Assembly (NCBI RefSeq): GCF_900106075.1
Contig: NZ_LT629794.1
Coordinates: forward strand, 1,654,001-1,718,000
Direction of reading: 5' to 3'
Length of the DNA: 64,000 nt
Source of the DNA: Polaribacter sp. Hel1_33_78
Lineage (GTDB): Bacteria > Bacteroidota > Bacteroidia > Flavobacteriales > Flavobacteriaceae
Shown: positions 1 to 64,000 of the stretch, piece by piece
Layout of the letters: each line of letters starts with the position of its first letter
How positions within the stretch are numbered: position 1 is the stretch's first letter
Program-made: the position numbers and the translations under genes
The notes under the pieces: generated by a model
Seen by the model: the letters and a program-made list of their open reading frames with translations, nothing else
Database searches by the model: none
Told to the model about the DNA's origin: nothing

Positions 1-948
1 TTAACTCAAAATCACTTGCAAAGTTTATTTTTATTTTTAGCGATTGTTTTAGGTTTTTTTCAACAAATTCAGCAAATTTTTGATAGTTTAGGTAATAGGG
101 ATTTATTGGACGGATTTATAGATAAAAATACAAATACTATTTCTAGCAGTATTTTAATTATTATAATTTGTATAATTATTTTAACTATAAGTGCATTAAT
201 AAGTTCTTTTGTTCGAGTATTTCTTATTCATTTTAATTTAGTTGCATATCTAAAAAAGGATGCTTTCGAAATTAATCAAGGTTTATTAACAAAGAAATCT
301 ATAGTTTTAAAAAAACAGAAAGTACAAAGTATTACCATTTCTACAAATCCTATTAAAAGACTTTTTGGCATTTCGTTTATTACTTTCAAACAAGCTGTTA
401 GTGGTAAAATAAATGTTAAAAAAAATAAACTCATTAGAATTGTGGGTTGCAAACGAAATCAAGTAGAAACTGTTAAATCAAGCTTATTTAACACAGCTCA
501 GCTTGAAAATTCTGAAAAGAAACGAACAGATAACTATTATAAAAAACGATTGTTTTTTATACTTTCATTTTTTACAATCACTTTATATACAGTTTTAGTC
601 TATGTTGTTGATTCTTTAGAAGTTTTGTATTCTGTAGTTGTGATCGCACCTCTAATTATATTTTTGATACTTAAAAAAGTGGAAAAGCGTTATTATAAAA
701 TTTCGGAATCAATGCTCCTCGTGGGAAGTGGTCTATTAGAAACTCATTTAACTTATTTAGAAATTTTTAAGGTTCAGAATATTAAGATGAAACAAAATAT
801 TTTTCAAGAAAGAAGTAATGTTGCAGATCTTATTCTACAGACTGCTTCAGGGAAAATTAAAATTCCTTGTATTCATTTTAACGATGCAATACAAATTTAT
901 AATCATACTTTATTTAAAGTTGAAACAAGCAAAAGTTTATGGATGTAA
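1..948 (+). CDS. PH (bPH2) domain membrane protein, 5'-truncated by the window
   Basis: The frame is open from the first base, so the start lies upstream of the window; about 315 residues are visible. Two hydrophobic clusters are seen, one around window residues 42-80 and one around 183-225. Each is followed by a stretch resembling the bacterial PH domain of YdbT/DUF304 proteins, for example the region around 'INQGLLTKKSIVLKKQKVQS' and the final 90 residues. Such proteins are membrane proteins of unknown biochemical role. The stop codon region overlaps the first ten bases of menA, so the two are probably co-transcribed. A link to menaquinone synthesis is not implied by the domain and rests only on position. 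Confidence 0.75.
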   Translation, partial: LTQNHLQSLFLFLAIVLGFFQQIQQIFDSLGNRDLLDGFIDKNTNTISSSILIIIICIIILTISALISSFVRVFLIHFNLVAYLKKDAFEINQGLLTKKSIVLKKQKVQSITISTNPIKRLFGISFITFKQAVSGKINVKKNKLIRIVGCKRNQVETVKSSLFNTAQLENSEKKRTDNYYKKRLFFILSFFTITLYTVLVYVVDSLEVLYSVVVIAPLIIFLILKKVEKRYYKISESMLLVGSGLLETHLTYLEIFKVQNIKMKQNIFQERSNVADLILQTASGKIKIPCIHFNDAIQIYNHTLFKVETSKSLWM

Positions 949-1868
949 AAAGTTTTATAAAAGCAGCACGTTTAAGAACTTTGCCTTTATCTGTTTCTGG
1001 AATTATTGTTGGAAGTATTCTTGGCAATCAATTAAGTCATAATCATTCAGTATTAAATGATGCACCTTCTGTCTTATTATCTAGCACTTTCTGGTTGGCC
1101 ATTTTAACAACAATGGGTTTTCAAATATTATCAAATTTTGCCAACGATTATGGAGATGGAATAAAAGGTTCGGATAAAAATAGAACTGGAGAAGCAAGAA
1201 TGGTGGCATCAGGAGCAATTGCACCAATGCAAATGAAAACTGCGATGATACTGACTACAATTATTACTTTAATAATGGCATTATTACTTATTTATGTAGC
1301 TTTAGGAAAAGAAAATTTCGGATATTCCATTTTGTTTTTCGGCTTAGGAATTATATCAATTACAGCAGCTATAAAGTATACAGTTGGTAATTCAGCTTAT
1401 GGTTACAGTGGTTTTGGAGATGTCTTTGTGTTTCTATTTTTTGGATTATTAAGTGTTGTAGGAAGCTATTTTCTATTCACAAAACATATTAATATAGCCA
1501 TATTTTTGCCTGGAATTTCAATAGGAATGTTAAGTACTGCGGTGTTAAATTTAAACAACTTAAGAGATAGAGAAGAAGATAAAAAGAATAACAAAAATAC
1601 GTTAGTTGTTAAATTTGGAAGTGACAAGGCAAAAAAATATCATTATTTTTTAATAATAGGAGCTTTAGCATCAGCTTTACTGTATGTCTTTTTAGATTTT
1701 AAATCGTTGTATCAACTAATTTTTTTGGTTTCTTTTGTTCCTTTAATTAAAAATATTAAGACAGTGGCACAAAATAAAGTTCCTGCGAAATTAGATAGTG
1801 AACTTAAAAAAGTAGCATTAAGTACATTTTTATTTGCTGTTCTTTTTGGAATTGGCCAAATTTTTTAA
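939..1868 (+). CDS. menA: 1,4-dihydroxy-2-naphthoate polyprenyltransferase
   Basis: MenA attaches the polyprenyl chain to 1,4-dihydroxy-2-naphthoate, the membrane step of menaquinone synthesis. The 309-residue protein is a polytopic UbiA-family prenyltransferase. The first aspartate-rich motif is NDYGDGIKGSD at residues 69-79 and the second is the NLRDREED stretch near residue 208; in this family these bind Mg2+ and prenyl diphosphate. The N-terminus 'AARLRTLPLSVSG' is typical of MenA. The start overlaps the end of the PH-domain gene by 10 nt, and menC and menE lie just downstream, which supports the assignment. Confidence 0.93.
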   Translation: MDVKSFIKAARLRTLPLSVSGIIVGSILGNQLSHNHSVLNDAPSVLLSSTFWLAILTTMGFQILSNFANDYGDGIKGSDKNRTGEARMVASGAIAPMQMKTAMILTTIITLIMALLLIYVALGKENFGYSILFFGLGIISITAAIKYTVGNSAYGYSGFGDVFVFLFFGLLSVVGSYFLFTKHINIAIFLPGISIGMLSTAVLNLNNLRDREEDKKNNKNTLVVKFGSDKAKKYHYFLIIGALASALLYVFLDFKSLYQLIFLVSFVPLIKNIKTVAQNKVPAKLDSELKKVALSTFLFAVLFGIGQIF

Positions 1869-1877
1869 TCCATAATT

Positions 1878-2405
1878 ATGAAAACAATAAAAATAATTTT
1901 AGGTATAATTACAGCGGTAATTGTTGTTTTTCTTGCGACAGGTCTGTTCATAAAAGAAACAACTTACACAACTCAAGTTACTGTAAATAAATCTATTGAA
2001 GATGTTTTTCAAATATTTAATAACTCAGAAAATATTAAAAATTGGATTCCGGAAATAAAATCTTTTACTATTATTAAAGAGAACGTGGGTAAAACCGGAA
2101 GTCTTTATAAAATGGTGGTAGACAATCAAGGGCAAGAAATTACCATGACACAAAAAATAATTGCTTACGTCCCAAATGAAAAAGTAACGTTATTTTTTGA
2201 TGCTGAAAATATGTTGAAAAGGGACGATTATATTTTTACAAAAAAAGGTGGGTTCACATATATTACTTTAAACTCTAGTTGTCGAAGTGAATCTTATTTA
2301 ATGGCGTGCATGTTTCCATATTTTAAAGGAACCTTCAAAAAACAAGATCAAACTTATTTGAATAATTTTAAAACATTCGCGGAAAAAACCAATCTTGAAT
2401 TTTGA
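1878..2405 (+). CDS. SRPBCC-family (START-like) protein with N-terminal membrane anchor
   Basis: A 175-residue protein with one N-terminal hydrophobic segment (about residues 4-24) followed by a START/polyketide-cyclase-like fold: the 'VNKSIEDVFQIFNNSENIKNW' region is the usual first strand and helix of SRPBCC proteins. This fold binds hydrophobic ligands in a deep cavity; no ligand can be inferred here. It lies 9 nt after menA, and its TGA stop overlaps the proposed TTG start of menC, so it is inside the men transcription unit. Its role in quinone metabolism is only suggested by position. Confidence 0.7.
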   Translation: MKTIKIILGIITAVIVVFLATGLFIKETTYTTQVTVNKSIEDVFQIFNNSENIKNWIPEIKSFTIIKENVGKTGSLYKMVVDNQGQEITMTQKIIAYVPNEKVTLFFDAENMLKRDDYIFTKKGGFTYITLNSSCRSESYLMACMFPYFKGTFKKQDQTYLNNFKTFAEKTNLEF

Positions 2406-3442
2406 TAAAAGCTAATTACAAAAAATATATTCTCAATTTTAAAAATCCAAGTGGTACTTCACGTGGAGTTTTAAGAACTAAAGAAACCTGGTTTATCATT
2501 TTAGATAAAAAAGGTAAAAAAGGTATTGGAGAAACAGGTTTGTTTAGGGGTTTAAGCATAGATGATTTTTCGAATTATGAGGAAAAATTGAGTTGGGCTT
2601 GTCAAAATATTAATCTTGGTTTAGATTTTTTACTAAAAGAACTATGGGCGTTTCCATCAATTCAATTTGGATTAGAACAAGCTTTTTTATCCCTGAAGTC
2701 TGAAACTTCATTTGAGTTGTTTCCATCCCAATTTACCAAAGGAAAAAAATCAATTCCTATTAATGGTTTAGTTTGGATGGGAGAGAAGAAGTTTATGAAA
2801 AATCAAATTAAGGAAAAATTAGAAACTGGTTTTTCTTGTATTAAAATGAAAATTGGTGCTATCGATTTTAAGGCGGAACTGGAGCTCCTAAAATCTATCC
2901 GGAAGGAATTTTCATCCAATGAGATTGAATTAAGGGTTGATGCTAATGGTGCTTTTAACTCAAAAAATGCGTTAGAGAAATTAAATAGATTATCGGAGTT
3001 AGAAATACACTCTATCGAACAGCCAATTAAACAAGGTCAGGTTCAAGAAATGGCAGAATTATGTTCTAAAACACCTTTGCCAATTGCACTAGATGAGGAG
3101 TTAATTGGTGTATTTTTTAAGAAAGAGAAAAATATATTATTAGAGACGATAAAACCACAATATATTATTTTAAAGCCAAGTTTAATTGGTGGTTTTGCTG
3201 GTAGTAAAGAATGGATTAGACTTGCAGAGCAAAATAAATGTGATTGGTGGATTACTTCTGCTTTAGAAAGCAATATAGGCTTAAGTGCAATTGCACAATT
3301 TACGTATACATTGCAAAGCACTTTACCTCAAGGTTTAGGAACAGGTAGTTTGTTTACCAATAATTTTATAAGTCCATTAAAAGTAAAAAATGGAACGATA
3401 CAATACAACCCAAGTATAAATTGGGACTTTAATATAACGTAG
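2402..3442 (+). CDS. menC: o-succinylbenzoate synthase
   Basis: MenC dehydrates SHCHC to o-succinylbenzoate in menaquinone synthesis and belongs to the enolase superfamily. The 346-residue product shows the expected catalytic set: the lysine pair KMK at residues 148-150, metal ligands D180 (RVDANGAF), E206 (IEQP) and D231 (ALDEE), and the second catalytic lysine K258 (ILKPS). The start is a TTG that overlaps the previous stop (TTGA), which implies translational coupling; no ATG lies at a suitable place. menA is two genes upstream and menE two genes downstream. Confidence 0.9.
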   Translation: MIKANYKKYILNFKNPSGTSRGVLRTKETWFIILDKKGKKGIGETGLFRGLSIDDFSNYEEKLSWACQNINLGLDFLLKELWAFPSIQFGLEQAFLSLKSETSFELFPSQFTKGKKSIPINGLVWMGEKKFMKNQIKEKLETGFSCIKMKIGAIDFKAELELLKSIRKEFSSNEIELRVDANGAFNSKNALEKLNRLSELEIHSIEQPIKQGQVQEMAELCSKTPLPIALDEELIGVFFKKEKNILLETIKPQYIILKPSLIGGFAGSKEWIRLAEQNKCDWWITSALESNIGLSAIAQFTYTLQSTLPQGLGTGSLFTNNFISPLKVKNGTIQYNPSINWDFNIT

Positions 3443-3473
3443 TTTTGAATAAATTTTTGAATTATAAAATAAA

Positions 3474-4430
3474 ATGAATTATATACAACAAGGTTTTACA
3501 GGAAAGAATGAATGGTATCATTGGGTTTTAACTATTATTTTAGTTTTTGTTGGATGGCAAATTATTGGAGTAGTTCCTTTAATAATTTCGGCTGCAGTAT
3601 ATTCAGAAAATATCACAGAGTTTTTAAATGCTGCTGCAGATAATTTTATGACTTTAGGTATGAACAAAAATTTATTTTTGTTTTTAATGCTTATTATGTT
3701 TGCTGTAGGCCTGTTTTTTTTAATTATTGCGATTAAATATATTCATAAAAGAACTGTAACATCTATTGTTACCAGTCGAAAAAATATTGATTGGAAGCGT
3801 TTTTGGTTTGGTTTTTTAAGCTGGGGAACTATAGTCGTTTTGCTTTCAATTATAGGTGTTTTATTAGCTCCAGAAAATTATACTTATAATTTTAATGCAA
3901 AACCTTTTTTCATTTTAGTGGCAATTTCAATTATATTTATTCCTTTGCAAACGAGTCTTGAAGAGTTGCTGTTTAGGGGTTATTTTATGCAAGGAATTGG
4001 AGTTTTAGCAAAAAACAAGTGGGCTCCGCTAATCATCACATCAGTTTGTTTTGGCTTATTACATGGTGCAAATCCAGAAGTCCAAAAGTTAGGTAGTATA
4101 ACGATGGTTTTTTATATTGGTACTGGTTTTTTCTATGGAATTACAACTTTAATGGATGAAGGCACAGAATTAGCGCTAGGCCTGCACGCCTCAAATAATA
4201 TGTTTGCAGCTTTTTTAATAACTACCGATTGGACAGTTTTTCAAACTGACGCGCTTTTTATAGACACCTCAGAACCCTCTTTAACTTGGGAAATGTTTTT
4301 ACCTGTTTTTGTTTTGTATCCCTTAATATTATTGTTGTTTGCTAAAAAATATGGATGGAAAAACTGGTTAGAAAAACTAACTGGTAAAGTTGTTAAACCA
4401 GTAAATTTTGAAGAAATTATAGCTGATTAG
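3474..4430 (+). CDS. CPBP-family (CaaX-like) intramembrane metalloprotease
   Basis: A 318-residue polytopic membrane protein with the CPBP/Abi signature: EEllfR at residues 163-168, an FxxxH-type motif with H197 (FGLLHGAN), and a later HxxxN (HASNN, near residue 239). These are the glutamate and histidine residues that form the active site in Rce1-type proteases. Substrate unknown. It sits 31 nt after menC, and menE starts immediately after its stop codon, so it is embedded in the menaquinone genes. A function in quinone metabolism is not predicted by the family. Confidence 0.85.
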   Translation: MNYIQQGFTGKNEWYHWVLTIILVFVGWQIIGVVPLIISAAVYSENITEFLNAAADNFMTLGMNKNLFLFLMLIMFAVGLFFLIIAIKYIHKRTVTSIVTSRKNIDWKRFWFGFLSWGTIVVLLSIIGVLLAPENYTYNFNAKPFFILVAISIIFIPLQTSLEELLFRGYFMQGIGVLAKNKWAPLIITSVCFGLLHGANPEVQKLGSITMVFYIGTGFFYGITTLMDEGTELALGLHASNNMFAAFLITTDWTVFQTDALFIDTSEPSLTWEMFLPVFVLYPLILLLFAKKYGWKNWLEKLTGKVVKPVNFEEIIAD

Positions 4431-5474
4431 ATGAAATTAGAACAAAATAAATTTCATAAAAGTTTTAAATTAAATGGAGTCTCTTTTTCTTCTGTTGATG
4501 AAATTTTCGATTATACAATAGGTTTGTCAGATGAAATACACGAATTCTTACAAAGTTGGTTCTCTGCTGATAAAAGTATAACCGTTCAAACTTCGGGTTC
4601 TACAGGAATTCCTAAATCAATTTTGTTGAAAAAGGAGCATATTCTGAATTCTGCAAAAGCTACAGGGAACTATTTCGGTTTACAAGAGAATACAACAGCT
4701 TTATTGTGTTTGTCAGTAAAATACATTGCTGGTAAATTAATGTTGATTAGAGCGATTACTTTAGGCTGGGAATTGGATGTTATTGAATCAACTTCTAACC
4801 CTTTAGAAAAAGTTAGTAGGCAATATGATTTTTCTGCCATGGTTCCTTTACAACTTGAAAATTCTTTGTCTAAAATTAATTTGATAAAAAAAATGGTTGT
4901 AGGAGGAGGAGTCGTATCAAAAGTATTAGAGCGTAAATTAAAGAATGTTGAAACGGTTATTTATGCTACTTATGGTATGACAGAAACCATAACTCATATT
5001 GCAGTAAAAAAGTTAAATAGGATTAATGTAATTCCTAATTTCTATGAATTATTACCAGATGTTCAAATTTATGTAGATGCTAGAAATTGTTTAGTTATTA
5101 AAGCATTAAAAGTTGCTGATGAAATTGTTTTCACAAATGATGTAGTACAAATTGTTTCAGACACACAATTTGAGTGGTTAGGTCGTTTTGATAATGTAAT
5201 TAATTCAGGAGGAATTAAATTACATCCAGAAAAAATAGAGAAGGCGCTTTCAAAAATTATTAGTAATCGATTTTTTGTTGCAGGAAAACTTGATGAAACC
5301 CTAGGCGAAAAATTAATTTTGATTATTGAAGGAAATCGAAAAAACCTCAATTTTAATGTATCTGAACTTTTAAAGTTTGAGATTCCAAAAGAAATTTATT
5401 TTGTAGAGAAGTTTTTAGAGACTGAAACAAAAAAAATCCAACGTAGAAAAACATTGGATTTAATAAAGATATAA
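4431..5474 (+). CDS. menE: o-succinylbenzoate-CoA ligase (AMP-forming)
   Basis: MenE activates o-succinylbenzoate with ATP and CoA, feeding MenB. The protein has the acyl-adenylate P-loop TSGSTGIPK at residues 54-62, the A5-type motif YGMTET, and a C-terminal hinge and domain (GRFDNVINSGG, then a late conserved lysine). At 347 residues it is much shorter than classic 450-500 residue ligases and begins close to the P-loop; the missing N-terminal part looks like a compact form rather than a break, because the frame is intact. It starts directly after the CPBP gene stop. The pathway role is inferred from menA and menC nearby. Confidence 0.88.
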   Translation: MKLEQNKFHKSFKLNGVSFSSVDEIFDYTIGLSDEIHEFLQSWFSADKSITVQTSGSTGIPKSILLKKEHILNSAKATGNYFGLQENTTALLCLSVKYIAGKLMLIRAITLGWELDVIESTSNPLEKVSRQYDFSAMVPLQLENSLSKINLIKKMVVGGGVVSKVLERKLKNVETVIYATYGMTETITHIAVKKLNRINVIPNFYELLPDVQIYVDARNCLVIKALKVADEIVFTNDVVQIVSDTQFEWLGRFDNVINSGGIKLHPEKIEKALSKIISNRFFVAGKLDETLGEKLILIIEGNRKNLNFNVSELLKFEIPKEIYFVEKFLETETKKIQRRKTLDLIKI

Positions 5475-5484
5475 ATTATTGAAT

Positions 5485-6136
5485 CTATTTAAACAGCAAT
5501 TCTAAAGATAAAGCATCGATATAACCATCCGCTAAAAGATTATTTTTTTCTTCAAAAGTTTTAATAGCCTTTAAAGTTTCTATTCTGTACACACCATCAA
5601 TAGTAATATTATAACCAAGTGTTACCAATCTTTTTTGTACTTCAAAAATTATTGCATTTTTTTCACCTTTGTACAAATTTATGTTTGGGTCGAATAAACT
5701 TTGAATTTTTAAAAATTTTTCTCGATTTCTATACGTTTCTATATCAACTCCATTTTCTTCCAAGAATTTTATTTCTTTATTCGAAAGACCTTTTTCTTTA
5801 TGTTTAAACGAGTTTACAAGCCTAGCTTCATAGTAATTTACTTTTGCTAATTTTTTTGAATAGTTCTTAACGGCCGTTTTTGTTTGGATATCATCATTTT
5901 CTGGAGCTCTTACATCGATATCCTTTGCAGACCATTCTAACATAATATAGCTATCTAATTCTTCAACAGCTTCATAATAATTTAGCACTAGATCTTGGTT
6001 ATAATATTCTAGATCTAGCTTTTTGTCATCAATTTTAATTTACTTCAGGGGAATGATACCTTTTGTATTGATTGTATTTTCCAAAACCAATAATAAATAA
6101 AATTATTACCAATAAAAAAATAATTAGCTTCTTCAT
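5485..6136 (-). pseudogene. Membrane-anchored peptidoglycan-binding-domain protein, frameshifted
   Basis: Two pieces make one gene. The upstream piece starts with ATG at 6136, encodes a hydrophobic N-terminal anchor (MKKLIIFLLVIILFIIG...) and stops near 6035. The downstream piece, open from about 6037 and giving a 167-residue ORF from a GTG at 5988, ends with a PG_binding_1-like domain (residues about 115-167 of that ORF). Removing one base in the AAATTAA stretch near 6035-6041 joins them into about 216 residues with no gap. A -7 promoter match lies at 6156-6163, just above the ATG, which supports the longer start. It converges with menE, 10 nt apart. Function unknown; probably envelope. The alternative is that only the GTG-started cytoplasmic form is made. 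Confidence 0.6.
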
Positions 6137-6155
6137 AATTTATATGTGTATGCTA

Positions 6156-6163
6156 CAAAGATA
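6156..6163 (-). promoter_or_regulatory. Bacteroidota -7 element for the peptidoglycan-binding-domain gene
   Basis: On the minus strand the sequence reads TATCTTTG, a full match to TAnnTTTG, ending about 20 nt before the ATG at 6136. No good -33 TTTG was found at the usual distance. Confidence 0.4.
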
Positions 6164-6264
6164 ATGTAAGTAAAACTTTTAAAAAATTATAAATGATAAG
6201 AGCAATACAAAAAAGAAATAAATTAAAATTGATGATAAAAAAATAGATTTCTAAGTAGTTTATA

Positions 6265-6272
6265 TAATTTTG
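6265..6272 (+). promoter_or_regulatory. Orphan -7-like element TAATTTTG
   Basis: A plus-strand TAATTTTG matches TAnnTTTG, but no plus-strand gene follows: the next ATG (6308) opens only a five-codon frame, and downstream lies the 3' end of the minus-strand fnr locus. It may be a chance match in AT-rich DNA or the promoter of an antisense or small RNA. Confidence 0.2.
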
Positions 6273-6320
6273 TATAAAATAATTAAAAATCTAAAAAACA
6301 ACGCTTTATGGGGAGTAATA

Positions 6321-6348
6321 AATTTTAAGAAGTTTAAAACTTAAAATT
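6321..6348. repeat. AT-only inverted repeat 3' of fnr
   Basis: AATTTTAAG is separated by 10 nt from CTTAAAATT. The stem contains a single G-C pair, so it is a weak hairpin. Its position just beyond the restored fnr stop would suit a terminator on the minus strand, but there is no clear T tract. Confidence 0.25.
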
Positions 6349-6369
6349 ATAAAAAATGAAGATTTAAAA

Positions 6370-7066
6370 TTAATAATCGGAAAAACCTTGAGCTATTTTT
6401 TCCAGTTTAATTTTATTAACGATAATAATATCTTTTCCTTTAAATGCAATAATTTCTTTTTTTTTTAAAATCTGACAATAATCGAATTGCAGATTCAGTT
6501 GCCGTGCCAATAATATTTGCAATATCTTCTCTGGAAAGATGAATGTTTATAGCATTCTCTTGGTTTGTCTTAAATTCTGAATGCAAGTTTAAAAGTGTTT
6601 CAGCTAATCGTTGTTTCACATTTTTTTGTGCCATGTTTACAACTGAATTTTCAGATTTTTTTAAAGAATTAGCCATAGTTTTTAGAATATCCATAGTAAA
6701 GTCAGGGTTTTTTTCTAAATCCTTTATTATTTCATCTTTAGGTATAAAACACACTTACATAATATTTAAGGCAAAGGCACTTAGATTAGAAACTTCATCA
6801 GAAACTAAACTTCTTTCACCTATTAAATCTCCACGTTTTACCAAACTTACAATTTGATTCTTTCCGTTTTCACTCATTTTGGAGACTTTACAAATTCCTT
6901 TTTTAATGCAGAAAACACCATTAATATGCTCACCTTCCTCAAAAATAGGTTGGCCTTTTTTAATGATTTTAGATGTTTTACAAGCCGCCATCCTCAGTAA
7001 CTCGTCCTTAGAAAGGTGTTTTAGAGAATTAAGTCTACGTACTATGCATTGTTCACAGTTTTTCAT
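6370..7066 (-). pseudogene. fnr: Crp/Fnr-family transcriptional regulator, interrupted
   Basis: An Fnr-type regulator beside cbb3 oxidase genes. The N-terminal piece has the cysteine pair NCEQC and a cyclic-nucleotide-binding-like fold; the C-terminal piece has the Crp-type winged helix (LSREDIANIIGTATESAIRLLSDF). Two lesions are visible. First, an in-frame TAA at 6757-6755 separates the pieces, with coding resuming at the next codon. Second, a run of ten A (minus strand, near 6455-6464) shifts the frame; with nine A the protein runs on for about 20 residues to a TAA at 6372-6370, giving the usual length of about 230. I chose ATG 7066 because the frame upstream (TTG at 7114) lacks family resemblance. 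It is divergent from ccoI and a candidate regulator of the FNR-like boxes. Confidence 0.75.
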
Positions 7067-7108
7067 TGACTGAAGGTCTTTATTATTGTTCCAAATATAT
7101 TCAAAAAC

Positions 7109-7120
7109 TGACAAAAATCA
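7109..7120. promoter_or_regulatory. FNR-like operator upstream of ccoI
   Basis: TGACAAAAATCA fits the FNR/CRP half-site layout TGAY-N4-RTCA and lies between the divergent fnr and ccoI genes, ending 50 nt before the ccoI ATG. The same core and the flanking ATTT occur in inverse orientation at 11716-11727 upstream of ccoS. Binding by the adjacent Fnr-type protein is inferred. Confidence 0.5.
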
Positions 7121-7170
7121 TATTTTAAACTCAAATCTTATCAGAAATTTGTTTAGGCAAAAGAGTAAAT

Positions 7171-9546
7171 ATGAAGACTACACATTGTTATCATTGTGGA
7201 GATTCTTGTAAGAATGCTGATATTCAGTTAGATTATAAGTTTTTCTGTTGTAATGGTTGTAAAACAGTTTATGAAATTTTTTTTGAAAATGATTTAACAT
7301 GCTATTACGATTTTCAAGATACTCCAGGAGCAATTCCTTCTGAAATTGAAGGGAAGTATGACTTTCTTGAAAATAACAGTATACAGGAAAAACTATTAGA
7401 TTTTATTGACGGAAATAAGGCAATAGTAACCTTATACATTCCTCACATTCATTGTAGTTCTTGTATTTGGGTATTGGAAAATTTACATAAATTAAATACA
7501 AAAATTTCTTCTTCACAAGTAAATTTTCTGAAGAAAACTGTAAGGATTTCTTTTAACTCAGAAACAATATCTCTTAAAGTAATTGTCCTTTTATTGACTG
7601 CTATTGGTTATGATCCCTATATTAGTTTAGAAGATTATGAGACAGGCAGAAAGGATGTAGATAGAAGTTTAATTTATAAATTAGGAATTGCAGGTTTTGC
7701 TTTTGGAAATGTTATGTTTTTATCATTTCCAGAATATTTTCAAGTGGATGGTTTTTGGATAGAAAAATATAAAAATATTTTTAGATGGTTAATGTTTTTC
7801 TTTTCACTACCAGTAGTTTTTTATGCGGCAAATGATTATTTTATTTCGGCTTATAAAGGTCTAAATTCTAAAATATTAAATATTGATGTACCTATTGCTC
7901 TAGGAGTTTCTGTATTGTTTATTAGAAGTTCGATTGAAATAATTTTTGATTTAGGAACTGGCTTTTTTGATAGCTTAACAGGTTTAGTTTTCTTTCTTCT
8001 TTTAGGAAAATATTTTCAACAAAAAACTTATAATTTCTTGTCTTTTGAACGTGATTATAAATCCTATTTTCCAATTGCAGTAACCAAAATTATATCAAAT
8101 CAAAAAGAGGAAAATATACAAATCTATGAAGTTGAAAAAGGTGATAGATTATTGATTAGGAATCAAGAATTAATTCCTGTTGATAGTGTTCTTATCAATG
8201 GAAAAGCACAAATAGATTACAGTTTTGTGACAGGTGAAGCTGTGCCTGTTTCTAAAAAATCTGGAGATAAATTATTTGCTGGTGGTAAACAACTTTCAGG
8301 AGTTTTAGAAATAGAAGCTTTAGCATCAGTTTCTCAAAGTTATTTAACACAACTCTGGAGTAATGATGTTTTTAATAAAGACAAATCTTCTTCCTTTAAA
8401 ACATTAACAGATAAAATCAGTAAAAATTTTACAATTTTTGTTTTAAGTATTGCTTTTTTGTCAACTCTATTTTGGCTGTTTTATGATGCTTCAAAAGCAT
8501 TAAATGTATTTACAGCAGTTTTAATTATTGCTTGTCCTTGCGCAATTGCATTAGCAGCTCCTTTTACTTTAGGAAATCTTTTACGCATTTTTGGAAAGAA
8601 AAAATTCTACTTAAAAAATGCAACTGTTATTGAACAATTGGCAAGTATAAATTCTATAATATTTGATAAAACAGGAACGTTAACAACTAGTAAAGAAGAA
8701 ACAATTTCTTATAATGGAACTGCTTTGGATCATCAAGAAAAAACCATTTTAAAAAGTGCTTTAAGAGCTTCTAATCACCCTTTGAGCAGAGCTTTATATA
8801 AGACTTTTGCTGAAGTAGAAACAATTGCAATCTCTAATTATAAAGAAGTTGTTGGTCACGGAATTGAAGTTAAGTATAAAGAAGATAAATTAAAATTAGG
8901 TTCAAGTTCATTTGTCAATAATGATCATGAAATTAAGTCTTTAGACACCTCAGTGCATATCAGTTTTAATAATATTTATAACGGTAAATTCACTTTTAAA
9001 AATTCATACAGAAAAGGAGTGAATTCACTATTTAGATCCTTAAATAATGAATATGATTTAGCTGTACTATCTGGAGATAATGAAGGAGAAAAAGATTTTT
9101 TACAAGAAAACTTCCCAAAAGAAACCAAATTATTGTTTAACCAGAAACCAAATGATAAATTAGAGGTGGTTGCTGCATTTCAAAAAGAAAATAAAAATGT
9201 AGCTATGATTGGTGATGGTTTAAATGATGCAGGAGCTCTTGCACAAAGTAATGTAGGTATTTCTTTATCAGAAAATATCAATGTTTTTTCCCCAGCATGT
9301 GATGCTATCTTAGATGCTTCACAATTTGATAAAATTGAAGATTTTTTTAAGGCATCAAAAAAAGCAATGACAATTATAAAATATTGCTTTTTATTATCAC
9401 TTTGTTACAATGTTGTTGGATTGTACTTTGCGGTAACAAGTCAGTTAAGACCGGTGGTAGCGGCAATTTTAATGCCTTTAAGCTCCATAAGTGTTGTTGT
9501 CTTCACAACAATTTCAACTAATTTAATAGGAAATAAAATCAAATAA
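7171..9546 (+). CDS. ccoI: Copper-translocating P1B-type ATPase of cbb3 oxidase assembly
   Basis: CcoI/FixI exports or delivers copper across the cytoplasmic membrane for the cbb3 oxidase. In order: an N-terminal cysteine-rich metal-binding segment (CYHCGDSC... CCNGC, residues 6-30), an HMA-like domain with CSSC at 95-98, transmembrane helices, the actuator TGEAVP loop, the membrane copper motif CPC (about residues 454-456), the phosphorylation motif DKTGTLT (about 498) and the hinge [12 protein letters not shown]. Length is 791 residues. It is divergent from fnr and upstream of deoD, hemN and the oxidase genes. The N-terminal Cys-rich domain and the genomic position favour CcoI over a general CopA. 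Confidence 0.9.
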
Positions 9547-9548
9547 TT

Positions 9549-10250
9549 ATGAGCGTACATATAGAAGCCAAAAAAGGAGAAATTGCTGAAACAGTTTTAT
9601 TACCAGGAGATCCTATGAGAGCGAAATGGATTGCAGAAACTTTTCTGGAAGATAGCTTTCAATACAATGATGTAAGAGGAATGTTAGGTTTTACAGGAAC
9701 TTATAAAGGTAAAAAAATATCTATTCAAGGCACAGGGATGGGGATTCCATCCACCTTAATTTATTGCCATGAACTTATTAATGAATATGGAGTCAAAAAT
9801 TTGATTAGAGTAGGTTCTGCCGGCTCATATCAAAAAGAAGTTAAGATTAGAGATATCGTTTTGGCTATGGCAACTTCTACGAACTCAGGATTAAATACCA
9901 TTCGTTTTAGTGGAGCAGATTTTGCACCAACAGCAAGTTTTAAATTACTTCAAAAAGCGATTGAAGTTGCGAAAGAAAAAAATATTCCTATTAAAGCTGG
10001 AGGTGTTTTAAGTTCTGATGAGTTTTATGCCGATGATTTTGAAAGTTATAAAAAATGGGCAGATTACGGAGTTTTATGTGTAGAAATGGAAACATCTGGT
10101 TTGTATACAGTTGCAGCAAAACATAATGTTAATGCATTATCAATTTTAACAATTTCTGATAGTTTGGTTACCAAAGAAAGAACTACCTCAGAAGAAAGAG
10201 AACATACTTTTAAAGAAATGATTGAAATTGCCTTAGAACTTACGGAATAA
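9549..10250 (+). CDS. deoD: Purine-nucleoside phosphorylase
   Basis: DeoD phosphorolyses purine (deoxy)nucleosides to base and (deoxy)ribose-1-phosphate in purine salvage. The 233-residue protein has the PNP/UDP family phosphate-binding sequences ([14 protein letters not shown] near the N-terminus; RVGSAGS around residue 87), the nucleoside-site MET (VEMETSGLY, about 177-185) and the late catalytic aspartate (ISDS). The size fits the hexameric bacterial type. It lies 2 nt after ccoI and 7 nt before hemN, so it is wedged inside a low-oxygen respiration operon without an obvious functional link. Confidence 0.93.
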
Positions 10251-10257
10251 TATAAAA

Positions 10258-11621
10258 ATGATAAAATCACTAATTCAAAAATATAATATTCCAGGTCCAA
10301 GGTATACTAGTTATCCTACAGTTCCTTTTTGGGACGAAGCAACGTTCACAAAAAAAAATGGATTAAAACATTTAGAGATTCTTTTAATGAGAGCAATAAA
10401 TTAGAGGGTATTAGTCTTTATATTCATTTACCTTTTTGTGAGAGTTTGTGTACATTTTGTGCTTGCCATAAACACATTACAAAACGTCATGAAGTAGAGG
10501 AGGAGTATATCAAAACGGTTTTAAAAGAATGGAAATTATATGTTGATTTGGTTGATGAAGTACCCATTGTTAAAGAGTTGCATTTAGGAGGAGGGACACC
10601 TACTTTTTTTTCTAAAGAGAATTTAAAAGTTTTAATTGATGGAGTGTTTAAAGATGCAATAAAACATGCAGAATCAGAATTTAGTTTTGAAGGACATCCA
10701 AGTAATACAACTAAAGAACAGTTGCAAACTTTGTTTGATGTTGGGTTTACGAGAGTCAGTTTTGGCGTACAAGATTATAATGAGAAGGTTCAGAAAGCAA
10801 TTCATAGAATTCAACCTTTTGAAGTTGTAGAACGAGTTACAAAATGGGCTAGAGAAATTGGCTACACATCAGTAAGTCACGATTTAATTTTTGGTTTGCC
10901 CTTTCAAACCAAAGAAAACGTTATTTATACAATCGATAAAACAAAAGAATTAAAGCCAGATAGAATTTCCTTTTATAGTTATGCTCATGTGCCTTGGGTA
11001 AAAGGTGTAGGTCAAAGAGGATTTAATGAAAACGATTTACCAAAAAATGAAGAAAAAAGAGAGTTATATGAAATTGGAAAACAACTATTTTCTGAATTGC
11101 AGTATGAAGAAATTGGTATGGATCATTTTGCGTTAAAGACCGATAGTTTATATCAGGCGACAATCAACAAAACATTGCATAGAAATTTTATGGGGTACAC
11201 ATCCAACAAAACTCAATTAATGATTGGTTTAGGAATGTCAGCAATTTCTGATTCTTGGTATGGATTTGCACAAAATGTAAAAACGGTTAAAGAATACCAA
11301 CAAATTGTAAATTTAGGAGAAATTGCAGTTTATAGAGGACATCTATTATCCGTGGAAGATCAAATTATAAGAAGGCATATTTTAAATATAATGTGTCATT
11401 TTGCTACTTCTTGGGAAGAAAAATCAACTCAAATCAAAAATATTGAAATGCACTTAGGTCTTTTACAAGAACTGCAAAAAGATGGTTTGGTGAAAATTGA
11501 AGAAAACTCTCTCTCAATTCCAGGACATGCTAGACCTTTTGTAAGAAATATTTGCATGGCTTTTGATAAAAGGTTGCAAGAAAAAGAACCGGCAACAAAA
11601 CTATTTTCAATGACAATTTAA
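10258..11621 (+). pseudogene. hemN: Oxygen-independent coproporphyrinogen III oxidase, frameshifted
   Basis: HemN is a radical-SAM enzyme that decarboxylates coproporphyrinogen III without oxygen, supplying haem at low oxygen. The ATG at 10258 encodes the family N-terminus (KYNIPGPRYTSYPTVPFW), but the frame is lost at a nine-A run at 10350-10358; the rest continues in another frame to 11621. One more A restores a continuous protein of about 454 residues. The radical-SAM cluster CESLCTFC (CxxxCxxC) follows the break, with GGGTP and the later HemN C-terminal domain intact. A TTG at 10329 could start a shorter protein that lacks the N-terminus. The upstream spacing to deoD is 7 nt. Confidence 0.82.
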
Positions 11622-11715
11622 AGTGTTTAAAACAATTTTATAGAAACTTTTTTTTACCAAAATAAACAACAATATTATTAATCTTCTTGATTTTTTTTTG
11701 TTAAAAACTCAAATA

Positions 11716-11727
11716 TGATAAAAGTCA
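11716..11727. promoter_or_regulatory. FNR-like operator upstream of ccoS
   Basis: TGATAAAAGTCA sits inside the longer perfect palindrome TATGATAAAAGTCATA with a four-base spacer, 55 nt before the ccoS ATG. Its reverse complement, TGACTTTTATCATATTT, matches the ccoI-side site (TGACAAAAATCATATTT) apart from the spacer. It probably drives the oxidase operon, with regulation by the Fnr-type protein or a paralogue inferred. Confidence 0.55.
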
Positions 11728-11782
11728 TATATTAAGAATTGTATCAAAACTATTTTTGAAATATTAAATTATCAGGCAAGAT

Positions 11783-11950
11783 ATGAGCGTAATATATTTA
11801 CTACTTACCTTAAGTATTTTAGTGGCATTAATATTTTTTATAGCATTTATTTATTCAGTAAAAAGAGGGCAATATGATGACTCATATACGCCATCTGTTC
11901 GCATGCTATTTGATGATGAACTCGTAAAGAAAAACAAGAAAATTAACTAA
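11783..11950 (+). CDS. ccoS: cbb3 oxidase maturation protein CcoS
   Basis: A 55-residue single-pass membrane protein (MSVIYLLLTLSILVALIFF...) with the CcoS pattern: an N-terminal helix followed by a short polar tail containing KRGQYDD and a methionine. CcoS is required for cofactor insertion into the cbb3 oxidase in characterised bacteria. It lies 18 nt before ccoN and directly downstream of the FNR-like box, making it the first gene of the oxidase operon. Confidence 0.85.
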   Translation: MSVIYLLLTLSILVALIFFIAFIYSVKRGQYDDSYTPSVRMLFDDELVKKNKKIN

Positions 11951-11968
11951 ATATTAATACATTAAATT

Positions 11969-14163
11969 ATGGAGATGCAACAATTTTATTACGATAATAA
12001 AATCGTAAAAAAATTCATTTATGCGACATTACTATGGGGAATAGTAGGGTTTAGTATAGGTTTACTATTAGCTTTTATGTTTTTATTTCCAAATCTTACA
12101 GACGGCATATCCTGGCTAAGTTTTGGACGTTTAAGACCTTTACATACTAATGCTGTAATTTTTGCTTTTGTAGGAAATGCAATTTATGCAGGAGTTTATT
12201 ATTCACTTCAGCGATTGTTAAAAGCGAGGATGGCAAGTAATTTTTTAAGTAATTTTAATTTTTGGGGTTGGCAATTAATCATTGTTGCAGCCGCAATTAC
12301 TCTTCCTTTGGGGTACACTAGCTCAAAAGAATATGCAGAGTTAGAATGGCCAATAGACATCTTAATAGCGTTAGTTTGGGTTGCATTCGGTGTAAATATG
12401 ATTTGGACAATTTTACAACGAAGACAACGTCATTTATATGTTGCTATTTGGTTTTATTTAGGAACATTTGTTACTGTAGCTGTGCTTCATATTTTTAATA
12501 GTTTAGCATTACCAGTAAGTTTTTTAAAAAGTTATTCTGTTTATGCTGGCGTTCAAGATGCTCTTGTGCAATGGTGGTATGGTCATAATGCAGTTGCATT
12601 TTTTTTAACAACACCATTTTTAGGTTTGATGTACTATTTTGTTCCAAAAGCTGCAAATAGACCTGTTTATTCTTATCGATTATCAATAGTGCACTTTTGG
12701 TCTTTAATTTTTATATATATCTGGGCAGGACCGCACCATTTATTATACACCTCATTACCAGATTGGGCTCAGAATTTAGGAGTTGCATTTTCTGTTATGT
12801 TAATTGCTCCTTCTTGGGGGGGATGATAAACGGCTTATTGACTTTAAGAGGTGCTTGGGACAAAGTTAGAACAGATCCTGTTTTAAAGTTTATGGTGGTT
12901 GCAATTACAGGTTATGGTATGGCAACTTTTGAAGGCCCAATGTTATCGCTTAAAAATGTAAATGCAATAGCACACTTTTCTGATTGGATTATTGCACACG
13001 TTCACGTTGGTGCACTAGCATGGAATGGATTCTTCACTTTTGGAATGCTGTATTGGCTAATACCAAGAATGTTTAAATCAAAATTATATTCAGTGCCATT
13101 AGCAAACTTCCATTTTTGGATAGGAACTTTAGGAATTATATTATACACTTTACCAATGTATGTTGCCGGTTTCGTGCAAGCTTCTATGTGGAAACAGTTT
13201 AATCCTGATGGATCTCTTACGTATGGAAACTTCTTAGAAACAGTTAATGAGATTATTCCGATGTATTGGATGCGGGCAATAGGAGGAACTATGTTTATAA
13301 TAGGTGTAATTGTAATGTTATACAATGTTGTACAAACTGTAAAGTCAGGCAGTGGAGTAGAAGATGAGCTAGCAGAAGCAGCGGCTTTAGCCAAGGTTTC
13401 TAAATATAGAACAAAAGGTGAAGGTTGGCATACTTGGTTAGAAAGAAAGCCAATTAAATTAACAATTTTTGCAACAGTTGCAATCCTAATTGGAGGTGTT
13501 GTTCAAATTATACCAACATTATTAGTGAAGTCTAATATACCAACAATTAGTAGCGTAAAACCATACACTCCTTTAGAGTTAGAAGGAAGAGATTTATACA
13601 TAAGGGAAGGTTGCGTAGGCTGTCACTCTCAGATGATAAGGCCTTTTAGAAGTGAAGTAGAGCGTTATGGTGAATATTCTAAAGCTGGTGAGTTCGTGTA
13701 TGACCATCCATTTTTATGGGGGAGTAAACGTACCGGACCAGATTTACACAGAATTGGTGCAAAATATTCTGATAGTTGGCATTTAAACCATATGTACGAT
13801 CCACAAAGTACATCTCCAGGGTCAATTATGCCATCTTACAAATGGATGATTAGGAATGTCCTTGATAAATCTGATACAGAAGGTAAAATGAAAGCTATGG
13901 TTGCTTTAGGAGTTCCTTATTCAGAAGAAGAAATAGCAAATGCACAAGTTGCAATGGATGTTCAAGGAAAAGAAATTGAAGACAATTTACATCAAGATTT
14001 AGATTTTGCTAAGAATTATGCAGATGATAAAAAGTATGCAAAGGAAAATGGAGAAGAGTTTGTTGAAATGAAGAATAGAGAAATCGTTGCTATCATAGCT
14101 TACATTCAAAGACTTGGAACAGATATTAAAGTTAAAGACGAGCAAAAAACCGATAAAAATTAG
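11969..14163 (+). pseudogene. ccoN: cbb3-type cytochrome c oxidase subunits I and II fusion, frameshifted
   Basis: This is the catalytic subunit fused to the mono-haem subunit CcoO, as in Bacteroidota. CcoN carries the haem and CuB histidines (H59 in [28 protein letters not shown]) in a polytopic membrane domain. The CcoO part follows, with a linking helix and the haem c motif CVGCH (nt 13613-13627) and a distal methionine-containing region. At 12816-12822 a run of seven G breaks the frame: the first frame ends at 12826 after APSWGG, and the second resumes with [10 protein letters not shown]. Eight G would give an uninterrupted protein of about 731 residues. As sequenced, no complete oxidase can be made. 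Neighbours are ccoS, ccoQ and ccoP. Confidence 0.9.
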
Positions 14164-14168
14164 AAAAT

Positions 14169-14336
14169 ATGTTAAAATTTGTAAAAAATCATATGGAGAG
14201 TATCACCGGTATAGAAATATATCCAATGATATCACTAATAATATTTTTCACTTTTTTTGTAGCCTTATTTTGGTGGGTTTTTACAGCAAAAAAGGAGTAT
14301 ATAAATACCGTAAGTAATTTACCGTTAGATCATTAG
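14169..14336 (+). CDS. ccoQ: cbb3 oxidase subunit CcoQ
   Basis: A 55-residue protein with a short polar N-terminus, one transmembrane helix (MISLIIFFTFFVALFWWVF) and a basic tail (TAKKEY). This matches the small CcoQ/FixQ subunit that stabilises the assembled oxidase. It begins 5 nt after the ccoNO stop and ends 14 nt before ccoP, so the operon order N-O-Q-P is conserved. Confidence 0.8.
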   Translation: MLKFVKNHMESITGIEIYPMISLIIFFTFFVALFWWVFTAKKEYINTVSNLPLDH

Positions 14337-14350
14337 TAAAATAAATAAAA

Positions 14351-15208
14351 ATGAAAAAATATTTTCAATCCACAGTATATGTAATTTTTGTAATAGTTAC
14401 GTTTATAGCACTTGCGAAATCTTTTATGGTGTATGAGAACCCCTTTGATCTTTATGAAAACCCTCTTGTCTGGTTGGCATTAATAGGATTAATTTTAGTA
14501 GTCGCTTTAAAAGAAATTGTAAATATTATTGCAGTAACTAAGGTAAGACAATTTCAAAATGAAAAAGAGGGTATTGTGCCAGAAGCAGCAGATGCCTGGA
14601 TTCAAAAGCTAATAAAATCTTGGACAAAAGTAAAACCGATAGAACAAGAGCAAGAAATTATTTTAGACCATAATTACGATGGTATTAGAGAATTAGACAA
14701 TTCTCTTCCACCTTGGTGGGTGTATATGTTTTATGCAACTATTGTTTTTGCAGTTGTTTATTTAATAAGGTTTGAGGTTTTAGACGGAGATAATCAAATT
14801 ATGGAATATGAAAAGGCAGTAGCAGCGGCAAGAACGGAAATAGATAAATACAAATCTACGGCTACAGATTTAATTACAGCTGAAAACGTAACTCTACTGA
14901 CAGAAAGTAAAGATTTAAAAAGAGGTAAAGCTGTTTTTAATTTAAACTGTGCATCTTGTCATTTGTCAGATGGAGGTGGATCTATAGGTCCAAATTTAAC
15001 AGATGAATTTTGGTTTCTTGGTGGTGGTGTTAAAAATGTTTTTATGACTATTTCTAATGGAGGTAGAGATGGAAAAGGAATGATTGCCTGGAATAAAACT
15101 TTAAAAGCAGCAGACATAGCTAAAGTTTCTAGTTATGTAATTTCATTGCAAGGAACTACTCCAGCAAAAGCAAAAATAGCTCAAGGGGAAAAATGGGTTC
15201 AAGAATAA
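14351..15208 (+). CDS. ccoP: cbb3 oxidase subunit III, c-type cytochrome
   Basis: CcoP passes electrons to CcoO and CcoN. The 285-residue protein has an N-terminal membrane region (two helices in the first 60 residues), the CcoP N-terminal motif (DHNYDGIRELDNSLPPWW, about residues 109-126) with its following helix, and a periplasmic cytochrome c domain with CASCH near residue 202. Only one CxxCH motif is present, whereas proteobacterial CcoP usually carries two haems. The frame is intact. It is followed after a 72-nt gap by ccoG. Confidence 0.9.
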   Translation: MKKYFQSTVYVIFVIVTFIALAKSFMVYENPFDLYENPLVWLALIGLILVVALKEIVNIIAVTKVRQFQNEKEGIVPEAADAWIQKLIKSWTKVKPIEQEQEIILDHNYDGIRELDNSLPPWWVYMFYATIVFAVVYLIRFEVLDGDNQIMEYEKAVAAARTEIDKYKSTATDLITAENVTLLTESKDLKRGKAVFNLNCASCHLSDGGGSIGPNLTDEFWFLGGGVKNVFMTISNGGRDGKGMIAWNKTLKAADIAKVSSYVISLQGTTPAKAKIAQGEKWVQE

Positions 15209-15280
15209 TAAAGTGTAAAAGAAAAAAGTTTAACAAATAAAGTTAAAAAGAATAATTGGTTAGGTTTTTATAGAAATACC

Positions 15281-16702
15281 ATGGAAATACCCAACAAAGA
15301 AAGTTTTAGAGATAGCATTGGTACCATGAATTCAGATGGGAAACGATCTTGGGTATTTCCAAAAAAACCAAGTGGCAGGTTTTATAAATATAGAAGCTAT
15401 GTAAGTTATTTTCTTTTGATTTTTTTTCTTTTTTCACCATTTTTAAAAATTAAAGGAAATCAGTTTTTACTATTTAATGTCTTAGAACGTAAGTTTAATA
15501 TTTTTGGATTTCAATTTTGGCCCCAAGATTTCTATTTATTGGTAATTTCAATGATCGTAGGTGTCGTCTTTATAATTCTTTTTACAGTTGTTTTTGGTCG
15601 AATTTTTTGCGGGTGGATTTGTCCACAAACTATTTTTTTAGAAATGGTTTTCAGAAAAATTGAACATTTGATTGATGGTAATCGAGGAAAACAAATAAGG
15701 CTCAGTAAACAACCTTGGAATGCAGAAAAAATAAGAAAACGAATTCTAAAATGGTCTATTTTTTTTATCATTTCTTTCATTATTGCCAATGTTTTTTTAG
15801 CTTATTTAATTGGAGGTGATACAGTTATAGGTTTTATTAAAGGAAACCCCTTAGATAATATTAGAACACTTATATCTCTTATGATTTTTACTTGTGTATT
15901 CTATTTTGTTTTTGCTTGGTTTAGAGAGCAAGTATGTATTATAGCCTGTCCTTATGGCCGATTGCAAGGAGTTTTATTAGACAACAAAACTATAAATGTA
16001 GCGTATGATTACAAAAGGGGAGAAGGAGAAAATGGAAGAGCTAAATTTAGAAAAAATGAAGACAGAACAGTCGCAGGAAAAGGAGATTGTATAGATTGTA
16101 AACAATGCGTGGTAGTTTGTCCGACTGGTATTGATATTAGAAATGGTACGCAATTAGAGTGTATAAATTGTACAGCTTGCATAGATGAATGTGATCATAT
16201 GATGGAAAACATAGGTTTGCCTAAAGGATTAATTAGATATGCAAGTGAAGATAATATTGCTAAAAAGAAAACATTTAAGTTTTCAGCAAGAATGAAAAGC
16301 TATTCAGCCGTATTATTCATACTATTAGGTATTTTAATAGGAATGTTGTTTTTAAGAAATGAAGTAGAGGCTAACATTTTAAGATTACCAGGACAATTAT
16401 ATGAACACAAAGAAAATAATATTATTAGTAATGTGTATACCTACAAAGTTATCAATAAAACAATAAAAGATATTCAAGATGTGAATTATAAAATTTTGTC
16501 TCATACAGGTAAAATAAAACTAGTTTCAAATCATAACTTTATAATTCCAAAACAAAGTTTAGCAGAAGGAACTTTATTTATAGAGTTAAATACTTCAGCT
16601 ATAAAAAAGGATAAAATAAAATTAGAAATAGGAGTTTTTAGTGGAACTAGACTAATAGAAACCACCTTTACAAATTTTCTAGGACCAAGAAGTTACAGAT
16701 AA
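15281..16702 (+). CDS. ccoG: cbb3 oxidase accessory protein, polyferredoxin
   Basis: CcoG (FixG/RdxA) is a membrane iron-sulfur protein implicated in copper handling during cbb3 assembly. The 473-residue protein has membrane helices, the conserved FGRIFCGWICPQ and CIIACPYGR segments, and two ferredoxin-type 4Fe-4S clusters (CIDCKQCVVVCP, then CINCTACIDECD), followed by a helix and a C-terminal immunoglobulin-like domain. The first ATG is preceded by a short A-rich leader, and the N-terminus 'SFRDSIGTM...GKRSWV' is typical of the family. Located between ccoP and ccoH. Confidence 0.92.
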   Translation: MEIPNKESFRDSIGTMNSDGKRSWVFPKKPSGRFYKYRSYVSYFLLIFFLFSPFLKIKGNQFLLFNVLERKFNIFGFQFWPQDFYLLVISMIVGVVFIILFTVVFGRIFCGWICPQTIFLEMVFRKIEHLIDGNRGKQIRLSKQPWNAEKIRKRILKWSIFFIISFIIANVFLAYLIGGDTVIGFIKGNPLDNIRTLISLMIFTCVFYFVFAWFREQVCIIACPYGRLQGVLLDNKTINVAYDYKRGEGENGRAKFRKNEDRTVAGKGDCIDCKQCVVVCPTGIDIRNGTQLECINCTACIDECDHMMENIGLPKGLIRYASEDNIAKKKTFKFSARMKSYSAVLFILLGILIGMLFLRNEVEANILRLPGQLYEHKENNIISNVYTYKVINKTIKDIQDVNYKILSHTGKIKLVSNHNFIIPKQSLAEGTLFIELNTSAIKKDKIKLEIGVFSGTRLIETTFTNFLGPRSYR

Positions 16703-16714
16703 AAGAATAGAATT

Positions 16715-17161
16715 ATGAAAATAAATTGGGGTACAGGTATCGTTATTGTTATTGCGGCGTTTATAAGTTTTATTATGTATTTTGTAATTACTATGAGTAC
16801 AAATAATAAATACAGTTATGATTTAGTAACTGATATCTATTATCAGCAAGAATTACAATACCAAAAACAAATTGAAGCTGAGAAAAATGCAAAAAATTTA
16901 ATAGAGAATGTAAAACTAAAACATTCTGAATTCGGACTAACCGTAAATTTTCCGAAAGATTTAGATTATAAAATGATTAATGGAAAAGTGTTCCTATACA
17001 GACCATCTAATAAACAATTAGATTTTGAAATACCTATTTCAATCTCTAAACCATATTTGCTCGTGCCTGAGAAACGTTTATTAGATGGTCGTTGGAACAT
17101 TATTGTGTCTTGGACTTATGAGAAAAAAGATTATTTATTTAAAAAAGAATTAAACTTATAA
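16715..17161 (+). CDS. ccoH: FixH/CcoH family protein
   Basis: A 148-residue protein with one N-terminal transmembrane helix (about residues 7-27), an alpha-helical segment (YYQQELQYQKQIEAEKNA) and a C-terminal beta-rich domain. This is the FixH layout, a cbb3 assembly factor proposed to interact with CcoI. It follows ccoG by 12 nt, and its TAA stop shares one base with the ATG of the next gene, so translation is coupled. The assignment rests on architecture and operon position because FixH is poorly conserved. Confidence 0.82.
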   Translation: MKINWGTGIVIVIAAFISFIMYFVITMSTNNKYSYDLVTDIYYQQELQYQKQIEAEKNAKNLIENVKLKHSEFGLTVNFPKDLDYKMINGKVFLYRPSNKQLDFEIPISISKPYLLVPEKRLLDGRWNIIVSWTYEKKDYLFKKELNL

Positions 17162-17865
17162 TGTTTTTATCTGCAATCATATTTGGTGTATTCGGGAGTT
17201 TTCATTGCATAGGAATGTGTGGTCCAATAGCTTTTATGCTGCCGGTAGACAGACAGAAACCGTTAAAAACTTTTTTCCAAATTTTAAGTTATCATTTTGG
17301 AAGGTTATTAACTTATAGCTTCATTGGTTTGCTTTTTGGTATTTTAGGCAAAGGTTTTTATTTCTTTGGATTTCAGCAGCAATTATCGATTATTACAGGT
17401 GTTTTAATGATTTTTATAATTCTTTTTCCTAGAATATTTAAAAAATTCAGTTTTTCTAAAAATATAAGTACCATCATTTTCAGAATAAAAAATAGCTTAG
17501 GAAAAGAGTTGAAAAAGAAAGGAAATGACACTTTTTTTACCATTGGATTTTTAAATGGTTTTTTACCTTGTGGTTTGGTATATATGGCTATTTTTGGAGC
17601 AATAGCAGCTTCTAATCCACTGTCAGGCAGTTTATATATGTTTTTATTTGGTTTAGGTACCATTCCGTTAATGACAGCGGTGGTTTATTTAGGCCGCTTT
17701 ACCAAAGGTAACTTCAGAAAAAATATTCAAAAAGCAATTCCAATTTTTGTTGTTTTTATTGGCACTTTATTTATTTTAAGAGGTTTGGGTTTAGGCATAC
17801 CTTTTATTTCTCCATTAGAACCTATTTTATCTTCTGCTGGAAGCAGTGCACGAAGTTGTTTTTAA
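17161..17865 (+). CDS. SafE/TauE-like (UreH-type) membrane protein
   Basis: A 234-residue polytopic protein beginning with 'GVFGSFHCIGMCGPIAF', the conserved FHCxGMCGP signature of the UreH/CcoH-associated subgroup of sulfite-exporter TauE/SafE proteins, followed by HFGRL and NGFLPCGLVY. In oxidase operons such proteins are often found at the end and may take part in copper or thiol handling; the transported substrate is unknown. It overlaps ccoH by one base (TAATG) and is the last gene of the respiratory cluster. The cysteine pairs in two membrane segments would suit metal binding. Confidence 0.8.
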   Translation: MFLSAIIFGVFGSFHCIGMCGPIAFMLPVDRQKPLKTFFQILSYHFGRLLTYSFIGLLFGILGKGFYFFGFQQQLSIITGVLMIFIILFPRIFKKFSFSKNISTIIFRIKNSLGKELKKKGNDTFFTIGFLNGFLPCGLVYMAIFGAIAASNPLSGSLYMFLFGLGTIPLMTAVVYLGRFTKGNFRKNIQKAIPIFVVFIGTLFILRGLGLGIPFISPLEPILSSAGSSARSCF

Positions 17866-18384
17866 GATAAATTTATTTTCTGATTTTGTATTCTATTAAT
17901 TCATCTATATTTAATTGAATTTTATCTATAGAAGTATAACTATTAATCAATTATAAAATACCGTAATCATAAAATGACATAATTTAGTTTTAGTGAATTT
18001 ATTTTAAATTTCTTAAATGAGCTATGCTCTTTTTACTTGAATAATTTTAAAATAAAGTTATTTAACTAAATATTTCAGTTTTGTAGAATTAAATGATGAG
18101 AAAATTACCTTCATTAAAATGGAAATAAATTAGTTTAGTTAAAGAGTCTTAATTATTTATTATCAATAGTTGTTCATATGAAAAAATTTATGGAATTTAC
18201 TTTTAAATAATGTTAAGAGTATTAAAAAAATGGTTCGAGGGACTTCAAAGAGTGATAATGAAGTGTATTCTATATTATTTAGATAGGATTACCATTTTTA
18301 ATGTCTAATATTATAAATTATAAAATCAAAATTATTGTTACCTTGCGTTACTAGATTCCAAACAAATTTATACTCAATTAAAGT
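17866..18384. other. 519-nt gene-free stretch between the oxidase cluster and the sensor kinase
   Basis: Very AT-rich with no frame above about 20 codons that looks coding. No clear terminator hairpin with a T tract was found after the SafE-like gene, and no good TAnnTTTG promoter was found close to the kinase start. A short motif, TCATAAAATGAC near 17967-17978, has FNR-like half sites in the outward orientation and is probably chance. Confidence 0.5.
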
Positions 18385-20097
18385 TTGATAAAAAAAGAAA
18401 TCTTTCAAAGAGAATTAGAGCGTCAAAAGAAAGCTAGAGCGTTAGCTGAAGAAATTCTCGAGAGTAAGTCTTTAGAACTATATAATACTGCTGAAGAATT
18501 AAAAAAAGTTAATAAAAAACTAGAAGACCTTTTAGTAGAAAAAAACTCTCAATTACAAGGTGTTTTTGAGAATATAAATGATGCCTACATTGCAATGGAT
18601 TTGGAAGGTAATGTGTTGAAAATAAATGATATTGCTGAAAGTTTTTTTGGTTATAATTTTAGAAAAGAAGCTATAAATGTTTTAGATCTTATTTATGAAG
18701 AGGACTATACTTATGCAATGGAATCATTTGCAGAGTTAATAAAAAAAGGTTATTTTTATCAATATACTGCAAGAATTATTACAAAAAGTAAAAAAATAAA
18801 ATGGGTTCAAATTAATGCAAGTATTATTTTTGATAATTCTAATAATGCCATTGGAGCCCAAGGAATTATAAGAGATATAACGGAAGAAAGAGAGAAGAAA
18901 ATAATATTAGACTTAAATAACAACATAGCAAAATCTATTTTAGGAAAAGAAAATATAACTGAAATAGCTTGGTTAATTTCTAATCAAATTGCTAGCTATT
19001 TAGGAACGAATGATTGCGTAATTTATTTAGTTGATGATTGCACAAATACTTTAGAACAAATAGCTGCATCAGGAAATAAATTATCTCCAAATAAAGAGAT
19101 ATTAAATAAAATAGTTATACCAATAGGAAAAGGTATTGTTGGTGAAGTTGCAAATACTGGGAAGTATGAAATAATAAATGATACCAGTAAGGATGAGAGA
19201 TATATAATAGATGATGAATTTAGATTTTCCGAAATTACGGTGCCTATAATAAGTGATGGTCATATTATTGGTGTTATTGATGCCGAACATAAAGAAAAGA
19301 ATTATTTTAAAAAAGAACATGTAACTGCATTAGAAAGTACAGCCGTTATAGTTGCATTGCAATTTAAAAGTGCCCTAAATTTAAGGGAAAGAAAAGAGGC
19401 TGAAACAAAAAATATAGAACTTTTAAGAAAATTAGAAAAAAGTAATCAGGAATTACAGGAGTACGCGCACATAGTTTCTCATGATTTAAAATCTCCATTA
19501 AGAAGTATTACAGCTTTAATATCATGGATAAAAACAGACAATATAAATGTATTTGATGAGGAGAGTTTACAAAATTTTCAAGATTTAGATTTAACTTTAG
19601 AAACCATGGATAATCTAATTACTGATGTTTTAAAGTACGCTAGTTTAGATGCAAATGTTTCGAATGATGAATATGTGAAATTAGACCCACTAATAAGAAA
19701 CTTAATTAATGTTTTATACATACCTAAAAATATTTCTATTAATATTTTAAATAAGCTACCATCTATAAAAGGTGATAAAACAAAGTTTCAACAATTATTT
19801 CAAAATTTAATTGGAAATGCAATTAAGTTTAGTAACAAAAAAGAAGGATTTATAAATATTGACGTGGAAGATTTTCATTCTTTTTACAAGTTTTCAATTA
19901 AAGATAATGGCATTGGTATTGAAAAAAGACATTTTGAACGTATTTTCAAAATATTTCAATCACTTGAAAAATCAAAAGATTCATCAGGTATAGGCTTATC
20001 AATAGTTAAAAAAATTGTAGATATCTATAAAGGTGAAGTTTGGCTTGAATCTGAAATAGATAAAGGAACCATTTTTTATTTTACATTAAAAAAATAA
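18385..20097 (+). CDS. PAS-GAF hybrid-type sensor histidine kinase
   Basis: A 570-residue soluble kinase. In order: an N-terminal coiled coil (residues 1-55), a PAS domain (about 55-170, 'GVFENINDAYIAMD' to 'GIIRDITEERE'), a GAF domain (about 175-325), a linker coiled coil, HisKA with the phospho-accepting histidine near residue 366 (IVSHDLKSPLRS), and HATPase_c with N (NAIKFSNK), G1 (DNGIGI) and G2 (GIGLSIV) boxes. No membrane segment is present, so it senses a cytoplasmic signal; the PAS ligand is not predictable. The TTG start gives the family-like opening 'ELERQKKARALAE'. A LytTR regulator follows 157 nt downstream, though HisKA kinases are not the usual partners of LytTR regulators. Confidence 0.88.
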   Translation: MIKKEIFQRELERQKKARALAEEILESKSLELYNTAEELKKVNKKLEDLLVEKNSQLQGVFENINDAYIAMDLEGNVLKINDIAESFFGYNFRKEAINVLDLIYEEDYTYAMESFAELIKKGYFYQYTARIITKSKKIKWVQINASIIFDNSNNAIGAQGIIRDITEEREKKIILDLNNNIAKSILGKENITEIAWLISNQIASYLGTNDCVIYLVDDCTNTLEQIAASGNKLSPNKEILNKIVIPIGKGIVGEVANTGKYEIINDTSKDERYIIDDEFRFSEITVPIISDGHIIGVIDAEHKEKNYFKKEHVTALESTAVIVALQFKSALNLRERKEAETKNIELLRKLEKSNQELQEYAHIVSHDLKSPLRSITALISWIKTDNINVFDEESLQNFQDLDLTLETMDNLITDVLKYASLDANVSNDEYVKLDPLIRNLINVLYIPKNISINILNKLPSIKGDKTKFQQLFQNLIGNAIKFSNKKEGFINIDVEDFHSFYKFSIKDNGIGIEKRHFERIFKIFQSLEKSKDSSGIGLSIVKKIVDIYKGEVWLESEIDKGTIFYFTLKK

Positions 20098-20254
20098 AAA
20101 CTCTTTAAGTGTTATTCTTATAAAAAAATAGTATTTTAGTTCTTTTAACAGTTGTTATGGCTATTAAATTTGAAAACCCCCAGTTTTTATAGGTTTGCAT
20201 TATTTTTTTAATATACCAACAACGATATCAATTATGGAAAAATAATTATTTTAC

Positions 20255-20956
20255 ATGGAGTGTATTATTATTGATGATGAAAAAATGGCAAGAGTTATTA
20301 CTCGAACTTTAAGTGAAGAAATTTCAGAGTTAAAGGTTGTTGATGAGTTCTCGAATGCCATACAGGCTATTAAATTTTTGAATGAAAATCAAATAGATTT
20401 AATTTTTTTAGATTTGCATATGCCAGATTTTAATGGTTTAGATTTCATGAAAACATTAAAAAATCCTCCAAAAATTATATTAACAACTTCAGATCCTAAT
20501 TTTGCTATAGAAGCATTTGAATATGATTTTATTATAGATTACCTCCTTAAACCATTAGAACTATCACGCTTTAAAAAAGCAGTTCAAAAAGCTCAAAAAA
20601 ATAAAATTGAGTCAATAAAAGAAAATAACACAAAAGAAGATAATTCAAACGATTTCTATATTAATATTGATAGACGGTTAATAAAAATTGATTTACCTAG
20701 TATATATTTAATTGAGGCCAGAGGAGATTATATTCAAATAAAAACTGAAGATAAAAATTATATTGTACACTCAACATTAAAGAAAATAGAAGAAAAACTT
20801 CCAGATTCGTTATTTTTAAAAATTCATCGTTCTTATGTTATTAATATCAAAAAAATTATTGATATCGAAGATAATAGTGTTTTAATTAAAAAGGATGTAA
20901 TTCCGGTTAGTAGGTCTAAAAGACCAGAATTAATGAAGCGATTAGATTTACTTTAA
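20255..20956 (+). CDS. LytTR-family response regulator
   Basis: A 233-residue regulator with a receiver domain (acidic D7-D8, phospho-acceptor D53 in FLDLHMPD, T/S in the 'LTTSDP' strand, and lysine in 'LLKPLE') and a C-terminal LytTR DNA-binding domain (about residues 135-233, with IEARGDYIQI and HRSYVIN). LytTR regulators bind direct repeats and are usually paired with LytS-type kinases; here the nearest kinase is a HisKA/GAF type just upstream. The target genes are not visible from the sequence. Confidence 0.9.
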   Translation: MECIIIDDEKMARVITRTLSEEISELKVVDEFSNAIQAIKFLNENQIDLIFLDLHMPDFNGLDFMKTLKNPPKIILTTSDPNFAIEAFEYDFIIDYLLKPLELSRFKKAVQKAQKNKIESIKENNTKEDNSNDFYINIDRRLIKIDLPSIYLIEARGDYIQIKTEDKNYIVHSTLKKIEEKLPDSLFLKIHRSYVINIKKIIDIEDNSVLIKKDVIPVSRSKRPELMKRLDLL

Positions 20957-21057
20957 ATTTTCGTCTTAATAAAACATGCATTTCGTCTACATATATCGTT
21001 TAAAGAGCGAAAAATAAAAATTTTACTTCAATAAGTTACTAATTTCGTTACTTAGAG

Positions 21058-21080
21058 ATTATCATGAAAAAAATGATAAT
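21058..21080. repeat. Inverted repeat ATTATCAT / ATGATAAT
   Basis: An eight-base AT-rich stem with a seven-base loop lies about 100 nt after the LytTR gene and 70 nt before the small glycosyltransferase-like gene. It is followed by a short TTTT, so it could be a weak terminator or attenuator; it could also be a chance structure. Confidence 0.25.
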
Positions 21081-21149
21081 TTTAAGGTCATATGCTGTAA
21101 GAGATTTACAAGCAAAGCCTTTTAAATAATTTCAAAAAACATCTTTTTA

Positions 21150-21602
21150 ATGAACTCAGGAGTCATTATTATATTTTTAAATAACGAAAAAGAAATTGAA
21201 AATAACGAAATAGAAAAATTATTAGATTTAGATGCCTACAACGTATGTTTTGTAAACAATGGTAGTACTGACAATACACTTCATTTACTACAAGATATAA
21301 AATTTAAATTAAGAAATAAAATTTCAATAGTTGACATAAAGCATGAAAAGGGATTAAAGTCAGCTATAAAGGCAGGTGCAAGAAGTTTAAGAAGTGAATC
21401 ATCTGAATACGATTTTATTGTATATTTAAATTCAAATATGCTAGATTATTTAGAATCCTTAAATGATTATTTTACCAATATTAAAGCAAATAGGAAAGAA
21501 TTAACTCCCATGCCAAGCAGATCTCAAAGGAATGTTTTGAAAGATGTTTTTTCAATAAGCGAACTCTTAAAAAATTCAAATGCTAATGAATTCAATGTAT
21601 AA
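21150..21602 (+). CDS. Small GT-A glycosyltransferase-like protein
   Basis: A 150-residue protein resembling only the N-terminal nucleotide-binding half of a family 2 glycosyltransferase: a first strand 'GVIIIFLNNEKEIE', the NNGSTDNT motif (residues 36-43) and a later 'GLKSAIKAGARSLRSE' helix. The usual DXD position is replaced by LNSN (residues 92-95) and the acceptor half is missing, so catalysis is doubtful. The frame is intact with a clean ATG and stop. It could be a truncated remnant or a binding or regulatory relative. It is the third plus-strand gene after the sensor kinase and regulator. Confidence 0.55.
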   Translation: MNSGVIIIFLNNEKEIENNEIEKLLDLDAYNVCFVNNGSTDNTLHLLQDIKFKLRNKISIVDIKHEKGLKSAIKAGARSLRSESSEYDFIVYLNSNMLDYLESLNDYFTNIKANRKELTPMPSRSQRNVLKDVFSISELLKNSNANEFNV

Positions 21603-21861
21603 GTTCAATTAATATATAAACACCCAAATAATAAATACTTCAATTTATTTAAATTTAAAAGTTTTTACTAGTCAAAAATTTCTTCACTTTTTTTTTAGTT
21701 GTTCTAACGCTATAATCCTGATTTAGCTTTTATAGCATTGAAAAAATAGTTAGAATTTATTATTATATTACTTTATAAAGATTTATTTATAAACAGAAGC
21801 ATGATTTATTTATTAACCTATTGAAATTCGCGGAAATATACTCTTCTGTTTTAAAGGATTA

Positions 21862-22389
21862 TTAAAAACGTTTACCAATTCCAATACCAATAGACCAAGT
21901 GCCAAAATTATTTGAACGATAATCATAAAAAATAGTGGGAGCAACATCCCAATGATTTCCAAATTCTACTTCATATTCTAAGCCAGCTCTAATTATAAAA
22001 AGATTCTCCGCTTTTTCAATTTCAACACCAGTACCAAAAACTAAAATCCATTCTTTAAAGAACTTCCAAAGTGCATCAAAAGTTAAAACTACAGGAAACT
22101 CTTTTTCAATAAAGAATTGTTGATCTTTTTCTATTTCAAAACTTTCGAGTTCTAAATCATTATGGAAACCAATTCCCCATTTTTTATTAAACCAATATTC
22201 TATATCTAGACCAATTGAAGGCACAATAACGGTTTTATCACCATCATTGGTTGCCTTAGGAATGTATGTGTGACTTAAAACGGGACTAATTCTCACATTT
22301 CTAAAATGTTCTTGTGAGTTTATAATATAGCTATTCAATAAGAATAATAGTACAAGGATCTTTTTCTTCAAAATTATTTTAATTTTCAA
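21862..22389 (-). CDS. Predicted secreted or outer-membrane beta-barrel-like protein
   Basis: A 175-residue protein with an N-terminal signal peptide (KKKILVLLFLLNSYIINSQ, cleavage near residue 25) followed by alternating strands rich in aromatic residues and ending in GIGKRF, an aromatic C-terminus typical of outer-membrane barrels. No domain was recognised. It stands alone on the minus strand with about 300 nt of empty sequence upstream. It is probably an envelope protein; nothing indicates a substrate. Confidence 0.6.
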   Translation of the reverse strand: MKIKIILKKKILVLLFLLNSYIINSQEHFRNVRISPVLSHTYIPKATNDGDKTVIVPSIGLDIEYWFNKKWGIGFHNDLELESFEIEKDQQFFIEKEFPVVLTFDALWKFFKEWILVFGTGVEIEKAENLFIIRAGLEYEVEFGNHWDVAPTIFYDYRSNNFGTWSIGIGIGKRF

Positions 22390-22692
22390 TTAAATTCAAG
22401 GCAAATTTAAGGTGTCTTTTTTTTTTGAAATATGATAAATGTTAATTATTATTCGAAAAGAAAGCTTATCTAAAAAAAACTAAAATCTTAGTATAGATTT
22501 ATTTTAAATGTGTTCTGACAAAAAAAATAAATGAATAAGTTTGTTTAAATTAAATTTTTTTGACGTTTGATTTTTGACTGTTATTAAGTGCTTTTTAAGT
22601 TATTTTAATGAGTAAATAATGGAGATTAAGGCAATATAATAGCTTTTGGAATACTCCATTAAAAAGAGAAATTATAGTATTGAAAATTAAAA
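22390..22692. other. 303-nt gene-free stretch
   Basis: AT-rich sequence between two minus-strand genes. No ORF, strong hairpin or promoter match was seen; it must contain the promoter of the signal-peptide protein but no convincing TAnnTTTG was found. Confidence 0.4.
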
Positions 22693-23058
22693 TTATTTAG
22701 CATTTAGATATACCCAATAATTATTTTCTTTACAAAAAACAGAGTTTTCTTGAATAATATCAAAACTTCCATTCTCTATAAAGGTTGCTTTAAATTCAAC
22801 AAAGTATTCTTTAGAATTTAGTATTTCTAATTTAACCCATCTCACAGACCTTGCCCATAGTTCTAATTCTTTGTATTCTTTTTTCGAAGGACGTGTTGAG
22901 CTATGATGACTTTTATTTAAATATTTTATATCCGCCAAGACGAAAGCACTATATCTAGAACGCATTAATTGTTCTGCAGAAATAACTTTTTTTATGTTTT
23001 TGTGAGCTTTCTGGCAACAATCTTTGTACAATCGATTTGGATTACAGGGACAATTCAT
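22693..23058 (-). CDS. YchJ-family SEC-C motif protein
   Basis: A 121-residue protein beginning with CPCNPNRLYKDCCQKAH (CxC...CC with a C-terminal histidine), the zinc-binding SEC-C type motif of YchJ, followed by the YchJ core (LMRSRYSAFVLADIKYL, WARSVRWVKLEIL, VEFKATF). The molecular function is unknown. It starts 2 nt after the end of the upstream minus-strand small protein, so the two are probably co-transcribed. YchJ homologues often have a second SEC-C motif at the C-terminus; none is present here. Confidence 0.85.
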   Translation of the reverse strand: MNCPCNPNRLYKDCCQKAHKNIKKVISAEQLMRSRYSAFVLADIKYLNKSHHSSTRPSKKEYKELELWARSVRWVKLEILNSKEYFVEFKATFIENGSFDIIQENSVFCKENNYWVYLNAK

Positions 23059-23060
23059 AA

Positions 23061-23417
23061 TTAATTTATAAGTCTATTTTTTTTGATACGAAAGCAATTT
23101 TCAGATCCAATAAATTTAGGATTTCCTTTCTCTTCAGACCAAAAGCCTTCTAAAATATCTTTGTTTAAACATTTATAAACTACAACACCTTTATAGATTT
23201 TTTTTTCTTCACATTTATAATTAAAGTTGATTACTAGAATATTGTTTTTAAAAAAACCAGTCCCAAATTGTTCTTGTGTTTTGTTGATAATCCATTTTGC
23301 AAGAATTCTATTGTTAAGATCTAAAGATAAATGGAGTTCCCCTTTATATGCGTTTTCTAAAGCATCTTGATTACTTCCAATAATGGAATATGTACCAACT
23401 AAATCTTGAGCTTTCAT
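23061..23417 (-). CDS. Hypothetical protein, 118 residues
   Basis: Not recognised. It is a soluble protein without signal peptide whose pattern (GTYSIIGSN..., then GELHLSLD, NILVINFNYKC, YKGVVVYKCL, ILEGFWSEE) suggests an all-beta barrel of the lipocalin-like or avidin-like size, with a GFW motif near the end. It lies immediately upstream of the YchJ-family gene, with a 2-nt gap. The name rests only on the continuous reading frame and normal codon use. Confidence 0.55.
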   Translation of the reverse strand: MKAQDLVGTYSIIGSNQDALENAYKGELHLSLDLNNRILAKWIINKTQEQFGTGFFKNNILVINFNYKCEEKKIYKGVVVYKCLNKDILEGFWSEEKGNPKFIGSENCFRIKKNRLIN

Positions 23418-23641
23418 TTTATTTTTCTGATATAATTTATAATTTGTCTTTTAAATATAGGGTGAAATTTTACTTGCTTTTAATTCATGTCTCCTCATAA
23501 AACCCACAAAGGAAAATGCTAAATGTATTTTAAAATGGACAAACGTTATTTAAATAAAAGTAAAAAAAAAGAAATACTTTAACTCGATTTTATTATCAAA
23601 GAAAACAAAGATCTATCAAAAGAAGCTATTAGTAATACAAA

Positions 23642-25036
23642 TTATTTACCAATACAAAAATTACTAAAAATATGTCCAAGAATATCTTTGTCAACATCAT
23701 ATTCTCCCGTAATGTTACCCAAATGACGCAAACACTCTCTAATATCAATTGAAAATAAATCGGTTGATATTTCTATATCAATTCCTTGTTGTACAGAGGT
23801 AATAGCAATTAATGCATTATTTAGAGCTTCAAAATGACGAGAATTGGTTACAATAGTTTCATTATTACTTAAAGCTCCAATATTAACAAGAGAAGTCAAT
23901 TCTTGTTTTAAACCATCTATTCCTGTTTTATTTTTTGCTGATAAAAGAATTAAGTTTTCAATTTCTGATTGTAATATAGAAGAGTCGTAACATGACAAAG
24001 TATCAACTTTATTCGCAATTACAAGTAATCTCTTGTTTGGAAATCGATCTTTGATTATTTTAATTTCATGTAAAAAATCTTCACTTGAATAAGCAAATTT
24101 ATTCGAATCAATCAAGAAAATAATCAACTGAGCATTTTCTGCTTTTTCATATGCTTTTTTAATCCCGATGCTTTCAATAACATCTTCAGTTTCTCTAATT
24201 CCTGCGGTATCAATAAAACGAAAAGCAACACCATCAATAATTAATTCATCTTCAATAGCATCTCTAGTAGTGCCGGCAATATCAGAAACAATCGCTTTTT
24301 CTTCATTTAAAAGTGCGTTTAAAAGTGTAGATTTCCCCACATTTGGCTCGCCTATAATGGCAACAGGAATTCCATTTTTCATAGCATTTCCAAAAGAAAA
24401 AGAATCAATTAAACGTTTTAAAACAAATGTGATTTTTGAAACTAGTTCTTTAAACTTAGTTCTATCAGCAAATTCAACATCTTCACCAGCAAAATCTAAT
24501 TCAAGTTCTATTAAAGCTGCAAAATTTAATAATTGAGTACGTAATTCTTTTAGTTCATTCGTAATTCCTCCACGCATTTGCTGAATTGCCATTTGATGAC
24601 TCGCAGCAGAATTAGATGAAATCACATCTGCAACAGCTTCAGCTTGAGACAAATCCATCTTCCCATTTAAAAAAGCTCGCATTGTAAACTCACCATTATC
24701 AGCCATTCTACAACCGTTTTGAAGGAATAACTGGATAATTTCTTGCTGAATAAAACTAGAACCATGACAAGAAATTTCAACTACATTTTCTCCAGTATAA
24801 GAACGAGGGTTTTTAAAAACAGACACTAAAACTTCATCTAAAATCGTATCTTTATTTATAATATGACCTAAAAGAATAGTATGAGATTTTTGATCTTTTA
24901 AAAGCTTAGATTTATTTATAGCTCTAAAATTGACGTCAACAATATCAATAGCTTTTTCACCAGAAAGTCTAATTATAGAAATTGCACCAACTCCAGCAGG
25001 AGTTGCTAAAGCTATAATAGTATCTTGTTGAATCAT
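23642..25036 (-). CDS. mnmE: tRNA uridine-5-carboxymethylaminomethyl(34) synthesis GTPase
   Basis: MnmE (TrmE) with MnmG installs the cmnm5 modification at the wobble uridine of tRNAs. The 464-residue protein has the N-terminal folate-binding domain (IIALATPAGVGAISIIRLSG), a helical domain, and an inserted GTPase domain with G1 GEPNVGKST (about residues 229-237), G2 and G3 region GTTRD and DTAG, and G4 NKVD. It ends in the diagnostic FCIGK with the catalytic cysteine. Full length, own transcription unit. The start ATG opens the typical 'MIQQDTIIALATP'. Confidence 0.96.
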   Translation of the reverse strand: MIQQDTIIALATPAGVGAISIIRLSGEKAIDIVDVNFRAINKSKLLKDQKSHTILLGHIINKDTILDEVLVSVFKNPRSYTGENVVEISCHGSSFIQQEIIQLFLQNGCRMADNGEFTMRAFLNGKMDLSQAEAVADVISSNSAASHQMAIQQMRGGITNELKELRTQLLNFAALIELELDFAGEDVEFADRTKFKELVSKITFVLKRLIDSFSFGNAMKNGIPVAIIGEPNVGKSTLLNALLNEEKAIVSDIAGTTRDAIEDELIIDGVAFRFIDTAGIRETEDVIESIGIKKAYEKAENAQLIIFLIDSNKFAYSSEDFLHEIKIIKDRFPNKRLLVIANKVDTLSCYDSSILQSEIENLILLSAKNKTGIDGLKQELTSLVNIGALSNNETIVTNSRHFEALNNALIAITSVQQGIDIEISTDLFSIDIRECLRHLGNITGEYDVDKDILGHIFSNFCIGK

Positions 25037-25141
25037 TTTGTAAATATACGGAGGTTAATTTAGATTTTTAAAGTAAAAATTGTAACATAACAAGCAAATT
25101 TTCGTCTAGTATATAGACAACCACAAAGCATAAAAAGAATT

Positions 25142-25480
25142 ATGAAAGAAAATAAACAACTTTTAGTACTAACACATTTAAGTCAATTATTAGATTTTGT
25201 AACAGGAATTGGAGGCTTTATAGTGCCTTTAGTTTTATGGCTCACAAAAAAAGACGAAATAATAGGAATGAACTTGCATGGAAAATCAATTATAAATTTT
25301 AGAATTTCTATTTTTATTTATATTTTATTGTGTATTCCACTAATATTATTATTAGGTTTAGGAATTATAGGAATCATAGCAGTTGTTGTATTCTCTTTTA
25401 TTTTCCCGATTATTAATGCAATTAAAGCAAGTAATAATGAAGCACCCTATTATCCTTTTAGTATTACTTTTATTCAATAG
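25142..25480 (+). CDS. DUF4870 / Tic20-like membrane protein
   Basis: A 112-residue protein with three predicted membrane segments and the DUF4870 pattern: 'LTHLSQLLDFVTGIGGFIVPLVLWLTKKDE', then 'HGKSIINFRISIFIY', ending in 'FPIINAIKASNNEAPYYPFSI'. The family function is unknown; it is common in Bacteroidota. It is divergent from mnmE across a 105-nt spacer and convergent with the DUF4268 gene. Confidence 0.85.
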   Translation: MKENKQLLVLTHLSQLLDFVTGIGGFIVPLVLWLTKKDEIIGMNLHGKSIINFRISIFIYILLCIPLILLLGLGIIGIIAVVVFSFIFPIINAIKASNNEAPYYPFSITFIQ

Positions 25481-25654
25481 AAAAATAATTCATATAATTT
25501 AAGTTGTTCTTTTTGGTTGATTTTTGTAGCATTACTAAATCCTGAATTATTCATAACCAATTTAAGCTTGTGATTACATGTTTTTTCAAAAAAAAAAGGA
25601 ATCTGGCTTCAAACCTTAACGTAACTTAATAATAAGATTTAGCGCAAGAATTAT

Positions 25655-26089
25655 TTAGGTAGCTTGTTTAATAAAATCTTCATATTCATAGAAAAAGAGT
25701 TCAAATTTAGGCATTGTTTCTACAAAAAACTCATAGCAATCTCTCCAAGTATTTTTATTATGAATGCTAAATTTTCCATCAAAAGGAACATAAATTCTAT
25801 GAATTATTTTTCTACTTTCTAGCTCATAAGAATTATCAAAAATAACTTCAGGCATTTCAGCTTCTAACAAAACTTTTAAAGAAATCATTTGATCATACAA
25901 CAATTCATTCGCAATTTCTTCTGGGTGTTCAATATCTAAGCTAACCATTGCTTTCTTTCTATCAGCAACAAATTTAAAAGAGAAGCCCTTAATTTTAGTG
26001 TTATATAACAACCATTTCCTTGGAAAAGACTTTCCAAAACTTGTCCAGAATTCTTTACGCAATAATGCAGCTTCTTCTTTAGAGAACAT
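25655..26089 (-). CDS. DUF4268 domain protein
   Basis: A 144-residue soluble protein matching the DUF4268 pattern: 'FSKEEAALLRKEFWTSFGKSFPRKWLLYNTKIKG', 'ALVSLDIEH-like' strand (MVSLDIEHPEE) and a final 'FFVETMPKFELFFYEYEDFI'. The family is of unknown function and resembles the nuclease-like or DNA-end-binding accessory domains only distantly, so no role is assigned. It is 37 nt downstream of miaE on the same strand and probably shares its transcript. Confidence 0.75.
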   Translation of the reverse strand: MFSKEEAALLRKEFWTSFGKSFPRKWLLYNTKIKGFSFKFVADRKKAMVSLDIEHPEEIANELLYDQMISLKVLLEAEMPEVIFDNSYELESRKIIHRIYVPFDGKFSIHNKNTWRDCYEFFVETMPKFELFFYEYEDFIKQAT

Positions 26090-26126
26090 ATTTTTAAATT
26101 AATTAAAATTAACTTGTTTAACGCTG

Positions 26127-26708
26127 TTATCCGTGAATTTTAGCTAATCTTCCTCGCTCTTTCATCATATCTGCTTCAAAGTTAACCAATGCACTCCATT
26201 TTGCGTCAACAATTTCTCTGTCTTGATATTTACGAGCAAATTGTAAAAAAGTAGTGTAATGGCTCGCTTCAGAAATCATTAGGTTGTTATAGAATTTAGC
26301 CAATTCTTGATCTTCCATGTTTTCAGAAAATACTTTAAAACGTTCACAACTCCTTGCTTCAATTAAAGCAGCAATTAGTAACCGCTGCACTAGAGCATTC
26401 GTTCGATCTTTTGTTTTAGTAAAAAATTTTTGTAATCTAATGGCATAATCATTCTTTTGTTCTCTCCCTAAAACCATTCCACGTTTTACCATTAATAAAT
26501 GTACCATTTTAAAATGTTGCATTTCTTCAATGGCAATGTTGCTCATTTCTTTTACTAATTCAGTTTCTTCAGAATAATTAATAATAATAGAAACCGCGTT
26601 TGAAGCAGCTTTTTGTTCTAAAAAAGCGTGGTCTGTTAATATCTGTTGTAAGTTATCTTTGGCTATTGTTGCCCAAGAAGTTTCTGTCTCAAATTGTAAT
26701 CCTAACAT
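26127..26708 (-). CDS. miaE: tRNA-(2-methylthio-N6-isopentenyladenosine-37) hydroxylase
   Basis: MiaE is an oxygen-dependent diiron hydroxylase that converts ms2i6A37 to its hydroxylated form in tRNA. The 193-residue ferritin-like protein carries the two metal-binding helix pairs: E31 with the EEMQH motif (E62, H65) in the first half, and 'EARSCERF' with EASHY in the second. It is 5 nt downstream of the SulP gene and upstream of the DUF4268 gene. miaA and mnmE, which act in the same anticodon region, are in this window but in other operons. Confidence 0.92.
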   Translation of the reverse strand: MLGLQFETETSWATIAKDNLQQILTDHAFLEQKAASNAVSIIINYSEETELVKEMSNIAIEEMQHFKMVHLLMVKRGMVLGREQKNDYAIRLQKFFTKTKDRTNALVQRLLIAALIEARSCERFKVFSENMEDQELAKFYNNLMISEASHYTTFLQFARKYQDREIVDAKWSALVNFEADMMKERGRLAKIHG

Positions 26709-26713
26709 TATAA

Positions 26714-28903
26714 TTAAATTATTTTTTGCAGCCCAATTCCAAAATAGGCTAGAGCTTTCATTTCTTTTACACTAGAAAAACGTTCATTTCCGATAATTAA
26801 GAGTCCGTTTTCTGAAGCTTCAATATGATATTGTTTATTACTTTCAAAGAACAAAATTAATTCATCAGTAAAAAAGATTCTTATTTTTTTTTGATTTTTC
26901 CCAGATAAATAAAATCGTTTGCTAAAATCTGGATGGTCATCGATATCAATATCTTTATAACCAGCAAAGTCCATAATATATTCAAAAATACCTTCCTTAT
27001 CCAAAGTAAAAAAAGGAATGTCTTTTTTTGTGTGAATATGCAGCATTGTAGACTTAATTACTTGTTTGGCAATCATTTCACCTTCGGAAAATTGTACATC
27101 GAAAATAGTGCAGTCCCCGTTAGAAAGTACGTTAGAAACTTTGTTTATCCTTCTATTTTTAAAATATCCAAAAGTGGGTAATTCTTTCATTTCTTGCTCA
27201 GAAAAAGCATCGTATTTCCAATGCATTTCTAAACTAATTTTTTCTATTGATTTTTGCCTTTTCGTTAAAACTTTATTTATTTTCTGTATTTGTTTAGGGA
27301 TAATTTTGCGCAAAGCAAATGGATGATCACTTGCAGGTTTAGAGTCATCTAAACCAATTACTTCAAAATGACCTCCTTTTCGGGCAAAGGTTTCTGCGAA
27401 ATTGTTCATGTTTTCCATTACGGAATCATCCACAAAATCACACATAGAAAAATCGATAATTGCTTCTTCTGTTTCTGGAATTTGATTTAATTTCGATTTT
27501 AGTTTGGTATAGTTTAGGAAGCTAGAAAAATGTTTCACACTTACATAATATTTTTGATCTTCTTTAAACATTAATACATTTGGTTTTAAAATGTTTTTAA
27601 AGAATAAACTTGCTTTTTTGTTGATGATAATATGAATGATTAAAGTAATCAAAATTCCTACTAAAATACCTGTAATTAGACTCGTTGCAATTGTTGTGAA
27701 CAGCGTTACTAAAAAAATAATTAATTGTTCTTTACCAACTTTAAAAACCTTTCTAATGTTTTCTGGGGAAGCTAGTTTATACCCTGTAAAAACCAAAATT
27801 GCAGCTAAAGCGGGCAATGGTATTTTGCGTAATTCCGTTGCAAATAATAAAATAAAAGCCAACAAAAAGCCTGCATGAAAAAAGTTAGCAGATCTGTTAG
27901 AACCGTTATTATTTACATTTACAGAACTTCTCGCAATTACAGTTACAACATTTAAACCTCCTAAAAAGCCACTAATGACAGTAGCCAATCCTAAAGCTCT
28001 AATATCTTTGTTTACATTAGAACGTCTTTTTAAAGGATCTAATTTATCAACAGCTTTAATACTGAGTAAACTTTCTATACTAGCAATTAATGTAATTCCA
28101 ATTACAGCATTTATAAAGCTAAGCTCGTACACTTTACTAAAATCTGGAAAAGCAAAATTTGATAAAATATCATTCGGTAAACTAATTAATAAGCTTTTAT
28201 GAATCGGATAATCTGAGCTTGAAAAAACATCAAAATAATAGTACATACCCACACATAAAACTACAATCCACATAGGAGCAGGAACTAATTGAAAATATCT
28301 ATTTCTAATTTTTCCATAAAATATCATAATCAGTAAGCTCACAATTCCCACTAAACCAGCATAAAACATGCTAGAGTTTTCAGTATTGATAAGATTTATT
28401 ATTCCCTCAGGGAGCTGAATAAGTAACTCAATAATACTACCCTTTGTAGCAGTATTGCCCAACATTACATGTATCTGTTTTGCGAATATACCAATACCGA
28501 TGGCAGCCAACATTCCTTGAATTGCTGAGGATGGAAAGAAATCACCTAAAGACCCCATTCTTAAAAAACCTAAAATAATCATTATTATTCCAGAAATTAC
28601 AATGGCAGCCAAAGTGTATAAAAAGCCTTGGTGCATATCTCCATTCCCAAGTGTTGTTATAGCCGCTAATATTACGACTACTAAACCATTACCTGGACCT
28701 GTAATTGTCACATTAGAACCACCAATTAAAGAAACTACTGTTCCACCAACAATGGCAGCAATGATTCCAGAAATAGGAGGAGCACCAGATGCCAAAGCCA
28801 AACCTAAACCCAAGGGTAGTGCAATTAAAGAAACTACAAAACCAGCAAATAGATTCTGTGGAATTTCAGATATAAATGTTTTAAATATACTTTGTTTTTT
28901 CAT
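26714..28903 (-). CDS. SulP-family anion transporter with STAS and extra C-terminal domain
   Basis: A 729-residue SulP/SLC26-type transporter, probably for bicarbonate or sulfate. The N-terminal two thirds hold the membrane domain ('FAGFVVSLIALPLGLGLALASG', 'ITGPGNGLVV' and later helices to about residue 425). A STAS domain follows (about 450-555, 'EEAIIDFSMCDFVDDSVMENM'). A third soluble region of about 150 residues (about 575-729) resembles the tail seen in DUF3137-like proteins: 'PTFGYFKNRRINKVSNVLSNG', 'DHPDFSKRFYLSG', 'FFTDELILFFES'. The stop is 5 nt before miaE, and the usp gene ends right before its start codon. Substrate not determinable from sequence. Confidence 0.88.
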   Translation of the reverse strand: MKKQSIFKTFISEIPQNLFAGFVVSLIALPLGLGLALASGAPPISGIIAAIVGGTVVSLIGGSNVTITGPGNGLVVVILAAITTLGNGDMHQGFLYTLAAIVISGIIMIILGFLRMGSLGDFFPSSAIQGMLAAIGIGIFAKQIHVMLGNTATKGSIIELLIQLPEGIINLINTENSSMFYAGLVGIVSLLIMIFYGKIRNRYFQLVPAPMWIVVLCVGMYYYFDVFSSSDYPIHKSLLISLPNDILSNFAFPDFSKVYELSFINAVIGITLIASIESLLSIKAVDKLDPLKRRSNVNKDIRALGLATVISGFLGGLNVVTVIARSSVNVNNNGSNRSANFFHAGFLLAFILLFATELRKIPLPALAAILVFTGYKLASPENIRKVFKVGKEQLIIFLVTLFTTIATSLITGILVGILITLIIHIIINKKASLFFKNILKPNVLMFKEDQKYYVSVKHFSSFLNYTKLKSKLNQIPETEEAIIDFSMCDFVDDSVMENMNNFAETFARKGGHFEVIGLDDSKPASDHPFALRKIIPKQIQKINKVLTKRQKSIEKISLEMHWKYDAFSEQEMKELPTFGYFKNRRINKVSNVLSNGDCTIFDVQFSEGEMIAKQVIKSTMLHIHTKKDIPFFTLDKEGIFEYIMDFAGYKDIDIDDHPDFSKRFYLSGKNQKKIRIFFTDELILFFESNKQYHIEASENGLLIIGNERFSSVKEMKALAYFGIGLQKII

Positions 28904-29737
28904 TTATTTTACAATTAAAACATCTGTGGGTAATTCTGATAAAATATATTCAATATCATGAGGGAAAATTCTGTCTAATACACTTAATTTAGAAGGAGCA
29001 TTCATCACTAATAAATCAGCTCTTTTAAGTTTCGCATAATGACCAATAGAATAACCTCTTTTACCAAAGATACTTTGAGTCTTTACAGATAGATTAGAAC
29101 AATCTATATCCTTTAAAATACTTTTTACACGTCTATCTTCTCTTGTTTTAATTCGTTCCTTAGCAATAGTGGCTCTTCTTAAAGAAATATCATCATTAAC
29201 TTTCACGTGTAACTCTTCTTGTTTAATTTCCTCAACGATGGTAATTTTTTTACAATTTAATTTTTTGGTTATAAAAAAAGAAGTTTTAATAGTTTCTTCT
29301 GTTCTATTGTCGCTTAAACCATTAACTACTATGTGTTTACAGGAAACTCTTTCAACCGATGGTTTTATTAGTAAAAGAACAGAGCAAGGTGCTTTTCTCG
29401 TAATCTTTCTAGCAATAGAACCTACATAATATTTAAATAAATTTTCTCTTTGAAGGGCTCCAAGAATTAGTAAATCAATATTTTCGTTAGAAGATGTTTG
29501 TAAAATTACATCTACTGGTTTTCCTTCTTGCCAGATTACTTTAAAATTTTTATTTAAAGAGTCTGCTTCTTCTAAAAGAGCATTTAAATCAGTAATTTTT
29601 TTGTCAGTTTTTTTGCCTACATGCACTCCTACTAATTCAGCATCAAACATATTAGCTAATCTTACCGCTTCAAAAATGTTTGGTTTTAAGTTTGGAGAAA
29701 AAGCAACACCAATAAGTATTTTGTCTATCTTTTGCAA
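28904..29737 (-). CDS. Tandem universal stress protein
   Basis: A 277-residue protein with two Usp domains. The first begins 'DKILIGVAFSPNLKPNI' and ends with the ATP-loop-like 'GSIARKITRKAPCSVLL'. The second spans about residues 140-277 and ends 'LDRIFPHDIEYILSELPTDVLIV'. The typical nucleotide motif Gx2Gx9G(S/T) is only partly conserved, so ATP binding is uncertain. It stops directly before the SulP transporter start with no gap, so the two are translationally linked. The pairing suggests it senses or modulates the transporter; this is inference. Confidence 0.82.
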   Translation of the reverse strand: MQKIDKILIGVAFSPNLKPNIFEAVRLANMFDAELVGVHVGKKTDKKITDLNALLEEADSLNKNFKVIWQEGKPVDVILQTSSNENIDLLILGALQRENLFKYYVGSIARKITRKAPCSVLLLIKPSVERVSCKHIVVNGLSDNRTEETIKTSFFITKKLNCKKITIVEEIKQEELHVKVNDDISLRRATIAKERIKTREDRRVKSILKDIDCSNLSVKTQSIFGKRGYSIGHYAKLKRADLLVMNAPSKLSVLDRIFPHDIEYILSELPTDVLIVK

Positions 29738-29865
29738 TAGGAAGTCTTTAAAAATCGTTTATTGGCACAATATAAGGAACTTTGTAAGAAAGAAAAAAAC
29801 TATAAATTTAATTTTTATGATGAATAAAGATTGTTAAATTTACAATTAAAAGCACACATTGATTT

Positions 29866-31686
29866 ATGTTAGAGTTAGCAGGAATTATAATTTTAGGAAT
29901 ATTGGCTCAATGGTTTGCTTGGAAGTTTAAAATCCCAGCAATTTTGCCTTTAATATTAATAGGTTTATTAGTAGGACCAATCGCTGCAGCATATTTAAGT
30001 GAAGATGGTTCTAAATGGATAGAACCCATTTGGAATGGTGAAAAAGGATTATTCCCTGGAGATAATCTATATTATTTTGTATCTCTCTCGATAAGTATTA
30101 TCCTTTTTGAAGGTGGACTTACGCTTAAAAGGAATGAAATTATAAATGTAGGCCCTGTAATCACAAAGCTTATCACTTTAGGTTCTGCAATTACATTTTT
30201 TGGAGCAGGAATTGTTGCACATTTTATTTTTGGTTTAGGTTGGGATTTATCGTTTTTATTTTCAGGATTAATCATTGTTACCGGGCCAACCGTGATTACT
30301 CCAATTTTAAGAAATATTCCTCTAAAAAAGGATATTTCTACAGTTCTAAAATGGGAAGGAATTTTAATAGATCCAATAGGAGCATTAGTTGCTGTATTGG
30401 TTTTTGAGTTTATTAGTGTTGGAGGAGGAGGAGGATTTACTAAAACTGCATTAATGGAATTTGGAAAAATTTTATTATTTGGTACTAGTTTTGGATTTAC
30501 ATTTGCGCATGCATTAGCTTATGTTATCAACAAAAAATTAATTCCACATTATTTATTAAATGTTGTTTCTTTATCAACGGTATTACTAGTATTTGTAGAA
30601 TCAGAAGTATTTGCTCATGAATCAGGTCTTTTAGCTGTTGTTGTAATGGGCATGGTTTTAGGAAATGGAAAACTTAAGAATATAAAAGAATTACTTTATT
30701 TTAAAGAATCTTTGAGTGTTTTGCTAATTTCTATGTTATTTATCTTGTTATCTGCAAATATTAATATCGAAGATTTAATGTTATTGTATACATGGAAAAC
30801 AGTCTTGTTATTTGCAATCGTTGTTTTTGTAATTAGACCTCTGGCGGTATTTGCAAGTACTTATAAATCAAATCTAGAATTTAAAGAAAAATTATTTATT
30901 AGTTGGGTAGGGCCGAGAGGAATTGTAGCTGCAGGAATTGCTTCTTTATTTGGAAGTAAGTTATTGAAAGAAGGAGTGGAAGGTGCAGAATATATTACAC
31001 CGTTGGTTTTTATGATTGTGCTAGGAACTGTGCTTTTAAATGCTACTACAGCAAGATTATTTGCAAAAATGATAGGGGTATTTCTAAAAAGTTCTGAGTC
31101 GATTCTTATTGTTGGTGCTTCAAGTCCATCAAGATTAATTGCTCGTTTTTTAAGAGATAAAGGGAAAAGAGTAGTATTGATTGATGCAAATAAAAACTTT
31201 ATTGAAGAGGCTCTAAATGATGGTTTAGAAGCCTTTAATGTTAATGTTTACCAAGATAATTTAACCGATAATATAGAATTAAATGATGTTGGTTACCTAA
31301 TAGCAATTACTGGTAGTGATGCTGTTAATAAACAAGCGCTAACTAATTTTTCTAAGATTTTTGGAGAACATGGCTCCTACAAAATAGCTTCTTCTGTTGA
31401 AACTAAAAATGCAACTATTGAAGAAAGAAAAAACTTTTTCACGCCTAATGATGATTTTATTAATTTATGTGAGGCTTATAGAGAGAATCCTATAATTAAT
31501 GAAGTTAAAATAATTTCAGAGAAAGAATATTATAAAACATTAGATTTATTGGCTTTGGAGGAAAAATCAATTCCATTATTTATTGAAAAAGATAAAGGCT
31601 TGTATTTGGTTCCAGAATTTCAGAAAACAACAGAAGAAAGAAAAGAATTAGTGCTATCTTATTTAGGGAAAAAATTAGTGACTTAG
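29866..31686 (+). CDS. CPA1-family Na+(K+)/H+ antiporter with TrkA-N domain
   Basis: A 606-residue protein. The first 400 residues form a polytopic exchanger domain with the features of NhaP-type antiporters ('FEGGLTLKRNEI', 'SGLIIVTGPTVITPILR', and 'SWVGPRGIVAAGIASLFG'). The C-terminal part starts with a Rossmann nucleotide-binding fold ('SILIVGASSPSRLIARFLRDKG', about residue 412), a TrkA-N-like ligand sensor, and a final tail. It probably exports Na+ or K+ in exchange for protons, consistent with a marine lifestyle. It is divergent from the usp-SulP pair across 128 nt. Confidence 0.9.
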   Translation: MLELAGIIILGILAQWFAWKFKIPAILPLILIGLLVGPIAAAYLSEDGSKWIEPIWNGEKGLFPGDNLYYFVSLSISIILFEGGLTLKRNEIINVGPVITKLITLGSAITFFGAGIVAHFIFGLGWDLSFLFSGLIIVTGPTVITPILRNIPLKKDISTVLKWEGILIDPIGALVAVLVFEFISVGGGGGFTKTALMEFGKILLFGTSFGFTFAHALAYVINKKLIPHYLLNVVSLSTVLLVFVESEVFAHESGLLAVVVMGMVLGNGKLKNIKELLYFKESLSVLLISMLFILLSANINIEDLMLLYTWKTVLLFAIVVFVIRPLAVFASTYKSNLEFKEKLFISWVGPRGIVAAGIASLFGSKLLKEGVEGAEYITPLVFMIVLGTVLLNATTARLFAKMIGVFLKSSESILIVGASSPSRLIARFLRDKGKRVVLIDANKNFIEEALNDGLEAFNVNVYQDNLTDNIELNDVGYLIAITGSDAVNKQALTNFSKIFGEHGSYKIASSVETKNATIEERKNFFTPNDDFINLCEAYRENPIINEVKIISEKEYYKTLDLLALEEKSIPLFIEKDKGLYLVPEFQKTTEERKELVLSYLGKKLVT

Positions 31687-31758
31687 CAAAAACAATTAGT
31701 TTCTATTTGACTAGAGCTTTTGTTAACTTGTTACTACTATCAATGAATTTTTATATAC

Positions 31759-31881
31759 TAAGAGCATTTCTTGTAATTACCTTCTACTTTTAATCTAGCA
31801 ATCTTTTTGTAATCATTTGAGTAGAAATTATATTCTGTAAGAATTGGGTCTTTAAAATCGAATTTATGGCTACATATCTAA
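31759..31881 (-). pseudogene. Possible C-terminal gene remnant overlapping the 3' end of dnaX
   Basis: Between the antiporter stop and dnaX the minus strand has 40 stop-free codons ending at 31759 with coding-like composition (KFDFKDPILTEYNFYSNDYK, then ...EGNYKKCS). There is no start codon, and stops lie just above. It could be the tail of a decayed gene or chance; no family was recognised. Confidence 0.2.
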
Positions 31882-33558
31882 TTCAAAAGATTGGCGTAGT
31901 TTTTCTAAAAGTGGGTTTTTCTCTTTCAATTTGTTAAATTTCTCCAAAGGCGTATAAGCAAACTTTTTTTCTACTGTTTCGTTTAAAATAGCATCAATTT
32001 TAATTCCATAATTATTTAGTTTTTCCCTTAAAAAGTTTAATAGTTTTGGTCTTCCTTTTTTAAATTGATCTTGCATTAATTTATTAGGAACCGTAAAAGA
32101 AATTTTGAAATGTTGTTTTAGTCTAGGAACATCAGTACCTACAATCGAAGCCATACTTCGTTCTCCTTTTTTATTCAATAAATCCACATACTCTTTCCAG
32201 AATTGTTGTAATAATTTTTCTGTAAAAATAGTTTTTGGGTGGTTATCGAAATTTTCTTCAACAACTAATTTTTTTTCTTGTTTTTTCTGATGGATACTCT
32301 TTAAAGAAAGAGAAGAAGAACGTTTTTCTGCAGACTTTAAAACAGGTGTTTTAACTTTTGGCTTTGGTTCTTCTAATTTTTGAGACTGAACGGCTTCAGG
32401 TTTTTTCTGAATTGGTTTCGATATTTCTTTTGCAGCTGGCGAAAGTGCTTGGAAAAAAGTAGCAGGAATTATGTAGTTAGCTGACTTTTTTTTTTCTCCA
32501 TCAAAAGTGATAGAGGCAATTTGCATTAAGGTTAATTCTACCAGTAATCGCTGATTTTTACTAGATCTGTAGTTTAAATCACAATCATTTGCTTTGCTAA
32601 TGGATTGCATTAAAAAAGGAATACTCGCTTTGGTAGCTTGCTCTAAATACTTCTTTTTTGCTGTGTCACCTACCTCTAACAAGGCCAATGTTGCTTTGTC
32701 TTTGGCAACTAACAAATCTCTAAAATGACTTGCTAATCCATTTATAAAATGATGTCCTTCAAATCCTTTTCCTAAAATAGTATTAAACGCATTTAATACA
32801 TCTGGTATTTTGTTTTCTAATAACAAACCTGTCATATTAAAATAAGTATCATAATCTAATACATTCAGGTTTTCTGTAACGGCTTCACGTGTTAAGTTTT
32901 TTCCAGAAAAGCTAACCACTCGATCAAAAATTGATAAAGCATCTCTCATGGCTCCATCTGCCTTTTGAGCGATAATGTGCAGAGCATCATCATCCGCTGT
33001 TATATTTTCTTTTCCACAAATTATTTTTAGATAATTTTTAGCATCTAAAACTCCAATTCTTTTGAAATCAAAAATTTGACAACGTGATAAAATAGTCGGA
33101 ATTATTTTATGCTTTTCTGTGGTCGCTAAAATAAAAATAGTATGTGCAGGAGGCTCTTCTAATGTCTTTAAAAAAGCATTAAAAGCTGCTTGCGAAAGCA
33201 TGTGAACTTCATCAATAATATATACCTTATATTTTCCTGTTTGAGGCGGAATTCTAACTTGGTCTGTTAAACTTCTAATATCATCTACAGAATTGTTAGA
33301 GGCGGCATCCAGTTCAAAAATATTAAAAGCAAAATCTTCATCTCCAGAAATTTCAACATTGTGTTGATTTATTTTTTTTGCTAAGATTCTTGCACAAGAA
33401 GTTTTACCTACACCTCTTGGTCCTGTAAATAAAAGAGCCTGTGCTAAATGATTGTTTTTTATAGCATTTTCTAACGTATTTGTTATGGCTTGTTGGCCAA
33501 CAACATCCTCGAAATTTTTAGGACGATATTTACGTGCAGAAACTATAAAATGCTCCAT
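31870..33558 (-). CDS. dnaX: DNA polymerase III subunits gamma and tau
   Basis: The clamp-loader ATPase. The 562-residue protein has Walker A GPRGVGKTS (about residues 45-53), Walker B with DEVH (VYIIDEVHMLS), sensor 1 (LATTEKHKIIPTILSRCQIF) and the AAA lid domains, then a lysine-rich linker (about 380-450) and a tau-like C-terminal domain. The four cysteines of the classic zinc module between Walker A and the DAASN motif are absent. A ten-nt homopolymer (10 T on the plus strand near 32486-32495) within the frame is read correctly. A promoter match lies at 33582-33612. Confidence 0.95.
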   Translation of the reverse strand: MEHFIVSARKYRPKNFEDVVGQQAITNTLENAIKNNHLAQALLFTGPRGVGKTSCARILAKKINQHNVEISGDEDFAFNIFELDAASNNSVDDIRSLTDQVRIPPQTGKYKVYIIDEVHMLSQAAFNAFLKTLEEPPAHTIFILATTEKHKIIPTILSRCQIFDFKRIGVLDAKNYLKIICGKENITADDDALHIIAQKADGAMRDALSIFDRVVSFSGKNLTREAVTENLNVLDYDTYFNMTGLLLENKIPDVLNAFNTILGKGFEGHHFINGLASHFRDLLVAKDKATLALLEVGDTAKKKYLEQATKASIPFLMQSISKANDCDLNYRSSKNQRLLVELTLMQIASITFDGEKKKSANYIIPATFFQALSPAAKEISKPIQKKPEAVQSQKLEEPKPKVKTPVLKSAEKRSSSLSLKSIHQKKQEKKLVVEENFDNHPKTIFTEKLLQQFWKEYVDLLNKKGERSMASIVGTDVPRLKQHFKISFTVPNKLMQDQFKKGRPKLLNFLREKLNNYGIKIDAILNETVEKKFAYTPLEKFNKLKEKNPLLEKLRQSFELDM

Positions 33559-33581
33559 TAATATTTTTTATTATTGAATAA

Positions 33582-33612
33582 CAAAAGTAATTATCTATTA
33601 GGATTCGTACAA
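33582..33612 (-). promoter_or_regulatory. Bacteroidota-type promoter of dnaX
   Basis: On the minus strand a TTG (33612-33610) is followed after 20 nt by TACTTTTG (33589-33582), a full match to the -33/-7 pattern of Bacteroidota sigma factors (TTG-N19 to 21-TAnnTTTG). The -7 box ends 23 nt before the dnaX ATG. Confidence 0.6.
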
Positions 33613-33785
33613 CCCGGTTTCTTAACAAAATGCTAAAGTTGTAAACAAATTGTATGAAGTTTTAATTTAATACGACTTTATTGTTAATAGTATTTTTTTA
33701 TCAAATTAAAAGTTACGAAATTTACATTGAAGACTATTTCATGGTCTTTTCAAAAATTTCAATTATAGTAACATAAAATTAACAT

Positions 33786-34436
33786 ATGAAAATTATTAAA
33801 TCAGTTTTTACTTTTACGGCCATTTTTTTTCTAATTTCTTGTTTGGGTTTTTCCAAGAAGGAAGAAGTTACGAAAACAACTTTTATACAAACTAAAGAAA
33901 CCAAAGTTGCTTATTTTGCTAGTGGTTGTTTTTGGTGTGTAGAAGCTATTTTTGAGAGTGTAAAAGGAGTAGAGGAAGCAGTTTCTGGTTATGCTGGAGG
34001 ACATACATTAAATCCTACATACAAATCAATAGGAACTGGGAACACAGGACATTCAGAAACAGTTGCTGTATATTACAACCCCACAAAAGTAAGTTTTGAA
34101 ACCTTGGTTACAGTTTATTTTGGCTCTCACGATCCAACAACTGTAAATGGGCAACATCCAGATTATGGATCACAATATAGATCCATTGCTTTTTATTCAA
34201 ATGATAAAGAAAAAAACATTATTGAAAACACAATCTATAAATTAAACAAAGACATCTATAAGGGTAAAATCGCTACAGAAGTTATTCAACATACAAAGTT
34301 TTATGAGGCAGAGGAATACCATCAAGATTTTGAGAGAAGAAATCCCAACCAAGGATATGTAAAAGCTGTTTCTGTGCCAAGATTAAATAAATTTAAAAAG
34401 AAGTTTCCTGAGCTATTGAAAAAAAATGGACATTAA
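33786..34436 (+). CDS. msrA: Peptide-methionine (S)-S-oxide reductase, lipoprotein form
   Basis: MsrA reduces methionine-S-sulfoxide in proteins. The 216-residue product has a lipoprotein signal with the cysteine at residue 19 (FFLISC), then the catalytic GCFWC motif (C48 nucleophile, C51) followed by the family core (VSGYAGGHTLNPTYKSIGTGNTGH). The lipid anchor implies an extracytoplasmic location, so it may repair envelope proteins. It stands alone on the plus strand between dnaX and the YkgJ-type gene. The recycling cysteine may be absent, in which case another reductant is needed. Confidence 0.92.
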   Translation: MKIIKSVFTFTAIFFLISCLGFSKKEEVTKTTFIQTKETKVAYFASGCFWCVEAIFESVKGVEEAVSGYAGGHTLNPTYKSIGTGNTGHSETVAVYYNPTKVSFETLVTVYFGSHDPTTVNGQHPDYGSQYRSIAFYSNDKEKNIIENTIYKLNKDIYKGKIATEVIQHTKFYEAEEYHQDFERRNPNQGYVKAVSVPRLNKFKKKFPELLKKNGH

Positions 34437-34632
34437 TTTATTTATTCAGGGTTTTATAATTATTTATTTTGATCTATTTGAGAACATTTGTTATTTAATA
34501 TAAATATTAACTTCTTAGGTTATAGACATTTTTATTCCTTAGCTTTTGTAAAGTCAACTCAAAATATATTATTCTTATTTACTTAGGTTACTAATAATAG
34601 GTGATTATGTGTTTTTTTTACAATAATTAAAA

Positions 34633-35499
34633 CTATTCCTTTGCTCCATGGCTTTTTGCAATTTCTATCCAATGTTCAGAAATTCCTTTTGTATCAGCAC
34701 CTATACCTCTAGATAAATGCAATGCCACGCTCATTATTATCACTGAGGCTTCATGAAGTTCTTGATATGATTGTAGAGCTCCAAATTTTTCTTCTACTTT
34801 TGATAGTAATAGTTCATTGTGTTTATGAGCAAAAATTACAGGGTTTTTAATATCATCTTTAATTTGAGGTAACATCAAAATATTTAACCATTCTTCCCCA
34901 ATTCTTTTTGCTAACATTTCAGAATCTTCGTCACCTAATTTTCTCCATGCTGCAAGTGTATTTGTATCTCCAGAAGCGGCTAAACCAGAATCTAATAATA
35001 ATTCAAAAGCAATATCAGCAATGTTTTGCATTATGATTAAATATTCATCTTGTGCTTTTTCAAATGAATCTGCTTGTTGGCCTTTAAGATATTCACCTAC
35101 ACTAAGTTTTGGTAATTTTAAAACTTCTGAACAATCAGTTAAACAAGGAAAAGTTTTACCTTCATGAATATAGTGCGACTTATCAAATTGTATTTGACGG
35201 CCTAAAGGATATAATCTGCAGGCTAATGGACGACCTTGATGAACGCTGCATCCAAATCCATCTATATATTGACTGCATGCTTGTTGTCCTTTTTTATCTG
35301 TTTTTCCGTCAAAACGTAATTGAATACCTCCAAAGTTAGTGTACAAATCACGAAATTGTTTTGGACTAATTTCTTTCTCTTTACTGAATCTGTATAATTC
35401 CCAGGGATTTAACATAACAGCTTTACCAAAACAACAGCTTCCGGAACGAGAACAGGTTAGAGGTAAAATACTTTTTGTGGTAAGTTTAGTAGTTTGCAT
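34633..35499 (-). CDS. YkgJ-type cysteine-cluster protein
   Basis: A 288-residue protein with the YkgJ/Fe-S or zinc-cluster pattern: C-x5-CC (TCSRSGSCCFGKAV, about residues 16-29), then C-x8-C-x9-C (ACSQYIDGFGCSVHQGRPLAC, about 95-115) with 'RLYPLGRQI', and FPCLTDC. YkgJ proteins probably bind a zinc or iron-sulfur centre; function unknown. The remaining helical C-terminal half is not recognised. It is preceded by a clear terminator that ends the ompH unit, so it has its own promoter. Confidence 0.78.
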   Translation of the reverse strand: MQTTKLTTKSILPLTCSRSGSCCFGKAVMLNPWELYRFSKEKEISPKQFRDLYTNFGGIQLRFDGKTDKKGQQACSQYIDGFGCSVHQGRPLACRLYPLGRQIQFDKSHYIHEGKTFPCLTDCSEVLKLPKLSVGEYLKGQQADSFEKAQDEYLIIMQNIADIAFELLLDSGLAASGDTNTLAAWRKLGDEDSEMLAKRIGEEWLNILMLPQIKDDIKNPVIFAHKHNELLLSKVEEKFGALQSYQELHEASVIIMSVALHLSRGIGADTKGISEHWIEIAKSHGAKE

Positions 35500-35574
35500 T
35501 CTTTTGTTTCAATTATAAAAGTTAACCTGGTATCTTGTAAAACGATTCGAAAATGAGTCACGTTCTTTAAGTAA

Positions 35575-35599
35575 AAAACCTCACAAAAAGTGAGGTTTT
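35575..35599 (-). terminator. Intrinsic terminator of ompH
   Basis: A perfect stem AAAACCTCAC / GTGAGGTTTT with a five-base loop, followed on the minus strand by a T run (A run at 35573-35578 on the plus strand). It lies 22 nt after the ompH stop codon. Confidence 0.85.
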
Positions 35600-35620
35600 A
35601 AATTTAGAATTTAAAATAAA

Positions 35621-36139
35621 TTACTTTTTGATTTCCTGTTTTTGAATACCTAATTCTGCAATTACTAATTTTGTTACGTCAAATTTTTCATCGATGTAAG
35701 CAAACTGATTCCCTTTAGTTGTTAATATCTGTGTATAACCATTCTTTTTAGCAACCGTATTTATTGCATTATTTAATATTTTATACAATGGACGCATTAA
35801 CTCATTTTTTTTTAATTGCATTAATTTATTACCATTGCTTTGATATTTTTTGATATCTTCTTCTAGGGCAGAAATTTCTTTAATTATTGTTTTTTTCATT
35901 AATTCTCCCATTTCTTCTTCTTTATTTTTAAAATTCTGAACTTTAGCCTGAAAATCCTGTGTTTTAAGAGAAAAGGAAGAATCTAATTTTGCTCCATAGG
36001 CTTGGGATCTTTCGAAAACCACTTTGGCTTCTGGCATTAAACTCATAATATAATCGCTATCAATTGTACCAACTTTTGTTTGTGCAATAGAAATGGTGCT
36101 TAGTAAAGCGATAAAAAGAACTGTGATTTTTGATTTCAT
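35621..36139 (-). CDS. OmpH/Skp-family periplasmic chaperone
   Basis: A 172-residue protein with an N-terminal signal peptide (KITVLFIALLSTISIAQ, cleavage near residue 19), then the Skp-type start 'KVGTIDSDYIMSLMPEAKVV', a long coiled-coil helix rich in lysine and glutamate (about 50-115) and a beta-strand tail. Skp binds unfolded outer-membrane proteins. A 9-nt T run inside the gene (plus strand, near 35805-35813) is in frame. The unit ends at the terminator at 35575-35599 and has a -7 match at 36159-36166. Confidence 0.88.
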   Translation of the reverse strand: MKSKITVLFIALLSTISIAQTKVGTIDSDYIMSLMPEAKVVFERSQAYGAKLDSSFSLKTQDFQAKVQNFKNKEEEMGELMKKTIIKEISALEEDIKKYQSNGNKLMQLKKNELMRPLYKILNNAINTVAKKNGYTQILTTKGNQFAYIDEKFDVTKLVIAELGIQKQEIKK

Positions 36140-36158
36140 GATATAGGTTTAGTTAAGC

Positions 36159-36186
36159 AAAGATATAAAAGTAGCCGAATTACAAA
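36159..36186 (-). promoter_or_regulatory. Promoter of ompH
   Basis: Minus strand TTTG (36186-36183), 16 nt, then TATCTTTG (36166-36159), matching the TAnnTTTG -7 element; the -33 spacing is shorter than usual. It ends 20 nt before the ompH ATG. Confidence 0.4.
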
Positions 36187-36198
36187 AACTAAGAAGTG

Positions 36199-37122
36199 CT
36201 AAATAGCGTTAATTTTATCAGAAATGTTCTTAATTATTTCCTGGCTGTTTTTTTGATAATCAAACCATAAAATTTCTTGATCTTTTCGAAACCATGTGAG
36301 TTGTCTTTTTGCAAAACGCCTTGTATTCTTTTTGATTTCAGAGATTGCAAAATCTTTTGTGAAATCACCATCAAAAAAAGAAAATAATTCTCTGTAACCT
36401 ACAGTTTGTAAAGCGTTTAATTTTTTATTTGAGTGTAACTTTTTTGCTTCTTCTAACAAACCATTTGCTATCATATTGTCCACTCTTAGGTTTATTCTGT
36501 TGTAAATGATTTCTCTGTCCGCATTTAAGCCAATTTTAATTGAATTAAAGTTTCTAGGACATTTTGGTTTGTTTTTAAAAGAAGAATAGGGCTTATTACT
36601 GCCAATACAAATTTCTAAAGCCCTCATAATTCTATGAGGATTATCGATAGCAATGTTATTGTAGGTTTCTATGTCTAATTCTTTCAATTTTTCTTGGAGG
36701 TGTTCAATTCCTTTTTCTTGCAATTGGGTGGTTAATTCTTCTCTAATTTTTACATCAACTTCTGGGAAATAATCCAACCCTTTTAAAACAGCATCTACAT
36801 ATAATCCACTACCACCGACCATAATTTGAACGGGATTTACTTCAAACAAATCATCTAACTTTTGAAGTGCATCTCTTTCGAAAGAACCGACATTATACTC
36901 TTCAAAAATACTTCTATTTTGAATAAAATGATGATGTGCCGCTGCTAATTCAGCAGTTTCAGGAACAGCAGTGCCAATGGTCATTTCTTTGTAGAATTGT
37001 CTAGAGTCACAAGAAATTATATCAGCGTTAAAGTGCTTTGCGAGTTTTATACTCAAAGCAGTTTTTCCAATTGCAGTAGGACCAACAATAGTAATTAAAG
37101 TATTTCTTTCTATGTGTTTCAT
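36199..37122 (-). CDS. miaA: tRNA dimethylallyltransferase
   Basis: MiaA transfers a dimethylallyl group to N6 of A37 in tRNAs reading UNN codons, the first step of the ms2i6A pathway whose last step MiaE is also in this window. The 307-residue protein has the P-loop GPTAIGKTA (residues 14-22), the substrate-binding SCDSRQFY region, the GGSGLYVDAVLKG motif, and the late 'TVGYRE' and 'RRFAKRQLTWFRKD' segments. Its start overlaps the stop of the K+ channel gene by 4 nt (ATGA). Confidence 0.95.
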   Translation of the reverse strand: MKHIERNTLITIVGPTAIGKTALSIKLAKHFNADIISCDSRQFYKEMTIGTAVPETAELAAAHHHFIQNRSIFEEYNVGSFERDALQKLDDLFEVNPVQIMVGGSGLYVDAVLKGLDYFPEVDVKIREELTTQLQEKGIEHLQEKLKELDIETYNNIAIDNPHRIMRALEICIGSNKPYSSFKNKPKCPRNFNSIKIGLNADREIIYNRINLRVDNMIANGLLEEAKKLHSNKKLNALQTVGYRELFSFFDGDFTKDFAISEIKKNTRRFAKRQLTWFRKDQEILWFDYQKNSQEIIKNISDKINAI

Positions 37123-37946
37123 GCATTTAATTCACTTCCACAATGATAGCAATATGCTGCTTTATCTTTATGATTTTCTGTGGCACAACTTTTACACGAT
37201 TGCGTATTAGAGTCTAATTCAGTGTGATTTTTAGTCATTTCTGAACTTACGATACCTGTTGGGATTGCAATAATAGAGTATCCTAAAATCATAATAACAC
37301 TCGCAATTAATTGGCCTAAAGGAGTTTGAGGAGCAATATCTCCGAAACCAACTGTAGTTAATGTTACAATGGCCCAATATATACTTTTTGGGATGTTTGT
37401 AAATCCATTTTCTTCTCCTTCTACCATATACATTATGGTTCCTAAAATAATACAAACGATGACTACAAAAAAAAGAAAAACAGCAATCTTGGCTCTACTG
37501 GCTCTTAAAGCGACCAGCAATTTATTAGAAGCTCCTACGTATCTTGCTAATTTTAAAATCCTAAAAACCCTTAATAAACGCAATGCTCTTAAAGCGACTA
37601 GACTATGAGAACCTACTAAAATAAATGACAGGTATTTGGGAATTGTTGAGAGTAAATCTATAATTCCGTAAAAGCTAAAAATATATTTTAATGGTTTTTT
37701 AATAGAAACAACTCTTAAAATATATTCAATTGAAAAAAGGATAGTGATTATCCATTCAGAAACGTTTAAAAAATAATGATATTTTTCATCAAAACTTTCT
37801 ATACTTTCCAACATGACCAGAACTATACTGGCGATAATAGCAAAAAGTAAAACAACATCAAAAAGTTTACCTTCCTTAGTATCTGCTTCATAAATGATTT
37901 CATGAAGTTTTTCTTTCCAATTTAAATTTTTACTAGATTTTTCCAA
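37119..37946 (-). CDS. Voltage-gated-type potassium channel with zinc-ribbon tail
   Basis: A 275-residue six-helix ion channel. The charged S4-like helix is 'RALRLLRVFRILKLARYVG' (about residues 118-137). The pore carries the K+ selectivity filter TTVGFGD (about 196-202), followed by S6. A short cytoplasmic tail ends in a double CxxC zinc ribbon (CKSC...CYHC, about 250-270), not typical for KvAP-like channels. No cyclic-nucleotide domain is present. The stop overlaps the miaA start by 4 nt, so the two are translationally coupled. Physiological role unknown: osmotic or membrane-potential control is likely. Confidence 0.88.
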   Translation of the reverse strand: MEKSSKNLNWKEKLHEIIYEADTKEGKLFDVVLLFAIIASIVLVMLESIESFDEKYHYFLNVSEWIITILFSIEYILRVVSIKKPLKYIFSFYGIIDLLSTIPKYLSFILVGSHSLVALRALRLLRVFRILKLARYVGASNKLLVALRASRAKIAVFLFFVVIVCIILGTIMYMVEGEENGFTNIPKSIYWAIVTLTTVGFGDIAPQTPLGQLIASVIMILGYSIIAIPTGIVSSEMTKNHTELDSNTQSCKSCATENHKDKAAYCYHCGSELNA

Positions 37947-38267
37947 CTTTCATTTTTATTTATTCTTACAATACTACAAATATTTTTATTACTAAAAATT
38001 TTCCTTTATTAAGAAGCAAGAGATCTTCAACTGAAAGCTTTTGATTTTAGTAATAAGAATTTCTTTGATTTTTTATTATTGAACTTAGAGCTTATTATTT
38101 TATTCTTTACGAGGTAAATTAAATATAGAAAATTTGATTAATATTGAATTGACTCTGGTTAAAAACTACACAATGGTATTTAAACTTTAATTTTCATCCA
38201 AAATCTTCTTGAAATTTTATAAACGTGTAAAAAAATTACAAGGAAAAACTAAAATTATTATTACCAT
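37947..38267. other. 321-nt gene-free stretch
   Basis: AT-rich sequence between the end of the exonuclease-fusion gene and the start of the ion-channel gene, both on the minus strand. No ORF, hairpin or convincing -7 element was seen; it should hold the channel promoter. Confidence 0.4.
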
Positions 38268-39347
38268 TCACAACCTAATAATTTTCTGCACCTTATTTTT
38301 ATTAATATAATTTTTTATAATATTTTTAGCCTTTATTTTGTTTGCAATAGGTGTTAATATAGATTTTAATATATCTAATCTATTTTCTTGAAACTTTAAG
38401 TTTGTATAGCCATATCCCAAAACTTCATTTCTTTCTACTAAAATTATGGCATGTTCTTCAACTTCTCTTCCCTTTTCAACAATTATAAAATCTTCATTAT
38501 TAAAATCTTTGTTTATTTTCTTATGTTTCTTTTTAAAATTAAATTTTGGAGATAAAACTTCTAATTCTATTTCGTATTTTAAATTTGTAAAAAGATCATT
38601 ACCTGTTTTGTCAAAGGAAATAGTTTCCACCCTTTCTTGGATTTTAACAGCTCGAGTCGTTACTTTTAAAAAAAGTTTGTTTACTTCCGCCTTAATGTTT
38701 TTACCTCTTCCTAAATAAATAACTTTTCCATTGATATCATGAATATAAAAGAGCCCCTGAATATTAGGAGTTTCCTCTATTAAAGTTTTTAATTTTTGTT
38801 TCTGAAGTCTTCTATCAAAATATTTTATTGAATTTTGTATAATTGCTTTATTAACATCTTTTTCTAAAAGTAATTTAAATAATTGAACAGTAGCCAAAGC
38901 ATCACCTGAAGCTCTATGTCTATCAGTCATAGGAATTCCCAATGATTTTGTAAGTTTTCCTAAGCTATACGATGGTTGATTTAAAATTAATTTCTGACTT
39001 AATTCTACTGTACATAAAGTATTTCTATTAAAATCATAACCTAACCTATTAAATTCGGTACTTAGAATTCGATAATCAAAAGTGGTATTGTGCGCAACTA
39101 GAATACAATCTGATGTAATTTCTATAATTCGTTTGGCAGCTTCAAAGAATTTGGGTGCATTCTTGAGCATCTTATTGTTAATACCTGTAAGTTGTACAAC
39201 AAATTCTTGTATGGGTTTTTCAGGGTTCACTAAAGATATAAATTGATCTACAATATCATGACCATCAAATTTATAGATAGCAATTTCGGTAATACCCTCC
39301 TCATTAAATTTACCTCCTGTAGTTTCTATATCTAAAATTGCGTACAA
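38268..39347 (-). CDS. DEDDh exonuclease fused to a degenerate GIY-YIG-like domain
   Basis: A 359-residue protein. Residues 1-165 form a DnaQ-type exonuclease: DIETTG (acidic D6, E8), 'HNTTFDYRIL' and the late HRASGDA with H and D, i.e. the full DEDDh set. From about residue 195 a UvrC-like GIY-YIG domain follows (GLFYIHDINGKVIYLGRGKNIKAEV...); the GIY is GLF-Y and the YIG is YLG, and the following conserved residues are only partly kept. The start is TTG, 24 nt after the yggS-type stop; no ATG fits. Proteins of this type may act in repair or proofreading; catalysis by the second domain is uncertain. Confidence 0.82.
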   Translation of the reverse strand: MYAILDIETTGGKFNEEGITEIAIYKFDGHDIVDQFISLVNPEKPIQEFVVQLTGINNKMLKNAPKFFEAAKRIIEITSDCILVAHNTTFDYRILSTEFNRLGYDFNRNTLCTVELSQKLILNQPSYSLGKLTKSLGIPMTDRHRASGDALATVQLFKLLLEKDVNKAIIQNSIKYFDRRLQKQKLKTLIEETPNIQGLFYIHDINGKVIYLGRGKNIKAEVNKLFLKVTTRAVKIQERVETISFDKTGNDLFTNLKYEIELEVLSPKFNFKKKHKKINKDFNNEDFIIVEKGREVEEHAIILVERNEVLGYGYTNLKFQENRLDILKSILTPIANKIKAKNIIKNYINKNKVQKIIRL

Positions 39348-39371
39348 ATTCTTTTCTTTAATATAAAATTA

Positions 39372-40046
39372 CTAATAATAATTACGATTGCCAAATATAG
39401 AACTACCAACTCTAATCATGGTACTACCATTTTCAATGGCTAATGGATAGTCCCCACTCATCCCCATTGATAATATTTTTAGTTCACAGTTACTCGCTAG
39501 AGCTCTCAATTTTTGAGTATCAAAAAATGATTTAAGGGATAAAAACTCTTTTTTTAATTGCTCTTGATTATCTGTAAATGTTGCCATACCCATAAAACCA
39601 ACAATCTTTATGTTTTCTAAGTCAGAGATTTTTTCTGATCCTATAACAGCTTCAATCTCATCAAAAGAGAGACCAAATTTAGTATCTTCTTTAGCTATTT
39701 TAGCTTGCAATAAACAATTGATAATTCTATTATGCTTTTTTGCCTGTTTATTAATCTCTTTTAAGGTTTTTAATTTATCAACTCCATGAATTAAATCAAC
39801 GAAATGAGCCATGTATTTTACCTTATTACTTTGCAGATGACCAATCATATGCCATTGAATATCTTTCGGTAAAGCATCAAATTTTTCAGCCATTTCCTGA
39901 ATTTTATTCTCGCCAAAAATACGTTGACCGGCATCATATGCTTCCTGTAAGTCAGCTATCGGTTTCGTTTTAGAAACCGCAACTAGCGTTATATTTTTAG
40001 GAATGGATTTTTGTATTCGAAGTAAATTTGCTTTTATTATATTCAT
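39372..40046 (-). CDS. YggS-family PLP homeostasis protein
   Basis: A 224-residue PLP-binding protein of the YggS/PROSC family, which buffers pyridoxal phosphate and affects amino-acid metabolism. The PLP lysine is in VAVSKTK, with FGENKIQE and the HMIGHLQSNK motif, then 'LSMGMSGDYPLAIENGSTMIRVGSSIFG', all diagnostic. The start overlaps the stop of the dehydrogenase gene by 4 nt (ATGA), so the two are coupled. Being next to serine-synthesis genes, it may reflect the PLP demand of SerC. Confidence 0.93.
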   Translation of the reverse strand: MNIIKANLLRIQKSIPKNITLVAVSKTKPIADLQEAYDAGQRIFGENKIQEMAEKFDALPKDIQWHMIGHLQSNKVKYMAHFVDLIHGVDKLKTLKEINKQAKKHNRIINCLLQAKIAKEDTKFGLSFDEIEAVIGSEKISDLENIKIVGFMGMATFTDNQEQLKKEFLSLKSFFDTQKLRALASNCELKILSMGMSGDYPLAIENGSTMIRVGSSIFGNRNYY

Positions 40047-40996
40047 GAACCTAAAAGTTCTATTATCTGTTTTGCTAACTCTAAACCAATTCTGTCTTGT
40101 GCTTCTTTTGTGGCAGCACCAATATGGGGTGTTAAAGAAATTTCAGGATTCATTAACAATTGAACCGCAGGAGTTGGTTCTGTTTCGAAGACATCTAAAC
40201 CTGCAAATTGTATTTTTCCACTCGAGATGGCAGATACTAAATCCACTTCATGCAAAAGACCTCCTCTTGCTGTATTTATAATGCCTACACCATCTTTCAT
40301 TTGTTCAAATTCATTTTTTGAAATGATATAATCATCCTGGGAGGGAACATGTAAAGTGATAAAATCTGAATCTTTTAACAATACTTCTTTTTGGACAGTA
40401 TCGATTGTAAAAGTAGTTTTTTGTCCGTTAAAAAACTCCAAAGTAATTGCTGCACTTTTTATTTGTTCATCTATGGCTAAAATTTTCATACCTAGCCCAA
40501 TAGCAATTTTAGCAACTTCTTGTCCTATTCGGCCAAAACCAATAATACCAATTGTTTTACCTCTTAATTCTGTGCCTTGAGAGTAGGCTTTCTTTAATTC
40601 TTTAAAACGAGAATCTCCTTCTAAAGGCATTTCTCTATTTGATGAATGAAGAAACCTTACCATTCCGAAAAGATGTGAAAAAACTAATTCTGCTACAGAA
40701 CTAGAGGATGCTGAAGGTGTGTTTATAACATGTAAGCCATTATCTTCGGCATAATCAACATCAATATTATCGAGACCAACTCCTCCGCGTCCAATTAATT
40801 TTAAACTTGGACAAGCTTCAATTAGTTCTTGTCGAACCTGTGTAGCACTGCGAACTAAAATTGCGTCAATATTATGTTTATTAATATAATTTTCTAACTG
40901 ATTCTGAGCTACTTTAACAGTAATTACTTCAAAACCTCCTTTTTCTAAAGCGTCAATTCCGCTTTTAGAAATTCCATCATTTGCTAATATTTTCAT
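40043..40996 (-). CDS. serA: D-3-phosphoglycerate dehydrogenase-like 2-hydroxyacid dehydrogenase
   Basis: A 317-residue D-isomer 2-hydroxyacid dehydrogenase. It has the Rossmann NAD site GFGRIG (about residues 152-157), the catalytic arginine (ARGGLL, about 239-241), a later glutamate, and the histidine of LTPHIGAATKEA. Without the regulatory ACT domain it corresponds to the short type of SerA. Its position directly beside serC supports phosphoglycerate as substrate, but glyoxylate or hydroxypyruvate reduction cannot be excluded. It overlaps the yggS-type gene. Confidence 0.85.
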   Translation of the reverse strand: MKILANDGISKSGIDALEKGGFEVITVKVAQNQLENYINKHNIDAILVRSATQVRQELIEACPSLKLIGRGGVGLDNIDVDYAEDNGLHVINTPSASSSSVAELVFSHLFGMVRFLHSSNREMPLEGDSRFKELKKAYSQGTELRGKTIGIIGFGRIGQEVAKIAIGLGMKILAIDEQIKSAAITLEFFNGQKTTFTIDTVQKEVLLKDSDFITLHVPSQDDYIISKNEFEQMKDGVGIINTARGGLLHEVDLVSAISSGKIQFAGLDVFETEPTPAVQLLMNPEISLTPHIGAATKEAQDRIGLELAKQIIELLGS

Positions 40997-41088
40997 TTAT
41001 AATGTTGTAGGTCACTACTTGGATTAAAACAACGTGGAAATCTCATTATTAAGATTCCTTTATTTCAATCGGAATGACAATTTATATT

Positions 41089-42156
41089 CTATTTTTGAGT
41101 TTTTTCGAAAGCCTGCATTACATCCACTAATACTTGCACACTATATAGGGGCAAAGCATTATACATACTAGCTCTATAACCACCGACACTTCTATGACCA
41201 TTTATTCCACTAATTCCTGCATCTTTCCACATTGTATTAAAAGTTTCAGTTAAACCATCATCCGTTAAAATAAAAGTAGCATTCATAGTACTTCTATCTT
41301 CTTTGGCTACAATTCCCTTAAAAAATGGATTTCTATCAATTTCATCGTATAATAACGCTGCTTTCTTATTGTTTACTTCTTCAATAAATGGAATTCCGCC
41401 TAAATCTTTTAACCACTCCAAAGTAAGCATAGAGACATAAACAGAAAAAACAGATGGCGTATTAAACATACTGTCTTTATCAATATGTATTTGATAATTC
41501 AGCATAGAAGGAATGTATCTTTCAACTTTGCCTAAAATATCTTCCTTAATGATTACCAAGGTTGTTCCAGCAGGACCCATGTTTTTTTGAGCACCAGCAT
41601 AGATTAAATCAAATTTCTCAAACTCTAATTGACGAGAAAAAATATCTGAACTCATATCACAAACCATACTAACATTGGTTTCAGGAAATTCTTTAATTTG
41701 AGTTCCTGCAACAGTATTATTACTTGTACAATGAAAATAATCTGCATCTTGAGGAATTGAATATCCTTTTGGGATGTAATTATAACCTTTATCCTTAGAG
41801 GATCCAACTTCTGACATTTCGCCAAAAGCTTTTGCTTCTTTTATTGCCTTGTCAGACCAGGTGCCTGTGTTTAAATAGGCTGCTTTTTTATTTAATAAAT
41901 TGTAAGCAACCATTAAAAACTCTAAACTAGCACCGCCATGGAGAAATAAAGCTTTGTATCCTTTATTCTCTAGCCCTAACAATTCTAAGGCTAAAGAACG
42001 TGCTTTTTCCATAACAGCTACAAAAGATTTACTTCTGTGAGAAATTTCTATTAATGATAAATTATCATCATTAAAATTCAGAATGGCCTCTGATGCTTTT
42101 TTAAGGACTTCATCAGGTAAAATACAAGGGCCTGCGCTAAAATTATGTTTTTTCAT
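41089..42156 (-). CDS. serC: Phosphoserine aminotransferase
   Basis: SerC converts 3-phosphohydroxypyruvate and glutamate to phosphoserine, and acts in PLP synthesis. The 355-residue protein starts with the typical KHNFSAGPCILP and has HGGASLEF, the PLP lysine in AGAQKNMGPAG (about residue 196) and the C-terminal GHRSVGGYRASMYNA. It precedes the serA-like gene on the same strand with a 92-nt gap and follows the acyl-CoA reductase gene by 48 nt. Confidence 0.96.
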   Translation of the reverse strand: MKKHNFSAGPCILPDEVLKKASEAILNFNDDNLSLIEISHRSKSFVAVMEKARSLALELLGLENKGYKALFLHGGASLEFLMVAYNLLNKKAAYLNTGTWSDKAIKEAKAFGEMSEVGSSKDKGYNYIPKGYSIPQDADYFHCTSNNTVAGTQIKEFPETNVSMVCDMSSDIFSRQLEFEKFDLIYAGAQKNMGPAGTTLVIIKEDILGKVERYIPSMLNYQIHIDKDSMFNTPSVFSVYVSMLTLEWLKDLGGIPFIEEVNNKKAALLYDEIDRNPFFKGIVAKEDRSTMNATFILTDDGLTETFNTMWKDAGISGINGHRSVGGYRASMYNALPLYSVQVLVDVMQAFEKTQK

Positions 42157-42204
42157 TTTGCTATTGTTTTAATTTGGTTTGAACAACAATTAAAAACCCT
42201 GTTG

Positions 42205-43266
42205 TCATATTTTTGTTAAAAATTCTAAAGTATTCACTCCATCTGCATAATCTGTTAACTTTGGAGATTGTGTTTGTCCAAAACCAACTTCATTTTCAAT
42301 AAAGTCTTTAGCAACAATACATTGAATTTTTTCCTTGTCTTGATGTAATTTTATTTTTAAATCTATTTCATTCTCGTAATATTCATAGAAAATGGTCGCA
42401 ATAGGAGAGGAGTAGCTTTTATCTTCTTTAATCATGAGAAAACCGTTTTCTAGCAAATCATAAAGACTCATCAAATATACTGCTTTATTATAATCATAAT
42501 TATTAGCATATTTCGCATTATGAATCATATCTTTCTTTGAATACATTCCCGCAAAGAACATATCGAAATTGTAGTCTTTTGGTACATATAATTTTGAAAC
42601 GCTTCTGCAGCCTAAACCAAAATATTGAAAAACATCATCAGATAATTTTATAAAATCTTGCTCCGTTTCTTTACCAGTGATAATTGCCACCGAATTTCTG
42701 CTTTTTCTGATAATATTTGGTTTATTCTTAAAATAAAATTCAAAATAACGAGCTGTATTATCACTTCCTGTAGCGATTACTGCATCAAAATCAGTTAACT
42801 TTTCTTCTGTAAAAGTAATTTTCCCTTTAAAGTTCTCTTCAATGTGCTCTAAATATTTTGCTAAAAAGGGTAATAAATGTTTGTCATTAGATGATTGCTT
42901 TACCAAGACAGAATGACCTGAAATTAAGACTGATAAAAAATCATGAAAGCCCACTAACGGAATATTTCCAGCCATGATAACCGCTACTTTTTTAGATGAA
43001 ATAATATTTAAATTAACACTTTCTACAAATACATATAAACTATTGTAAGTTAGTGACTTACTTATGCTATTTAAAGCGAATAAAATGTTATTTTTTGTAA
43101 ACCAAGAATTGCTTTCTTGAGCTATTTTAATCTGGTGTAAAAAGCCTTCAAAGAAGAGTTCATTATGTTCAATATTATCTCTTTTTTCTACTTTTTCTAT
43201 AGAAAACTGACCTAAAAAGTCTCCTAGTTTTACAAGTGCAGTAATTCTGTTTTGAATACTAATCAT
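42205..43266 (-). CDS. LuxC-domain acyl-CoA reductase-like protein
   Basis: A 353-residue protein with the acyl-CoA reductase (LuxC) domain: 'VAVIMAGNIPLVGFHDFLSVLISGHSVLVKQSS' (cofactor site), 'DAVIATGSDNTARYFEFYF', and the catalytic-cysteine region GLGCRSVSKLYVP (about residue 220). LuxC proteins reduce acyl groups using NADPH; in Bacteroidota this gene is typically found beside serC and the ferredoxin, as here, with unknown physiological substrate. It is divergent from the ferredoxin and shares its promoter region. Confidence 0.85.
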   Translation of the reverse strand: MISIQNRITALVKLGDFLGQFSIEKVEKRDNIEHNELFFEGFLHQIKIAQESNSWFTKNNILFALNSISKSLTYNSLYVFVESVNLNIISSKKVAVIMAGNIPLVGFHDFLSVLISGHSVLVKQSSNDKHLLPFLAKYLEHIEENFKGKITFTEEKLTDFDAVIATGSDNTARYFEFYFKNKPNIIRKSRNSVAIITGKETEQDFIKLSDDVFQYFGLGCRSVSKLYVPKDYNFDMFFAGMYSKKDMIHNAKYANNYDYNKAVYLMSLYDLLENGFLMIKEDKSYSSPIATIFYEYYENEIDLKIKLHQDKEKIQCIVAKDFIENEVGFGQTQSPKLTDYADGVNTLEFLTKI

Positions 43267-43270
43267 TTAT

Positions 43271-43302
43271 TTTGGTTGTCTGTAATTTTGGCTTTATTTT
43301 TG
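43271..43302 (+). promoter_or_regulatory. Promoter of the ferredoxin gene
   Basis: Plus strand TTTG (43271-43274), 20 nt, TATTTTTG (43295-43302): a full Bacteroidota -33/-7 match, 34 nt before the ferredoxin ATG. The -7 box overlaps the 14-bp palindrome TTTGCAATTGCAAA, whose other side holds the divergent promoter. Confidence 0.6.
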
Positions 43303-43308
43303 CAATTG

Positions 43309-43316
43309 CAAAGGTA
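43309..43316 (-). promoter_or_regulatory. -7 element of the LuxC-domain gene
   Basis: Minus strand TACCTTTG matches TAnnTTTG. It lies within the same 14-bp palindrome as the plus-strand promoter, so the two transcription starts are on top of each other. No clear -33 is visible. Confidence 0.45.
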
Positions 43317-43336
43317 CAAAAACAGAAGAGAAAATT

Positions 43337-43687
43337 ATGGCAATTATAATAACAGATGAATGTATAAATTGTGGGGCTTGTGAACCAGAATGTCCTAACA
43401 CGGCAATTTATGAAGGAGCAGATGATTGGAAGTATTCAGATGGAACAGATTTAAAAGGAAATGCAGTTTTGCCAAATGGTAATTCTGTGAATGCGGATGA
43501 AGATCAGGAACCAATCTCAGATGAAATTTATTACATCGTGGCAGATAAGTGCACAGAATGTAAAGGTTTTCATGAAGAGCCTCAATGTGCTGCAGTTTGT
43601 CCTGTAGATTGTTGTGTGCCAGATGACGAAAATGTGGAGACTGAAGAAGAATTGCTGGAGAAGCAACGATTCATGCATCAGAAGTAA
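43337..43687 (+). CDS. 4Fe-4S dicluster ferredoxin
   Basis: A 116-residue ferredoxin. The first cluster motif is C-x2-C-x2-C-x3-C (C9, C12, C15, C19; [13 protein letters not shown]). The second motif is CTEC, followed by CAAVCP with an extended loop (KGFHEEPQ), as in the bacterial-type two-cluster ferredoxins. A low-potential electron carrier; partner not known, although LuxC-type reductase and serC are divergent neighbours. The gene is monocistronic, with a promoter at 43271-43302 and a terminator downstream. Confidence 0.92.
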
Positions 43688-43705
43688 TTTCTTGACTAAA
43701 TAGTA

Positions 43706-43741
43706 AAAAAAAAATCCTGAATATTTTCAGGATTTTTTTTT
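43706..43741 (+). terminator. Intrinsic terminator of the ferredoxin gene
   Basis: Stem TCCTGAA / TTCAGGA with a four-base loop (TATT), extended by A-T pairs, followed by nine T, 19 nt after the stop codon. The symmetric A and T flanks could terminate in both directions. Confidence 0.85.
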
Positions 43742-43796
43742 AAGCTATTTTTGAATATTTTTATTTGAAGAATATATTATAAATTAATTTCAATAA

Positions 43797-43828
43797 AAAA
43801 CACCCAACTGATAACAGTTGGGTGTTTT
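43797..43828 (-). terminator. Intrinsic terminator of the downstream TonB receptor
   Basis: Perfect stem AAAACACCCAACTG / CAGTTGGGTGTTTT with a four-base loop, 41 nt beyond the receptor stop codon; on the minus strand it is followed by T residues. Confidence 0.85.
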
Positions 43829-43869
43829 ATTCATTCAAATAATAAAACTGGTATAAATTGTTTTAAGTA

Positions 43870-46665
43870 TTAGAATTGGTAGTTTAATGATAAATTAAAC
43901 ATCGTACCTAATTGACTAAAGTGGTAACCATCATATGTCATTTGAGAATAACGTTGGTTAAAAGTAATTAAGTTAGATTGCTCTTGTATTGGAGTAACAC
44001 CAGCACCGTTAAGTGTAGTATTATCAATTAAAGCTTGTCCTGCAGCATTTTCTGCTTTAAACGACCATTCAGGTAATACATTCAATAAGTTATTAACATT
44101 TAAAGCAATGGTTAATTTATCAGTTGCATTATAGTTAATTCCTAAATCTGTAACAATTTTTGGAGTAAATTCTGTTCTTAAATCAGTACTCATACCTTGT
44201 TGTTTGAAAGTAGTTTTTCCAAAGTAAGTATTGTTTAAAGACCATCCCCATTTACCAATATCGTAAGTCGATCCTAAAATCCACTTTGTTTTTGGTCTAG
44301 AGGTAAAGAATAAAGCTTCTTGAGTTGCATTAACTACAGATTGGCCAGCATTAGAAACTAATGTTGGATTTTTAACATCCCCATCTCTCTCATTTTGAAT
44401 TGTATAGTTTCCAGATAAGTTAAAGCCTAATTTTCCTTCACCAACGTCTAAGTTACCATAGCTTAAAACTACATCTAATCCTGAAGTTTTAGTATCTAAG
44501 GCGTTTACAAAGAAACTTACATCAGATAGGTTATTAGCAGATAATACTTGATCCAAAGGCGTATTTCCTGCAGCAGTAGCACCGATTTCAGTACTTAAAA
44601 CAATTCTATCCTCAACGTTGATACTATAATAATCTACAGTAAAGCTTAAATTTCTATTTACTTTTCCTCCAAGACCAAATGTAAAGTTAGTAGAAGTTTC
44701 TTCTTTTAATTTAGGAATACCTAATAAACCTGCTTGAGAAGAAACATTATTTACTAAACCACCAACTTGAATTCCTTGTCCCGGAACAAAGCTATACTGC
44801 GCTTTTTGTGTGTAAATTTGGTGCAACGTTGGAGCTCTAAATCCTGTTGATAAAGATCCTCTTAAGGTATACTTGTCATTTATAGTATAAGCAGAACTTA
44901 ATTTCCAAACAAATGCATTTCCAAAGTCAGAATAGTTTTCACTTCTAATTGTACCATCTAAAGTTAAATTTTCTGAAGGGTTCCAATTTAAAGAAGCATA
45001 TCCACCAAAGTTATAACGTGTAAAAACTCCTGAGTTCTCTGGGCTATTTCCAGAAAATGAATCTGCACCACCACCATCATAAGAACCTAATTCACCTTCT
45101 ATAACCTCAAAAGTTTCGTATCTAAACTCTGAACCAAATGCAAAACTTAAATTATCTGATAAAATTTTAGAAACATCAATATTTCCTACGTTATGAGAAA
45201 AACGAGTTCCACCTGGATCAAAAGACTGTTTTGAATTTTCTCTGTAAATAGAAGTCGCATCAAATTCTCCAGTTGTTTCATTGTATGTTGGAACGTATAC
45301 AAAGTTTCTGTTGTGAGATTGATTTACTTTATATGTTTGAGCATTTCCACCAGTAGTAAAACTTGCATCTACATTCCAATCATTAATTACAGATTTAAAT
45401 CCTACTGTAGCATTGTAATCATTCAAGTCTCCTTCAAATGTAGGAACATACCCATCATACCCTCCAGCATTTGTTGGGTGATCGCCAGGGAAAAAATCAG
45501 CTAAATAAGGAAAGCTATCTACTGTTCTCCAATATGGAGTTCTGTAGTTTGCAAAAGAATTTACTTTTTTATTGATAAAAGCAGCATTGAAATAGACTTT
45601 AGATTCTTCACTTAAGTTATAAGCACCATTCAATAAAAATTTAGCAGCAGCAGTTTCTGGAGATCCATTGATATTTCCAGCATCTGGTTTTCTCGATAAA
45701 AACTCTTCAACAAATCCTAAACTAGCTCCAAAGTCAGCAGCTTCTCCTCTTGCATTTACTGTACCAGGTCTGTTAGCTAAGCTTGTTTTAGAAAAGTCTA
45801 CTGTATAATTAACAAAGCCATCGCCGTTTCCAATAGTAGAACCATTGTTAACAGAAACACCAAACATTTCACCATCTCCTTCAGAAGTCATACCAGTTCT
45901 TAAAGTAGCAGAACCACCATTAGGGCTGTCTTTTAAGATAATATTCATAACTCCAGCAATGGCATCAGAACCATACTGAGCAGAAGCTCCATCTCTTAAA
46001 ATCTCAATAGATTTAATTGCGTCTGTAGGTATACCTGAAATATCAGCACCTGTTTCTCCACGTCCTGGTGAAGTTTGAGTGTATAATAAAGCACTTAAGT
46101 TCTTACGTTTCCCATTAATTAAGATTAATGTTCTACTTGGTCCCATATTTCTAATTTCATATGGATCTAATAAAGAAGTCGCATCATTTACTGGTGTTTG
46201 AACTGTATTAAATGATGGAATCTTGTATTGTAAAGCCTTGTCAAAAGAAGTCTGTCCTGTTGAAATTAAATCTTTAGCAGATACAACATCAATTGGTAAT
46301 GGACTTTTAGTATTAGATCTTGCTGGTGTTCTAGAACCTGTTACAACAACCTCATCTAAAGCATTATCTTCATTAACAACAATTGTTAAATAAGAAGGCT
46401 GAATTACTTTAACATTTTTAGTCTCAAAACCCATAGAAGAAACTACTAAAGTTGTAGGTAAACTCTTTACATTAATAGAGAACTCTCCATTATCGTCAGA
46501 AATAACTCCATTAGAAGTGTTTCCTTTTTCAACAACATTCATATATGGCAAACCTTCGCCAGATGAATCTGTTACTTTACCTTTTATAGTTTGCGCCATT
46601 AATCCTAAAGGAAGCATAAACATAAAAGCAATTGTACAAAATTTTAATAAATACTTTTGTTTCAT
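43870..46665 (-). CDS. TonB-dependent receptor
   Basis: A 931-residue outer-membrane transporter. It has a signal peptide (FCTIAFMFMLPLGLMAQ, about residues 8-24), a carboxypeptidase D-like regulatory domain (TIKGKVTDSSGEGLPYMNVV, about 25-105), the TonB box or plug region beginning 'LDEVVVTGSR' and containing ILRDGASAQYGSDAIAG, and a beta-barrel ending in 'LNLSLNYQF' with terminal phenylalanine. It lacks the STN domain of the next receptor, with which it shares clear plug and barrel similarity. The substrate is unknown. The terminator lies directly behind it; the promoter is in the 154-nt spacer upstream. Confidence 0.92.
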   Translation of the reverse strand: MKQKYLLKFCTIAFMFMLPLGLMAQTIKGKVTDSSGEGLPYMNVVEKGNTSNGVISDDNGEFSINVKSLPTTLVVSSMGFETKNVKVIQPSYLTIVVNEDNALDEVVVTGSRTPARSNTKSPLPIDVVSAKDLISTGQTSFDKALQYKIPSFNTVQTPVNDATSLLDPYEIRNMGPSRTLILINGKRKNLSALLYTQTSPGRGETGADISGIPTDAIKSIEILRDGASAQYGSDAIAGVMNIILKDSPNGGSATLRTGMTSEGDGEMFGVSVNNGSTIGNGDGFVNYTVDFSKTSLANRPGTVNARGEAADFGASLGFVEEFLSRKPDAGNINGSPETAAAKFLLNGAYNLSEESKVYFNAAFINKKVNSFANYRTPYWRTVDSFPYLADFFPGDHPTNAGGYDGYVPTFEGDLNDYNATVGFKSVINDWNVDASFTTGGNAQTYKVNQSHNRNFVYVPTYNETTGEFDATSIYRENSKQSFDPGGTRFSHNVGNIDVSKILSDNLSFAFGSEFRYETFEVIEGELGSYDGGGADSFSGNSPENSGVFTRYNFGGYASLNWNPSENLTLDGTIRSENYSDFGNAFVWKLSSAYTINDKYTLRGSLSTGFRAPTLHQIYTQKAQYSFVPGQGIQVGGLVNNVSSQAGLLGIPKLKEETSTNFTFGLGGKVNRNLSFTVDYYSINVEDRIVLSTEIGATAAGNTPLDQVLSANNLSDVSFFVNALDTKTSGLDVVLSYGNLDVGEGKLGFNLSGNYTIQNERDGDVKNPTLVSNAGQSVVNATQEALFFTSRPKTKWILGSTYDIGKWGWSLNNTYFGKTTFKQQGMSTDLRTEFTPKIVTDLGINYNATDKLTIALNVNNLLNVLPEWSFKAENAAGQALIDNTTLNGAGVTPIQEQSNLITFNQRYSQMTYDGYHFSQLGTMFNLSLNYQF

Positions 46666-46819
46666 AAATAAATTATTAGTTAATAAATGTGTTTATTGAG
46701 CTGATATATTGTTTAAATAAAAAGCTCTCTGTTTGTAAAAGAAAGAAAAAGAAAAAATATACTCTAAAAAAAATGATTTTTTTTTAAGAAAAATATAAAA
46801 ATAATTATTAGCGCAAGAT

Positions 46820-49753
46820 TTACAGTTTTAAATTCAACTTTGTATAGTAAAATGAACCGTTTGTTCCCATTTGTGTAGCATCCCATAATCCTCCACTGTC
46901 AGTATAACTATTTTGTATTGTAGGGTAAATATTGAACAAATTATTGGCACCAAATTGTAGATTAATTAGAGTATTTATTTGATAACTTAAATGCAAATCT
47001 GTTGTTATTTTTGGTCGATAAATGTCTGTTGCTGCTTCTAATCGTTCTAACTCAGAATTATTAAAATTAGATACATCTTGGCTAAGTTGCCAATCAATTA
47101 AAGTAATTTTACTAAATCTGGTAAAATTTAATGAAGTTTTAATTTTTTTATATTGATAGTTTAAACCAAGATTAAATTTGCTTTTTGGTGCTGATGCTAA
47201 TAAAAATTGTTGATCTCTTTTTCCGAAAAAAGTTTCTTGGTCTAATATTTTATTTTTGATATCTGAAATACTCATATAATTTATGTTTCCAGAAAAATCA
47301 ATAGAAAAAGTTTTATTACCAATACTTTTGTTCCAGTTTAAAACCAAATCAATACCAGTTGTTTTCGTATCTACTCCATTAGCAAAAAATTGAACATTAT
47401 CTAATCCTAGGCCTAAATTTGAGGCATCAAAATTACCACTTAAAATAATTCTATCTTTAATAAAAACAGAGTAGGTGTCTACGGTTGCATTAAAATTTGA
47501 ACTTAATTTTGCAGTAAAACCGAAACTAAAATTTCTAGCCTTTTCTTCTCTTAATTTGTCAATATTAAATCTCCGAGCAATAGGGCTATTATTTGCTATT
47601 AAAAATGATTCTGAAGGAGTATTTCCAATAAAATTTGTGAATGTTAAATTGTAATAACTTTGAGCTAAAGACGGGGCTCTAAAACCTGTACTAAAAGAAC
47701 CTCTTAGATTAAATTTTCTGTTAATTTTATACCTAGATGCAAGTTTGTAATTTAATGTACTTCCAAAATCACTATAATATTCGTAACGTAAAGCGGAACC
47801 GATCATGAATTTCTCTGAAAAATCTATTTCTGTATCAATATAAATACTAAGATTTGATCTATTTCGATCTACTTCATTTTCTGGGGAATATCCAGGAAAT
47901 CCCTGAGATCCACCCGGTCTTATTGCTCCATTATAATTTTTATAATCTGAAACCGGAGTTTTTGAGTTGACTAAATCTCCATTAATATCGTAGGAACCAT
48001 ATGAGGCTTCTTCACCAGAAAATATTTTGTATTTGTCTAATCGATATTCCAGTCCTAGAGCGATATTAAACCCATAAGAGGTCGCTGTAAAGTATTTTGA
48101 AAAATCAATACTTGTGGTATTTTGTATTAATTGATGACCACCAGCATCAAATTCTGTTGGAGAATTATCTTCAAGCGTAGCATTCAATGTGTTTTTAATG
48201 AAGTAGTGAAAGTTATTTCTTCCAAAAGTATTATTAACATCAACATTCCATTCTTTGAAATTTGTAAGCATTCCAATGGAGAATGAATTATCTAAAATAT
48301 TCGAAGTAATCAGTGGATTAAATCCATTTGGGTAAATATTAAGAACATTTCTTTCGCTATCAGATTTTCGAGTAAAAGCAAAGGCTTCCGTGTTTTTATA
48401 ATTAAAACCTCCATTAAAGTACAGCTTGGTGTTCTCATAAATAGGAACTTCTGAGTTTAAAAAAATACTGACATTTTTTACTGCTGCTTGTCCAAATTTT
48501 TCTCTTGCTGCAGTTCCTGGTCTTATTGTATTATCCGCGGACAAGGCTTCAACAGTAAAATTTATAAAACCTCCCTTATTTATCTTTGTTCCATAGTTTA
48601 AACCTAATTTATAGGTAAATCCATCAGCACTATTCGGGAAGACAGTATTATTATTTGCGTTATGAAAACCTAAAGTCGAAGTGACGTTTAATTCGTTATC
48701 CGAATCTTTTAAAACAATATTTAGAACGCCTGCAATGGCGTCAGAGCCATATTGGGCTGATGCACCATCGCGTAATAATTCTATTCTTTTTATCGCAGAG
48801 ATGGGAATTGCATTTAAATCGGTTCCAGAATTCCCTCTTCCTCGAGTTCCGTATAAATTGATTAAAGATGCTTGGTGTCTTCTTTTACCATTAATTAACA
48901 CTAAAGTTTGGTCTGGGCCTAAACCTCGTATAGTTGCAGGATCTATATGGTCTGCACCGTCAGCACCAGATTGTTTTGTGGCATTAAACGAAGGTATTAC
49001 ATATTGTAAAAATTGATTTACTTCTACCTGTATACTTTTGCTTGAAGTTTCTTGTATATCTATAAAATCAATGGCAACCGGTGTGTCATTAGCCACCCTA
49101 TTCTTATTTCTAGAACCGACTATTTGTACTTCTTCTAATTCTTGTCCAGATAATAAAGTAATTGACTGAAATATATTTGGTTTTAGGCTAATAGTTTTAG
49201 AATTATGTCCTAAAAAACTTATTGTAATGTTGTTTTCTTTTTGAGTTTCAAATTCAAAAGTTCCATCTCTATTTGTCGTGGTCCCCTCTAAAGATTCTTT
49301 TTCTTGCAAAGTTGCTCCACCAAGTGGAGTATTGTCTGAACTTAAAACGATTCCTCGAACAATTATCTTATTGCTCTTAAAAGTACTATCAATAAAAATA
49401 TCTCTAGACAAAATATTTTTATTTTTCGCGAGAAATTTCTTTTTATCGTTTTCTTTTTTAGGATAAATTACATAATAACTATTTCCTAAATCATCAAAAA
49501 GAAAGGGTGTAATTTTTTGTAATAAAAAAATAGATTCTTTTAAACTTAGGTCTTTAAATCCTTTTTCTTGAATAAATTTATTTTTAAGAAGATTAGCACT
49601 ATAAGTAAAGAATACTTTGTAATCATTACTCATTTTATCTAGTAATGTTGTTAAAGGAATTGTATTGTTTTTAAACTCTTGAGCAGTTGTGTTTTGAAAA
49701 TAAAAAGTTACAAAAACAATTAATATAAGTTTTATTACTAATTTTTGAACCAT
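46820..49753 (-). CDS. TonB-dependent receptor with STN signalling domain
   Basis: A 977-residue outer-membrane receptor. A signal peptide (KLILIVFVTFYFQNTTAQ) precedes an STN domain (about residues 28-105, 'NTIPLTTLLDKMSNDYKVFFTYS'), which in FecA-like systems contacts FecR. A CarboxypepD_reg-like domain follows (about 128-215), then the plug with 'IRGLGPDQTLVLINGKRRH' and LLRDGASAQYGSDAIAG, then the barrel. The substrate is unknown; SusC-type glycan import is unlikely because no susD follows. fecR lies 20 nt upstream and the ECF sigma gene before that, so it is transcribed as the last gene of a signalling unit. Confidence 0.92.
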   Translation of the reverse strand: MVQKLVIKLILIVFVTFYFQNTTAQEFKNNTIPLTTLLDKMSNDYKVFFTYSANLLKNKFIQEKGFKDLSLKESIFLLQKITPFLFDDLGNSYYVIYPKKENDKKKFLAKNKNILSRDIFIDSTFKSNKIIVRGIVLSSDNTPLGGATLQEKESLEGTTTNRDGTFEFETQKENNITISFLGHNSKTISLKPNIFQSITLLSGQELEEVQIVGSRNKNRVANDTPVAIDFIDIQETSSKSIQVEVNQFLQYVIPSFNATKQSGADGADHIDPATIRGLGPDQTLVLINGKRRHQASLINLYGTRGRGNSGTDLNAIPISAIKRIELLRDGASAQYGSDAIAGVLNIVLKDSDNELNVTSTLGFHNANNNTVFPNSADGFTYKLGLNYGTKINKGGFINFTVEALSADNTIRPGTAAREKFGQAAVKNVSIFLNSEVPIYENTKLYFNGGFNYKNTEAFAFTRKSDSERNVLNIYPNGFNPLITSNILDNSFSIGMLTNFKEWNVDVNNTFGRNNFHYFIKNTLNATLEDNSPTEFDAGGHQLIQNTTSIDFSKYFTATSYGFNIALGLEYRLDKYKIFSGEEASYGSYDINGDLVNSKTPVSDYKNYNGAIRPGGSQGFPGYSPENEVDRNRSNLSIYIDTEIDFSEKFMIGSALRYEYYSDFGSTLNYKLASRYKINRKFNLRGSFSTGFRAPSLAQSYYNLTFTNFIGNTPSESFLIANNSPIARRFNIDKLREEKARNFSFGFTAKLSSNFNATVDTYSVFIKDRIILSGNFDASNLGLGLDNVQFFANGVDTKTTGIDLVLNWNKSIGNKTFSIDFSGNINYMSISDIKNKILDQETFFGKRDQQFLLASAPKSKFNLGLNYQYKKIKTSLNFTRFSKITLIDWQLSQDVSNFNNSELERLEAATDIYRPKITTDLHLSYQINTLINLQFGANNLFNIYPTIQNSYTDSGGLWDATQMGTNGSFYYTKLNLKL

Positions 49754-49773
49754 TCAATAATTTAAAATTACAC

Positions 49774-50763
49774 CTATTTTTTGCTTATAATTAAATTATT
49801 TTCTTTTTTAATTATAAGTACATTAACTGACTTTTCAATAGCCTTTATACAAATGTCGATATTTGTAATAGGAACTGCACCTGTTATTAAAGTGTTTTTA
49901 CTGATATCATCTTTAAAAACTGCAGAATAACCATAAGTTTCTTCTATTTTTTCCATCGCTTTTTCCAAAGATAGGTTTTCAAAGAGTAACGAACCATCTT
50001 TCCAAGAAGTTTTTATAACAGGATTAAAAATATTTTTATCTTCTAATACTTCATTTCTTTCTGATGAATAAGAAATATAATTTCCTGGAATCATTTTTTT
50101 ATTCACTCCATTATTTAATTTTAACCAAATTTTCCCTTCCTCTAAAAAAACATCTGTTTTTTTCTTTTTTGTGCTTACATTGAAAGAAGTTCCAAAAACC
50201 TCAACAGACAAATCTTTTGTTACCACCCAAAATTTTGCATTTGAAGCTATTTTTTTTTCAACTTGAAAAAAAGCCTCACCTGTTAACCAAACTTTTCTAC
50301 TATCAGTTTTATAATAAGACAGACTGGAATTTGAGTTTAGAGTAACAGTACTACCATCTTGTAGCTTTAAATTTAAGATCTCTCCATAATTTGTTTTATG
50401 GATAATTTTATTATTAAAATTTAAAAAGTAAACTCCAAAAGAAATCAATAAAACAATAGAAGCTGCTATGCTAAATGGTTTTAAATATTTTAATCCTCTT
50501 TTATGAACAAGTTTTTTTGCTTGAATTTTAGATTCTAACTTTTGCCATTCTAAAGTTATTTTTTCTTTACTGACAAATTTTTGATCAAAGGAAACACCTA
50601 AAACTAGGGCTTTAGCGTTTTCTACCAATTCTTTTTTGTCGGGATTATTTTCAATCCAAAAATCCCAATAACCAATATCAGTGCCATTATTTTGATGCAC
50701 CCAATTTGTAAATGAGATATCATCTAAAAAATCATAAATTGTAGTATACTTTTTCTTAATCAT
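49774..50763 (-). CDS. FecR-family anti-sigma / signal transducer
   Basis: A 329-residue single-pass inner-membrane protein with an N-terminal cytoplasmic part (about 1-100), a transmembrane helix (about 113-131, 'FSIAASIVLLISFGVYFL') and a periplasmic FecR domain ('DGSTVTLNSNSSLSYYK', 'VWLTGEAFFQVEKK', 'VEVFGTSFNV') ending in a DUF4974-like C-terminal domain (LLFENLSLEKAMEKIEETYGY). It passes the receptor signal to the ECF sigma factor. It lies between the sigma and receptor genes. Confidence 0.93.
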   Translation of the reverse strand: MIKKKYTTIYDFLDDISFTNWVHQNNGTDIGYWDFWIENNPDKKELVENAKALVLGVSFDQKFVSKEKITLEWQKLESKIQAKKLVHKRGLKYLKPFSIAASIVLLISFGVYFLNFNNKIIHKTNYGEILNLKLQDGSTVTLNSNSSLSYYKTDSRKVWLTGEAFFQVEKKIASNAKFWVVTKDLSVEVFGTSFNVSTKKKKTDVFLEEGKIWLKLNNGVNKKMIPGNYISYSSERNEVLEDKNIFNPVIKTSWKDGSLLFENLSLEKAMEKIEETYGYSAVFKDDISKNTLITGAVPITNIDICIKAIEKSVNVLIIKKENNLIISKK

Positions 50764-50834
50764 TCTTCTTAATCTTTCAATCTAATATAATAAGAGTATT
50801 TTAACTTTTATATACTCTATATTTTCCATAAATT

Positions 50835-51398
50835 TTATTTGAATAAATTTAGTATCGAAACTTCTTCTTTTAAATTTTTAATAGCTTTATGTAATATATT
50901 TACCACACTTTGGTAATTTATATCCATAATTTCAGCTATTTCTGTAGCTTTTAAACCACTATAATATTTTAAATAAATGGCTTCTTTTTGTCTTTTTGGT
51001 AATTTATTTAAAAGAGTAGGAATGTTTTTTGTTCTAAAATTACCCGTTTCTTTATTTGTAATGAGTTCTTCTGCATTAAACTGAATATCTAATACATCTT
51101 CTTGAGAAAAGTCTGTTTTGGTTATTTTTTTCTCTTTTTTTATCACATTAATTAAAAAACGTTTATAAGCAGTAAAGAGATATGGTGCAATTTTGTCTAA
51201 ATCACTCAGATTTTCTCTATGGTCGTAGATATACAAGAAAAAATCTTGTAAAGAATCCTCTGTTATGGAAATATCTTTAGATATTTTTAAACCATAACTG
51301 TATAGTTGCGGATAATAGATTTCAAAAAGTGTTGAAAATGCTCTAAGATCTCCTTCCTTTAGGGCTTTCCAAATAAATTGATCTGTAATTTTGTTCAT
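50835..51398 (-). CDS. ECF-type RNA polymerase sigma factor (FecI-like)
   Basis: A 187-residue sigma-70 family factor with region 2 ('FSTLFEIYYPQLYSYGLKISKD' to 'QDFFLYIYDHR') and region 4 (LPKRQKEAIYLKYYSGLKATEIAEIMDIN, a helix-turn-helix). It probably directs transcription of the receptor when the FecR protein is activated by the STN receptor. Its stop lies 71 nt upstream of the fecR start. The autoregulated promoter is not identifiable by eye. Confidence 0.93.
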   Translation of the reverse strand: MNKITDQFIWKALKEGDLRAFSTLFEIYYPQLYSYGLKISKDISITEDSLQDFFLYIYDHRENLSDLDKIAPYLFTAYKRFLINVIKKEKKITKTDFSQEDVLDIQFNAEELITNKETGNFRTKNIPTLLNKLPKRQKEAIYLKYYSGLKATEIAEIMDINYQSVVNILHKAIKNLKEEVSILNLFK

Positions 51399-51496
51399 TT
51401 AAAACTTTTGATACTAAAATATTTTCTAAAAATAAATAAAATTGATGGTTATACGCTTTCTTTATTGATTTAATTCAATTTTCATGAAAGTTCTAC

Positions 51497-51504
51497 TATA
51501 TTTG
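51497..51504 (+). promoter_or_regulatory. -7 element of ychF
   Basis: TATATTTG fits TAnnTTTG and ends 20 nt before the ychF ATG. The -33 element is not clear at the normal distance. A TTTGCAATCGCAAA near-palindrome follows, similar to the palindrome at 43299-43312. Confidence 0.45.
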
Positions 51505-51524
51505 CAATCGCAAAATTTATAGAA

Positions 51525-52616
51525 ATGAAAGCCGGAATTGTAGGATTACCAAACGTAGGGAAATCAACCTTATTTAATTGTTTATCAAACGCAAAAGCGC
51601 AAAGTGCTAACTTTCCGTTTTGTACTATTGAACCAAATCTTGGAGTTGTAAATGTACCAGATAAAAGAATTGAAAAATTAGAAGAATTGGTGAATCCAGA
51701 ACGTGTGATGCCTGCAACTGTAGAGATTGTAGATATTGCTGGTTTGGTAAAAGGAGCGAGTAAAGGTGAAGGTTTAGGAAATCAGTTTTTGGCAAATATT
51801 AGAGAAACGGATGCTATTTTACATGTAGTTCGTTGTTTTGATAATGACAATATTATTCATGTAGATGAATCTATAGACCCAGTTAGAGATAAAGAAACCA
51901 TTGATATTGAGTTACAGTTAAAAGATCTAGAAACTGTTGAAAAACGTTTAGAGCGAGTTAAAAGAACTGCAAAAACCGGCAACAAAGAGGCACAAGCTGA
52001 ATTAATAGTACTTCTAAAAATTGAAGAAACTTTATTAAAAGGAATTTCAGTGAGGGCATTAGATTTTTCGGAAAAAGAAATGGAGTTCGTTCAATCTTTA
52101 CAATTTATTACTGCAAAACCAGTATTGTATGTTTGTAATGTGGATGAAGATTCAGCAGTTTCAGGAAATGAATATGTAGAAAGAGTAAGAGAAGCTGTAA
52201 AAGATGAAAATGCTGAAGTAATTGTTTTAGCAGTGGGAACAGAAGCAGATATTGCAGAGTTAGACGATTACGAAGAACGACAAATGTTTTTAGCAGATAT
52301 TGGTTTAGAAGAAGCTGGTGTTGCTAGGTTAGTTCGTTCTGCGTATAAATTATTAAAATTACAGACTTACTTTACAGCAGGGGTTAAAGAAGTAAGAGCT
52401 TGGACAATACCTATTGGCTCCACAGCGCCGCAGGCTGCAGGCGTAATTCATACAGATTTTGAAAAAGGTTTTATTAGAGCAGAAACTATTGCTTACAAAG
52501 ATTACATTACTTTCGGTTCTGAATCAAAAGTAAAAGAAGCTGGAAAAATGAGAGTAGAAGGTAAGGAATACATTGTTAAAGATGGGGATGTAATGCATTT
52601 TCGTTTTAACGTCTAG
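51525..52616 (+). CDS. ychF: Redox-regulated ATPase YchF
   Basis: YchF/OLA1 is a ribosome-associated P-loop ATPase linked to stress and translation control. The 363-residue protein has G1 GLPNVGKST (residues 6-14), G2 T, G3 [10 protein letters not shown] with the following switch, and an altered G4 (NVDE instead of NKxD), which explains ATP preference. The coiled-coil insertion and the C-terminal TGS domain (about 279-363, starting '[15 protein letters not shown]') are present. A strong terminator follows. Confidence 0.96.
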
Positions 52617-52636
52617 ATTTTTAAAATAAATAAATA

Positions 52637-52667
52637 AAAAACCCCAATGAATTTCATTGGGGTTTTT
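52637..52667 (+). terminator. Intrinsic terminator of ychF
   Basis: Stem AAAAACCCCAATGA / TCATTGGGGTTTTT with a three-base loop (ATT), 20 nt after the stop codon. Confidence 0.88.
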
Positions 52668-52755
52668 ACATTTAATAACCTTTCTTTTAAGTTCCTCGAT
52701 ATGTAATTTTCCGATTTTTTTGAAAAAGAATTCTTGAGAAAATATTTTTTAAAAT

Positions 52756-53841
52756 TTATTCTTTATAGAAAGGTAATTTCACCACAGTTGCGGGTATTGC
52801 TTTTTTACGCACTTGTATCTGAATTTGTGTTCCAGCTTTGGATAATATTCTAGGCACATATCCTAATCCAATACCTTTTCCTAAACATGGGCTCATAGTT
52901 CCGGATGTAACGTTTCCGATTACATTTCCATTTCCGTCAACAATATCATAACCATGTCTTGGTATACCTCTTTCATCCAGCTCAAAAGCAACCAAACGTT
53001 TTTCAGGTTTTAACTCTTTTTGTTTTGCTAATGCCTCATGGTTTACAAATTCTTTGGTAAATTTTGTTATCCAACCTAAACCAGCTTCAATTGGCGAAGT
53101 TGTATCATCAATATCATTTCCATACAAGCAATATCCCATTTCTAAGCGCAATGTATCTCTTGCAGCCAAACCAATTGGCTTAATTCCAAATTCTGCCCCA
53201 GCTTCAAAAACTTTGTTCCAAATTTGAGTTGCTTCATTGTTTTTACAATAAATTTCAAATCCTCCTGAACCAGTATAACCAGTAGCAGAAATAATTACGT
53301 TCTCAACTCCTGCAAAATCTCCTATTTTAAATTTATAAAAATGAATATCAGCTAAATCTAAAGAAGATAAAGATTGCATTGCTTCAACTGCTTTTGGTCC
53401 TTGAATTGCTAATAAAGAATAATCTTCAGACAAATCTTTTAATTCTGCTCCAAACTCATCATTATATGAAGAAATCCAATTCCAATCTTTTTGGATATTA
53501 GAGGCATTTACAACTAATAAATATTGATTCTCCTTAATTTTATAACAAATTAAATCATCTACAATTCCATTATCTTCATTTGGGAAACAACTGTATTGAG
53601 CATCGCCAATTTCTAGTTTAGAAACATCATTAGAAGTAACTTTCTGCAGTAAAGCTAGCGCATTTTTTCCGCTAACTAAAAATTCACCCATATGGCTGAC
53701 ATCAAAAACACCCACAGACTCTCTAACTGTATGATGTTCTGCGGTTACTCCTTCATATTGCACGGGCATATTATAACCTGCAAAAGGGACCATTTTTGCT
53801 CCTAGACTTTTATGAATTGTATGTAATGCTATATTTTTCAT
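52756..53841 (-). CDS. gcvT: Aminomethyltransferase, glycine cleavage system T protein
   Basis: GcvT transfers the methylene group of aminomethyl-lipoyl H protein to tetrahydrofolate. The 361-residue product has the N-terminal '[20 protein letters not shown]' and catalytic 'FDVSHMGEF', the folate-site '[12 protein letters not shown]', and the C-terminal '[21 protein letters not shown]'. Full length. The other gcv genes are not in the window. A -7-like element lies at 53890-53897. Confidence 0.96.
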
Positions 53842-53889
53842 TATATAATATTTAGAAATTTTAATTAAAGAAAAAATTTAAAAAAAGAC

Positions 53890-53897
53890 CAAATTTA
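53890..53897 (-). promoter_or_regulatory. -7-like element of gcvT
   Basis: Minus strand TAAATTTG matches TAnnTTTG, 48 nt upstream of the gcvT ATG. The -33 element is not apparent. Confidence 0.35.
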
Positions 53898-54003
53898 GTT
53901 GTCGTTTAAAGAATTCTTAAATTTCGTGCTAAATTATTTAAAAATCCGCAATAAACAATCACTAATATTCTGTTAATATTTTTAAATCAAAAATAAATAA
54001 TGT

Positions 54004-54011
54004 TACATTTG
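54004..54011 (+). promoter_or_regulatory. -7 element of the aminopeptidase P gene
   Basis: TACATTTG matches TAnnTTTG, 26 nt before the ATG at 54038. The spacing favours that ATG over the TTG at 54029. Confidence 0.45.
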
Positions 54012-54037
54012 ATTCTGCAACTTATACATTGTTTTTT

Positions 54038-55663
54038 ATGAATTTTTTTAAACTTCAAATTGTCCTGGTTTTAGCATTTTCTTTAAACGGATTTTCGCAG
54101 TTGCCAAAAGATTTTTTATCAAAAGATTTCCATAAAGATAGACGTGAAGTTTTACGTTCTAAAATGCCTTTAAACTCAGTAACAGTTTTATTTGCAAATC
54201 CAATTAGAAACAGAGCTAATGATGTGGATTATGTTTTTCATCAAGATCCAAATTTTTATTATTTAACAGGGTACAGAGAACCAAATGCTGTTTTAATACT
54301 TTTTTCCGAAAATCAAATGGATGAAAATGGAAGTTTTTATAATGAGATTTTATACGTTCAAAAAAGAGATAAAAGAGCAGAACAATGGAACGGAAAAAGG
54401 TTAGGAATTGAAGGAGCCAAAATGGAACTTGGTTTTAAAAAGGCAATGAATGGTGAAGATTTTATAAAGACAACAATCGATTTTAAAAAGTTTGATAAAG
54501 TTTTTATTGAAAAATTTAACGATGATTATAGAAATTTAAGCGATACTGCAGATATTTTTGATTTGGTAAAAGAGTTTAAAATTAAAGCAGGTTATGTTCC
54601 AAAAATATATTTATCTGGAGTAAAAGAATATGTGTATAATAATATTGCAGAAACCCCAATAAAAAGGAGTGCGAATGTAATTCAACTTATAAATCAAGTG
54701 GAAGGTCGTTATGCTGAAATTAAAGAAGACCAATTAATTAAAGAATATAAAATTGCTAAAACAGATGCATTAAAAAAAGAAATTAAACAAAAAATTACTT
54801 TTGCTTTAGAGTCAAAAACAAATATTGATATAAAATTTTTATCAGCAAACTTAGCCACAATGCGCGAAGTAAAAACAGCTGAAGAATTAATATTATTAAC
54901 CAAGGCAGTAAGAATTTCTGCCATTGGTCAAATAGAGGTAATGAAAGCAATGAAGCCTCATATGTCTGAAACTGAGTTACAAGGAATTCATGAGTTTGTG
55001 TATAAAAAATACGGAGCAGAGTATGAGGGGTATCCTTCAATTGTTGGTGCAGGTAATAATGGTTGTATTTTGCATTATATAGAAAACAACAGAACCAAAG
55101 TTGGTAATGACTTGGTATTAATGGATTTAGGTGCTGAGTATAGAGGTTTTACAGCAGACGTTACTCGTACAATTCCGGCTAATGGGAAATTTACAAAAGC
55201 ACAAAAACAGATTTACGACTTAGTTTATGAAGCGCAAGAAGCAGGTATTGCTTTATACACAATCGGTACAAGTATGCAAGCTCCAAATCAAGCAGCAATA
55301 AAAATAATAAATAACGGTTTATTTAAACTAGGAATCATAAAATCTGCGGATGAAAAGCACCCTTATTTTCCGCACGGAACTTCACATCATATCGGTTTGG
55401 ATGTTCATGATCCAGGAAATTATGGAGATTTTGAAGAGAATATGGTGGTAACCATGGAACCTGGAATTTATATTCCGAATGGAAGTAATTGTGATGAAAA
55501 ATATTGGGGAATAGGAATTAGAATTGAAGATGATATTTTAGTAACTAAAAATGGACCAGTAAATTTATCTAGTGAAGCACCGAGAACAACCAAAGAAATA
55601 GAAGAGATGATGGCAAAAAAATCTATTTTAGATGAATTTGTATTACCAAATTTAGATGAATAA
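54038..55663 (+). CDS. Xaa-Pro aminopeptidase (aminopeptidase P), exported
   Basis: A metallopeptidase removing N-terminal residues before proline. From ATG 54038 it begins with a signal peptide (NFFKLQIVLVLAFSLNGFSQ), then the creatinase-like N-terminal domain, and the pita-bread catalytic domain with ligands in DLGAEYRGFTADVTRT (two Asp), 'FPHGTSHHIGLDVHD' (His), 'VVTMEPGIYI' (Glu) and 'GIRIEDDILV' (Glu). A TTG at 54029 would add three residues; I prefer the ATG. The next gene starts within its stop (TAATG). Confidence 0.93.
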   Translation: MNFFKLQIVLVLAFSLNGFSQLPKDFLSKDFHKDRREVLRSKMPLNSVTVLFANPIRNRANDVDYVFHQDPNFYYLTGYREPNAVLILFSENQMDENGSFYNEILYVQKRDKRAEQWNGKRLGIEGAKMELGFKKAMNGEDFIKTTIDFKKFDKVFIEKFNDDYRNLSDTADIFDLVKEFKIKAGYVPKIYLSGVKEYVYNNIAETPIKRSANVIQLINQVEGRYAEIKEDQLIKEYKIAKTDALKKEIKQKITFALESKTNIDIKFLSANLATMREVKTAEELILLTKAVRISAIGQIEVMKAMKPHMSETELQGIHEFVYKKYGAEYEGYPSIVGAGNNGCILHYIENNRTKVGNDLVLMDLGAEYRGFTADVTRTIPANGKFTKAQKQIYDLVYEAQEAGIALYTIGTSMQAPNQAAIKIINNGLFKLGIIKSADEKHPYFPHGTSHHIGLDVHDPGNYGDFEENMVVTMEPGIYIPNGSNCDEKYWGIGIRIEDDILVTKNGPVNLSSEAPRTTKEIEEMMAKKSILDEFVLPNLDE

Positions 55664-56328
55664 TGAGTAAAACAGCTATAATTTTAGGAGCAACTGGTCT
55701 AACGGGAGGTATACTTTTAAAAAACCTAATTGCAGATAAAACGTATACAAAAATTAAAATTTTCTCTAGAAACCCTATAGATATTCAGTCAGATAAAATC
55801 GAGGAATATATTATAGACTTATTTCAATTAAATAAGTTTGAAGAAAACTTTGCAGCAGATGTGTTATTTTGTTGTATCGGAACAACAGCTGCTAAAACAA
55901 AAGATAAAGAATCATACAAAACTATTGATTATGGAATTCCTCTAAGCGCAGCAAAAATGGCAAAAAAAAAGGATATAAAAACATTTGTAGTAATCTCCTC
56001 AATGGGAGCAAATGCATCAAGTTCTGTTTTTTATAATAGAACAAAGGGCGAAATGGAACGTGATGTTTTAGGACAAAACATCAAAAACACTTTCATTTTA
56101 AGACCTTCTTTAATTGGAGGTAATCGTGATGAAGTAAGAGTAGGAGAAAGAATTGTCAAAGGAATAATGAGTTTATTAAATCCTTTGTTTTTAGGGAGTT
56201 TAAAAAAGTATAAAATGATTTCTCCTGAAAAAATCGCAACTTGTATGCAGAAACTTGCTGATAGCAAATCACATCAATCTATATTTAGTTCTGATGAAAT
56301 AGTAGAAATAGCGAATTCGAGAAAATAA
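55663..56328 (+). CDS. NAD(P)H-binding SDR-type protein (oxidoreductase-like)
   Basis: A 221-residue Rossmann protein with the dinucleotide motif GATGLTGG (residues 9-16), 'ADVLFCCIGTTAAKTKDKESYKTID' and VVISSMGA, then YNRTKGEME (Y-x3-K). This is the NAD(P)-binding domain of atypical SDRs such as NmrA-like or HTATIP2-like proteins, some of which regulate rather than catalyse. Substrate unknown. It overlaps the aminopeptidase stop by one base and is followed without gap by the VF530 gene. Confidence 0.85.
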   Translation: MSKTAIILGATGLTGGILLKNLIADKTYTKIKIFSRNPIDIQSDKIEEYIIDLFQLNKFEENFAADVLFCCIGTTAAKTKDKESYKTIDYGIPLSAAKMAKKKDIKTFVVISSMGANASSSVFYNRTKGEMERDVLGQNIKNTFILRPSLIGGNRDEVRVGERIVKGIMSLLNPLFLGSLKKYKMISPEKIATCMQKLADSKSHQSIFSSDEIVEIANSRK

Positions 56329-56550
56329 ATGAGCAAAGAACAACCCAATAATCCTTTACACGGAATAAAGTTAGCAACCATGTTAGAACAATTGTTTCTA
56401 GAATATGGTTGGAAAGAATTAGGAGATATTTTGAATATTAATGCTTTTAAAAATAACCCTACTTATAAATCGAGTCTAAAGTTTTTAAGAACAACCCCTT
56501 GGGCAAGAGAAAAAGTAGAGCAGTTATATCTGAAAACAATGATAAAATAA
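56329..56550 (+). CDS. VF530-family (DUF2132) small DNA-binding protein
   Basis: A 73-residue protein with the family pattern '[61 protein letters not shown]'. A structure of a member (VF530) is a small alpha-helical fold suggested to bind DNA. It starts immediately after the SDR-type gene stop; the last of a three-gene plus-strand unit. Its stop is next to that of the convergent topB gene. Confidence 0.88.
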
Positions 56551-56551
56551 T

Positions 56552-58900
56552 TTATTTAGAAATTATATCTAATACCAATTCTTTTGACAATGTTCTTCCA
56601 TTGGCAATTCTTTTGATGTTTTCAAATGTAAAAACAAAATTGCAACCCTTTTTATAATCTGAGCAACCATACGCAGATTTTCCTTTTAAAATTTTTCCGT
56701 TATTACATTTTGGACATGAAATTTTTTCTGATTGCTGCGTGTTTGAATAAATAGATTTATTCGTTTCAACCTTAATAATATTATGTTTTCGTTCTAATTT
56801 CAATCTAAAATTCTCATCAAATCTAATTAAGCCTTCAATAGCTTCTGAATTTCTTTTAAAACCTTTTAAATTGGTTGTACATTTTTTGTCAATCAATCTT
56901 ATGAGTTGATTTTCAGAAACTTTCTTTCCGAAAATTTCAAATGGAATCTTTAAATCACAACTATTCTTGTATTCAGAACATCCATAAGCAGAAGAACCTT
57001 TTATTATATTTCCTTTTTTACATTTTGGACAGGTTTTTCCTACAATTTGTTTTTTTGATGTAGTCCCTTTTTTTACTGATTTTTTCTTTATGGGACTGAG
57101 TTCTGTATCAGAACTAGCGGAAGAAATTCTTTTTTTAATGGTATTCGAACGAACTTCATAAACTAAATCATCCACCATTTTTTTCATATTATTGATGAAT
57201 GTTCCTGCATTAAATTCACCTCTTTCAATTTCTTTTAAACGTTTCTCCCAGCGTCCAGTTAATTCCGCAGATTTTAATAATTCGTTGTCAATAATATTAA
57301 TTAAATCGATTCCTGTTTGAGTTGGTAAAACTAACTTTTTCTTACGCTCAATATATTTTCTACGGAATAAAGTCTCAATAATACTTGCTCTGGTAGAGGG
57401 TCTTCCAATACCATTTTCTTTCATTAACTCACGCATTTCATCATCATCCACTTGCTTTCCAGCAGTTTCCATAGCTCTTAATAAACTGGCTTCTGTAAAG
57501 TTTCTTGGTGGTTTTGTTTCTTTTTCTAAAAACGAAGGTTCATGAGGTCCTTTTTCACCTTTTACAAAAGAAGGCAAAGTCATTTGCTCATTTAATTCTT
57601 TTTTAATTTTACTTTCTTCAGTTTCAAAAACTACTCTCCAACCTTTATTAATAATTTCTTTTCCAGTAGTTTTAAATGGAACTTCTGCAGCTTTTCCGAG
57701 CACTGAAGTATTAGATACATCAGAATCTGGATAAAAAACAGCAATAAAACGTTTGGTAATAATATCATACACTTGCTGCTGATTATATTGCAAATTCGTT
57801 TGTATTCCTGTAGGTATAATTGCATGGTGATCAGTTACTTTTTTATCATCAAAAATACGTTTGGTTTTTTTTATTTTCTTACCTAAAAGTGGTTGTGTTA
57901 ATGAACTATAATTAGTCAGTTTCGATAAAATTCCATGTACTTTTGGATATACATCATTAGGTAAAAAAGTAGTATCAACTCTTGGATACGTAACTACTTT
58001 CATTTCGTATAACTTTTGCACCATTTTTAAGGTTTCATCCGCAGAAAAACCAAATTTATTATTACAATAAACTTGTAAACCTGTTAAGTCAAAAAGTTTA
58101 GGAGCATATTCTTTTCCTTTCTTTTTGTTAACAGAAACAATTTCAAAATCAGATTCTTTAACTTTATTAGCTAAAATTTGTCCGTCTTCTTGTTTTAAAA
58201 AACGTCCATCTTCATAATTAAAAAGTGTATTTCTATATGTAGTTTGTAACTCCCAATAAGGTTGTGGTTTAAAATTCTGAATCTCTACAAAACGATTTAC
58301 CAACATTGCTAGGGTAGGAGTTTGTACTCTTCCAACAGACAAAACTTGTTTGTATCCACCATATTTTACCGTATATAAACGTGTTGCGTTTAAACCTAAT
58401 AACCAATCTCCAATTGCTCTGGAAAATCCTGCATAATAGAGATTATCATAGTTTTCTGAAGGTTTTAAATTCTTAAATCCTTCTTTAATAGCTTCCTCAG
58501 TAAGAGAAGAAATCCATAATCGTTGTACTTTTCCTTTATAATTACATTGATTAATGACCCATCTTTGAATGAGTTCTCCTTCTGTTCCTGCATCCCCACA
58601 ATTGATAACAACAGCGGCTTTATCGAATAGAGATTTTACAATATTGAACTGTTTTTTAATTCCATCATTGCTTGTCACTTTAGTGTCAAAACGTTCTGGA
58701 AGCATTGGTAAATTGTTTAAATCCCAACTTTTCCAATGTGGTTTGTAATCTTTAGGTTCTAAAAGTGTACATAAATGCCCAAACGTATAGGTTACTGCAT
58801 AGCCATTTCCTTCGAAGAAACCATCGCGTTTTGTGTTGGCTCCTAGAATAGAGGCAATTTCTCTTGCAACACTTGGTTTTTCAGCAATACAGACTTTCAT
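56552..58900 (-). CDS. topB: DNA topoisomerase III (type IA)
   Basis: TopB relaxes and decatenates DNA and is often linked to RecQ-type helicases. The 782-residue protein starts with the Toprim domain (VCIAEKPSVAREIA), including the 'NCGDAGTEGELI' acidic motif. The catalytic tyrosine is in VVTYPRVDTTFLP (about residue 308). After the core, two zinc-ribbon-like C-terminal repeats follow (CPKCKKGNIIKGSSAYGCSEY and CPKCNNGKILKGKSAYGCSDY, about 625-655 and 730-755), separated by a short helical segment. These tails probably contact single-stranded DNA. Confidence 0.94.
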   Translation of the reverse strand: MKVCIAEKPSVAREIASILGANTKRDGFFEGNGYAVTYTFGHLCTLLEPKDYKPHWKSWDLNNLPMLPERFDTKVTSNDGIKKQFNIVKSLFDKAAVVINCGDAGTEGELIQRWVINQCNYKGKVQRLWISSLTEEAIKEGFKNLKPSENYDNLYYAGFSRAIGDWLLGLNATRLYTVKYGGYKQVLSVGRVQTPTLAMLVNRFVEIQNFKPQPYWELQTTYRNTLFNYEDGRFLKQEDGQILANKVKESDFEIVSVNKKKGKEYAPKLFDLTGLQVYCNNKFGFSADETLKMVQKLYEMKVVTYPRVDTTFLPNDVYPKVHGILSKLTNYSSLTQPLLGKKIKKTKRIFDDKKVTDHHAIIPTGIQTNLQYNQQQVYDIITKRFIAVFYPDSDVSNTSVLGKAAEVPFKTTGKEIINKGWRVVFETEESKIKKELNEQMTLPSFVKGEKGPHEPSFLEKETKPPRNFTEASLLRAMETAGKQVDDDEMRELMKENGIGRPSTRASIIETLFRRKYIERKKKLVLPTQTGIDLINIIDNELLKSAELTGRWEKRLKEIERGEFNAGTFINNMKKMVDDLVYEVRSNTIKKRISSASSDTELSPIKKKSVKKGTTSKKQIVGKTCPKCKKGNIIKGSSAYGCSEYKNSCDLKIPFEIFGKKVSENQLIRLIDKKCTTNLKGFKRNSEAIEGLIRFDENFRLKLERKHNIIKVETNKSIYSNTQQSEKISCPKCNNGKILKGKSAYGCSDYKKGCNFVFTFENIKRIANGRTLSKELVLDIISK

Positions 58901-58969
58901 TGAATAGTTTTGATGGTTGAAAAGTAAGAAAATATTTAGGATTTTATAGTAAAGTTATTAATTAAAAAC

Positions 58970-61093
58970 CTACTTCACCAAAGCCAATTGAATTCTCTTC
59001 CGATCAACATCAACTTCTAACACTTTTATTGAAATTTGTTGATTTAAAGCCACAATTGCGTTCACATCTTTCACAAAAGTATCAGATAAATTAGAAACGT
59101 GAATTAAACCACTTTCTTTGATTCCGATGTTTACAAAACAACCAAAATTGGTAATGTTGTTTACAATTCCTGGTAATAATTGTCCTGTTCTTAAATCTGA
59201 AATTGTTTTAATATTTTGGTCAAAAGAAAACGCTTTTGCTTTTGCTCTTGGATCAACTCCAGGTTTTTCTAATTCTTTAAAAATATCTTCTAATGTAGGT
59301 AAACCAACAGTTTCAGAAATATATTTTTTCAAATTAATCTGTTGTAGAACTTCCTTATTTCCAATAAAATCGGCAACTTTCTTTTTGTTGTCTTTTGCCA
59401 TTTTATCAACTAAAGCATAACTTTCTGGATGCACACCAGAATTATCTAACGGATTCTTTGCATTCTTAATTCGTAAAAAACCAGCAGCTTGTTCAAACGC
59501 TTTTCCGCCTAAACGAGGCACTTTTTTTATAGCAGTTCTAGAAGTAAAAGAACCATTTTTATTTCTATAATTTACAATGTTTTCTGCAATTTTTGGCCCA
59601 ATTCCAGAAACATAACTCAACAAAGATTCACTAGCTGTATTTATATTTACACCCACTGTATTTACACAACTCACAACAACAGCGTCTAAAGATTTTTTTA
59701 GTTTTGATTGATCTACATCATGCTGATATTGGCCAACTCCAATTGATTTTGCATCAATCTTTACCAATTCAGCCAAAGGATCAGCTAATCTTCTACCAAT
59801 AGAAACGGAACCACGCACTGTAACATCGTAATTAGGGAATTCATCTCTCGCAATTTTGGAAGCGGAATAAATAGACGCTCCAGCCTCACTTACAACAAAA
59901 ATTTCAACTTCATTTTTAAACTGAATTTTTTTAACAATTTGTTCAGTTTCTCTTGAGGCTGTTCCGTTTCCAATAGCAATCGCTTCAATTTTATAAGCAT
60001 CCGTTAAAGAACTAATTTTTTTAATCGCTTCAATTTTTTGATTTTGAGGAGGGTGAGGAAAAATAGTTTCATTATGTAATAAATCTCCTTGTTTACTTAA
60101 GCAAACAACTTTACAACCTGATTTAAATCCAGGATCAATTGCCAAAACTCTTTTCTCTCCCAAAGGGGCGCCTAATAATAATTGTTTTAAGTTTTTTGCA
60201 AAAACAGAAATTGCCGCATCATCTGCTTTTTCTTTTGCAACGGACAAAGCTTCATTTGATAAAGATGGAAATAATAAACGTTTATAGGCATCTTGAATAG
60301 CTAATTTTATTTGATCTGAACACTCGTTTTGAGAGCGAATTATTCGATTTTCCATTTTCTGAAGTATTCTCTCTTTGTCAATTTCAATTTTCACACGAAT
60401 AAAACCTTCACTTTCTGCGCGTAAAATAGCCAATAATCTGTGGGATGGAATTCTACTTAAAGATTCACTCCAATCAAAATAATCTTTAAATTTTTGTGCT
60501 TTTTCAATATCAATTTTTACTTTAATTGCTTTAGATAAAATGATCGAAAAACGCTGGATTTGATGTCTAATATTGTCTCTAATATCTTTACGTTCGTTAA
60601 TCCATTCTGCAATTATAAAGCGAGCGCCTTCTAGAGCATCTTCAATCGTTTCAACTTCGTTGGAAGTATATTTTGAAGCAGTAACTTCTAAATTATTTAC
60701 ACGCTGACTCATTATCATTTTAGCCAAAGGTTCTAAACCTTGTAAACGTGCAGTTTCTGCTTTGGTTTTACGTTTCTTTTTAAAAGGTAAATATAAATCT
60801 TCTAAAGAAGTTAAATGTCTCGAACTGTTTACTTTTTGTGTTAATTCAATTGTTAAAACATTTTGATCTTCTAATGCTTTTAAGATGGTTTTTTTTCGCT
60901 TTTCTAACGCTTCATAAATTTCTTTAAATTTTACGATTTCACCAATTTGAACTTCATCTAAATTATCAGTCATTTCCTTTCTATATCTAGATATAAAAGG
61001 AATTGTAGCATCTTCATTTAATAATAAAATAGTATTCTTTAAAGATTTTTCTGATAGTTGCGTTTGTTTTTGTAAGTATGAGAGTAGTTGCAT
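58970..61093 (-). CDS. tex: Tex-family RNA-binding protein (S1 domain)
   Basis: Tex is a conserved nucleic-acid-binding factor with a role in transcription. The 707-residue protein has the N-terminal helix-rich Tex region, a YqgF/RNase-H-like domain ('VLAIDPGFKSGCKVVCLSKQG', about residue 317), the SIGVGQYQHDV motif, a helix-hairpin-helix pair ('LLSYVSGIGPKIAENIVNYR'), and a C-terminal S1 domain (LLPGIVNNITNFGCFVNIG...GLIHVSNLS, about 640-707). Its start is preceded by the terminator of the next unit. Confidence 0.94.
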   Translation of the reverse strand: MQLLSYLQKQTQLSEKSLKNTILLLNEDATIPFISRYRKEMTDNLDEVQIGEIVKFKEIYEALEKRKKTILKALEDQNVLTIELTQKVNSSRHLTSLEDLYLPFKKKRKTKAETARLQGLEPLAKMIMSQRVNNLEVTASKYTSNEVETIEDALEGARFIIAEWINERKDIRDNIRHQIQRFSIILSKAIKVKIDIEKAQKFKDYFDWSESLSRIPSHRLLAILRAESEGFIRVKIEIDKERILQKMENRIIRSQNECSDQIKLAIQDAYKRLLFPSLSNEALSVAKEKADDAAISVFAKNLKQLLLGAPLGEKRVLAIDPGFKSGCKVVCLSKQGDLLHNETIFPHPPQNQKIEAIKKISSLTDAYKIEAIAIGNGTASRETEQIVKKIQFKNEVEIFVVSEAGASIYSASKIARDEFPNYDVTVRGSVSIGRRLADPLAELVKIDAKSIGVGQYQHDVDQSKLKKSLDAVVVSCVNTVGVNINTASESLLSYVSGIGPKIAENIVNYRNKNGSFTSRTAIKKVPRLGGKAFEQAAGFLRIKNAKNPLDNSGVHPESYALVDKMAKDNKKKVADFIGNKEVLQQINLKKYISETVGLPTLEDIFKELEKPGVDPRAKAKAFSFDQNIKTISDLRTGQLLPGIVNNITNFGCFVNIGIKESGLIHVSNLSDTFVKDVNAIVALNQQISIKVLEVDVDRKRIQLALVK

Positions 61094-61124
61094 TTTTATT
61101 TTTATAAAATCGACTAAAAAAATA

Positions 61125-61152
61125 ACCTCATAAAAATGATTTTATGAGGTTG
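61125..61152 (-). terminator. Intrinsic terminator of the GNAT gene
   Basis: Perfect stem AACCTCATAAAA / TTTTATGAGGTT with a four-base loop, followed by TATTTTTTT on the minus strand; 25 nt after the GNAT stop codon. Confidence 0.85.
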
Positions 61153-61177
61153 CTAATATACTTTTTAAATTGTTTTA

Positions 61178-61690
61178 TCAATCTATAATTTTTTCAAAAG
61201 CCAATCTTTTAGCGTCATAATTGGTATAGATAATACCACAATATTGATAGCCTAATTTTTTTATTAAAGATTGCATTCCAAGATTATCTTCATGTGTGTC
61301 AATTTTTAAACTTTCTATATTTTTTTCTTTTAATTGTTGGTGAAATTCATCAAAAAGAAAAGTTGCTAAACCTAATTTTCTAAATTCTTTTTTAATTGCC
61401 ATTCTATGAATTACACCATAAACTTTAGATTCATTAATTATCCATTTCCCATCAATAACCTTGTAAGTTGGTTCAGGATTTATAGTAAACATAGAAGTTG
61501 CTATTACTTTATTTTCATCATTTAAAACAATATAACTTTCTCCATTCAAAATATCTTGTTCAACTTGTGCTTCATTTGGGTAACCATTTTGCCATTGATC
61601 AATTTTTAAAGATGCTAAAAGTTCTTTTGCATCATCTATTATTTGCATAATTTTAGAAATATTTTCTGAAGTAGAAAGTTGTAATTTCAT
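61178..61690 (-). CDS. GNAT-family N-acetyltransferase
   Basis: A GNAT acetyltransferase of about 170 residues with the acetyl-CoA-binding A motif 'GVIHRMAIKKEFRKLGLATFLFDEF' followed by SLKIDTHEDNLGMQSLIKKLGYQYCG. The substrate is unknown. I use the ATG at 61690 (MKLQLSTSENISKIM); an upstream GTG at 61717 falls in the stem of the lysA terminator, which argues against it. It lies immediately downstream of lysA on the same strand but is separated by that hairpin, so read-through may be limited. Confidence 0.88.
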   Translation of the reverse strand: MKLQLSTSENISKIMQIIDDAKELLASLKIDQWQNGYPNEAQVEQDILNGESYIVLNDENKVIATSMFTINPEPTYKVIDGKWIINESKVYGVIHRMAIKKEFRKLGLATFLFDEFHQQLKEKNIESLKIDTHEDNLGMQSLIKKLGYQYCGIIYTNYDAKRLAFEKIID

Positions 61691-61711
61691 AATATCTATT
61701 TTAAATAAAAA

Positions 61712-61752
61712 AGCCACGAAAAGACAAAATTAATATTTGTGATTTCGTGGCT
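61712..61752 (-). terminator. Intrinsic terminator of lysA
   Basis: Stem AGCCACGAAA / TTTCGTGGCT with a loop of about 20 nt, 18 nt beyond the lysA stop and followed by T residues on the minus strand. The long loop makes it weaker than the other terminators here. Confidence 0.65.
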
Positions 61753-61770
61753 AAATTTACTTTTTTATTT

Positions 61771-63015
61771 TTAAACAGGAATTTCCGTTCTCGTATTCTT
61801 TTCAATTTTAGAAAATTCAACAATTTCTTGATTGTTTAAAATATCTTTAATGGTTTGTCTTTTTCTAATTAAATAGTCTTTTCCTTTATATAACATGACT
61901 TCCGCAGGTAAATAACGGGAGTTGTAGTTTGAGGCCATTGAGAAACAATAAGCACCAGCATTATGGAAACATAACACATCTTCTTCAGAAATTTCTGCTA
62001 TTCTTCTGTTCGATCCAAAAGTATCTGTTTCACAAATATAACCGACAACAGAATAGTAACGATCTCTTCCTTCGGGATTAGATATGTTTGTAATATGATG
62101 ATAAGAGTCATACATCATTGGTCTTACTAAATGATTAAAACCAGAATCTACATGAGCAAAAACGGTAGAAGTTGTTTGTTTTACCACATTTACTTTTGCT
62201 AGAAAAACACCTGCGTCAGAAACTAAAAATTTTCCAGGTTCAAACATTAGTGTAATTTCTTTTCCATATTCCACACAAAATTCATTAAATCTTTCCGATA
62301 ATTGTAATCCTAATTGCTCAATATCTGTAGAAATATCTCCTTCTTTATAAGGAACTTTAAATCCACTTCCGAAATCAATAAAATCTATGTTATCAAACTG
62401 TTTTGCAACATCAAACAAAATTTCTGTAGCACGCAAAAAAGTATCGATATCTAAAATATCCGAACCTGTATGCATGTGAATTCCGTTGATATTCATACCT
62501 GTATTTTCTACAACACGCTTAATGTGAGGTACTTGATGTATTGAGATTCCGAATTTTGAATCAATATGTCCTACAGAAATTTTGGAATTTCCACCTGCCA
62601 TAATATGTGGGTTGATGCGTATACAAACCGGAATTTCAGGATGTTTTTGTCCGAATAATTCTAAAATAGAAAGATTATCAATATTAATTTGAACACCTAA
62701 TTTAGCAACTTCTTCAATCTCATTTAAAGAAACCCCATTTGGTGTAAATATTATTTTCTTTGGATCAATTCCCGTTGTTAAACCTAACTGCACTTCTTGA
62801 ATAGAAACAGTGTCTAAACCCGCACCAATATTTTTAAAAAACTTTAAAATATTAATATTACTTAGTGCTTTTACTGCATAATTTAATTTTAAGTTTTTAA
62901 CACTGCTAAAGGCATCAGTTAATCTGTTGTATTGCGATTCAATTTTATCTGTATCATAAACATATAAGGGACTACCGTATTTATTCGCTATGTTTAAAAG
63001 TTGTGTTCTTTCCAA
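61771..63015 (-). CDS. lysA: Diaminopimelate decarboxylase
   Basis: LysA decarboxylates meso-diaminopimelate to lysine. The 414-residue alanine racemase-fold enzyme has the PLP lysine in NYAVKALSN (about residue 49), the phosphate-binding FIDFGSGFKVPY, 'MFEPGKFLV' and the catalytic-cysteine region ICETDTFG near the dimer interface (about 327). A full-length, single gene. The -7 element at 63041-63048 lies 25 nt upstream. Confidence 0.95.
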   Translation of the reverse strand: MERTQLLNIANKYGSPLYVYDTDKIESQYNRLTDAFSSVKNLKLNYAVKALSNINILKFFKNIGAGLDTVSIQEVQLGLTTGIDPKKIIFTPNGVSLNEIEEVAKLGVQINIDNLSILELFGQKHPEIPVCIRINPHIMAGGNSKISVGHIDSKFGISIHQVPHIKRVVENTGMNINGIHMHTGSDILDIDTFLRATEILFDVAKQFDNIDFIDFGSGFKVPYKEGDISTDIEQLGLQLSERFNEFCVEYGKEITLMFEPGKFLVSDAGVFLAKVNVVKQTTSTVFAHVDSGFNHLVRPMMYDSYHHITNISNPEGRDRYYSVVGYICETDTFGSNRRIAEISEEDVLCFHNAGAYCFSMASNYNSRYLPAEVMLYKGKDYLIRKRQTIKDILNNQEIVEFSKIEKNTRTEIPV

Positions 63016-63040
63016 TGTGTTTTTATTTAATTTCTGATGC

Positions 63041-63048
63041 CAAAAGTA
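63041..63048 (-). promoter_or_regulatory. -7 element of lysA
   Basis: Minus strand TACTTTTG matches TAnnTTTG and ends 25 nt before the lysA ATG. No -33 at the usual distance. The divergent parE promoter region shares this 223-nt spacer. Confidence 0.4.
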
Positions 63049-63238
63049 CTTAAATTGTGTAATAAAAAATGATTTGTTTAAAAATATAACATATTGTTTT
63101 TATTTGTGATTTTTACCTTGAACTTATTGATTTATTTGGTTGAAATCCTGTTGATAACTAATTATCAGCGCTGTTTTATTTTTGTTAGTTTAATGCTATT
63201 TTAGCAAGGCTTCAAGCTTAACAACAGCAAGACATTTC

Positions 63239-64000
63239 ATGAGTCAAGAAACAAAATATACAGAAGATAATATCAGGTCTTTAGATTGGAAAGAGCATAT
63301 TAGAATGCGTCCAGGAATGTACATTGGTAAATTAGGAGACGGTTCTTCTCCAGATGATGGAATTTACATACTCGTAAAAGAAGTTTTAGATAATTCTATT
63401 GATGAATATGTAATGGGAGCTGGGAAAACTATCGAAATTTCTATTCACGGAACAAAAGTAACGGTTAGAGATTATGGTCGTGGAATTCCTTTAGGAAAAG
63501 TAGTAGACGTAGTCTCTAAAATGAATACTGGAGGGAAATACGATTCAAAAGCATTTAAAAAATCTGTAGGTCTAAATGGGGTTGGTACGAAAGCGGTAAA
63601 TGCACTTTCCTCTTTTTTCAGAGTTGAATCTTCACGTGATGGAAAATCAGCTTCAGCAGAATTCAGTCAAGGAAATTTAAATAACCAAGATTTTTTAGAA
63701 GAAACTTCTCGAAGAAAAGGAACAAAAGTTTCATTTGTGCCAGATGAAGAAATTTTTAAGAAATATAAGTTCAGAAATGAGTATGTAGCAAAAATGCTTA
63801 AGAATTATGTGTATTTAAATCCTGGTTTGACGATTATTTTTAATGGAGAAAAATTCTTTTCAGAAAATGGATTAAAAGATTTATTAGAAGATAACAACAA
63901 TAAAGATGATATGTTGTATCCTATAATTCATTTAAAAGGTCAAGATATTGAAATTGCTATAACGCACAGTAAGACTCAATATTCAGAGGAATATCATTCG
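63239..64000 (+). CDS. parE: DNA topoisomerase IV subunit B, 3'-truncated by the window
   Basis: The first 254 codons of ParE, the ATPase subunit of topoisomerase IV that unlinks replicated chromosomes. The ATG at 63239 ([20 protein letters not shown]) is followed by RMRPGMYIG, the GHKL ATP site ([19 protein letters not shown]), and '[18 protein letters not shown]' for the ATP lid. ParE is preferred over GyrB because of the '[21 protein letters not shown]' start, typical for Bacteroidota ParE. The remainder lies past the window end. Confidence 0.9.

Follow-up and report, generated by a model that had tools for sequence, protein, structure and literature searches.

Clustered frame breaks in an Fnr-HemN-cbb3 locus of Polaribacter sp. 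Hel1_33_78: possible recent inactivation of a low-oxygen respiration module

Introduction

In Bacteroidota, the cbb3 oxidase/HemN module is Fnr regulated. The locus described here resembles that module in gene order, i.e., fnr, ccoI, (phosphorylase), hemN, ccoNO, ccoP, and ccoG, as in several relatives, and in the placement of its predicted Fnr boxes at the same positions. It departs from the module in the broken frames of fnr, hemN, and ccoNO. Searched at the level of titles and abstracts, the literature gave no account of this locus.

The event, taken at face value, would be of an ordinary kind, namely, gene inactivation of a known type. As in bacterial pseudogene formation and gene loss, long A and G runs are broken here, a stop codon is present, and the pathway is also missing elsewhere in the genus; unlike in the usual course of pseudogene formation, several neighboring genes of one module have been struck without clear older drift, together with a neighbor from outside the module. 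Long-read sequencing errors are mostly short indels at homopolymers, as stated in an excerpt from PMC12007338, and indels of one base at long runs, in an assembly that is a single contig, make the locus look much like a case of such consensus errors. What sets the locus apart from these is the confinement to one patch and the occurrence of the fnr truncation on other contigs too. Homopolymeric contingency loci share with it the long mononucleotide tracts in coding sequence; in contrast to such loci, the tracts here are not conserved and one of the lesions is a stop codon.

Results

Layout of the locus and its frame breaks. The genome is a single contig of 3,227,823 bp, and the window, i.e., the whole 64,000-nucleotide stretch of DNA that was analyzed, corresponds to G000:C1:1654001-1718000. 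The features are given below in window coordinates.

5485..6136, minus strand: gene for a small protein with a C-terminal PG_binding_1 domain (PF01471); the frame changes near 6028-6038, and the two pieces, each in its own frame, align to a single 216-aa relative
6370..7066, minus strand: fnr, Crp/Fnr-family regulator (PF00027, PF13545), broken twice; start placed from P0241
6755..6757, minus strand: in-frame TAA stop in fnr, read from the sequence; the identical truncated 103-aa protein is on 8 contigs
6457..6466, minus strand: T10 run (A10 in the gene) at the fnr 3′ end, site of the frame change; at most 6 A here in the proteins of 26 relatives
7109..7120, no strand assigned: predicted Fnr box TGACAAAAATCA in the fnr/ccoI intergenic spacer; 7 relatives have similar sites in the equivalent position of their loci
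7171..9546, plus strand: ccoI-type P-type ATPase, intact (open frame, domain match)
9549..10250, plus strand: nucleoside phosphorylase, intact (PF01048)
10258..11621, plus strand: hemN, oxygen-independent coproporphyrinogen III oxidase, frame broken near the 5′ end (protein comparison)
10350..10358, plus strand: A9 run in hemN, site of the frame change; 3 to 7 A here in the proteins of 14 relatives
11716..11727, no strand assigned: predicted Fnr box TGATAAAAGTCA upstream of ccoS/ccoNO (predicted site model)
11783..11950, plus strand: ccoS, intact (open frame; name from its position and the sequence-only reading)
11969..14163, plus strand: ccoNO fusion, cbb3 oxidase subunits I/II (PF00115, PF02433), frame broken in mid-gene
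12816..12822, plus strand: G7 run in ccoNO, site of the frame change (alignment with relatives)
14169..14336, plus strand: ccoQ, intact (open frame; name from its position and the sequence-only reading)
14351..15208, plus strand: ccoP, intact (open frame, protein comparison)
15281..16702, plus strand: ccoG, intact (open frame, protein comparison)
16715..17161, plus strand: ccoH, intact (open frame, protein comparison)

A sequence-only reading of this DNA had proposed that fnr, hemN, and ccoNO are each out of frame amid intact ccoI, ccoS, ccoQ, ccoP, ccoG, and ccoH. The reading frames bore out the three breaks at the places proposed, protein comparison agreed for hemN and ccoNO, and the neighbors named as intact are all open frames. 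The fnr run was correctly recognized as such and slightly misplaced (6455-6464 instead of 6457-6466). Read on the minus strand, fnr passes from its cNMP-binding domain into the TAA at 6755-6757, picks up again in an unchanged frame that spans the HTH domain, and undergoes its frameshift at the T10 run. Protein comparison returned 89 reference entries that match both pieces of ccoNO in order, and 17 (6 + 11) that match the two pieces of hemN. Predicted Fnr-type boxes are kept between fnr and ccoI as well as ahead of ccoS/ccoNO, in the same positions as in the loci of 7 relatives.

The description of the lesions as belonging to one low-oxygen module was right for these three genes and incomplete: comparison with the open frames of relatives revealed a fourth break near 6032, in the gene at 5485-6136 that adjoins fnr and whose PG_binding_1 product lies outside respiration. 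Their assignment to homopolymer tracts likewise applies to the fnr run, hemN, and ccoNO only, two of the five lesions (the fnr stop and the 6032 indel) being outside long homopolymers. Within 5.5 to 14.2 kb, the A10, A9, and G7 runs are broken and three T8 runs are unbroken. The cluster of breaks tracks position as much as function: a nonrespiratory neighbor is broken, yet the cco genes downstream are open, as are two other predicted Fnr targets (see below).

Break rate outside the patch. The sample comprised 864 kb of the 3.23 Mb (the window plus 40 stretches of 20 kb), of which 258 kb aligned to proteins of relatives. Breaks were counted by protein comparison because a codon-model scan, which covered the window and the first 20 stretches, detected the ccoNO break and overlooked those in hemN, in fnr, and at 6032. 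Protein comparison itself overlooks breaks near gene ends, so that the outside counts are lower bounds. Four frame breaks were found in aligned coding DNA, three of them inside this 8 kb (binomial 1.3e-4, for a patch picked after sight); with the fnr run added, four of five fall inside it (5e-6, with the same limit). Outside 5.5 to 14.2 kb, protein comparison found a single break in ∼250 kb aligned, which sits at a C8 run (L126:15443-15450, break at 15448) in a gene that we take to resemble that of a LysR-type regulator.

The codon-model scan yielded one further outside break, at an A8 run in unaligned DNA (L115:10524). Upon inspection of 13 frameshift calls and one stop call from the scan, this was the only one that we read as real; L126:7756 was ambiguous, and the others we took for ordinary neighboring genes or edges. 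An extra break call at window position 17172, made against one distant subject, was taken as two ordinary adjacent genes and left out of the count. Eight entries concerned partly covered genes, of which those in L252 and L270 were inspected and seemed ordinary.

When runs of at least 8 A/T or at least 6 G/C in aligned coding DNA are counted as long, three of six were broken in 5.5 to 14.2 kb compared to 1 of 73 elsewhere (Fisher 0.001, for a patch picked after sight). Taken alone, aligned A/T runs at least 8 long gave 2/5 inside and 0/68 outside (Fisher 0.004, the patch again picked after sight), so that indels are not equally frequent across long A/T homopolymers, and a genome-wide miscall of such runs is not supported. 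G/C runs of 7 or more were broken in 1/1 cases inside and 1/2 outside (the C8 in L126), these runs being few in total, and none of three G/C runs of 6 was broken. Long G/C runs are too few in the sample to exclude a general G/C-run effect. The control runs invoked in the sequence-only reading, T10 at 32486 and T9 at 35805, are indeed in frame within open, aligned genes. As an argument against miscalls, runs that stay in frame elsewhere thus serve well for A/T, and they are weak for the G7 run because one of the two other aligned G/C runs of at least 7 is broken.

As a further control, rpoB showed no internal frame break in 121 genus genomes including this one, four of them having the gene split over at least two contigs. 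A mismatch-repair defect was considered and is not indicated by mutS1, which is open (875 aa). Reverse comparison of genome G019 found no lesion in G019, its single entry being the broken ccoNO of the present genome.

Truncated Fnr and ccoO in other assemblies. The stop-truncated Fnr has identical 103-aa copies, entry P0241, on 8 public contigs, which may be nonindependent; the longest measures 3,227,923 bp, versus 3,227,823 bp here. The 208-aa form P0242, from a single 1,286-bp contig, is without the stop but shares the frame-shifted end. Neither feature is present in the 206-aa form P0252, which comes from 7 contigs and has a late start that may reflect annotation. The search admitted proteins of at most 208 aa, so that full-length copies could not appear among these matches. 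The entries support truncation of fnr in more than one assembly, and the lesion is probably real, given that the truncated protein on 8 contigs is accompanied by near-identical stop-free forms.

For ccoO, the protein collection was clustered at 90%, and the best listed identity was 87%. The broken ccoO fragment, expected as an entry of its own at 100% identity, was not among the listed proteins. An intact full-length copy would be 90.3 to 90.6% identical to P0001, P0002, and P0003 and hence be hidden in their clusters. That the fragment is absent while an intact copy would be hidden hints that ccoNO is perhaps intact in other assemblies; the fragment could also be missing because annotation pipelines leave out pseudogenes. 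A DNA comparison over hemN-ccoNO among 166 genus genomes turned up no close sister genome, the best other identity being 87%.

Age and extent of the decay. We counted changes in columns that do not otherwise vary among up to seven relatives. Compared to the mean in the others, the counts here were 4 versus 6.1 for hemN, 1 versus 1.9 for ccoN, 5 versus 3.0 for ccoO, and 6 versus 3.0 for fnr; the intact ccoG gave 15 versus 5.4, so such counts vary. Relaxed selection at conserved sites, of which an excess would be expected only for old decay, was thus not clearly visible in hemN/ccoNO, and fnr had a slight excess. Any loss would have to be recent, since there is no clear excess at conserved columns and the Fnr-type boxes are still present.

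Two genes behind other predicted Fnr boxes, L115:16291-17142 and L123:7224-9998, are open in the 864 kb sampled of the 3.23 Mb; we take them to resemble a universal stress protein and pyruvate phosphate dikinase. The site model that predicted these boxes had been trained partly on the window's own sites. With both targets open, regulon-wide decay is not supported, and the decay would be local as far as sampled. Three further weak matches to the site model lie in or near nothing clear.

Distribution of the module in the genus. The survey comprised 121 genus genomes of at least 95% completeness, with hemN scored as present at E 1e-100 or better. ccoNO was present in 106 and hemN in 104 of them; the former is one open frame in 102/106 bearing genomes, and the latter aligns over nearly its whole length in one open frame in 103/104. 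All 15 genomes without ccoNO were also without a hemN match at 1e-100 (Fisher 2.5e-17). Two other genomes lack hemN: G109, in which ccoNO is open, and G055, in which no hemN was found and a long reading frame, taken for a transposase, interrupts ccoNO as a plain insertion. fnr is represented in G028 by a 72-residue match only, and in G009 and G093 by distant Fnr-family matches only; ccoNO and hemN are open in each of the three. Interrupted ccoNO genes were found in the present genome (G000), G039, G055, and G086, that is, in 4/41 single-contig assemblies versus 0/65 others (Fisher 0.02, on a hand-compiled list).

Judged by gene content, the Fnr-HemN-cbb3 module is dispensable in the genus. In this genome, HemF (303 aa) and a second COX1-family heme-copper oxidase subunit (595 aa) are open, so that aerobic life should not need hemN/ccoNO. 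The argument that HemN is essential and its lesion hence an error was dropped because HemF is present.

Discussion

The reading that we place foremost, at about even probability, is that a single genomic locus for low-oxygen respiration, the Fnr-HemN-cbb3 locus, has genuinely, and recently, been inactivated in a Polaribacter/Tenacibaculum-type strain. The fnr stop codon would have removed the DNA-binding half of the regulator, a step that the data support. In the absence of Fnr, hemN and the cco operon, their boxes retained, would presumably go uninduced and be freed from selection. The slipperiest tracts (A10 in fnr, A9 in hemN, G7 in ccoNO) would then be the first to change length and break their frames. 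With oxygen available, the strain would tolerate the loss through the retained HemF and the other heme-copper oxidase. The 6032 indel would be an unrelated background lesion or an error. Regulon decay had been among the options raised by the sequence-only reading, and it leads in the form of module decay because the truncated Fnr is found on 8 contigs and hemN and ccoNO are lost together in the genus; in its regulon-wide form it is not supported by the two other predicted targets. Counting against inactivation are the broken nonrespiratory neighbor, the absent ccoO fragment, the C8 break, the two open Fnr targets, and the finding of interrupted ccoNO genes in single-contig assemblies only.

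Much of this is shared by a serious contender, which we rate somewhat short of an even chance: a local consensus-error patch of ∼7 to 8 kb, due to low coverage or an unpolished join, on top of a general susceptibility of long G/C runs. In the living strain, hemN, ccoNO, the gene at 5485-6136, and perhaps the fnr run would then be intact, and only the fnr stop would be real. The lesions cluster by position with a nonrespiratory gene among them, the module genes downstream are open, conserved columns show no clear excess of changes, and no broken ccoO fragment is among the listed proteins, all as such a patch would predict. The same truncated Fnr is encoded on a contig that exceeds this genome by 100 bp, and each of the four genus genomes with an interrupted ccoNO is a single-contig assembly, the interruption in G055 being, however, a plain insertion. 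The break in the C8 run of L126, which lies outside the patch, raises the possibility that the G7 break reflects a wider weakness of the assembly. The patch would nevertheless have to coincide by chance with a locus whose regulator is truly broken, and the frame-shifted fnr end recurs on another contig, the one of 1,286 bp. Neither the 68 unbroken long A/T runs in aligned DNA outside, to be set beside one A8 break in unaligned DNA, nor the rpoB genes, which are free of internal frame breaks in 121 genomes apart from four split over contigs, point to an error-prone sequence. Local sequencing error, another of the options raised, is possible for part of the cluster and would not extend to the fnr stop, which is probably real in view of the truncated protein on 8 contigs.

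Readings in which the tracts are functional fare far worse. Phase variation, with slippage turning the cbb3 pathway ON and OFF, the remaining option of the sequence-only reading, would fit the long tracts at all three genes and the apparent variation of the fnr tract among near-identical proteins, as deduced from protein letters. We regard it as very improbable because relatives are without the tracts. Run lengths compared among relatives, as the sequence-only reading had suggested, are not conserved at any of the three genes: the ccoNO G run is interrupted by A/T in 30/31 aligned genus loci (of 32 submitted, one had no match; two genomes are represented twice), one genus locus (L029) having an in-frame G7 at the tract; there are at most 6 consecutive A at the fnr site in 26 relatives, mostly of other genera, and 3 to 7 at the hemN site in 14. 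Among the sequences compared, only this genome has the long tracts. Moreover, a stop codon is not reversible by run length, the fnr tract is located at the 3′ end, mutS is open, and a literature search judged by titles and the beginnings of abstracts found no account of cbb3 switching. Equally improbable is transcriptional slippage on the A9/A10 runs, by which the frames would be restored at expression and the genes not be dead. hemN and ccoNO are otherwise conserved by their conserved-column counts, and excerpts from two reports describe homopolymer frame breaks in otherwise conserved Blochmannia genes (PMC3017870) and, in many genomes, selection against slippage that shows once A/T runs reach about nine (PMC1088944). 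None of the excerpts cited here, that on long-read errors included, deals with this locus. Against such rescue, the G7 run and the internal fnr stop are not obvious substrates, and the 6032 indel is outside any long run. Less improbable than these, and still unlikely, is that fnr exists in three states among near-identical strains (intact, stop-truncated, and frame-shifted), the locus being switched off by standing variation; if so, closely related cells would differ in their ability for low-oxygen respiration.

Should the breaks in hemN and ccoNO prove to be errors, they would be a caution against gene-by-gene inference of metabolic capacity from single-contig assemblies. If the inactivation is real, a whole respiratory module would have been caught in the first stage of loss, in a genus from which it is absent in 15 of 121 sampled genomes, and the locus would reveal whether the regulator goes first.

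A fourth frame-broken gene, which had gone unmentioned in the sequence-only reading, adjoins fnr in the window. This gene (positions 5485-6136) encodes a PG_binding_1 domain, and its frame change lies outside any long run. In G028, another genome of the GTDB genus, the fnr match covers 72 residues only (G028:C1:2022287-2022502), while both ccoNO and hemN are open there.

Breaks in ccoNO were also observed in other members of the genus. The single-contig genomes G039 (locus L030) and G086 (locus L271) have one frame break each, at sites that differ from that of the window and that lie outside long runs. In G055 (locus L272, G055:C1:3361301-3364900), the gene is interrupted by a transposase-like reading frame, presumably of the IS110 type; no match to hemN was found in this genome.

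Two frame breaks at homopolymer runs were seen in 20-kb stretches sampled outside the window from the genome to which the window belongs. One is at a C8 run (L126:15443-15450), close to the C-terminus of what we take to be a LysR-type regulator, and the other at an A8 run (L115:10524) in a gene similar to those for ABC-transporter permeases.

Compared with P0121, a near-identical (96%) hemN protein from the protein collection, window positions 10258-10460 diverge strongly over about 25 residues flanking the A9 run, a pattern that the exchange of a short segment could produce.
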